36,264 nucleotides of DNA from Pseudomonadota bacterium (lineage in GTDB: Bacteria > Pseudomonadota > Gammaproteobacteria > GCA-001735895). The notes beneath the pieces are model-generated. The model did not search any database and was not told where the DNA came from. It saw only the letters and a program-made list of their open reading frames with translations. The stretch is taken from contig JADFMY010000018.1 in assembly GCA_022563685.1 (NCBI GenBank), positions 1 through 36,264 of the forward strand. The letters are read 5' to 3'. Positions 1 through 36,264 of this stretch are shown here, one piece after another (positions within the stretch are counted from its first letter, which is position 1; every line of letters starts with the position of its first letter). Position numbers and translations under genes: made by a program.

Positions 1-301
1 CCGATACATCCAGCGAAAGGCCGTCGTGCAAGCCCTTGTTGCCTTAAACCAGTGCCACATCGTTATTTGCGGCGTAAAGGTAAAACTGCGATTGAATAAA
101 GCGGGTAGTAGAAGTAAAAAAATCGAGGTTGTGGCATGGCTTGCCGCTAGCGAGCCCTAGCCAGACCGGATCGATGTAATCCGGTCCCTTTTTAAACGGC
201 TGGACGCTATAGCCTCTATTTTTCAGGGCAGCGCATATACCCGTGGACAGGATTGTTTTGCCGGAAGACTTATGCGCGGCCGAGATATACAGGGCAGTCA
301 T
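1..301 (-). pseudogene. dsrN: DsrN, siroheme amidase (CbiA-like), with in-frame stop; runs off window
   Basis: The N-terminal part matches the cobyrinic acid a,c-diamide synthase family: a P-loop-like S-S-G-K-T near residue 12, then K-K-G-P-D-Y-I-D-P. In dsr operons this protein is thought to amidate siroheme for DsrAB. The start ATG overlaps the dsrP stop by 4 bases (ATGA), which places it last in the visible operon. After V-A-L-V at residues 82-85 there is a TAA at 46-44. The same frame then continues to the window edge as G-N-K-G-L-H-D-G-L-S-L-D. Family members read V-E-G-N-x-G-L-x-D-G here, so the stop sits exactly at the expected Glu; one base change from GAA would create it. This is either a sequencing error or a real nonsense mutation. 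The family is certain; the functional state is not. Confidence 0.85.
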
Positions 302-1464
302 GTCGATTCCGGTAGTAAACGAAAAACGCGCAACGCAAAGCCGATCAATAGCAGACTAATGGCGAACCCACCCAGGCCGAGCATAATTTCCCAATGTGAA
401 GGTGAGTAGTTTGTAATCACACCATCGAAAAAAGTCGATGCACTGTCGTAGCCTTCGATCAGTGGCATTGGATAGGCCTGGCCACCGATTATCAGGGCAT
501 AAAATTGCGCCATACCCCCAAGGATCACCAGGCTACTGACCAGTATGGTGCTAGCCCGGTTATTTTGTTTAAACCTGATTCCGAGTAGCACGAGCGGTAA
601 GATATTTCCGAGGATTAAATGACCACCCCACACCAGCCACGGATAAACATCGGTCCCGGCGAGCAGAAATTTCTCAAATGCCTGTGCACCGAACCACCAG
701 ATATTGGCCATATGGTAGAGCACGCTCATCGCCAGACCAGCGACGATGAATATCACGAGCAGTCGGCATAATCGATCTTTAAATGCCTGCCAGCTTCGCT
801 CGGGGAGGAATAGACACAATACCACCAGGTAACAGGCGAGGCCGTAGACGAGCGAAACTACGATAAACATCGGGGCCATGATGACGAGGTCGTAAGCCTC
901 GCGGGCCACGAGCACACCGAAGATAGAGCCGGTGCCTGCGGTGAGTATCAGGCGCCAGCAAAATGCGGTGATACCGACTGGCTTGCGGTATTTCTCGACC
1001 TGCCAGTCGAGCATTGTCCACAGATATATCAATGCTATGCCGATAAAAACGGTGTACAAAATGATATTCCAGGCAAATATCGAACTGAAATTGTAGTAGC
1101 TCATCGCGATCAACAAGCGGTCGGGCCGACCCAGGTCCAGCAGGATGACGCTCAAGCCGCCGATCAGTAATGCGGTAGCGACGACCGTCGATAGCCTTGA
1201 CAGCGGCGTATAAAATTCACGCCCAAAAACCGATGCGATCGAGGCGATATTGAGTGCGCCAGAGGCTGAAACTATGAGGAATATCGCGACCACGTGGGGC
1301 AATCCCCACACGATCTGATTGTTCATGCCGGTGATATAGTGTCCTTCGTGTTCCATGTTGTATACCGCTATCAACGCGACAACAATCAAAATCAGGCTTG
1401 TCAGCAGCGTGACGCGGTAGCTGTTCGCAGAGTAATCGACTATCTGGTATCGAGGATCAGCCAT
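298..1464 (-). CDS. dsrP: DsrP, NrfD-family membrane subunit of DsrMKJOP
   Basis: This 388-residue protein is very hydrophobic, with about ten apparent membrane segments, as expected for the NrfD/PsrC-type quinone-interacting subunit of the DsrMKJOP complex. It sits in the inner membrane and should exchange electrons between the quinone pool and the periplasmic subunits DsrO and DsrJ. There are no cofactor-binding cysteine clusters, which is normal for the family. The gene begins 12 bases after dsrO and its stop overlaps the dsrN start by 4 bases, so translation is probably coupled. The assignment rests on membrane topology plus its fixed place between dsrO and dsrN. Confidence 0.93.
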   Translation of the reverse strand: MADPRYQIVDYSANSYRVTLLTSLILIVVALIAVYNMEHEGHYITGMNNQIVWGLPHVVAIFLIVSASGALNIASIASVFGREFYTPLSRLSTVVATALLIGGLSVILLDLGRPDRLLIAMSYYNFSSIFAWNIILYTVFIGIALIYLWTMLDWQVEKYRKPVGITAFCWRLILTAGTGSIFGVLVAREAYDLVIMAPMFIVVSLVYGLACYLVVLCLFLPERSWQAFKDRLCRLLVIFIVAGLAMSVLYHMANIWWFGAQAFEKFLLAGTDVYPWLVWGGHLILGNILPLVLLGIRFKQNNRASTILVSSLVILGGMAQFYALIIGGQAYPMPLIEGYDSASTFFDGVITNYSPSHWEIMLGLGGFAISLLLIGFALRVFRLLPEST

Positions 1465-1476
1465 TAGTATCGGGCA

Positions 1477-2211
1477 TCAGACGGGTATCCCCTGGTATCG
1501 AACACCGGTATCTAGATCGAGCTTCCTGCGTAACTGCTGACTACCCAGGCTTTTAATTTGCTTTGAAATCACGCTATCCGGATCGTTTAAATCGCCAAAC
1601 AACATCGCGCCATTGGGACAGGCTTCGACGCATGCGGTGGTGTTGTCTCCCCGGTCTATTTTATGGACGCAGAGCGTACAGGACTCTACGGTACCCTTGC
1701 CACGTGGTGCGTGCGGCAACTGGTCGCTTAAGGTTTCATGAATAAAACTTCGCGCCTTGTAGGGACAGGCCAGCATGCAGTAGCGGCAGCCGATACAGAT
1801 ATGTTTGTCGACCAGCACAATGCCATCCGCACGTCTGAACGAAGCGCCGGTAGGGCACACATCGACGCAGGGAGCCTGGGCACAGTGCTGGCACATGACA
1901 GGCAAATTCAGGACATGACCGTTTTTTCTGTGCTTCAGACTGACCTTGCGTATCCATTGCGCATCGGTTTCGGGACCATTAATGCTGCGCAGTCCATTTT
2001 CCTGGTTGCAGGCGCGCACACAGGCGTCGCATCCGGGTTCGCAGCGGTTGGTATCGATCAATAAACCCCAGCGTTGAGTATCGCTGACACCCTGGTTGGT
2101 AGAAGCGGCATTGGTTGCCTGCAACAGAATTCCTGGCGCGATACCGATACCGGCAATAGCGGCACTGGCAGTACCCAGAAATTTGCGCCGATACTGGTCG
2201 ATTCTATTCAC
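1477..2211 (-). CDS. dsrO: DsrO, Tat-exported ferredoxin-like subunit
   Basis: This is the periplasmic iron-sulfur subunit of DsrMKJOP. The reading frame is open further upstream, but I choose the GTG at 2211. It gives a GTGA overlap with the dsrJ stop and places a Tat signal right at the N-terminus (R-R-K-F-L-G at residues 8-13, then a hydrophobic stretch). The product is 244 residues. Cysteine clusters follow: C-x3-C-x2-C-x3-C from residue 57, C-x2-C-x4-C-x3-C-P, C-I-G-C-x2-C-x3-C-P, and a last cluster split by a loop and ending C-V-E-A-C-P. This fits four [4Fe-4S] centres. It should pass electrons between the DsrJ hemes and DsrP. Confidence 0.93.
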   Translation of the reverse strand: MNRIDQYRRKFLGTASAAIAGIGIAPGILLQATNAASTNQGVSDTQRWGLLIDTNRCEPGCDACVRACNQENGLRSINGPETDAQWIRKVSLKHRKNGHVLNLPVMCQHCAQAPCVDVCPTGASFRRADGIVLVDKHICIGCRYCMLACPYKARSFIHETLSDQLPHAPRGKGTVESCTLCVHKIDRGDNTTACVEACPNGAMLFGDLNDPDSVISKQIKSLGSQQLRRKLDLDTGVRYQGIPV

Positions 2212-2705
2212 TGGAAAACCGTGCCAGACGCGGCATCGAGCCTGAACTGTAAAGCGAAGGGAAGCGGCGGCTGGTTGTTCGTCACTGGCGTTGCATTTTT
2301 TATTGGGCTGAGGCGTGAAATCATTTCGGCAGGGCGGTCGGCGTGGCATTCGAAACAGTCGATCTTAACGCTTACGGCCAGATGGCAACTGGTGCAAAAA
2401 TAGCCTTTGTCGGTAAATCGAGCTACCGTCCCCGAAGCATCAGGAGTCACATGGCAGTCAATACAATCCGTCAGGCTTGCCTGCTTATCGCGAATACCCT
2501 GCTGTACGGTTTTATCGCGTTGATGCAGCAACATTGTCATATGCTCTCTACGCATTTCTTCGACTGGCGCGACGCAGGCCTCGCCCTTTGGCGTAGGCAC
2601 GATATTACCCTCTGCATCCCGGACCGGGCTACTATATCCGGCGGCTGATAATCCAAAAGACCATCCCAGGCATAGGATCAGTAATATTTTTGCTGCTCGA
2701 TACAC
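2208..2705 (-). CDS. dsrJ: DsrJ, periplasmic triheme cytochrome c
   Basis: This 165-residue protein has a Sec signal-like hydrophobic N-terminus and three CxxCH heme c sites, at residues 81-85, 104-108 and 117-121. A cysteine at 44 (G-E-A-C-V) precedes the hemes. In the purple sulfur bacterial protein a cysteine in this region ligates one heme in an unusual His/Cys pair. The frame is open upstream into dsrL, but the GTG at 2705 has a GGAG eight bases before it and begins directly with the signal sequence, so I take it as the start. It begins just after the dsrL stop and overlaps dsrO by 4 bases. Role: periplasmic electron transfer in DsrMKJOP. Confidence 0.92.
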   Translation of the reverse strand: MYRAAKILLILCLGWSFGLSAAGYSSPVRDAEGNIVPTPKGEACVAPVEEMRREHMTMLLHQRDKTVQQGIRDKQASLTDCIDCHVTPDASGTVARFTDKGYFCTSCHLAVSVKIDCFECHADRPAEMISRLSPIKNATPVTNNQPPLPFALQFRLDAASGTVFQ

Positions 2706-2722
2706 GGGACAGGCTCCAGCGA

Positions 2723-4678
2723 TCAATGGTTGCCCATTGCCATATCGATGTAGCCGGTCGGGCAAACATCAGCACATATATGGCAACCAATACAACGTGA
2801 ATAGTCTGTATCCACGTAGCGCCCCATGGTTTTCTTATCCTTTTTGACCCTGAATACTGCATCCTGTGGGCAGTAGATAACGCAGTTGTCGCACTCGAAG
2901 CACATGCCGCAACTCATGCAGCGATCGGCTTCGGCAATCGCCTGTTCTTCGGTGAGTGGTACGATACGGTCCTGGAAGTGACCCAGAACCGCGTCTGCCT
3001 CCGGCACATTCTGCTCGCGCTCTATTCGGGGTGTATAAGCAAAATGGCTGAGAAACAATCTATCCGAAGAAATAATTTCCTTCTCGGAACGGTCTTCATA
3101 GTTATGTATCGCATAGTTTGAACTATCGGTGCCGCGATCATCGCCAGGGGTTTCAAAATCGTCCGGGGCCAGCTCGACTTCCTGTAGCTTGTTAAGCAAT
3201 TTAAAATGATGTACATCGACCTTTGGGCGTTTTTTCACATCCTGGCCATTCATATAGGCATCAACCGACTCTGCGCAAATCGACGCCTGGCCTATTGCGG
3301 TGGTGAGCAGGTGAGGTCTAACGATGTCACCCGCGACGAAATGACCTTCGCGATCCGGTACGCGAAAATACGCATCCGCATCGATCAGGCCTTTACCGTT
3401 ATCCAGTTCTTCGAGCCCTTCCAAATCGCCGGACTGACCGATTGCAGAGACGATCAGGTCACAGTCGATGATGTAATCGGTTCCTTCGATCGCTATTGGG
3501 CGCTCACCATCCATCGTGCACTTGCACATTTTAATAGCGATAGCCCGGCCTTCTTTATCGACCAGTACTTCGACAGGCATGACGCCATCGTGGATACTCA
3601 CGCCTTCACGAAGCGCATCTTCTACTTCATGCTCGGAGGCTGTCATTCCCTCACGTGTAAACAACGAGGTGAGGGTGACTTCGGCGCCATCACGCGCCGC
3701 GGCATAGGCCGAGTCGTGCGCTACGAACCCTCCGATAACGTATTCTGGTTGTTCCTCTTTCGGTAGTTGATCGATTTTACCGAGGCGTCGTGCAACCGAT
3801 ACCACGTCTATGGAAGTATCGCCACCGCCGACACAAACCACCCGGTTGGCGGTCACCTGCAGGGTGCCTTTGTTGAAGGCTTCTAAAAATGCGACGCCGG
3901 AAACACAATTGGGGGCATCGGAATTCTTCACCGGCAATGCTCGACCCACCTTGCATCCGAGCGCCCAGATGATTGCGTCAAAATCCTGTTCCAGTTCTTC
4001 GATCGAGATATCCGTACCGATCCGGGTGTCGAGCACCGTTTCGATACCGCCCATATCTAAAATCCGCTGGATTTCGTGGTCGAGAAATTCTCGTGGTGTG
4101 CGGTATCCCGGGATGCCGTAGCGGAACATCCCGCCCAATTCCGCGTGATCGTCGTAAATAACGCTTTCATGGCCTTTACGCCGTAGCTGGTAAGCCGCCG
4201 CCAGACCCGCCGGGCCGCCGCCGATAATAGCCACTTTCTTGCCGCTTAGAGCTGCACTGTTGTCGAAACCGAAACCAGCCTCGTGTGCACTGTCGCCGAT
4301 ATATTGTTCTACCGCGTTGATACCAACGTAGGCTTCGACCTGGCTGCGGTTACATCCATCCTGGCAGGGCGCCGGACACACTCGACCCATCATGCTCGGG
4401 AACGGATTGGCCTCGGTGGAGCGCCTAAAAGCGTATTCCTGCATGCTCATACCCTGCGGTGGTTTTTCGATTCCACGTACGATGTCGAGCCAGCCACGGA
4501 TGTCTTCTCCGGAAGGACAACTGCCCTGGCAAGGCGGTGTGCGGTGCACATAGGTGGGACACTTGGGTGAAGTATCCTCGTTGAAAATATCCTCCTCGAG
4601 GCTACGGTATTTGGTATCGCCATCGACGTATTTTCTAAACGTAAGCCGGGTTTCCACGTCTTTGCTCGATGCTGCCAT
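2723..4678 (-). CDS. dsrL: DsrL, iron-sulfur flavoprotein NAD(P)H:acceptor oxidoreductase
   Basis: This 651-residue cytoplasmic protein resembles the small subunit of glutamate synthase fused to ferredoxin modules. The N-terminal cysteines (40, 50, 54, 101, 105, 109) can hold an [4Fe-4S] centre. A dinucleotide fold follows with G-G-G-P-A-G at 153-158 (FAD), and a second with G-G-G-D-T-S near 284 (NAD(P)H). The C-terminal 2x[4Fe-4S] part has C-x2-C-x2-C from 587, further cysteines to 603, and C-I-G-C-x2-C-x3-C-P at 629-640. DsrL is required for sulfur oxidation in Allochromatium and is the electron partner of DsrAB. Its presence without dsrD supports the oxidative direction. It lies 17 bases after dsrK. 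Confidence 0.95.
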   Translation of the reverse strand: MAASSKDVETRLTFRKYVDGDTKYRSLEEDIFNEDTSPKCPTYVHRTPPCQGSCPSGEDIRGWLDIVRGIEKPPQGMSMQEYAFRRSTEANPFPSMMGRVCPAPCQDGCNRSQVEAYVGINAVEQYIGDSAHEAGFGFDNSAALSGKKVAIIGGGPAGLAAAYQLRRKGHESVIYDDHAELGGMFRYGIPGYRTPREFLDHEIQRILDMGGIETVLDTRIGTDISIEELEQDFDAIIWALGCKVGRALPVKNSDAPNCVSGVAFLEAFNKGTLQVTANRVVCVGGGDTSIDVVSVARRLGKIDQLPKEEQPEYVIGGFVAHDSAYAAARDGAEVTLTSLFTREGMTASEHEVEDALREGVSIHDGVMPVEVLVDKEGRAIAIKMCKCTMDGERPIAIEGTDYIIDCDLIVSAIGQSGDLEGLEELDNGKGLIDADAYFRVPDREGHFVAGDIVRPHLLTTAIGQASICAESVDAYMNGQDVKKRPKVDVHHFKLLNKLQEVELAPDDFETPGDDRGTDSSNYAIHNYEDRSEKEIISSDRLFLSHFAYTPRIEREQNVPEADAVLGHFQDRIVPLTEEQAIAEADRCMSCGMCFECDNCVIYCPQDAVFRVKKDKKTMGRYVDTDYSRCIGCHICADVCPTGYIDMAMGNH

Positions 4679-4695
4679 TTAATGCCCCTGAAAAT

Positions 4696-6228
4696 TCATT
4701 CTATTTCCTGTTCATCTGACTGCTGACCCGTCAGAACCAATGCATTACTTACCAGTTGATGCAGGCTCACGATCATATCCATGCCCATACCATAAACCGG
4801 TAAAATCTTACTGAACTGGGACTTGCAGATTGCGCAAATTGCAGCCATATGCGTCACCCCATTTTCTTCAACGACATTTTTTAGCGCGGTCATTCTCGGC
4901 ATGGCGCCTTTGACGCGTACCTCGATCAAATCGTCGGTGAGCAGTCCACCGCCTCCACCACAGCAAAAGGTAGCCTCGTGAATCGTTTCCGGCGCCATAT
5001 CGACAAAGTTATTACAAACTGCCCGGATGATGTCGCGTGGTATTGAGAACTGACCACCGGGAATTTTGCCCATGCGCGATGCGCGTGCAATATTGCACGA
5101 ATCGTGGAAGGTGACGGTCATCCAGTCATTTTGCGAGGCATCCAGGTTCAATTTCCCGCGCTCGATTAAATCATGGGTAAATTCGCAAATATGCTGCGGA
5201 ATCGGATAATTTTGATCGAGAAAATCGAACGGCCCGGCGAGGGTATGGAGATAGTTGTAGGCGACGCGCCAGGCGTGGCCACACTCGCCAAATACGATAC
5301 GCCTCACCCCCAGGTCGATTGCCGCTTCACGGATGCGCAGTGCAATTTTGCGCATACTGTCATGGTTGCCGATGAACAGGCCAAAATTGGCGGCTTCGGA
5401 CGCTTTTGAACTCAGAGTCCAGCTCACCCCTGATTCGTGGAATACTTTGGCATAGCCGATCAGGCCATCGACATGCGGTTCGGCGAAAAAATCTGCCGAA
5501 GGTGTAACCAGCAAGATATCCGAACCCACCTGGTCGAGGGGCAATTTTACCGCCACACCCGTCTCGTCTTCGATGTCTTCCTCCAGTCCTTCCAGGGTGT
5601 TGAGCAGAGCGGGTTCGGGCAGGCCGAGATTATTACCTATTTGGTGAACCTTGGAGATAATTTCATTGCTGTATTTTTGGCCGAGTCCAATTCTGGCCAT
5701 GATATCGCGTGCGGCCATAGTGATTTCGGCGGTATCGATTCCAAACGGACAAAACACCGAGCAACGTCGGCATTCGGAGCACTGGTGGTAATAGTTATAC
5801 CAGTCATCCAGTACCGATTTATTCATTTCCTGTCCACCGATTAACCAGTCCAGCCCCAGCTTGCTGAGAAATTTACCGGCCGGAGTATGATATTTACGAT
5901 ACACACTGCGGAATAAATCCTGCCGGGCCACCGGCATATTCTTGGGGTCAGACGATCCGAGGTAATAATGGCACTTATCGGTACAGGCGCCGCACTTGAC
6001 ACAGGAATCCAGAAACACCCGTAGGGCGCGTGATTGTTCGACGACTTCGCCAATCGCGTCTATGGCTTTCTGCTCCCAGTTGTCGACCAGTTCACCGGGA
6101 AAACCGAGAGCCTGCTGGTGCTCGGGTTTGGCGACAAAGGGACCCTCGGCTTTCATCGCGTCGGGCGAGATCATCGGCGTGTGAATATGCCTGAACAGCT
6201 CCGGGGTTGCGAATTCGACGCTAGCCAT
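4696..6228 (-). CDS. dsrK: DsrK, HdrD-like iron-sulfur catalytic subunit
   Basis: This is a cytoplasm-facing subunit of DsrMKJOP, similar to heterodisulfide reductase HdrD, thought to act on the DsrC trisulfide or disulfide. I take the ATG at 6228, preceded by an AGGGG site and overlapping the dsrM stop by 8 bases; a longer in-frame start at 6312 would lie inside dsrM. The product is 510 residues. Two ferredoxin-type clusters are visible: C-x2-C-x2-C-x3-C at residues 76-86 and C-S-E-C-x2-C-x3-C-P. The C-terminal half has the CCG-type noncubane cluster signature, F-C-C-G-G-G-G-G, and later C-A-I-C-K. Confidence 0.94.
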   Translation of the reverse strand: MASVEFATPELFRHIHTPMISPDAMKAEGPFVAKPEHQQALGFPGELVDNWEQKAIDAIGEVVEQSRALRVFLDSCVKCGACTDKCHYYLGSSDPKNMPVARQDLFRSVYRKYHTPAGKFLSKLGLDWLIGGQEMNKSVLDDWYNYYHQCSECRRCSVFCPFGIDTAEITMAARDIMARIGLGQKYSNEIISKVHQIGNNLGLPEPALLNTLEGLEEDIEDETGVAVKLPLDQVGSDILLVTPSADFFAEPHVDGLIGYAKVFHESGVSWTLSSKASEAANFGLFIGNHDSMRKIALRIREAAIDLGVRRIVFGECGHAWRVAYNYLHTLAGPFDFLDQNYPIPQHICEFTHDLIERGKLNLDASQNDWMTVTFHDSCNIARASRMGKIPGGQFSIPRDIIRAVCNNFVDMAPETIHEATFCCGGGGGLLTDDLIEVRVKGAMPRMTALKNVVEENGVTHMAAICAICKSQFSKILPVYGMGMDMIVSLHQLVSNALVLTGQQSDEQEIE

Positions 6229-6973
6229 GCTTGCCCCTGCTATCGGTGGCGTCAACCGGCGGTGGCTGGTTAAACTTGAAGGCTTGCTGTGGTTGCTCCC
6301 TGGCATTGTCAATCTGGTTGAGAGTAGGGCTAAAGAACACGCCGGGTGCGTGCAGTAGCTTGCTGAAAGGAAAAACCACTAGCAGTAGTGCGACCAGAAG
6401 CAGGTGCAGGATGAGTAGTGAGCTTGACGGAAACGGTGGAATTTCGAACCCAACCAAACCAATAAAATAGTTTTGCACCGCGATAATGTCAGTACGAAAA
6501 AACAATTGCATCAGTAGCCCACTCAAGCCAATGGTGATCAACATGATCAGCATCAGGTAATCCGACGGAGACGAGATATACCGTACCCGATCAACCACAA
6601 AACGCCTCAGTAACAAGCCCGACAAACCGATTAACATCGGATAGGCGGCATATTTACCGAATGGCTGGATCAGGGTTACCCAGGCCCAGGGCTGATCCTG
6701 GAAATAGCGAAAGTGTCGAGCCAATACCAACAACAACGAAAAATGGAACATCCAGCCGAAGATCCAGATCCATTTATTCGACTTGAACAGACTCTCGAAC
6801 AGGACGGCTTCGCGCAACATGCGCAATACCACACCCGACGCAGTGGTAGGTGCCGGGGTAACCGGAATTTTTAGCGGCGTCTCACTCCGCCAATACTGGC
6901 GAATCTTGTAGGCAAGCCCCAGGGTGATAACTGCTGTCGCGAACCAGAAGGTGACAGCGAAAAACAAATCCAT
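6221..6973 (-). CDS. dsrM: DsrM, cytochrome b-type membrane subunit
   Basis: This 250-residue membrane protein has about five or six hydrophobic segments and histidines within them (for example W-M-F-H-F-S-L and L-I-L-H-L-L-L). This agrees with the NarI-like diheme cytochrome b subunit that anchors DsrK and exchanges electrons with quinone. It follows dsrC after 47 bases, has an AAGGTGA ribosome site before its ATG, and overlaps dsrK by 8 bases. The hydrophilic C-terminal tail of about 30 residues (ending near S-R-G-K-H-G) is cytoplasmic and probably touches DsrK. Confidence 0.93.
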   Translation of the reverse strand: MDLFFAVTFWFATAVITLGLAYKIRQYWRSETPLKIPVTPAPTTASGVVLRMLREAVLFESLFKSNKWIWIFGWMFHFSLLLVLARHFRYFQDQPWAWVTLIQPFGKYAAYPMLIGLSGLLLRRFVVDRVRYISSPSDYLMLIMLITIGLSGLLMQLFFRTDIIAVQNYFIGLVGFEIPPFPSSSLLILHLLLVALLLVVFPFSKLLHAPGVFFSPTLNQIDNAREQPQQAFKFNQPPPVDATDSRGKHG

Positions 6974-7019
6974 TCAATTCACCTTCAACCCGGCCGGATT
7001 AATAACTCTGGTGATTCTG

Positions 7020-7352
7020 TTATACGCAGCCGGTAGGCTTGGGTAAGCCTGCATATTTACAGGCCTGTTTGGCGGGACCATAAGGGAATAATTCGTATAG
7101 ATATTTGCTATTACCCTTATCCTTGCCCAGTCGCTTACCGATCGCCTTGGTGAGCACGCGAACCGCGGGCGCTATCTGGTATTCTTCATAGTATTCACGC
7201 AGGAAATTGATCACTTCCCAGTGCCCATCGGCAAGCTCTGCGCCATCTGCTGAAGCCATAGCCTCGGCTAAATCAGGGGCCCAGTCGCTCAGGTTAGCAA
7301 GGTAACCTTCTTCGTCGGTTTCGTAGCTATTGCCGTTTACCTCTAATGACAT
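7020..7352 (-). CDS. dsrC: DsrC, sulfur-carrier protein
   Basis: DsrC carries the sulfur substrate of DsrAB as a persulfide or trisulfide. The 110-residue product ends with the diagnostic C-terminal arm: Cys98, then ten residues, then Cys109 followed by a final Val. Both conserved cysteines of the TusE/DsrC family are present, which marks a true DsrC rather than a one-cysteine relative. The frame opens at a TTG four codons earlier, but the ATG at 7352 has a GGAG six bases upstream and gives the standard M-S-L-E-V-N-G start. It sits between dsrH and dsrM with a longer gap (53 bases) on its upstream side than most genes here. Confidence 0.97.
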   Translation of the reverse strand: MSLEVNGNSYETDEEGYLANLSDWAPDLAEAMASADGAELADGHWEVINFLREYYEEYQIAPAVRVLTKAIGKRLGKDKGNSKYLYELFPYGPAKQACKYAGLPKPTGCV

Positions 7353-7373
7353 GATTTTCTCCAAATATATCTC

Positions 7374-7405
7374 AGTATACTCTGTGAATTTACATTAAAA
7401 AAGTG
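7374..7405 (-). promoter_or_regulatory. Possible internal promoter for dsrC
   Basis: The 53-base gap between dsrH and dsrC is AT-rich and long for this operon. On the minus strand it contains TATACT at 7379-7374, a good -10 match, which is also part of the palindrome AGTATACT (7374-7381). The region a -35 would occupy is only a T-rich run, a poor match. A separate promoter for dsrC would fit its need in excess over the other Dsr proteins, but this is inference. Confidence 0.28.
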
Positions 7406-7717
7406 TTATAACCAGTTCTGAATTCTATCATTTTCAGTGACCAGTTTCACGAATCCGGAGTAATCGACCAGGGTAATTTGATCGATCACGCGATCCGCAG
7501 GCAAGCCCCTTGCCCTCAGGTCTTCGCCCAGTGCATATACCCGGATGCCGGACTTTATCGCGCTGATAAGACGTTCCGATACACTGGTATTTGATAGTGC
7601 AGCGACCACGCCATCCTCGATCAACAAAATACTGCCGTCGGTATTGCACAGGGACAGGCAGGTATCCAGCGAATTGCGTTCGAATGGGGACTTGTTGACG
7701 GTATGCAGGGTTGCCAT
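7406..7717 (-). CDS. dsrH: DsrH, TusB-like subunit of DsrEFH
   Basis: This 103-residue protein belongs to the DsrH/TusB family and forms the cytoplasmic DsrE2F2H2 hexamer that hands persulfide sulfur to DsrC. Cys20 (L-D-T-C-L-S-L-C) is at the position of the conserved DsrH cysteine; a second cysteine lies at 24. The fold signature I-L-L-I-E-D-G-V and the Y-A-L-G-E-D-L-x-A-R-G region match the family. It starts 13 bases after dsrF. Confidence 0.95.
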   Translation of the reverse strand: MATLHTVNKSPFERNSLDTCLSLCNTDGSILLIEDGVVAALSNTSVSERLISAIKSGIRVYALGEDLRARGLPADRVIDQITLVDYSGFVKLVTENDRIQNWL

Positions 7718-7730
7718 GGTTATCGTCCGC

Positions 7731-8138
7731 TTAGAAATTTAACAACACATCGGCGGAATCGATCACGTCAGCCAATTGCTTCCGGGACACGAGCCGGATC
7801 GAACTCTTCTCGTTCCCGTCGTCGTCTTCATCTTCGTAAACCAGTTCCTGTAGATCTTCAATACTCAGGCCACGCTGTTCCAGGGATTCCTGGTCGACGT
7901 ATATTTCGGTGATATCGTAATCACCCAGTGCCCCATAGGTCCTGGAGAAGTTCTTCATGCCTATACCCTCTGGATCCTGGTTCTTGGTCAACTGATAAAC
8001 GCCATCGTCCATAAATACCAGTTTTACTTCCTGGTCGAAGGCTGCGCCTATCAATACGACTTCAAGCGATTCGAGCGCGTAAATCGTCCCATAGGGTGCT
8101 TTTCGGTTGATATACACAAAGGATTTGATCTGGCTCAT
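7731..8138 (-). CDS. dsrF: DsrF, TusC-like subunit of DsrEFH
   Basis: This 135-residue DsrE-fold protein is the middle subunit of the sulfur-relay hexamer. It shows the family pattern of an N-terminal strand, A-P-Y-G-T-I-Y-A-L-E-S-L-E, and a central F-M-D-D-G-V-Y. It has no cysteine in the place of the DsrE active site, which is usual, so its role is structural. Its start is one base from the dsrE stop, so the two are surely cotranslated. An acidic stretch (E-D-E-D-D-D-G-N-E) near residue 103 is a small peculiarity. Confidence 0.94.
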   Translation of the reverse strand: MSQIKSFVYINRKAPYGTIYALESLEVVLIGAAFDQEVKLVFMDDGVYQLTKNQDPEGIGMKNFSRTYGALGDYDITEIYVDQESLEQRGLSIEDLQELVYEDEDDDGNEKSSIRLVSRKQLADVIDSADVLLNF

Positions 8139-8139
8139 A

Positions 8140-8532
8140 TCAATCCCCGAATACTATCAGGCGATCCGAAGTAACAGCTGCTTCGATCAATTGGCCGAGA
8201 CCCGAAATCTGAAATCCTGGCGCGATATTGGCGAACTTCTTACCGTGGCGTTTCGACTCCTTTTCGTCCATAACACCTCGACGCTGAGCCGCAGCGATAC
8301 AAACCACCATATCGAGTTCATATTGCTCTGCCAGTTCGGACCACAATGCCTGAAGGTTTCTGTCATCCTGCGGTGGGGCTCCCATCATCGTGCCATTATT
8401 CACCCCGTCGTGATAAAAAAACACCCGATGGATTTCGTGACCATTTTCGAGCGCCGCAAGGGTAAAGCGATATGCGCTATCCGAGGCTTGATGGGTGAAG
8501 GGCCCAGTATTGACCTGAATGGTAAATTTCAT
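8140..8532 (-). CDS. dsrE: DsrE, sulfurtransferase subunit of DsrEFH
   Basis: This 130-residue protein is the catalytic subunit of the DsrEFH complex. The active cysteine is Cys78, in V-C-I-A-A-A-Q-R-R-G-V, the same number as in the Allochromatium protein. The N-terminal half has the family pattern F-Y-H-D-G-V followed by an N/P-rich loop. It accepts sulfur (from rhodanese/TusA-type donors elsewhere in the genome) and passes it to DsrC. It lies 13 bases after dsrB. The presence of dsrEFH is a marker of the oxidative Dsr pathway. Confidence 0.96.
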   Translation of the reverse strand: MKFTIQVNTGPFTHQASDSAYRFTLAALENGHEIHRVFFYHDGVNNGTMMGAPPQDDRNLQALWSELAEQYELDMVVCIAAAQRRGVMDEKESKRHGKKFANIAPGFQISGLGQLIEAAVTSDRLIVFGD

Positions 8533-8545
8533 TGCCAGGGTGTTA

Positions 8546-9619
8546 CTAGAATCTAATGTGGGTCGATGCGTTCAGGCTATTTCTTGCCCCACGCCAATTG
8601 TCGATATGAAACTTGGTAAAAGGTAACCCCGTGAGTTCGAAGAACCGGGTCCAGCCGATCCGTTCGATCCAGTCGTTGATACGTTCCCAGTCTTTGGCAT
8701 CTTCCTTATAGGTATTCAGAATCTTTTTTACGATTGCGGTTGCTTCGGGCCAACGTGGCGGATTATTCGGGATACCGGCTGCGACCAGCTTTTGGAAGGT
8801 CGGCTTGCCGCGCGCGTTGGAATGATTGCCGCCAACCCAGATGGCCAGCTTCGAATGTTCGGCATCGTTGATCTGCATCGGGGGGCAGGGTGGGTAACAG
8901 GCGCCACAGCAAATACATTTCTTTTCGTCTACTTCGAGCGACGGCTTGCCGTTGACCATTGCCGGCCTGATCGCCGCGACCGGGCAGCGCGCCACCACGG
9001 ATGGTCGTTCGCACACATTGGCAACCAGGTCGTGATTGATTTTCGGTGGCTTGGTATGTTGAACATTGATCGCTATATCACCCTGGCCACCGCAATTGAT
9101 CTGGCAGCAGGAAGTCGTGATATGAACCCGGTTCGGCATATTCCAGTTTTTGAATTCATCGATCAATTCATCCATCATCGCCTTTACCACACCCGAAGCA
9201 TCGGTTCCCGGGATATCGCAATGCAACCAGCCCTGGGTATGCGCAATGCTGGTGACCGAATTCTTCGTACCACCGACGACAAACCCATTCGAAGTCAATG
9301 CATCGATCAGGGGTTGCACGCGTTCCTCTTCGGTGACGAAAAATTCCAGATTGCTGCGCATGGTAAAGTGAATATGGCCATCGGCGTATTGGTCAGCAAT
9401 ATCGCACAGAGTACGCAGGCTAAACACGTCGAGGATTCGCTGCGTGGCTACCTTGACGGTATAAATCGCATCGCCGCCGTGGGCAACGTGTTTGAGCACG
9501 CCCGGTTGCGGGTCTTCGTGATAAGCCCAGTTGCCGTAATGTTTACGCATCATCGGATGCATATTTTTGAATCCGTCGGGGCAACCCGATTCGATCGGCA
9601 GGCGAGGAGTTTCAGCCAT
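8546..9619 (-). CDS. dsrB: DsrB, reverse sulfite reductase beta subunit
   Basis: This 357-residue subunit pairs with DsrA. Siroheme-[4Fe-4S] ligands are visible in T-S-C-C-Q-I-N-C-G-G-Q-G-D-I-A, with the later cysteines in V-C-E-R-P-S-V-V-A-R-C-P. An inserted ferredoxin domain carries C-I-C-C-G-A-C-Y-P-P-C-P. The upstream part has the substrate-binding R-S-N-L-E-F-F region. In sulfur oxidizers the alpha2beta2 enzyme converts DsrC-bound sulfur to sulfite in the cytoplasm. It starts 18 bases after dsrA, so the two are cotranscribed. Confidence 0.97.
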   Translation of the reverse strand: MAETPRLPIESGCPDGFKNMHPMMRKHYGNWAYHEDPQPGVLKHVAHGGDAIYTVKVATQRILDVFSLRTLCDIADQYADGHIHFTMRSNLEFFVTEEERVQPLIDALTSNGFVVGGTKNSVTSIAHTQGWLHCDIPGTDASGVVKAMMDELIDEFKNWNMPNRVHITTSCCQINCGGQGDIAINVQHTKPPKINHDLVANVCERPSVVARCPVAAIRPAMVNGKPSLEVDEKKCICCGACYPPCPPMQINDAEHSKLAIWVGGNHSNARGKPTFQKLVAAGIPNNPPRWPEATAIVKKILNTYKEDAKDWERINDWIERIGWTRFFELTGLPFTKFHIDNWRGARNSLNASTHIRF

Positions 9620-9637
9620 AAATAGTATCCCTATGTG

Positions 9638-10900
9638 TTAAATCGAGGGTCGTGCTTTGGTCTTATCGGCCCTGGAATCGAACCATTTCTTCGCTTCTGC
9701 ATCCCAGTCGTCGAGACGCACGTAAGAACTCTGGCGCGGACTATCGATCATATTCGGATCAACCTCGATACCGATCCCTTCGAGGAAATTGGGTAGACCG
9801 ATGCGTTCGATCATTTCTCCGCAGCGTTCGTGCTCTAAAGCGTTTTCCGACCAGAAGTCGATCACCTCTTCGGCCATTTCGGTGAGCTTTTCAAAATCCT
9901 GATCGGTTTTAAGCGGCATAAATGGCACGATTACGGTTCCCATCAGGTCGCCGATTTTGAGCGTGCGCTTACCGCCGATACAAATTGTTGCACCTTTATC
10001 CAGGCCCGGAGAAAGAGCCTTGGGTAAAGCGTTAAGGCAGTGCATACACCGCACGCAGTTGCGATTATCGACCTCGAGGGTATCGTCGTCGTTGATTTTT
10101 AATGCCTTGGTTGGGCAACGGGACACAATATTCTCGTTGATATAGTCATGTCCTTTCAACTTGATATAAGCCTTAAATGCTTCCTGATCCACGCGCATAT
10201 CGTCACGCCAGGTGCCGATAATGGCAAAGTCCGAGCGTTCGATGGCATTCTGGCAATCGTTACCACAGCCTGATATTTTGAATTTAAACTTGTAAGGCAG
10301 CGCGGGACGGTGGATATCGTCGGTGAAGTTATTGATCACAGTGCGATGAATGCGCTGTTCATCCAGGCAGGACTGCTCGCACCTGGCGGCACCGATACAG
10401 GACATCGAGGTACGCACATCGGGGCCGGCACCGCCGAGATCGAAACCATATTCGTTTATTTCGTCGAAAAAACTCTGCGTACCCTTGGTCGTGGTACCGA
10501 TAAACATGATATTTCCGGTCTGACCGTGAAACGTGATCAGTCCGGAACCGTATTTTTCCCAGCTATCGGCGAGTTTTCTCAGTGTGTCGGTAGTGTAATG
10601 ATTGCCGGCAGGTGGCTGCACGCGAAGGGTATGAAATTCTTTCGATTCTGGAAATTTGTCGGCAACTTCTGAAAAACGCGGGATGACCCCTGCGCCATAA
10701 CCATAGATTGAAACCGTACCGCCTTTCCAGTACCCCTTTCGAGTTTCATACGAATGCTCGAGTTGTCCTAGCAGACTATTGGCGACGCCGTTGATGCGCT
10801 GATCAGGGTGCTGGTCGCGCAATCGCTTGATACCGCTGATAAAACTGGGCCAGGGTCCATTCTCGAGTTCGTCGAGCATCGGCGTATCATGTTTGTCCAT
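9638..10900 (-). CDS. dsrA: DsrA, reverse sulfite reductase alpha subunit
   Basis: This 420-residue alpha subunit is the first gene of the operon. Siroheme-cluster ligands appear as C-I-G-A-A-R-C-E-Q-S-C and S-G-C-G-N-D-C-Q-N-A. The ferredoxin insert has R-C-P-T-K-A-L and C-V-R-C-M-H-C. Sulfite-binding basic residues are expected in the T-L-R-V-Q-P-P region. Length and motif order match DsrA throughout. Neighbouring dsrEFH and dsrL indicate the oxidative direction. The ATG at 10900 has an upstream GGGAGAG-type ribosome site (minus strand of 10907-10914). Confidence 0.97.
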   Translation of the reverse strand: MDKHDTPMLDELENGPWPSFISGIKRLRDQHPDQRINGVANSLLGQLEHSYETRKGYWKGGTVSIYGYGAGVIPRFSEVADKFPESKEFHTLRVQPPAGNHYTTDTLRKLADSWEKYGSGLITFHGQTGNIMFIGTTTKGTQSFFDEINEYGFDLGGAGPDVRTSMSCIGAARCEQSCLDEQRIHRTVINNFTDDIHRPALPYKFKFKISGCGNDCQNAIERSDFAIIGTWRDDMRVDQEAFKAYIKLKGHDYINENIVSRCPTKALKINDDDTLEVDNRNCVRCMHCLNALPKALSPGLDKGATICIGGKRTLKIGDLMGTVIVPFMPLKTDQDFEKLTEMAEEVIDFWSENALEHERCGEMIERIGLPNFLEGIGIEVDPNMIDSPRQSSYVRLDDWDAEAKKWFDSRADKTKARPSI

Positions 10901-10959
10901 CGGTATTCTCTCCCGTTAAGACTTCCCAGGTTCAATTCGCGCATTCAGCCACGCGCTTT

Positions 10960-10977
10960 TTAGCGAATTATCGCTAA
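10960..10977. repeat. Inverted repeat upstream of dsrA (possible operator)
   Basis: The sequence TTAGCG-AATTAT-CGCTAA has perfect 6-base arms with a 6-base spacer. It lies about 60 bases before the dsrA start, where an operator for the dsr operon could lie. I recognise no known regulator motif. Confidence 0.4.
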
Positions 10978-11001
10978 TGCAACACAGCTTAGACTGTGCC
11001 A

Positions 11002-11007
11002 TATAAT
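11002..11007 (+). promoter_or_regulatory. Possible -10 element for the divergent plus-strand genes
   Basis: A perfect TATAAT lies at 11002-11007. The matching -35 (10979-10984, GCAACA) agrees at only three positions with the consensus. If used, it would give a leader of about 115 bases before the 129-aa gene, containing the two inverted repeats at 11008-11030 and 11082-11102. Weak support. Confidence 0.3.
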
Positions 11008-11030
11008 CCCACCATTCATCTGATGGGGGG
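11008..11030. repeat. Imperfect inverted repeat in the dsrA divergent region
   Basis: The arms CCCACCAT (11008-11015) and ATGGGGGG (11023-11030) pair with one mismatch around a 7-base loop; a run of seven Gs ends the site. It could be an operator or RNA hairpin; nothing further can be said. Confidence 0.3.
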
Positions 11031-11081
11031 GAGTATTCCTGTGTGCTTACCCCGATAGAGATATACCTCGACCGGGGCTCA

Positions 11082-11102
11082 AATCGTTAGGATTTAACGA
11101 TT
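11082..11102. repeat. Perfect inverted repeat before the 129-aa gene
   Basis: AATCGTTA and TAACGATT form perfect 8-base arms around GGATT. The site is 26 bases upstream of the ATG at 11129, so as DNA it could be a repressor site and as RNA a hairpin near the start. This gene lacks a clear Shine-Dalgarno sequence, which makes the site more notable. Confidence 0.45.
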
Positions 11103-11128
11103 GGAATTTAAAGTCTAATTCAAACCAA

Positions 11129-11518
11129 ATGCAAGCTTTCAAATTATCCAGTCGATCCGATTTCGACACCTGGTCGAAGTGGAAACTATCGCTTTATTCA
11201 CCCGATCGAATCGAGCGTTTGCGCAAGCTGATTGAAATTAGCCCTGACGAGCCGTTGCAGCCAAAGCCACGCGCGAAATTGCGACAAAATATCAATGATT
11301 TCAATTTTGCCTTATATCGAATTAACGATTCTGATAATTTCGATTTAGCTGCCCTATCGCGGCTCGGCAGGCTATTTGGCCTGTCACAACTGGATGCCAA
11401 TCTGTGTGCCGAAGACGACCGTATTACGATTATTACCGATCGCTCGGGCCAGGATGACGCAGACCATCGGCGAGTCTACTATCGCGCACGGTATTATAGC
11501 CGGATCGCATTGACCTGA
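11129..11518 (+). CDS. Uncharacterised 129-aa protein divergent from dsrA
   Basis: I do not recognise this protein. It is soluble, has no signal peptide or membrane segment, and is rich in charged residues. The middle part (P-R-A-K-L-R-Q-N-I-N-D-F-N-F-A-L-Y-R-I) and a helix-like L-S-R-L-G-R-L-F-G-L-S-Q-L-D stand out. It is the first gene of a plus-strand group (129-aa, 62-aa, Cas6-like, 67-aa) with short gaps (9 bases to the next gene). No good ribosome site precedes its ATG. The coding call rests on its length, on the tight spacing with the next gene, and on the lack of any better frame on either strand. Confidence 0.65.
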   Translation: MQAFKLSSRSDFDTWSKWKLSLYSPDRIERLRKLIEISPDEPLQPKPRAKLRQNINDFNFALYRINDSDNFDLAALSRLGRLFGLSQLDANLCAEDDRITIITDRSGQDDADHRRVYYRARYYSRIALT

Positions 11519-11527
11519 GAGCACCAC

Positions 11528-11716
11528 ATGCTATACCTCAGTGAAGTTTTGATACAAAACCCCGACCTTGAGTCGTTCGATGAATTAAAGCAGGTCATCG
11601 TCGAACGGGCGAAGCAGGGTGAAGTGTTTTTTCAAATGGATATTAAACCGCCGTATTTCGATACGCCGCCCAGATGGGAAGATCAACTCGAAGCTGTGTT
11701 TAGCTCGGTCAGATAG
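11528..11716 (+). CDS. Uncharacterised 62-aa protein
   Basis: This small soluble protein has an amphipathic first half (S-E-V-L-I-Q-N-P-D-L-E-S-F-D-E-L) and a second half with F-F-Q-M-D-I-K-P-P-Y-F-D-T-P-P. I cannot place it in a family. It begins 9 bases after the 129-aa gene and its stop is one base before the ATG of the Cas6-like gene, so all three are very likely cotranslated. This packing is the best evidence that it is real. It may be a partner of the Cas6-like protein, which is inference only. Confidence 0.62.
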   Translation: MLYLSEVLIQNPDLESFDELKQVIVERAKQGEVFFQMDIKPPYFDTPPRWEDQLEAVFSSVR

Positions 11717-11717
11717 C

Positions 11718-12392
11718 ATGTACTGGCAGGAAACCGAAGACGACCCGGACACCTACCAAATTTCGAACCAGGTGGTGGATCTGGTATTTGCGATTCAATG
11801 CAAGACCCTGCCACTCGATCATGGTAATGCCCTGTACCAGGCCGTGATCGGGTGCATTCCCTGGCTAGGCGATGAATCCCAGGCAGCGATTCATCAAATT
11901 CACGTGGCCGAATCGGCGCACGGCTGGAATCGACCAAAGGATCCATCGAGTGAACTGCTCTGGCCCTCGCGCAGGACCCGGCTGGTACTCAGGGTGCCGC
12001 AGCATCGGGTGGAAGATTGCCAGACGCTCACCGGCCGGACGCTCGATATCGAGGGTCATGAATTGACTATAGGTCCGGCAAAGCAAAAGCTGCTCAGCAA
12101 ATTAACCACGATATTCGCCCGTTACGTCGATACCGGTGGCAGCGATCTGGACCAGGAATTCATCCGGAATATGGCCGATATTTTGCAACGGCGGAAAATT
12201 CACCTGAACAAAATGATGAGTGGTCTGCTGGTAAAACACAGAACCGATGATGGGTATCTGCTGACGCGTAAGCTGATGCTGGCGGGCCTGAGTATCGAAG
12301 ACTCGGTTCGATTGCAGCAACAGGGAATAGGTAACAGGCAATTGATGGGAATAGGTATATTCCTGCCACATAAGGGGATAGATGCGATCTAG
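11718..12392 (+). CDS. Cas6-like RAMP protein (Cmx6 type), orphan
   Basis: The 224-residue product from the ATG at 11718 resembles the Cas6/Cmx6-type proteins annotated with type I-MYXAN systems. It has an N-terminal V-V-D-L-V-F-A-I-Q-C strand, I-H-Q-I-H-V-A-E-S-A-H-G-W with histidines that could be catalytic, T-R-L-V-L-R-V-P-Q-H-R, and a C-terminal glycine-rich loop (G-I-G-N-R-Q-L-M-G-I-G-I-F-L-P-H-K-G-I) typical of RAMP folds. Cas6 proteins cut CRISPR precursor RNA. No CRISPR array or other cas gene is in the window, so its substrate may be something else. The frame is open back to 11619, but that part overlaps the 62-aa gene. Family assignment is from memory of such sequences and not verified. 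Confidence 0.75.
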   Translation: MYWQETEDDPDTYQISNQVVDLVFAIQCKTLPLDHGNALYQAVIGCIPWLGDESQAAIHQIHVAESAHGWNRPKDPSSELLWPSRRTRLVLRVPQHRVEDCQTLTGRTLDIEGHELTIGPAKQKLLSKLTTIFARYVDTGGSDLDQEFIRNMADILQRRKIHLNKMMSGLLVKHRTDDGYLLTRKLMLAGLSIEDSVRLQQQGIGNRQLMGIGIFLPHKGIDAI

Positions 12393-12475
12393 CGTGGCTA
12401 GTACCACTAAGGTGATAGTGACCAGGACAATTAAACAGTCTATATTGAACCGATATTTGCCAGGAGACACTCCGG

Positions 12476-12679
12476 ATGCCCGACAAAAAAGCCCTGATCG
12501 CCGAACTGATCGCGATGCAAAAGAAGTTTATCGACTATGAACACGAGCATGGTGTTGAAATGAAAGACTATTTTGCTCCCGCCCCTGGCCATCCACTCGA
12601 AGGATACAAGGAGACCTTCACGGAAAAAGCGATGGAACTGGTCGATCTCGCGCACAAGGAAAAGGGATCGCATCGCTAA
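12476..12679 (+). CDS. Small 67-aa conserved-looking protein
   Basis: This is a 67-residue soluble, charged protein with an AGGAG ribosome site about nine bases before its ATG. A helical first part (K-K-A-L-I-A-E-L-I-A-M-Q-K-K-F-I) leads to Y-E-H-E-H-G-V and the turn P-A-P-G-H-P-L-E-G-Y. It resembles small uncharacterised proteins I have seen in sulfur-oxidizing bacteria, but I know of no function. It lies 83 bases after the Cas6-like gene and may be in the same transcript. Confidence 0.7.
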   Translation: MPDKKALIAELIAMQKKFIDYEHEHGVEMKDYFAPAPGHPLEGYKETFTEKAMELVDLAHKEKGSHR

Positions 12680-12791
12680 TCTATTTTGTTATCTCCAACT
12701 ATATCCGCTCCCCGTTAGCAGACGCTCAAATATTTTACCGCTTGTTCCACGTACGGCACCTTGCTGCATATTGCGGATACACAGCAAGCAT

Positions 12792-12813
12792 AAAAAACCC
12801 TGCCGAAGCGGGG
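12792..12813 (-). terminator. Rho-independent terminator with UUCG loop
   Basis: Read on the minus strand, CCCCGC-TTCG-GCAGGG forms a 6-bp stem (one G-T pair) closed by the very stable UUCG tetraloop and followed by six Ts (12797-12792). It lies about 70 bases after the stop of the cyclic-nucleotide-binding-domain gene and should end its transcript. On the plus strand the tail is only CTTTC, so it is weaker in that direction. Confidence 0.8.
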
Positions 12814-12882
12814 CTTTCATTACTTCGTCTTAAAAAATTTCCTACTGGCTGGAAAGCAATTTACATGCGACAAACCCGGAAC

Positions 12883-13356
12883 TTAAGCGAATCCTGGCGG
12901 ATCCCACTGATCCATCATTTTCTGACGAGCGGCATCGAGCCGCTCGGACATCAACGCCGCGAAACGCTTGAACAATTCGTAGCCGAATTTCGGGTCTTCC
13001 TCGCAACGCGCCAATATGACGCTGCCGTCAAACTGGAGCAAATCCGAATTTTCCACCGCCCGGGCCTGGAAGCTCCACCGGTAAGGCGGAATTAGCCAGG
13101 ACCAGCCGAGTATTTGATCTTCGCCCAAAGCTTGCATTTCAAGCGGCGGCCCCATCAGCGCCGGCACCTGGACAGATACTTGCCCATTGCGCAACAGATA
13201 GAATTTATCTGCATGCTCTCCATGATGAAACAAGACATCGCCCTTCTTGATCCGCAGCACCGTGGCGGAGTTCGACAGGAACTTCATAAAGCTGCCATCC
13301 AGTCCGTTGAAAAATGCATGGTTGACCAGATAATCTTCGATCGACTGCTTACTCAT
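12883..13356 (-). CDS. Stand-alone cyclic nucleotide-binding domain protein
   Basis: This 157-residue protein has the cNMP-binding beta-roll of the Crp family: K-K-G-D-V-L-F-H-H-G-E-H-A-D-K-F-Y-L-L, then G-Q-V-S-V-Q-V-P and a core ending L-G-W-S-W-L-I-P-P. After the domain only a helix (F-A-A-L-M-S-E-R-L-D-A-A-R-Q) remains. No DNA-binding helix-turn-helix is present, so it is not a normal Crp/Fnr regulator and may act through protein contacts. Two ATGs are possible (13371 and 13356); I prefer 13356, which has GGAG nine bases upstream. It is monocistronic and has its own terminator. The ligand cannot be read from the sequence. Confidence 0.85.
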   Translation of the reverse strand: MSKQSIEDYLVNHAFFNGLDGSFMKFLSNSATVLRIKKGDVLFHHGEHADKFYLLRNGQVSVQVPALMGPPLEMQALGEDQILGWSWLIPPYRWSFQARAVENSDLLQFDGSVILARCEEDPKFGYELFKRFAALMSERLDAARQKMMDQWDPPGFA

Positions 13357-13371
13357 TTCTCTTGTCTCCAT

Positions 13372-13791
13372 AGCCTTAGGTCAGGATAACCATTATCAGG
13401 CCCCCGTTGGTACTTTTTATTGATCCATAGCAATAAGAGGATAATTAATCAAAAGGATATAACAAAGGATATATTTATATGATTTCTTAGTGCCTCTTTT
13501 GTGTACGAAGCAGGAGTTTTTAGACTGAAAATGAATCACAGTTTCCAGTAAGCAGCCGTTCCAAATTCCGCTAGAAGCGGCTCTTCACGGCACACACCAG
13601 CCGTTGAGCCTACGAAAGCAGCAGCAGGTAATCGGTATGCCTGGCGGCTGAGGATCGACTGGATTGGCCGACGGAAAGGGGCAAAGTTCGAGAGTGTCGG
13701 GGGGATTCAGTCAGATTTCAAATGTTCCAGGGCCAGCTTCGAAAGAATCAAGTAATATAGGGTTCTTCCAGAGATTTCCGGGAATTATTAA
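13372..13791. other. 420-base stretch without a gene
   Basis: I see no convincing gene on either strand. The part next to the cNMP-domain gene is AT-rich and holds an inverted repeat TTATTG-8-CAATAA (13417-13436) and a direct repeat of AAAGGATATA at 13452-13461 and 13464-13473; both could belong to the promoter of that minus-strand gene. The remainder is GC-richer and featureless, with a GCAGCCGTTCCA element near 13552 that resembles GCAGTCGTTCCA near 14459. Confidence 0.5.
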
Positions 13792-14523
13792 ATGCCTGTG
13801 TCTGAGAACTATCCCATAAGACTTGCCAGGCGCGTAGACGCCAGGCAAATCGCAATTCTGTCGCGAGACCTGATCGAGACAGGGCTGGGCTGGTCCTGGA
13901 CCCCGGCGCGCGTGGTTCTCAGTATCAATAGCAAAAACTCCGATGTTATCCTGGCTTACGACAAAAAAACCCTGCAGCTAGCAGGATTCGCGATTATGGA
14001 ATTTCACCAGCAATACGCCCATCTCAACCTGCTGGCGGTCCGGCCGGAAGTTCAGGGTTGCGGTGTAGGCAAGAGCCTGGTTGTTTGGTTGGAGCAGGTT
14101 GCCGTGGTGGCGGGCATCGGTGTTGTGTATCTGGAAACCCCGACCCACAACCGGCAAGCGCGTAACTTCTATCGGCGCTTAGCCTATAAGGAGATTCAAT
14201 CTGTACCCGGCTATTATCAGGGCAGGCGATCCGCCGTGCGTTTGGCACGGGATCTGTGGCTGACGCCGTGCAGTGAAAATCCCGGGGATAAAACAAAACA
14301 GACTCTCACTGCTCAGACGGGTCTCGATCCGCATATATTTTCAGCTCTCAACTTCTCTGGATTTTTACCACCGCCCATAATCGGACCAGGTGAATCCGTT
14401 AACGGCATAATCAATTTGCGCTACAGCCACGCTGAAAGCGAAAGGCAGCTTCCACATAGCAGTCGTTCCAGTTATTCATGGGCCCTTGCCAAATTGACTG
14501 GTTTGTCGTTCTATATCCGGTAA
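13792..14523 (+). CDS. GNAT-family N-acetyltransferase with anomalous C-terminal tail
   Basis: Residues 8-155 form a GNAT domain similar to RimI-type acetyltransferases. The acetyl-CoA loop Q-G-C-G-V-G-K-S is at 88-95, preceded by L-N-L-L-A-V-R-P, and the N-x-x-A-R-x-F-Y-x-R-x-A-Y motif follows near 120-132. The acceptor substrate cannot be told. The last 85 residues (about 158-243) are low in recognisable structure, with many Ser and Pro, and look like translated noncoding DNA. A stop may have been lost by mutation or frameshift after the domain. No strong ribosome site precedes the ATG. It stands alone between two gene-poor stretches. Confidence 0.8.
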   Translation: MPVSENYPIRLARRVDARQIAILSRDLIETGLGWSWTPARVVLSINSKNSDVILAYDKKTLQLAGFAIMEFHQQYAHLNLLAVRPEVQGCGVGKSLVVWLEQVAVVAGIGVVYLETPTHNRQARNFYRRLAYKEIQSVPGYYQGRRSAVRLARDLWLTPCSENPGDKTKQTLTAQTGLDPHIFSALNFSGFLPPPIIGPGESVNGIINLRYSHAESERQLPHSSRSSYSWALAKLTGLSFYIR

Positions 14524-14748
14524 TTTCCAACTTCCGTACACCCCGATAAATGCGTTTCAATCAGATTATAAATAGTACGCATCTTCGCAATGTTTGGTTA
14601 GTTGTCGATTATGGCCCAGGAGTCTTGCCCACATGCATCATTGTATGTTGCTGGCCAGGCGTTCAAGTATCGACCATCGCTGCGATCCGGGCATCGCGGG
14701 TTCGTTAAATTAATATAGGTGGTCGGACACAGTTCAAAGACGAATTCC

Positions 14749-15462
14749 ATGACAAGCGCAGACAAAAAGCTTCCTCAAAAATCGAGCAAGGCCGCAATTG
14801 ACGCGTTTCTAGAAAAAGTCAGTTCAACCCCGGTTACCAAGTCTGCCGGGGAGCGCGGGCGTTTGATATTTGCGATGGACGCAACTGCCAGTCGAGAACC
14901 CACCTGGGACCGGGCCTGTCATATTCAGGGCGAGATGTTCAAGGAAACAGCTGCTCTCGGCGGTTTGGATATTCAGCTTTGCTACTACCGTGGATTTGGT
15001 GAATTTAAAGCCAGTCAGTGGCTGTCTTCTTCGGATGAGTTGCTAAAACGCATAACAAGTGTATCTTGCCGGGGTGGTTATACGCAGATTGAAAAAGTAC
15101 TGCATCACGCGATAAAGCAGACAAAACAAAAGAAAGTTCAGGCGCTCGTGTTTGTTGGCGACTGCATGGAAGAAGACGTAGACCAGGTGTGCCAGTTGGC
15201 GGGTGAGTTGGGAATGCTCGGTGTGCCCGCTTTCCTGTTTCATGAAGGAGCAGAGCCTGTGGCACAACGGGCGTTTAAGCAGATCGCGCGGTTAACCGGT
15301 GGTGCCTATTGTTCCTTCGACGCCACGAGCGCCGGACAATTGCGCGACCTGTTGAGAGCAGTTGCCGTCTATGCAGCTGGCGGTCAGTCTGCATTGCAAG
15401 ATTTCAGTAAAGATCGCAGCGAGGTGGTGCGGAAACTAACGCGCCAGTTGGGCAAGGACTGA
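14749..15462 (+). CDS. VWA-domain protein
   Basis: From the ATG at 14749 the product has 237 residues; a GTG at 14719 would add ten. A von Willebrand A fold begins at G-R-L-I-F-A-M-D-A-T-A-S, a D-x-T-x-S variant of the metal-binding MIDAS motif. It continues through I-Q-L-C-Y-Y-R-G-F-G-E-F, C-R-G-G-Y-T-Q-I with the second MIDAS threonine, and A-L-V-F-V-G-D-C. There is no signal peptide, so it is probably cytoplasmic. It is followed 3 bases later by a membrane J-domain gene, and the two likely work together, perhaps as a chaperone-type pair. The precise role is unknown. Confidence 0.85.
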   Translation: MTSADKKLPQKSSKAAIDAFLEKVSSTPVTKSAGERGRLIFAMDATASREPTWDRACHIQGEMFKETAALGGLDIQLCYYRGFGEFKASQWLSSSDELLKRITSVSCRGGYTQIEKVLHHAIKQTKQKKVQALVFVGDCMEEDVDQVCQLAGELGMLGVPAFLFHEGAEPVAQRAFKQIARLTGGAYCSFDATSAGQLRDLLRAVAVYAAGGQSALQDFSKDRSEVVRKLTRQLGKD

Positions 15463-15465
15463 CCC

Positions 15466-16194
15466 ATGATACGGCTGTTACTTTTACTTGGCGTTGCGGC
15501 AGTATTGTTCATATTTATCCGTTGGTTATTTCGCCAACCCCGTAGTGTTTACTGGCAAGGGATAGCAATCCTGCTAGCGATAGGACTGTTACTGATGGTT
15601 GCTACTGGTCGGGCGCATTGGCTGACAGCGGTATTTGCCGCATTTCTACCGTTTATACGAGCCATTCTTGCTTTGCTCAGCAGTATTCCGCTCCTCAAAC
15701 GTGTGCTGGCTGGTATGGGCACTGCACAATCAGCGGCGGAACCGAGTGGCGGGCAAACATCTTCCGTGCAAAGTAGATATATACGCATGAGCCTGGCACA
15801 CGATTCAGGAGACATCAATGGAGAGATTTTAGAAGGACAGTTCAAGGGCCGGGCGCTCAAGCAACTGAGTCTTGAAGAGTTGCTGCAACTGTTGCGCGAA
15901 TGTCAGGAGGACGAAGAGTCCGTTGCCTTGCTACAGGCATATCTCGACCGGGTGTATGAGGACGAATGGCGACAACAAGCTGGCGCACACGGGCAACAGG
16001 AGACATTCAGCGGATCGGGCGAGATGTCACGCGAAGAGGCGCTGCAAATATTAGGCATATCATCAGACGCCAGCGAAGAGGAGATTATCGACGCACATCG
16101 GCGGCTGATGCAAAAACTACATCCGGACCGTGGCGGATCTGCTTATCTCGCGGCGAAGATTAATCTGGCAAAAGAGACGTTACTGGCCAGGTAG
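15466..16194 (+). CDS. Membrane-anchored J-domain (DnaJ-like) protein
   Basis: This 242-residue protein starts with two or three hydrophobic segments (about residues 1-85, e.g. [12 protein letters not shown] and an alanine/leucine-rich stretch near 60-72). A cytosolic linker follows. The C-terminal J domain begins at [12 protein letters not shown] and carries the Hsp70-activating HPD at 219-221 in L-H-P-D-R-G-G-S. This arrangement resembles DjlA/TIM14-type tethered J proteins. It should recruit DnaK to the inner membrane. It is cotranslated with the VWA gene before it (3-base gap). Confidence 0.88.
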
Positions 16195-16353
16195 AGTTTT
16201 CCTGGTGCAAAGTGCAATCAAATTCTACGCATGATTGCCTCCTGATATTGTTGCCATTAACATGGCTTAAATCAGGCTGGAAATCCACTTATAGCGCTGT
16301 CCGATTTTCCGGGGCCACCTCTGAAGGTTGGGATGCGTGGGTGAATAATCCGC

Positions 16354-16381
16354 TATACTTTCCATACTTGGTTATACTTTC
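16354..16381 (+). promoter_or_regulatory. Possible maeB promoter with repeated TATACTTTC
   Basis: TATACTTTC occurs at 16354-16362 and again at 16373-16381, a 19-base period, just upstream of the maeB ATG. Each contains TATACT, a good -10 match, but no convincing -35 is seen at the right distance. Confidence 0.3.
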
Positions 16382-16406
16382 GATACCCAACTCCAGATTA
16401 CGACTT

Positions 16407-18668
16407 ATGGCCGAAGAATACCGCGACAAAGCGCTGCAATATCACCTGAAGCCAACGCCCGGCAAGCTGCGGATCGAAGCGACTACACCGCTCACTTCGG
16501 CGCAGGATCTGGCGCTGGCATACTCCCCCGGGGTCGCCTATCCCTGCGAAGAAATCGCCGAAAATCCACTCGCTGCTCGTCTGTACACCGCGAAGGCTAA
16601 TTTGATTGGAGTAGTTACTAATGGAACCGCGGTACTCGGTCTCGGCGATATCGGCAGTCTCGCCTCCAAGCCGGTGATGGAGGGGAAGGCGATACTGTTC
16701 AAACGGTTTGCCGGCATCGACGTTTTCGATATAGAGATCAACGAGTCGGATCCGCATTTACTGGCCGAAACGATCGCACGACTGGAGCCAACATTCGGCG
16801 GCATTAACCTGGAAGATATCAAGGCGCCGGATTGCTTTTACATCGAAAAGTACCTACGTGAACGTCTATCGATACCGGTATTTCACGACGACCAGCACGG
16901 CACCGCCATCGTTGTTGCAGCAGCAATGAAAAGTGCGTTAGAAGTGGTAGGCAAAGATATTACCAGGGTTAAACTAACCGTCTCAGGTGCAGGTGCCGCA
17001 GCCATATCCTGCCTGAAATTGCTGGTTGCGATGGGCCTGGATAAGAACAACTTGATCATATCCGATATAAAAGGCGTCGTTTATCAGGGACGAACCGAAT
17101 ATATGGATGAATACAAGGAGGCTTTTGCCAGAGATACATCCATGAGGACGTTGAGCGAAGCTATTGTCGGTGCCGATGTTTTTCTGGGCCTGTCAGCGGG
17201 CAATATTCTCACACCAGAAATGGTCGATTCGATGGCTGAAAAGCCAATCGTATTTGCATTGGCGAATCCAGTGCCGGAAATTAATCCGGACGAAGTAAAA
17301 AAAGTACGCCCCGACGCGGTGGTAGCGACCGGCCGTTCCGATTATCCCAATCAGGTTAACAACGTGTTGTGCTTTCCATTTTCGTTTCGCGGTGCTTTAG
17401 ATGTGGGTGCCACTGAAATCAACGAAGCGATGAAAATAGCCTGCGTGGATGCCATTTCGAGGCTTGCGCGTGCCGGAACCAGTGACGTGGTTGCCAATGC
17501 CTATCACGGGGAGTCGCTGACCTTTGGCCCCGATTATCTAATCCCCAAACCGTTTGACCAGCGTTTGATTCTGGAAATTGCACCGGCAGTGGCAATAGCA
17601 GCAATGGATTCCGGCGTCGCACAACAACCGATTGAGGATATGGACGCCTACCGACAGAAGTTGAACACATTCGTTTTTCGGTCTGGTTTATTTATGAAAC
17701 CTGTGTTCGATATGGCGCGTGAAAATCCCCGCAGAGTGGCCTTTGCCGAAGGCGAAAATATTACGGTTTTGCAGGCAGTCGATAACATTGTTCTTGAAAA
17801 ACTTTGCTATCCAGTAGTATTGGGCCGACTCGAAGTGATTAATCGACTGATCTCTGAAAATGGATTAAACATAAAACCAGGCGAGGATTTTGAAGTATTC
17901 GATTACCAGGACGACGAAAGCTGGTGGTCGGAATACCATTCGATCACCGAGCGTCAGGGAAAAACGGTTTCCGAAGCACGTGAGCTGGTGCGCAACAATA
18001 CTACGATACAGGCCGCCATGATGGTCAAGATGGGTAAGGCAGATACGATGATCTGTGGAACTATAGGGCGCTTCCACCGTCATCTTGATAGGTTACTGAG
18101 TGTTTCACAACAGGGCGATGGATTAAATCAGGTGTCTTCCCTGAGCGGACTCATTCTCAGTGAGAATACTTTTTTTATCTGTGATACTCAGGTCACTCCA
18201 AATCCTTCGGCCGAGGCGATAGCAAAAATGACGATCAGTGCGGCCGAAGAGGTAAAACGGTTCGGTATAAAACCCAGGGCGGCATTACTGTCGCATTCCA
18301 ATTTTGGCAGCCGCGATTCGGCCTCATCCCAAAAAATGCGCGATGCCCTGAAGTTGATCAAAGCGCTTGATCCGGATTTGATGGTCGAGGGTGAAATGCA
18401 CGCTGACTCGGCCATGTCGCCTACTATCAGAAGCAGGTTATTCCTCAATTCAAATCTGGAAGGCATTGCCAATTTACTTATCATGCCGAATCTGGACGCT
18501 GCCAATATTACTGACAACATGATAAAGGTCGTGGGCCGCGGTGTTTCAATCGGACCAATTCTCCTCGGATGCCATATCGCGGCACATATCGCCACCCCGA
18601 GTACCAGCGTACGGGGCCTGGTTAATTTGACTGCAATTGCGGCTGCCCGCTGCGATACAAAAGAGTAA
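16407..18668 (+). CDS. maeB: NADP-dependent malic enzyme with phosphotransacetylase-like domain
   Basis: This is a MaeB-type malic enzyme, which decarboxylates malate to pyruvate. I take the ATG at 16407 (M-A-E-E-Y-R), giving 753 residues, close to the usual length of about 760. The frame is open 65 codons further upstream but that part is not family-like. The N-terminal catalytic part shows Y-S-P-G-V-A, G-L-G-D-I-G, D-D-Q-H-G-T-A and the nucleotide loop S-G-A-G-A-A-A. From about residue 430 a phosphate acetyltransferase-like domain follows, thought to bind acetyl-CoA as a regulator. It links the TCA cycle to pyruvate and NADPH supply. It stands alone. Confidence 0.95.
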
Positions 18669-18723
18669 TGGACTAATGGACAGCCAGTATTATTTAACAG
18701 CCGTAAGGTAGGCAGGCGCGAAT

Positions 18724-18891
18724 ATGCTTTTTGTGATCGCACTGTTGGCCGCTTTGGCATTCTTCCTGTTCCTCACTCTGGGCGTCGCCAAAGACCCACA
18801 AAAAAGAAAGTATTTTTACCTGTACCTGCTGGTAGATATCTGGCTGACCAGTGTGTTTATTTATTTGATTTACGAAGCGGTGATCGATTGA
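18724..18891 (+). CDS. 55-aa small membrane protein
   Basis: An ATG at 18724 opens a 55-codon frame. It encodes a hydrophobic segment (L-F-V-I-A-L-L-A-A-L-A-F-F-L-F-L), a short basic loop (K-D-P-Q-K-R-K), and a second hydrophobic segment (W-L-T-S-V-F-I-Y-L-I-Y). This two-helix pattern with a positive loop is typical of small inner-membrane proteins. A GGCAGG-like site precedes the ATG. It follows maeB by 55 bases on the same strand. Its TGA ends at 18891, directly next to the last base of the convergent P460-type gene. I do not recognise a family. Confidence 0.6.
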   Translation: MLFVIALLAALAFFLFLTLGVAKDPQKRKYFYLYLLVDIWLTSVFIYLIYEAVID

Positions 18892-19500
18892 TCACCCATT
18901 GATCGGGATTTTTATATCCGGATAAAAGATATAATCGCCGCCACCGGCTGAACTATGACAGTAGATACATGCTTTATTTTGATCTCTGGTTTTTCCCTTC
19001 CAAATCTTGCCGGCCAGCTGGGTGATTTTGCCTTCGCCTGTTTTTTGGAAAAGTCGGCCGTCTGGCTTATATTTCGCCCAGAACCAGTTCTGATTATCCT
19101 CGTCGTATCCACTTTCCCTTTGGTACATGATGGTGATCGACGAAAGATACCTGGAGCGGTTGAGTGTGACCGACTCCACTGAAACATCGTCGCCATCGTA
19201 GTTTTTTTTCACCACAATAAATCCGTCATGATTATTGACCTTGATGTTTCTATACACGAGTTCAAGCACCATGCCGTGTGGCTTCGCCCCGCCGAAGAAT
19301 GGTTCTTGTTTAGCTGCATTTGCCCCGACCATTCGTTCGGCCTCCATAACCCGCCAAACTTTGTCGGCATAAGCAATATCTGCCTTGCTCCCCACTGGAG
19401 GCACAACATTCGGATCCACGTTATTTTTTACTTCATAGACGCTACATGCATACAACGAAGTCACGACCAGGCAGCCGCTAAAAAGTTTTAACAATGTCAT
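18892..19500 (-). CDS. Cytochrome P460-family heme lipoprotein
   Basis: From the ATG at 19500 the product has 202 residues with a lipoprotein signal (hydrophobic stretch, then S-L-Y-A-C, modified Cys19). It is therefore likely anchored at the outer face of a membrane. The C-terminal half has W-F-W-A-K-Y-K-P-D-G-R-L-F and the heme c site C-I-Y-C-H near residue 178, followed by S-S-A-G-G-G-D-Y-I-F. This is the pattern of cytochrome P460-family domains. Family members oxidize hydroxylamine or bind NO and similar ligands. Whether the Lys-heme cross-link of true P460 exists cannot be decided from sequence alone. An upstream start at 19545 is less likely because it would bury the signal peptide. 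Confidence 0.8.
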   Translation of the reverse strand: MTLLKLFSGCLVVTSLYACSVYEVKNNVDPNVVPPVGSKADIAYADKVWRVMEAERMVGANAAKQEPFFGGAKPHGMVLELVYRNIKVNNHDGFIVVKKNYDGDDVSVESVTLNRSRYLSSITIMYQRESGYDEDNQNWFWAKYKPDGRLFQKTGEGKITQLAGKIWKGKTRDQNKACIYCHSSAGGGDYIFYPDIKIPING

Positions 19501-19598
19501 ATATCGAACCTTATCTTGCCAGCTTAGTTGTTTAATCGAGGCCACTGTGCCCTGATTTCAATCGATGATCAACCCATGACTGCATTTATACCTTAATC

Positions 19599-20249
19599 TT
19601 ATCCAGTGAGTTTGTTTAACATCGACTCGAATTCATGCCGATCCATTTCTGTTGCACCAAGCGAGGTTAAATGCTCGGTCGGTAACTGGCAGTCAATTAA
19701 TCGATAAGCACCAGAATCAACCAGGTATTTGAGACAAAGTTTGGAGGTGCTGGTTTCCAGGCTAAACATCGACTCACCGAAAAATACCTTGCCCAGAGAT
19801 ATCCCGTACAGGCCTCCAACCAGTTCGTTATCATGATTCCAGCACTCCCATGAGTGAGCCAAACCGGCCTGGTGCATAGCCAGGTATGCGTCAATCATTT
19901 CATCTACGATCCAGGTATCTGCCTGATTGTCTCTCGGAGCGGCACATTTCTCGATTACGGCTTTAAAATCCTGATTATGTGTCAGTTGATAACGGTTTTG
20001 ACGCGATAGTTTGATCAGGTTTTTGCTCTGATGAAAATTCTCGGGCAACAGGACAACCCGAGGCGCCGGCGACCACCACAATATCGGTTCGTTATGGCTG
20101 AACCAGGGAAATATACCCTGACGATAAGCAACGAGTAACCAGTCAATACTGAGTTTTCCACCGGCGGCAAGCAAGCCGCTGGGCTCGTCCAGTGCTTTGC
20201 GGGTATCCGGGAAGTAGGGCGCTTTAGTGGGGTCGAGCCAGGGAATCAT
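19599..20249 (-). CDS. aat: Leucyl/phenylalanyl-tRNA-protein transferase
   Basis: This 216-residue enzyme adds Leu or Phe to proteins with N-terminal Arg or Lys and so marks them for ClpAP via the N-end rule. Family patterns are clear: F-P-D-T-R-K-A-L near the start, G-L-L-A-A-G-G-x-L, Y-R-Q-G-I-F-P-W-F, W-W-S-P-A-P-R, H-S-W-E-C-W, and G-G-L-Y-G-I-S-L-G-K-V-F-F-G-E-S-M-F. The length is a little below the E. coli protein (234). It lies on the minus strand after the FemAB-like gene and trxB, an order (trxB near aat) also found in many gammaproteobacteria. Confidence 0.96.
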   Translation of the reverse strand: MIPWLDPTKAPYFPDTRKALDEPSGLLAAGGKLSIDWLLVAYRQGIFPWFSHNEPILWWSPAPRVVLLPENFHQSKNLIKLSRQNRYQLTHNQDFKAVIEKCAAPRDNQADTWIVDEMIDAYLAMHQAGLAHSWECWNHDNELVGGLYGISLGKVFFGESMFSLETSTSKLCLKYLVDSGAYRLIDCQLPTEHLTSLGATEMDRHEFESMLNKLTG

Positions 20250-20296
20250 CGGTGGATAGGTTACAGATAATCGCCAAATTCATCAGTTTACCCGCT

Positions 20297-21442
20297 TTAG
20301 CCCTTTCGATACGGCGAGTGTTGCATTAACTGGGACTGATAAGTGTCAATGTGTCGCCGTTCCTGTTGCAAAAAGCGGGCAATCGATTGTCGAAATTCTG
20401 GTTGCGCAATCCAGTGACCAGACCAGGTTTTAGTCGGTAAAAAACCTCGGCTCAATTTGTGTTCACCCTGAGCACCAGGGTCAAACCAGCCGAGCTGGTT
20501 TTCGATACAGTAGTCGATTCCCTGGTAATAGCAGCATTCGAAATGCAAATGGTGCGTATAGCCTTCACACCCCCAAACTCTGCCGTACAGGTGGCTGTTG
20601 CTACGAAAAAACAACGAAGTTGCGATGATTCGACCCTGGTCTCGAACCAGGACTACCAGCACCTGATGTTTTAGTACTTTACCCAGGTGCTGGAAAAACT
20701 CGCGGGTGAAGGTTGCTGTTCCATATTTCCGATCATAAATGCTGGCGTATAATTGGTGAACTCCGTTCCAATCGGCTTCACTGAGGTCGCTACCTTCGTG
20801 CATACGGATATCAAAACCTTGTTGTTGCGCCTTAAGACGCTCCTTGCGGATGTTTTTGCGTTTGCGTGAATTTAATGTGGCCAGGAATGCGTCAAAGTTT
20901 TCATATCCATGGTTTTCCCAGTGAAACTGAATATCGCAGCGAGGCAGAATGTCCTGGCTTTCAAGGCTTTTCAATATCGACAGCTGCGGAAACAGGATGT
21001 GCCAGGAACTCAAAGCGTGGTTTTCACAAAACCCAATGGCGGCCTGACACAGTTGCAGCCTCAGGCGATCGACAGACTCCGCGTCCGATACCAGCGATTG
21101 ATTGATCAGGAAGCGCGGCCCGGTCACAGGTGTATAGGGAATTGCGCTGACCAGCTTTGGATAATATTCGAGTCCGCTTCGATGGTAAGCCTGTACCCAT
21201 GCATGATCGAATACTAACTCGCCGTAAGAATTGGTTTTGATATAGCAGGCTAGCGCAGCCAGTAACTGTGTGTTTTCGCGAATTAAAAAATAAACCGGGT
21301 GCCAGCCAAAGGGTTCGAGACAGTCAAATTCTTCGAGGCCGTAAAGGAAAGCGTGCCGCGTGAATGGGTAGTCTGTGTCACCCAGTAAATCCCATTCCGA
21401 CTCATTGACTTCCGATAAGCTATTGCATATATCGACTTGCAA
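20297..21442 (-). CDS. FemAB-like / GNAT-fold protein (PF04339-type)
   Basis: This 381-residue protein belongs to the family called peptidoglycan biosynthesis/recognition (PF04339), which has a double GNAT fold. Indicators are the opening E-W-D-L-L-G-D-T-D-Y-P-F, the P-Y-T-P-V-T-G-P-R-F-L motif, K-R-K-N-I-R-K-E-R, and the C-terminal G-A-Q-G-E-H-K-L-S-R-G-F-L-P. No exact biochemical activity is known for the family. It lies 9 bases after trxB and 47 bases before aat on the same strand, so the three probably form an operon. Confidence 0.88.
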   Translation of the reverse strand: MQVDICNSLSEVNESEWDLLGDTDYPFTRHAFLYGLEEFDCLEPFGWHPVYFLIRENTQLLAALACYIKTNSYGELVFDHAWVQAYHRSGLEYYPKLVSAIPYTPVTGPRFLINQSLVSDAESVDRLRLQLCQAAIGFCENHALSSWHILFPQLSILKSLESQDILPRCDIQFHWENHGYENFDAFLATLNSRKRKNIRKERLKAQQQGFDIRMHEGSDLSEADWNGVHQLYASIYDRKYGTATFTREFFQHLGKVLKHQVLVVLVRDQGRIIATSLFFRSNSHLYGRVWGCEGYTHHLHFECCYYQGIDYCIENQLGWFDPGAQGEHKLSRGFLPTKTWSGHWIAQPEFRQSIARFLQQERRHIDTYQSQLMQHSPYRKG

Positions 21443-21451
21443 ATGTGTCCC

Positions 21452-22414
<963 letters not shown>

Positions 22415-22656
22415 TCATGGGTTGGTATCGCCTTAAAAACGAGGGCATATATTAAATCTTCATCGCCTGAAGTAAACCATTAAAAGAACAGGGACTCTCG
22501 AAACCGAAATGGATGCACAGGGATAATTTTCAAACCTTTGAAATTTACCGGATGTATATGCGGCTTAATAAATAGTTCGGCATATCCAAATGTTGTATGG
22601 CTCACCTATGGCCAGATCATGTAAAATAGAAGAATTCAAAATCACCTAAAAACTTA

Positions 22657-24990
22657 GTGGCGCAAGCAAAAGCAAAAACCAGGGTCGAAATTCAGGATCA
22701 AAAACTGATATTCGCCCAGCACGTTCACCAACGGCTTCGAGAAGCGGGCATGCTGCTTTCCTTTGCAGTGGCTGCTTATATGCTGGTGGCACTCTTAAGT
22801 TATGATTCGCAGGATGCATCCTGGTCGCATAGCGGCACCAATAGCGTTATCTTGAATTATGGGGGCGTCGCCGGGGCCTGGATAGCAGACCTTCTGTTTT
22901 ACCTGTTTGGCTTCCTGTCATTTCTGTTGCCGGTGATGATTTTTTACAACGGTATGATTCTGGTAAAGACCCGTGAATCGAGTCTGGAAGATCGTTACCA
23001 GTTGCTGGTGATTCGCTGGAGTGGTTTTGTTTTAACCATGATATCCGGATGTGCAATCGCGAACCTGCATTTCGCTCTCGAACCTGGTGCGATGCCGGCC
23101 GATGCGGGTGGCATATTCGGACAGATTACTGGTAATTATTTTTCGCAGGGACTCGGCTTCCTGGGAGCGACTGTTTTACACCTGGCCCTGTTCCTGGCCG
23201 GACTGACATTGTTCGCCGGCATTTCGTGGCTTGCACTGGTCGATAATATCGGCAGGTACACGCTGATGCTATTGAGCAAGATTATCGATCAATACTATTT
23301 ACTCAGCGATCGCATCGAGGGCAATCGTAATCGAACCCAACGGGAACAAATACTGACGGTAAAGAGGAAAAAGCAGGAGAAGCGCAAGCCATTAAAAATT
23401 GAACCCGTGGTGCAACATGTTGAACAGAGTGTGCGGGCCGAGAAGGAGAAACAGATCCCGTTGTTTCATAGCGGCAATCAAAAGGGTGCCCGGATTCCAC
23501 CACTGGCCTTGCTAGATGATCCGAGGCCGGTAAAAACCGGGTATAGCAAATCAGCCCTCGAAGCTATGTCGCAGCAACTGGAATTAAAGTTGCTCGACTT
23601 TGGTATCGAAATCCAGGTCGTGTCGGTACATCCAGGCCCTGTTATCACCCGTTTTGAAATCCTCCCGGCACCGGGCGTTAAGGTTAACCAGATTAGTAAT
23701 CTTGCCAAGGATCTTGCGCGTTCGCTGTCGGTCATCTCGGTTCGGGTGGTAGAAATCATTCCAGGAAAATCAGTCATGGGGCTGGAGATTCCTAATGAGC
23801 ATCGGGAACTGGTGGTTTTAAGTGAAATTATTCGTTCGCGCAATTTTGACCGTTCACCCTCTCCGTTGACGCTGGCTCTGGGAAAGGACATTAGCGGTAA
23901 GGCAGTAGTGGCAGATCTTGCCAAAATGCCGCATTTACTGGTGGCTGGTACTACTGGTTCGGGAAAATCGGTTGCGATCAATGCGATGTTATTGAGTTTG
24001 CTCTATAAGGCGACTCCAGACGAAGTACGCCTGATACTGATTGACCCGAAGATGCTGGAGTTAAATATATATGAGGGAATTCCGCATTTGATCGCCCCTG
24101 TGGTCACCGATATGAAAGAAGCAGCAAATGCCTTGCGCTGGTGCGTAGCGGAAATGGAACGAAGATACCGGTTGATGGCCACCCTGGGCGTGCGCAATAT
24201 CTCGGGTTATAACAAAAAAATTCGGGAAGCTCAAAGTGCTGGCAAACCGATCGAGGATCCATTATTCGACAGGAACCAGCTATTGCTGAACCCGGACGCC
24301 AAACCGGAGCTCCTCGAAACACTGCCTTACATAGTAGTGGTGGTTGACGAATTTGCCGATATGATCATGGTCGTTGGCAAGAAGGTCGAAGAGTTGATTG
24401 CCCGCCTGACACAAAAAGCCCGTGCTTCGGGTCTACACCTGATATTGGCGACACAGAGACCCTCGGTTGACGTCATTACCGGTTTAATCAAGTCTAATAT
24501 CCCAACCCGCATCGCTTTTCAGGTTTCATCGAAGATTGATTCGCGCACGATCCTCGATCAAATGGGGGCCGAGACCCTGCTGGGTCACGGTGATATGCTG
24601 TACCTGCCGCCGGGTACCAGCGTACCGGAGCGAATACACGGTGCCTTTGTCGATGACCATGAAGTACATGCGGTGATCGACGCGATCAAAAAAACCGGCG
24701 AACCAAATTACATTTTTAGCATACTGGAGGATTCGTCGCTCCCGGTATTACCCGGCGAAGCAGCTACCGACTCTAGCGGCGCAGAAGCCGATCCGCTGTA
24801 CGACGAGGCAATCGCAGTCGTGACCGAGACCCGGAAGGCTTCGATTTCGTACGTACAACGCCGATTGAAAATTGGCTATAACCGGGCTGCGCGCATGATC
24901 GAAGAAATGGAAGCTGCCGGCGTGGTTTCCATGGTTCAATCCAACGGTAGTCGAGAGGTGCTAGCACCGCCGCCACCCACTATGGACTAA
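22657..24990 (+). CDS. ftsK: DNA translocase FtsK
   Basis: This 777-residue protein couples chromosome segregation to division. The N-terminal 200 residues carry about four membrane segments that anchor it at the septum. A short charged linker follows. The motor has the Walker A G-T-T-G-S-G-K-S near residue 430 and Walker [10 protein letters not shown] near 566. The C-terminal gamma domain (from D-P-L-Y-D-E-A-I, with [12 protein letters not shown]) should read KOPS sites and contact XerD. It starts with GTG and lacks an obvious ribosome site. The linker is far shorter than in E. coli (1329 residues), as in many other bacteria. lolA and rarA follow, the usual order. Confidence 0.97.
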
Positions 24991-25003
24991 GCGAATTTAT
25001 AGC

Positions 25004-25627
25004 ATGAAAAAATTAGTGATACTCTTCCTCGTAGTCAGTTACCTGTCCGGGACTGCGTTTGCACAAAGTGCTGAAAGCCGACTCAATGCCGCACTTAAAA
25101 GCCTGGATAACCTGACTGCCGACTTCAAACAAACCGTGCTCGATGAAGATAAGCAGGTGGTTCAACAAAGTAGTGGGCGGGTTGCAATACAGCGACCCGG
25201 TAAATTTTCGTGGATATATACCACGCCGTACGAGCAGCAAATTATCGCCGATGGGTCCGAATTATGGGTATACGATGTAGACCTGGATCAGGTCACGGTA
25301 AAACCGATGGAGTCGGGCCTCGCCGCGGCGCCGATTATGATACTGATGAGGCAACAGGAAATCGGTAAAGAATTCGTTGTCAGCGAAGTGGGCCAACGTA
25401 AATTTCTGTACTGGGTTAGGCTCGAACCCAAGACTAAAGATATGGATTATTCGCAGGTTTACATAGGGCTGAAGGATGGTGTAGTCAAGGCGATGGAATT
25501 ACGCGACAACTTCGGGCAAAGCACGCAAATCGTATTCGAAAATCTAAGACTTAATGTCGTACACAATCCCGATATATTTAGATTTATACCGCCTGAGGGG
25601 GTCGATGTCTTTGGTGCCGGTGGCTAA
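25004..25627 (+). CDS. lolA: Outer-membrane lipoprotein carrier LolA
   Basis: LolA carries lipoproteins from the LolCDE transporter across the periplasm to LolB. The 207-residue product has a Sec signal (M-K-K-L-V-I-L-F, cut after A-F-A). Family patterns follow: L-x-A-D-F-K-Q-T-V, G-R-V-A-I-Q-R-P-G-K-F-S-W, Y-E-Q-Q-I-I-A-D-G-x-x-L-W-V-Y-D-x-D-L-x-Q-V, and the C-terminal F-x-P-P-E-G-V-D-V. It begins 13 bases after ftsK and precedes rarA, the classic ftsK-lolA-rarA arrangement. Confidence 0.97.
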   Translation: MKKLVILFLVVSYLSGTAFAQSAESRLNAALKSLDNLTADFKQTVLDEDKQVVQQSSGRVAIQRPGKFSWIYTTPYEQQIIADGSELWVYDVDLDQVTVKPMESGLAAAPIMILMRQQEIGKEFVVSEVGQRKFLYWVRLEPKTKDMDYSQVYIGLKDGVVKAMELRDNFGQSTQIVFENLRLNVVHNPDIFRFIPPEGVDVFGAGG

Positions 25628-25671
25628 CGGGCAATTGCTTGATGGTTACCTGAATCAGCCCTGCTTAATTC

Positions 25672-26970
25672 GTGAGTGATTTATTCCCAACAGATAAGGG
25701 GTTTCATCCGCTCGCGGATCGAATGCGACCGGTCAATCTCGACCAGGTGTTCGGCCAGTCTCATTTATTAGGCAAGGACAAGCCGCTACGCCAGGCAATC
25801 GAATCCAACAAATTACACTCCATGCTGTTCTGGGGGCCGCCCGGTACCGGAAAAACCACGATTGCCCGACTGATCGCAGAATATTCCGATGCCAGGTTTT
25901 TAAGTTTTTCGGCGGTTCTATCCGGGGTAAAGGACATTCGCGCAGCGATCGAGCAGGCCAGGCAGCATCAGGGGAAAACCGTACTGTTCGTGGACGAGGT
26001 ACATCGCTTCAACAAATCGCAACAGGATGCATTTTTACCCTACATAGAGGATGGCACTATTTTATTCGTCGGCGCCACCACTGAGAACCCTTCGTTTGAA
26101 TTGAACAATGCGTTGTTATCCAGAACGCGAACCTATGTGCTCAAACCGATATCATCCGAGGCAATCGAAAAGGTCTTGCGCCGGGCGCTATCCGACGAGG
26201 AAAACGGGCTTGGACACATGGGCCTTAAAATCAGCGAAGAAGCCTGCCAAATGTTGGTCAAAGCAGCCGATGGAGATGCGAGGAGAGCCTTAAGCTTCCT
26301 GGAAATCACCGCTGACCTGGTCGAATCGAAGCAAATCGATACCGAGCTGGTAGGCAAAGTCGTTGCCCAGGGATTACGTCGATTCGATAACAAAGGCGAC
26401 CTGTTTTACGAGCAAATTTCAGCATTACACAAGTCGGTACGAGGCTCAGACCCGGATGCTGCGCTCTACTGGTTTTGCCGCATGGTCGATGGTGGCTGCG
26501 ATCCGGTATACATCGCCCGGCGAGTGGTTCGCATGGCGGTCGAAGATATAGGAATCGCCGACCCCCGGGGCCTGGATATCGCGTTAAACGGCTGGCAAAC
26601 CTATGAGAGGCTGGGTAGCCCGGAAGGAGAGTTAGCGATCGCACAGGGGATTGTATACCTGGCCTGTGCGGCCAAGAGTAATGCGCTTTACTCCGCGTAC
26701 CAGATGGCGATGCAGGATGCCCAGGAGTCAAGCCTCGAGGTGCCAAAACACTTACGCAACGCCCCTACTGAATTTATGAAATCGCAGGGCTATGGAGAAG
26801 GTTATCGGTATGCCCACGATGAAGCGGATGCATTTGCCGCTGGAGAGCATTATTTTCCTGAGGGTATGGCTGCAAAACAATACTACCAACCGGTTGACCG
26901 GGGGCTCGAAATAAAAATTGCTGAAAAACTGAAATATCTGCGCTCAAAAAACAAGGCGGCAAAGGAGTGA
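25672..26970 (+). CDS. rarA: Replication-associated recombination ATPase RarA
   Basis: This 432-residue AAA+ ATPase acts at stalled replication forks (RarA/MgsA, related to WRNIP1). Motifs: F-G-Q-S-H-L-L-G near the start, Walker A G-P-P-G-T-G-K-T-T, Walker B L-F-V-D-E-V-H-R-F, sensor 1 G-A-T-T-E-N-P-S, and sensor 2 G-D-A-R-R-A-L. The C-terminal part (Y-W-F-C-R-M-V-D-G-G, P-K-H-L-R-N-A-P-T) is family-typical. It starts with GTG. The stop overlaps the GTG of the following methyltransferase by 4 bases (GTGA). Confidence 0.96.
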   Translation: MSDLFPTDKGFHPLADRMRPVNLDQVFGQSHLLGKDKPLRQAIESNKLHSMLFWGPPGTGKTTIARLIAEYSDARFLSFSAVLSGVKDIRAAIEQARQHQGKTVLFVDEVHRFNKSQQDAFLPYIEDGTILFVGATTENPSFELNNALLSRTRTYVLKPISSEAIEKVLRRALSDEENGLGHMGLKISEEACQMLVKAADGDARRALSFLEITADLVESKQIDTELVGKVVAQGLRRFDNKGDLFYEQISALHKSVRGSDPDAALYWFCRMVDGGCDPVYIARRVVRMAVEDIGIADPRGLDIALNGWQTYERLGSPEGELAIAQGIVYLACAAKSNALYSAYQMAMQDAQESSLEVPKHLRNAPTEFMKSQGYGEGYRYAHDEADAFAAGEHYFPEGMAAKQYYQPVDRGLEIKIAEKLKYLRSKNKAAKE

Positions 26971-27569
26971 ATAAACCCTTTTCACAATCCTGCGAAGAGA
27001 ATCAGGAAGTCATTCTAAATAGCATTTCTCCTTATCTTCAACCAGAAACCAGGGTTTTGGAAATAGGCAGTGGCACAGGCCAACACGCGGTGTATTTTGG
27101 TGAAAATATCCCACAACTATACTGGCAATGCTCCGATCTGGCTGAAAACCTGCCAGGTATCAATGTCTGGATCGATGAGGCCAATTTACCTAATCTGGCC
27201 AGACCTGTCGAACTTGATGTTTGTTCACATTGGCCCGAGAACAAATACGACGTAATTTTCAGTGCCAATACATTTCATATAATGAACCAGGCACAGGTGG
27301 AAGGGTGCATGCGACGCTGTGTAGATTGCCTTGAGCCAGGGGGGTGCCTGATAATTTATGGGCCATTTAATTATAATGGAAGCTATACTTCGACCAGCAA
27401 TGAAAACTTCGACTCCTGGTTAAAATCACGTGATCCTGAAAGCGGCATTAAACACTTCGAGTGGTTAAACAAACTGGCGCAACGAGGAAATATGCAACTC
27501 GTTGACGACATCGCGATGCCAGCCAACAACAGGATATTAATCTGGAAATGCGAAACTTTAGCCGGTTAA
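26967..27569 (+). CDS. DUF938 SAM-dependent methyltransferase
   Basis: This 200-residue protein belongs to the DUF938 family of class I methyltransferases. The SAM-binding loop V-L-E-I-G-S-G-T-G-Q-H-A-V-Y-F is near residues 30-45. The family-specific A-N-T-F-H-I-M and Y-G-P-F-N-Y-N-G-S-Y-T-S follow. The substrate is unknown. It starts with GTG inside the rarA stop (4-base overlap), so it is cotranslated with rarA. Confidence 0.93.
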   Translation: MNKPFSQSCEENQEVILNSISPYLQPETRVLEIGSGTGQHAVYFGENIPQLYWQCSDLAENLPGINVWIDEANLPNLARPVELDVCSHWPENKYDVIFSANTFHIMNQAQVEGCMRRCVDCLEPGGCLIIYGPFNYNGSYTSTSNENFDSWLKSRDPESGIKHFEWLNKLAQRGNMQLVDDIAMPANNRILIWKCETLAG

Positions 27570-27629
27570 CCTTGCCTAATTATCGTTTACACGCGTCTAC
27601 TATATATCAATCATTCCTGAGTATTTTTA

Positions 27630-28724
27630 ATGAATAAAACCATAAAGTTATTACTAATAATAGGCCTGATGTCCTTAACCCAGGCGCTGCCGGCGGGAGA
27701 AGCTCGTTGGTATAACACCGAACAGGTCAAACAGGGCAATCTATTATTCCAGCAAAATTGTGCTGTGTGCCATGGAGCGAATGCCGAATTGGTCAAAAAC
27801 TGGAAACAAAAAGGTATCGATGGGAAATATCCACCACCGCCACTGAATGGCAGTGCGCATACCTGGCACCATCCGCTCGACCAGTTGAAAAAAACAATCC
27901 GGCAAGGCGGCGTACAGATTGGCGGGTTGATGCCACCATTTAGCGCTCTGCTGAACGAAGCCGAAATGGATGCAGTAATCGCATATTTTCAGTCCAAATG
28001 GCCCGACCAGACATACGCTAAGTGGGCGGATCGATTCGAGGTGGCTGCTACTGATCCTGGTCAGCCCGATATCACTCAATTGTTAAAGTTGCGCCTGGGA
28101 ATCAACGAGCTTGCCACCCCGGTAGAAACCGAGGTCAAGGGTGTTTATCAGACGCGCTTCGGCAATAAATTTGCTTATTTAATCGAAAACGGACGTTATG
28201 TGTTTATCGGCGATATGGTCGATTTACAAAATGGACGAAATTTGACCGAACTGAGCCGACGTGAAGTGGTAAATCAGGAGTTGAGTGTTGTCCCTGCTTC
28301 CAGCCTGGCGGTTTTTCCTGCACTGGCTAGCGAAAAAACAATTTTAAACGTTTTTACCGATACTTCCTGCCCTTATTGCCGGAAGCTACACGAGGAAATC
28401 GGGTTCTTGCAGGAAGCGGGGATTACGGTACGCTATTTCCCTTATCCGCGAGGGGGAAGCAAGGGGCCGGGTTACCAGACTTTAAAGCAGGTTTGGTGCG
28501 CCGACGATAAGGCAGAGGCGATGAGTATTGCCAAGGGGACTAAGGTGGGAGATTTACCTGATACCAGTGACTGTGCTGAAGCGAGCTTCGTCGATGAAGG
28601 ATTTGAAATGGGCAAGCGACTGGGAATAACCGGGACGCCATCCCTGTTTACCGAAGATGGTGGAAGAATAGTCGGCTACATGCCCTATAAGGAGTTGATT
28701 CCAAAACTGTTAAATAATCTTTAG
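27630..28724 (+). CDS. Cytochrome c-DsbC fusion protein
   Basis: This 364-residue periplasmic protein joins two modules after a Sec signal (residues 1-21). Residues about 28-125 form a class I cytochrome c with C-A-V-C-H at 44-48 and a likely axial methionine in G-L-M-P-P-F. Residues about 150-220 match the DsbC dimerization domain (V-K-G-V-Y-Q-T-R-F-G, Y-V-F-I-G-D). The last part is a thioredoxin fold with the active site C-P-Y-C at 247-250 and the cis-proline segment G-I-T-G-T-P-S-L-F. DsbC isomerizes disulfides and is normally reduced by DsbD. A fused heme could shuttle electrons to or from the thiols. The gene stands alone, 60 bases after the DUF938 gene, with no sign of a frameshift at the junction. 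Confidence 0.9.
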   Translation: MNKTIKLLLIIGLMSLTQALPAGEARWYNTEQVKQGNLLFQQNCAVCHGANAELVKNWKQKGIDGKYPPPPLNGSAHTWHHPLDQLKKTIRQGGVQIGGLMPPFSALLNEAEMDAVIAYFQSKWPDQTYAKWADRFEVAATDPGQPDITQLLKLRLGINELATPVETEVKGVYQTRFGNKFAYLIENGRYVFIGDMVDLQNGRNLTELSRREVVNQELSVVPASSLAVFPALASEKTILNVFTDTSCPYCRKLHEEIGFLQEAGITVRYFPYPRGGSKGPGYQTLKQVWCADDKAEAMSIAKGTKVGDLPDTSDCAEASFVDEGFEMGKRLGITGTPSLFTEDGGRIVGYMPYKELIPKLLNNL

Positions 28725-28729
28725 CAAAA

Positions 28730-28752
28730 GGACCACCACGTCCCGATTTTTT
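28730..28752 (+). terminator. Weak candidate terminator after the cytochrome c-DsbC gene
   Basis: GGAC (28730-28733) and GTCC (28740-28743) can pair around a 6-base loop, followed by CGATTTTTT. The stem is only 4 bp, so this is a weak candidate, but the T run and the place just after the stop fit. Confidence 0.35.
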
Positions 28753-28772
28753 CATCGCCAAAAATTAATGTG

Positions 28773-28794
28773 TTAATATCCGCGGGGATATTAA
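28773..28794. repeat. Perfect inverted repeat upstream of the sdh operon
   Basis: TTAATATCC (28773-28781) and GGATATTAA (28786-28794) are perfect 9-base arms around GCGG. It lies 33 bases before the SDHAF4-like gene, at the place of the operon promoter, so it is a good candidate for a regulator site. It also includes TTAATAT, loosely like a -10 element. I do not recognise the regulator. Confidence 0.5.
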
Positions 28795-28827
28795 TACGAG
28801 TCGAACGGGCGTGATTACCTTAGTGAT

Positions 28828-28998
28828 ATGACAGACAAAAGCAAAGCCGATTCAACCGCTAAGCCTGTCGTTTCGAAGAAACGCAAGTGTCGTGCAGATA
28901 AACCTGTGATCACTCCAGTCGAGTACGGCGGACCCAAAGGCAAGGAGCCGACGCGATATGGAGACTGGGAGAAAAATGGCCGGTGTATCGATTTTTGA
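28828..28998 (+). CDS. SDHAF4-like succinate dehydrogenase assembly factor (DUF1674)
   Basis: A 56-codon frame lies 50 bases before sdhC. The first half is basic and looks disordered; the second half ends with the family core G-G-P-K-G-K-E-P-T-R-Y-G-D-W-E-K-N-G-R-C and terminal I-D-F, the hallmark of DUF1674. The eukaryotic member SDHAF4 binds the free flavinated SdhA subunit and helps it join SdhB. Its place at the head of sdhCDAB supports the same task here. It is too short for usual gene-calling thresholds and easily missed. Confidence 0.88.
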   Translation: MTDKSKADSTAKPVVSKKRKCRADKPVITPVEYGGPKGKEPTRYGDWEKNGRCIDF

Positions 28999-29048
28999 TC
29001 AGGATTCTGAATTCAATCAATAACGAATAATCTTTTGCAGCAATTTCT

Positions 29049-29438
29049 ATGAACCTGAACAGCAAGCTCCCGCTCTCACCGCACTTACAAATTTACAAGT
29101 TGCCACTGACAGCTGTGTTATCGGTTATCCATCGGGCGACGGGTGTTATCCTCGCGCTCGGTGCCGTGCTGCTCGTGTGGATTTTGACCGTGGCGGCTAA
29201 CGACGTTGAGGCTTATGGTCGACTGCATCTCCACCTGGCCAGTTGGTATGGGCAGCTATTCCTGCTGGGGCTGACATTTTCACTGTACTTACATTTCTGC
29301 AATGGTATTCGTCATCTATTCTGGGATATCGGTATGGGTTTCGAGCTGGAAACCGTGGATAAAACTGCGAAACTCGCGATTGTCGTATCCATCGGGCTCA
29401 CGATCGCAACCTGGTTGGTTGCCGCTAACCTGGAGTAA
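29049..29438 (+). CDS. sdhC: Succinate dehydrogenase cytochrome b556 subunit
   Basis: This 129-residue membrane anchor of complex II has three membrane segments. The signature S-P-H-L-Q-I-Y-K-L and V-I-H-R-A-T-G-V-I-L opens the protein; the H-R-A-T-G region lines the quinone site. A later L-Y-L-H-F-C-N-G-I-R-H-L-F-W-D gives the heme-ligand histidine. It is followed by sdhD after 5 bases. Confidence 0.96.
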   Translation: MNLNSKLPLSPHLQIYKLPLTAVLSVIHRATGVILALGAVLLVWILTVAANDVEAYGRLHLHLASWYGQLFLLGLTFSLYLHFCNGIRHLFWDIGMGFELETVDKTAKLAIVVSIGLTIATWLVAANLE

Positions 29439-29443
29439 GTATT

Positions 29444-29824
29444 TTGGACCATTTGCGCACACCCCTGTCCCGGGTTAAAGGATTAGGCTCGGCCAGGGAA
29501 GGGACTACCCACTTCTGGCGTCAACGTTTAACCGCGTTAATTCTGATCCCGTTAGTACTCTGGTTCGGTTTTAGCCTGGCTTCGATGCCAGTAGATCATG
29601 CAACACTGGTAGGATGGATTCAGCAGCCCGCCGTGGCAATTGGGCTGATCCTGTTGATTCTATCGACCTTTTATCATACTCAACTCGGTTTACAGGTAGT
29701 CATCGAAGACTATGTATCCACCCATTCGACGCGAACAGCCAGTATTATCGTGGTTAATTTTCTTTGCCTGTCATTCGCCATCATTGGTGTAGTCGCAGTA
29801 TTAAAAATTTCTTTTGGAGGCTAG
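29444..29824 (+). CDS. sdhD: Succinate dehydrogenase membrane anchor subunit
   Basis: This 126-residue protein is the second anchor, with three membrane segments and the family pattern R-V-K-G-L-G-S-A-R-E-G-T-x-H-F-W-R-Q-R-L. The Y-H-T-Q-L-G-L-Q-V-V-I-E-D-Y motif carries the heme histidine. It starts with TTG, preceded by GGAG at a good distance; no ATG or GTG start would keep the conserved N-terminus. sdhA follows after 3 bases. Confidence 0.95.
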   Translation: MDHLRTPLSRVKGLGSAREGTTHFWRQRLTALILIPLVLWFGFSLASMPVDHATLVGWIQQPAVAIGLILLILSTFYHTQLGLQVVIEDYVSTHSTRTASIIVVNFLCLSFAIIGVVAVLKISFGG

Positions 29825-29827
29825 CCG

Positions 29828-31615
29828 ATGGCGCAGAAATATAAAATAATCGATCATGCCTACGATGTGGTAATCGTCGGTGCCGGTGGCGCAGGACTGC
29901 GGGCTACACTCGGAATGGCGGCAGCGGGACTATCGACGGCCTGTATTACCAAGGTATTCCCGACACGCAGTCATACGGTAGCTGCCCAGGGTGGCATGAG
30001 TGCATCGCTCGGCAACATGGGCCCGGATACCTGGCAATGGCATATGTACGATACCGTCAAAGGTTCTGACTGGCTTGGCGATCAGGATGCAATCGAATAT
30101 ATGTGCCGTGAGGCGGTACCGGCGGTGATCGAACTGGAGCACTATGGAGTACCCTTTTCACGCACCGCTGAAGGTAAAATATACCAACGGCCTTTTGGGG
30201 GTATGACGACTAATTTCGGTGAGGGTACAGCCCAGCGTACCTGTGCCGCCGCGGATCGTACCGGCCATGCCATATTACATACGCTTTATCAGCAATCGTT
30301 GAAACACAAAGCGGAATTTTTTATCGAATATTTTGCCATCGACCTGATCATGGATGATGGCGCCTGTCGGGGCGTCGTAGCCTGGGACCTTGCCACTGGC
30401 GAGCTGCATCGTTTCCGTGCGCACACCGTGGTGTTGGCAACCGGGGGATGCGGTCGTGTCTATTTTTCGGCGACTTCAGCCCATACTTGCACCGGCGACG
30501 GCAATGCGATGGTAATCCGGGCCGGTTTGCCGTTGCAGGATATGGAGTTTGTTCAATTTCACCCAACCGGAATTTATGGAGTCGGCGTATTGATCACCGA
30601 AGGTGTGCGCGGAGAAGGCGGTTATCTAACCAACTCCGAGGGCGAACGTTTCATGGAACGTTATGCGCCCAATGCCAAGGACCTCGCCTCACGTGACGTG
30701 GTCAGTCGCGCTATGACGGTTGAAATAAATGAAGGCAGGGGGGTTGGCCCTGACAAGGATCATATCCATTTACACCTCGAACACCTCGGACCCGAAGTGA
30801 TCGATGAACGCTTACCGGGCATCGCCGAATCAGCCGAAATATTTGCCAGGGTCGATGTGACCAGGGAACCGATTCCGGTAATTCCTACCGTGCATTACAA
30901 CATGGGCGGTATTCCGACCAACTATCATGGCGAAGTGGTGACCCTGAAAGATGGTGATCCAGATGCCGTTGTTCCAGGCATGATGGCAATCGGTGAAGCG
31001 GCCTGTGTATCCGTACATGGCGCCAATCGCCTCGGATCCAACTCATTACTCGATATCGTCGTATTTGGACGGGCAGCGGCGCTTCGAGCTGCCGAAACGA
31101 TTAAACCAGGAGCGCCACATAAGAAACTGGCAGATGATAGTATTGACCCCATCCTGGAGCGTTTTGACCGCTTGCGTAACGCTTCAGGCGGTACCACCAC
31201 GGCAAAGATACGCAACGCTATGCAACGAACCATGCAAAAACACGCTGCGGTATTCCGCACTGGCGATTCGATGCAGGAAGGCGTTGAAAAAATGGACCTG
31301 GTATTTGCCAGCTTTAGCGATGTCCAGATTTCAGATCGAGGCCTGGTGTGGAATACCGACCTGGTTGAAACGCTGGAGCTTGAAAACTTGCTGCTGCAGG
31401 CGCAGGCGACTATTCAGGGTGCGCTCAACAGGCAGGAAAGCCGGGGAGGGCACGCACGTGAAGACTATACCGAACGCGACGACGAGAACTGGATGAAACA
31501 TACGCTTGCCTGGGTTGACCCACAGGGCAAAGTCAGTTTCGACTACCGGCCAGTACATATGTACACCTTAAGCGACGAATGCGAAGTCATTCCGCCCAAA
31601 ACACGCGTGTATTGA
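29828..31615 (+). CDS. sdhA: Succinate dehydrogenase flavoprotein subunit
   Basis: This 595-residue catalytic subunit oxidizes succinate to fumarate. The FAD loop [10 protein letters not shown] is near residue 15. The covalent FAD histidine is in [10 protein letters not shown]. The substrate-site F-H-P-T-G-I-Y and [10 protein letters not shown] segments are present. The C-terminal [10 protein letters not shown] and R-P-V-H-M-Y-T-L match SdhA of Proteobacteria. A GGAG precedes the ATG. It works with sdhCDB in the TCA cycle and quinone pool. Confidence 0.98.
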
Positions 31616-31661
31616 AGAATCGCACAGAGTTTCTTTAATTTTTTTTATCGAGGAATCATTT

Positions 31662-32444
31662 ATGGCCGAATTTTTATTACCAGCCAATTCAGTAGTCAAA
31701 CAGGGCAAGGTTTTCAAAGCGGCCGAGGGTACGAGCAACATCAAAAAATTCATCGTATACCGTTACGATCCAGCTACTGGAGAAAACCCCAGTACCGACA
31801 CCTACGAAGTCGATATGGATACCTGTGGTCCGATGGTGCTGGATGGTCTTTTAAAGATCAAGGATCAAATCGACTCGACCCTGTCTATGCGGCGTTCCTG
31901 TCGTGAGGGAATCTGTGGTTCCTGTGCGATGAATATTAACGGGGAAAACACCCTGGCCTGTACCAGGGCAATTACCGATATTAAAGGGGATGTCAAAGTT
32001 TATCCTTTACCACACCAGCCCGTGGTAAAAGACCTGGTACCGGACCTGACTAACTTTTACGCGCAATACGCATCGGTAGAACCCTGGATGAAAACCGATT
32101 CGGCAACCCCGCCTGATCGCGAACGCCTACAATCGAAGCAAGATCGCGAAAAACTTGATGGCCTGTACGAATGCATTCTGTGCGCCTGCTGTTCTACGGC
32201 CTGCCCGAGTTACTGGTGGAATAGTGATCGATTCCTGGGTCCTGCGGCAATATTAAATGCGTATCGCTGGATAGTCGATAGCCGTGACGAAGCTGCAGGT
32301 GAGCGCCTCGATGACCTGGAAGACCCATTCAAGCTTTACCGCTGCCATAGCATTATGAATTGCGCCAAGGTTTGTCCGAAGGGGTTAAATCCAGCACAGG
32401 CGATTGCTGAAACTAAAAAGTTGCTGGTGCAGAGGAAGATGTAA
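31662..32444 (+). CDS. sdhB: Succinate dehydrogenase iron-sulfur subunit
   Basis: This 260-residue subunit holds three Fe-S centres: C-R-E-G-I-C-G-S-C for [2Fe-2S], [12 protein letters not shown] for [4Fe-4S], and [14 protein letters not shown] for [3Fe-4S] with part of the second centre. It begins with about 20 residues more than the E. coli protein ([10 protein letters not shown]), as in some other gammaproteobacteria. Its TAA shares a base with the ATG of sdhE. Confidence 0.97.
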
Positions 32445-32698
32445 TGGGTGAGAATTCTCGATTGCGTTGGTTGTGCCGCAGGGGGATGAAGGAGCTCGAC
32501 CTGGTCATGACCCGCTACCTGGACAAGCAATATTCGCACGCGAGCGAAATAGAAAAGGAAAGCTTTCGAGATTTGCTGGCACTGGCCGACCCGGATTTGT
32601 ACTCACTGTTATTGGGAAGACAAGTTGGATCAACCAGCCGTATCGAAAGTCTGGTAAAGACGATACGAAAACTAGCTCGCCAGGCCCAGGTTGTATAG
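32444..32698 (+). CDS. sdhE: SdhE, FAD assembly factor
   Basis: This 84-residue protein of the SdhE/CptB (DUF339) family has the diagnostic R-R-G-M-K-E-L-D segment (R-G-x-x-E motif) that docks on SdhA and aids covalent FAD attachment. The later D-x-F-R-D-L-L-A-L-A-D-P-D-L-Y-like pattern is also typical. It overlaps sdhB by one base, so it is translated with its target. The next gene, a CptA/YgfX homolog, is its usual neighbour in gammaproteobacteria. Confidence 0.95.
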   Translation: MGENSRLRWLCRRGMKELDLVMTRYLDKQYSHASEIEKESFRDLLALADPDLYSLLLGRQVGSTSRIESLVKTIRKLARQAQVV

Positions 32699-32714
32699 AG
32701 GCCAGGTCATTCCA

Positions 32715-33140
32715 GTGCAGCAATATCAAATAAGCCAGTCTCCAGCGTTAAATATTTTTAACTTATCGCTGTATTTGCTGGTAATCCTTACGATACTGGT
32801 ATTCGTCGACCAAATGTTAATGGCTGGATTATTAGCGCTGTTAAGCATCCTGTTGATGATATCGGATTACTTACAGTGGAAACATTCGGATTTGCAGGCC
32901 TTAACGGATATTTTGCTATTTCCCGATAGTGGAATCATTGAAATTCAGCATCAGGGCCGTCGCCAGCGTTTTAAATGCTTCTCCCTTTACCTCAATCGCT
33001 GGTTTTTAATTGTAATTTTACGGGATAAGCAACAGTCGAAAAATTTTCTGCTATTAGCTGATCGTTTTGGATCGGTTACCGATTATTTAAATTTCAGACA
33101 CCAGATCCTCAAAATGAGCAGAGTTCAATATGCTACTTGA
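32715..33140 (+). CDS. CptA/YgfX-like membrane protein
   Basis: This protein of about 141 residues has two adjacent hydrophobic segments near the N-terminus and a cytosolic C-terminal part. This is the architecture of YgfX (CptA), which is encoded next to sdhE in many gammaproteobacteria. YgfX was described as a toxin acting on the cytoskeleton, but it may rather be an SdhE/flavinylation-linked factor. I choose GTG at 32715; a TTG at 32691 would add eight residues and overlap sdhE. Similarity is mainly by topology and position; the sequence itself is divergent. Confidence 0.7.
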   Translation: MQQYQISQSPALNIFNLSLYLLVILTILVFVDQMLMAGLLALLSILLMISDYLQWKHSDLQALTDILLFPDSGIIEIQHQGRRQRFKCFSLYLNRWFLIVILRDKQQSKNFLLLADRFGSVTDYLNFRHQILKMSRVQYAT

Positions 33141-33582
33141 ATTCGATTCGGTTCAGACCGGCTGCTCGATCGATGCGCGCAGCTTTTCGGGACTGATGGA
33201 TCTTTACGAACAAAATTACCTGCGCTTAAGAATAATTGCGCCTGACCTGACCATAGCAGATCAGATGATATCTTCTGTAGCAGGTCATACAGATCTATTT
33301 CTCAGTGTTCGTGAACGCTGCAAATATACCACGATGCTAAATATGACCTACCGTTTCGGTAAGCCGGGTAACCCTGTATTTGAACCTGACTTGCACCTTA
33401 AGGTCTATCACGATGCGCGAGTGGTCGAAGTTGAGCAATTTCACAAGCGTAAACAGGGGTGGGTGTTCAATGATTACTCGCTACAGCATAAATGGGTTAT
33501 GAATCGATTTCTGTTTAAATGGCTTGGATTTTGTGTCTATCAGGGGCATTACTTTCAGCCGATGAAACATTTAAAATATTGA
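33130..33582 (+). CDS. DUF1249 (YqiB-like) protein
   Basis: This 150-residue soluble protein matches the DUF1249/YqiB family: L-M-D-L-Y-E-Q-N-Y-L-R-L near the start, then L-x-V-x-E-R-C-K-Y-T-x-x-L, D-L-H-L-K-V-Y-H-D-A-R-V-V-E-V and the C-terminal K-W-x-x-N-x-F-L-x-x-W-L. Function is unknown. It overlaps the preceding CptA-like gene by 11 bases and is the last gene before the isc promoter. In E. coli the yqiB gene lies elsewhere, so this linkage to sdh is a local trait. Confidence 0.88.
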   Translation: MLLEFDSVQTGCSIDARSFSGLMDLYEQNYLRLRIIAPDLTIADQMISSVAGHTDLFLSVRERCKYTTMLNMTYRFGKPGNPVFEPDLHLKVYHDARVVEVEQFHKRKQGWVFNDYSLQHKWVMNRFLFKWLGFCVYQGHYFQPMKHLKY

Positions 33583-33665
33583 CTAATTTACTTTAACTTA
33601 ATCCTTTAACTTATTGAATTATAAAACTTTATACTAACAGAATCATACATACCTATAAATACATC

Positions 33666-33694
33666 TTGACCTTCTCATGTACTTGGATTAAATT
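33666..33694 (+). promoter_or_regulatory. iscR promoter
   Basis: TTGACC (33666-33671) and TAAATT (33689-33694) are separated by 17 bases, a good sigma-70 arrangement. Transcription would start near 33701 and run through iscR-iscS-iscU. The -10 element overlaps the IscR site that follows. Confidence 0.65.
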
Positions 33695-33716
33695 CCTGAC
33701 TGAAATAGTCAGGAAT
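33692..33716. promoter_or_regulatory. Type 1 IscR-binding site
   Basis: This 25-base palindrome has arms ATTCCTGAC and GTCAGGAAT around TGAAATA. Compared with the known type 1 consensus for [2Fe-2S]-IscR (ATASYYGACTRWWWYAGTCRRSTAT) it differs only at one symmetric pair of positions. The perfect inverted repeat extends to 33691-33717. It overlaps the -10 and start region, so holo-IscR should repress its own operon when Fe-S supply is sufficient. Confidence 0.85.
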
Positions 33717-33729
33717 TATGGGTATATCG

Positions 33730-34203
33730 ATGAAATTGTCGACGAAAGGTCGTTATGCAGTGACAGCAATGATGGATATTGCGCTACATGAAAAGCAGGG
33801 ACCAATCACTCTTGCCGATATATCCCAGTGCCAGGGAATTTCTCTGTCGTATCTTGAGCAACTGTTCGCCAAACTCCGAAAACAGGGTCTGGTTAAAGGT
33901 GTGAGAGGACCCGGTGGCGGTTACCGGCTGGCAAAATCGGCTGATCAGATATCAGTCGCAGATATCATCCAATCCGTGGATGAAAAACTGGATATGACCA
34001 AGTGTGGCGGCAGAGGTAACTGTTCGAGTGGCGAAAAATGCCTGACTCATCAATTATGGTTCGAACTGTCCTGTAAATTGTACAAATTTTTGAGTGGGAT
34101 CAAACTTGACCAATACGTCAATCGACCCGAAATTAATGAACTGGTAAAGAAACAGGATACCCAGTACGGAAGGTTTTTAAATCGTTCCAATGCTGTAGCC
34201 TGA
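33730..34203 (+). CDS. iscR: Fe-S cluster regulator IscR
   Basis: This Rrf2-family repressor controls Fe-S assembly. The product from ATG 33730 (M-K-L-S-T-K-G-R-Y-A-V) is 157 residues; an ATG at 33718 would add four. The helix-turn-helix is in I-S-L-S-Y-L-E-Q-L-F, followed by the wing G-P-G-G-G-Y-R-L. Cluster ligands are C-x5-C-x5-C in C-G-G-R-G-N-C-S-S-G-E-K-C with the His of L-T-H three residues on. The upstream type 1 site shows autoregulation. Confidence 0.97.
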   Translation: MKLSTKGRYAVTAMMDIALHEKQGPITLADISQCQGISLSYLEQLFAKLRKQGLVKGVRGPGGGYRLAKSADQISVADIIQSVDEKLDMTKCGGRGNCSSGEKCLTHQLWFELSCKLYKFLSGIKLDQYVNRPEINELVKKQDTQYGRFLNRSNAVA

Positions 34204-34215
34204 CTGGAGAACAAT

Positions 34216-35439
34216 GTGACTGAATTAAAACTGCCTATCTATCTCGACAACAGCGCTACTACGCCCATAGACGCGCGAGTGGCTGATAAAATGGCTCAAT
34301 ATCTAACCCGCGAAGGAGCATACGGCAATCCAGCTTCGCGAAGCCATGAATTCGGCTGGAAGGCAGAGAAAGCGGTTGACGAAGCAAGGCAGCAGGTTGC
34401 CGATCTGATCAACGCTGATCCACGCGAGATAGTCTGGACCAGTGGAGCGACCGAATCGGATAATTTGGCAATCAAAGGCGCGGCCCATTTTTATAGTAAA
34501 AGAGGTAAGCACATAATCACTGTGAAAACCGAACACAAGGCGGTACTGGACACCTGCCGTCAACTCGAACGCGAAGGGTTTGAAGTCACTTACCTGGACC
34601 CTGAAGATAACGGAATGATCGATTTCGATAAGCTTAAGGCTGCTGTCACCAGCGAAACCATATTGATTTCAGTGATGCACGTAAATAATGAAATTGGGGT
34701 TATCCAGGACATAACAGCAATTGGTGAGTTCGCCCGGGAAAACAATATTATATTCCATGTAGATGCAGCCCAGTCTGCAGGAAAAGTTGAAATTGACCTG
34801 GCATCGATGAAGGTAGACCTGATGTCATTTTCGGCGCATAAAATTTATGGCCCCAAAGGAATGGGAGCCCTTTACGTTAGGCGAAAGCCGCGGGTGCGGC
34901 TTGAAGCACAAATGCACGGTGGTGGCCACGAGCGTGGACTGCGATCAGGCACACTGGCCACACACCAGATCGTAGGCATGGGCGAGGCATTTCATATCGC
35001 GAAGGAAGAGATGGCAGTCGATAGTGATCGCATCCGTATGCTACGGGATCGTTTGTACCAGGGTTTAAACGACATGGAGGAAGTCTATTTGAACGGTGAT
35101 CACGATAACCGCATATCGGGCAATCTCAATATCAGCTTTAATTATGTCGAAGGCGAGTCGCTAATTATGGCTCTGCGTGACCTTGCGGTTTCCTCGGGTT
35201 CAGCCTGTACATCAGCGAGCCTTGAACCGTCGTATGTATTACGAGCGTTGGGGCGAAACGACGAACTGGCGCATAGTTCTATTCGATTTACCATTGGTCG
35301 CTTCACCACAATCGAAGAGATCGACTACAGCATTGGCCTGGTAAGAAAAGCAGTCGAAAAACTGCGTGGTTTGTCGCCGCTTTGGGATATGTACAAAGCA
35401 GGTATAGATATTAGTTCAGTTGAATGGGTAGCGCATTAA
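34216..35439 (+). CDS. iscS: Cysteine desulfurase IscS
   Basis: This 407-residue PLP enzyme takes sulfur from cysteine for Fe-S assembly and tRNA thiolation. The N-terminal Y-L-D-N-S-A-T-T-P, the PLP lysine in [10 protein letters not shown], and the mobile-loop active cysteine in [13 protein letters not shown] are all intact. It starts with GTG, with GGAG nearby upstream, 12 bases after iscR. In a sulfur oxidizer it could also feed TusA-type carriers, which is inference. Confidence 0.98.
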
Positions 35440-35463
35440 ACCCTACTTTAAGAGGAAGTAATC

Positions 35464-35841
35464 ATGGCATATAGTGAAAAAGTTTTAGATCATTACGAAA
35501 ATCCACGCAATGTAGGCGTGATCGATGAAGATCAATCGGTAGGCACCGGCATGGTGGGTGCGCCGGCCTGTGGCGATGTAATGAAATTGCAAATTAAGGT
35601 GGATAAGAATGGCATCATCGAAGATGCCAAATTCAAAACCTATGGCTGTGGTTCGGCTATCGCTTCGAGTTCACTGATAACCGAATGGGTAAAAGGCAAA
35701 AGCCTGGATGAAGCTGCAAAAATTAAAAATACCCACATTGTCGAAGAACTGTCGCTACCTCCGGTTAAAATCCATTGCTCGGTTTTAGCAGAAGATGCCA
35801 TCTCGGCCGCAATCGATAATTATCGCCAGAAAAATCAGTAG
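35464..35841 (+). CDS. iscU: Fe-S scaffold protein IscU
   Basis: This 125-residue protein is the scaffold on which IscS builds Fe-S clusters. The three ligand cysteines are in G-A-P-A-C-G-D-V, Y-G-C-G-S-A-I-A-S-S and K-I-H-C-S-V-L-A, and the chaperone-recognition L-P-P-V-K is present. An AGAGGAAG ribosome site precedes the ATG, 24 bases after iscS. Unlike in most gammaproteobacteria, no iscA-hscB-hscA-fdx follows; the next genes are on the other strand. Confidence 0.97.
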   Translation: MAYSEKVLDHYENPRNVGVIDEDQSVGTGMVGAPACGDVMKLQIKVDKNGIIEDAKFKTYGCGSAIASSSLITEWVKGKSLDEAAKIKNTHIVEELSLPPVKIHCSVLAEDAISAAIDNYRQKNQ

Positions 35842-35855
35842 GTAGGGTTCTCCAG

Positions 35856-35875
35856 GGCCTGCCGTCTGGCAGGCC
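35856..35875. terminator. Hairpin between convergent iscU and the 69-aa gene
   Basis: GGCCTGCC and GGCAGGCC form a perfect 8-bp GC-rich stem with a GTCT loop, 14 bases after the iscU stop and just before the end of the convergent gene. No T run follows on either strand, so it is not a classic terminator. It may still serve both transcripts or protect RNA ends. Confidence 0.5.
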
Positions 35876-35880
35876 GGTGA

Positions 35881-36090
35881 TTAGACTGGATCAATCGACC
35901 CGACCCAGTCTTCGATATCGTCTAGCGTGTTTGCCTTCCCAGCCGTACGACCAGCCTCGTAAGCTTCGTTGCGCAGTTGTTCTTCGCGTTCCGTATGTCC
36001 CAGGTATGCGGTTTGCCAGCCGATAATATAATCTAGCTGTACACCCCGTTCTTCCATACGTGTCGTCGCGTCTCTATAGTTTTGATCCAT
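35881..36090 (-). CDS. Uncharacterised 69-aa protein
   Basis: This small, acidic soluble protein has a G-V-Q-L-D-Y-I-I-G-W-Q-T-A-Y-L-G-H stretch and a later E-A-Y-E-A-G-R-T-A-G-K-A, which resembles a G-x-x-A-G helical motif. I cannot assign a function. An AGGA ribosome site precedes its ATG, and it begins 9 bases after the stop of the TrpD-family gene, so the two are probably cotranscribed. Confidence 0.72.
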   Translation of the reverse strand: MDQNYRDATTRMEERGVQLDYIIGWQTAYLGHTEREEQLRNEAYEAGRTAGKANTLDDIEDWVGSIDPV

Positions 36091-36099
36091 GATAGATCC

Positions 36100-36264
36100 T
36101 CATTGATGTTGGTTAAATTTTTCAAGTGCAGCACCCGAATCGAGCACCAGACGAATTTTGTCAGCAGCATCGGCGAGACTAATTTTCTGTAAAAAATGCA
36201 GCATGATCGCACCGCTGTAGACCAGACTGTCCCGGGTAGCCCCAGGCGCCCCCTGTAGTGCTTT
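36100..36264 (-). CDS. C-terminal end of a TrpD-family (glycosyl transferase/YbiB-like) protein, partial
   Basis: The last 54 codons of a gene enter from the right edge. They read A-L-Q-G-A-P-G-A-T-R-D-S-L-V-Y-S-G-A-I-M-L, then L-A-D-A-A-D-K-I-R-L-V-L-D-S-G-A-A-L-E-K-F. This matches the C-terminus of anthranilate phosphoribosyltransferase-like proteins (G-x-x-G-P-x-R-D ... A ... L ... D-S-G-A-A-L). The match to L-x-G-x-P-G-x-x-R-D suggests the TrpD2/YbiB branch, which binds nucleic acid rather than making tryptophan, but the fragment is too short to decide. Confidence 0.68.
   Translation of the reverse strand, partial: KALQGAPGATRDSLVYSGAIMLHFLQKISLADAADKIRLVLDSGAALEKFNQHQ

Follow-up and report, generated by a model that had tools for sequence, protein, structure and literature searches.

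The closest described relatives of the protein examined here are Cas6 proteins of CRISPR systems. It shares its fold with the type I-MYXAN Cas6 (Cmx6) and passes both profile cut-offs of that family (TIGR02807 and PF09559). The closest solved structure is the Cas6 of a type I-B CRISPR-associated transposon (PDB 8fcj and 8fcu, Z 24), which acts inside a Cascade-transposon complex, unlike the protein described below. The locus itself is the dsr operon, whose genes are unequally expressed, with dsrEFH and dsrC transcripts exceeding those of dsrA (PMC3397948). A neighbor of this operon, dsrQ, has already been described (Lenk et al. 2012), and the passage of PMC7596348 that cites that work places a TauD-like gene on the opposite strand upstream of dsrA, which is the same gene and the same place as in our loci. 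We found that a Cas6 without a CRISPR system is an almost constant neighbor of dsr in the Gammaproteobacteria.

The window, by which we mean the whole stretch of DNA analyzed, is 36,264 nucleotides of contig JADFMY010000018.1 from a Pseudomonadota bacterium (GCA_022563685.1). The dsr operon, dsrABEFHCMKLJOP, lies on the minus strand and runs from dsrA (9638-10900), its first gene, down to about position 298. Diverging from it on the plus strand are a dsrQ remnant of 129 amino acids (11129-11518), y62 (11528-11716, 62 amino acids), the 224-amino acid cas6 (11718-12392), which sits inside a longer frame, and v67 (12476-12679), a small conserved protein of 67 amino acids. The ORF coordinates give a gap of 9 bases between the dsrQ remnant and y62 and of 1 base between y62 and cas6, in agreement with the four small genes, gaps, and head-to-head placement with dsrA that the first-pass annotation had described. 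It had called the two genes before cas6 unknown. This description held for y62, a small conserved protein that accompanies dsrQ in most loci, and failed for the 129-amino acid gene. The latter encodes a TauD-like Fe/2-oxoglutarate dioxygenase that kept its N terminus and last residues and lost the central catalytic part, including the HxD metal motif (WHTDG), while the closest relative (L031) has an intact dsrQ of 299 amino acids with WHSDG. The damage either arose recently by deletion or is an error of the assembly. Two further observations were made in the window. Near the cluster, the 162-amino acid product of a minus-strand gene (12883-13371) has a cyclic-nucleotide-binding domain but matched no DNA-binding domain. 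Two genes at 14719-16194 form a pair: the product of one is weakly VWA-like, and the other encodes a membrane protein whose C terminus has a DnaJ/Pam16-like domain.

The 224-amino acid protein scored 121.5 bits against NCBIfam TIGR02807 cas6_cmx6 (cut-off 98.85) and 185.1 bits against Pfam PF09559 Cas6 (cut-off 26.7), and PADLOC Cas6 models matched it as well. An AlphaFold2 model built from an alignment of 30 relatives had a mean pLDDT of 90.1. This predicted structure matched the 8fcj Cas6 with Z 24.2 over 196 residues at 2.2 Å and Pyrococcus Cas6 with Z 14-16. The 44 best rows of the structural comparison were all CRISPR proteins, in the main Cas6. Thus, by profile and by modeled structure, the protein is a genuine Cas6 with the RAMP (tandem ferredoxin-like) fold. 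The first-pass annotation had proposed a Cas6-like RAMP protein and had named the lack of a RAMP fold as evidence against it; the fold was present in the predicted structure.

The proposed catalytic residue, His35 (codon at 11820-11822 on the plus strand), and G211 and G213 of the glycine-rich loop were identical in 60 of 60 dsr-linked proteins. Seven of seven cyanobacterial plasmid Cas6 proteins annotated as I-MYXAN, six of which adjoin cas3, also carry the histidine and the glycine-rich loop, and the features common to the two groups are the histidine (in a DH motif), R92, R135, Q200, and this loop. The two groups are only about 23-28% identical, and the N-terminal W3, the NGWxRP segment, R86, K165, and H218-K219 are conserved in the dsr-linked group only. 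In a maximum-likelihood tree whose root is not known, a branch with 100/99 support separated the dsr-linked proteins from seven CRISPR Cas6 proteins. Beside the dsr-linked cas6 there is no cas3, cas8, cas7, cas5, or array, in contrast to I-MYXAN systems. A separate observation concerns the Gloeobacter morelensis plasmid pGMOR1 (L209), where a Cas6/Cmx6 gene shares an operon with genes for PAPS-reductase-family and cupin proteins. Within 5 kb no further cas gene was present, which makes it another possible non-CRISPR Cas6.

The histidine bears on whether the protein cuts RNA. It could be a sequence-specific RNA binder, a riboregulator or RNA chaperone, that controls the dsr or cas6-operon mRNA without cutting it, with the histidine kept for binding. 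Not every Cas6 has this histidine, and in the profile alignment the position of His35 is occupied by Asn in the closest solved relative, the I-B transposon protein 8fcj. However, the dsr-linked set is very divergent, with identities down to about 31%, and a residue that is invariant across such a set behaves as expected for a catalytic one. We therefore consider a non-cutting binder unlikely and regard the protein as probably an active RNase.

Next, the distribution of Cas6 was compared with that of dsrA, as seen in three sets of genomes. In a class sample of 369 genomes, Cas6 was found in 118 and dsrA in 117; 110 genomes had both, 8 had Cas6 only, 7 had dsrA only, and 244 had neither (p ~1e-74). 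A second set, made up of the window's own genome and 190 related ones, overlaps with the class sample; here Cas6 and dsrA were each found in 85 genomes, and 78 genomes had both. With one genome for each other family of the class, 48 had both, 3 had Cas6 only, 4 had dsrA only, and 94 had neither. Of the 66 pairs found on a single contig, 65 were arranged head to head, with a median gap of 1.5 kb. A scan of named GTDB genomes gave 536 encoding stretches, of which 80 were kept, and among these 80 were Halochromatium, Allochromatium warmingii, Chromatium weissei, Thiohalocapsa, Lamprobacter, Leucothrix, Thiothrix, and Venteria. The placement beside the sulfur-oxidation operon that had been pointed out for the window is, therefore, general across the class (110 of 369 genomes with both genes).

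Most of the inspected exceptions to this co-occurrence were contig breaks. The Cas6-only contigs inspected carried the cluster and had a contig end or a dsrA fragment where dsrA was expected, and most dsrA-only contigs stopped just upstream of dsrA. Two exceptions had more sequence: G537 is a genuine exception at the locus, as about 7.8 kb upstream of dsrA lacked Cas6 and none was found in the 86%-complete assembly, and G674 had 1.8 kb without Cas6. In four genomes (G149, G137, G072, and G082), Cas6 stood apart from dsr and its usual partners were missing beside it; in G149, it lay 41 kb away from dsrA. In a phylum sample of 299 genomes, the 4 Cas6 matches were all beside dsrA and all in the same class, and none of the 48 dsrA carriers of other classes in that sample had Cas6. 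No phage homologues were found. The tie between Cas6 and dsr is close to complete in the Gammaproteobacteria.

The other feature that sets this Cas6 apart is its independence of CRISPR. The first-pass annotation had noted that no array and no other cas gene lay nearby and had named type I-MYXAN arrays and cas genes in the vicinity as what would speak against recruitment. Within the reach of our tools, neither was found: the window has no CRISPR-like array, and the window's own genome (2.99 Mb, 92% complete) gave no match to Cas1 or to Cas7/DevR in searches that did give matches in control genomes. Across 176 loci, array-like repeats were limited to one doubtful repeat, TTTTGACAAGGGGACATGTCCCC, in three spaced copies from position 14598 on, at the edge of L090 and away from cas6. 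Another possible explanation is that the protein matures crRNA in trans for arrays elsewhere in the genome. This would fit its Cas6/Cmx6 family, the name that NCBI's model would give it, and the presence of Cas1 somewhere in 27 of 85 carriers. However, Cas1 was found in 32 of 106 non-carriers, so that there was no association (p=0.88), and the proposed check of whether the gene group co-occurs with dsr gave the same answer with or without cas1. Several single-contig genomes had Cas6 with no Cas1 match (G059, G074, G084, G120, G122, G149, and G172). The gene is also fixed beside dsrA, while the plasmid I-MYXAN Cas6 genes mostly adjoin cas3 or cas8 and their products branch apart. Maturation in trans is thus largely refuted and very improbable; the 224-amino acid protein belongs to the Cas6 family but not to a CRISPR-Cas system.

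The genes around cas6 form a conserved cluster. In 159 loci, some from genomes counted twice, the class order was dsrA diverging from dsrQ-y62-(z235)-cas6-rspA-v67, followed by piuC-like and u106 genes; z235, between y62 and cas6, was present in some loci only. In three more distant genomes, dsrA is followed by the order cas6-rspA-dsrQ. The protein encoded by rspA falls in the DsrC/TusE family (PF04358, TIGR03342). In 99 of 107 copies, it had no cysteine in its final 15 residues; most copies ended in RKGGY, and the tail of the form that follows cas6 is GLPESRRKGGY. Such forms without C-terminal cysteines are named RspA by other authors. They resemble the dispersed DsrC homologues without both cysteines of the Solemya velum symbiont (PMC4287430). 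Unlike those, rspA is a frequent partner immediately after cas6. It is missing at the window locus, and the window's own genome has two other DsrC-family matches, of which one is dsrC and the second is located at C25. The link of dsrQ to dsr is wider than that of Cas6, since dsrQ-y62 without Cas6 was seen at four dsr loci from other classes. Therefore, Cas6 is probably a later addition to an older dsrQ-dsr arrangement.

The broken dsrQ and the loss of rspA in the window could be taken to mean that Cas6 is a functionless relic, a hitchhiker carried along with dsr. This reading is contradicted by selection: dN/dS for cas6 was 0.07-0.17 in the ten pairs with usable dS, which demonstrates purifying selection, and the residues named above are invariant. 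Also, Cas6 was kept in genomes of 1.0-1.1 Mb and was retained when unlinked from dsr. We give the relic reading almost no credence.

Two conserved structures near dsr were considered as candidate targets of Cas6. An EM search of the region upstream of dsrA found the palindrome CTATCCC-N4-GGGATAG, with a score of 865 compared to about 89 for shuffles, in 99 of 104 loci. The window has it as TTACCCCGATAGAGATAT at 11047-11064, between dsrA and dsrQ. The same search found a related motif before v67, and a weaker operator-like site, GTACCACTAAGGTGATAG (score 10.3), lies upstream of v67 in the window at 12401-12418. Further copies of the palindrome were nearly absent from the 1.8 Mb of loci, and complete genomes have few of them. 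In about 33 loci, the distance between the palindrome and a -10-like box of dsrA is constant at 60-61 bp, with a related site between the two; this spacing places the palindrome upstream of the presumed dsrA start. Deviations read on the cas6 strand were more commonly C/A mismatches that break pairs than G-U. In G149, the palindrome stays about 150 bp upstream of dsrA although cas6 is far off. Because of the fixed spacing, the pair-breaking deviations, and the arrangement in G149, the palindrome was rejected as a Cas6 hairpin and is best read as DNA, a putative operator of a dsr regulator common to dsrA and the cas6 side.

Most loci have a strong GC-rich hairpin right after dsrC, in the dsrC-dsrM gap (mean z -2.8, n=90), and this was the second candidate. 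It varies in sequence, is weak in the window (6974-7019), and occurs for example in L043, L046, and L061. It is absent in G079, and it is also found in dsr loci of other classes without Cas6 (L203-L205). A role as a target specific to Cas6 is therefore unsupported; the hairpin may help to raise dsrC transcripts above the downstream ones. The motifs found between cas6 and rspA and in the remaining dsr gaps were only ribosome-binding sites or gene starts, and Rfam gave nothing over the window and four loci beyond one tRNA in L085. No conserved hairpin specific to Cas6 was found in dsr or cas6 transcripts.

These data divide the original proposal, in which the protein was recruited to process a cellular RNA, perhaps the dsr mRNA. 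Recruitment agrees with a CRISPR-independent Cas6 tied to dsr, and it is this near-constant neighborhood in the absence of a CRISPR system that suggests a takeover to act on the cell's own RNA in sulfur metabolism. The dsr mRNA as the substrate is a minority option and speculation. A fuller version seems slightly less probable still: an exapted Cas6, as a dedicated factor for RNA processing or RNA decay in sulfur oxidation, would cut dsr or cas6-operon transcripts, possibly controlled by RspA in the part of a sulfur-status sensor, and so set the unequal Dsr levels.

A somewhat better alternative to dsr transcripts is a general RNA such as tRNA, rRNA, or an unlinked small RNA, with the dsr link reflecting metabolic need and not dsr mRNA processing. 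DsrEFH and DsrC are homologues of the TusBCD/TusE relay of tRNA thiolation, and Cas6 might for this reason read the thiolation state of an RNA. The partner from the DsrC/TusE family and the lack of a dsr hairpin specific to Cas6 carriers are in line with a general RNA. So are the neighbors of two stand-alone cas6 genes, which we named by eye: what we take to be a divergent RNase III-era gene pair in G149 (L085) and an rlmB-like gene in G072 (L183). The neighbor in G082 (L186) is presumably a YeeE/YedE-like gene. However, unlinked cas6 was seen in four genomes only, so small a set of neighbors may reflect chance, and nothing ties Cas6 to any given RNA. A general RNA is thus possible, though we would not favor it.

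The mechanism we prefer, with modest confidence, is that Cas6 cleaves a structured cellular RNA and thereby supports Dsr-dependent sulfur oxidation. Cas6 would have been captured once, or very early, in a dsr-carrying lineage of the Gammaproteobacteria (in the GTDB sense) and then have become fixed beside dsrA, where dsrQ, y62, rspA, and v67 complete the cluster. The protein still shows the Cas6 fold in its model, together with a histidine of the catalytic type and the glycine-rich loop for RNA binding, and by analogy with Cas6 on CRISPR repeats it would bind and cut its RNA. Candidate substrates would be transcripts from the dsr or cas6 operons, tRNAs, and small RNAs that are so far unannotated. 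Against this explanation, the search for a substrate was without result, cas6 is unlinked in four genomes, and dsr carriers of other classes manage without Cas6. Computation shows the family, the predicted fold, the conserved residues, purifying selection, independence from CRISPR, and linkage to dsr; we infer catalytic activity, a host-RNA substrate, and a Dsr-specific role, and we regard the protein as a domesticated, probably active RNase that acts on cellular RNA for the Dsr pathway.

In the literature searched, we found no orphan or stand-alone Cas6 beside dsr, and the dsr literature searched did not mention Cas6. More generally, the searchable literature described no Cas6 that works outside CRISPR and is a constant component of a metabolic locus. 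The gene would be annotated as a CRISPR protein, though it is in nearly every dsr-positive gammaproteobacterium examined, with purple sulfur bacteria and 1.1-Mb genomes among the carriers. Its role is testable in purple sulfur bacteria, since Cas6 is present in Allochromatium warmingii and dsr genetics is established in the related A. vinosum, for which mutants have been described (PMC3368242). If Cas6 acts on host RNA, sulfur oxidation in these bacteria would include an unrecognized control step at the level of RNA.
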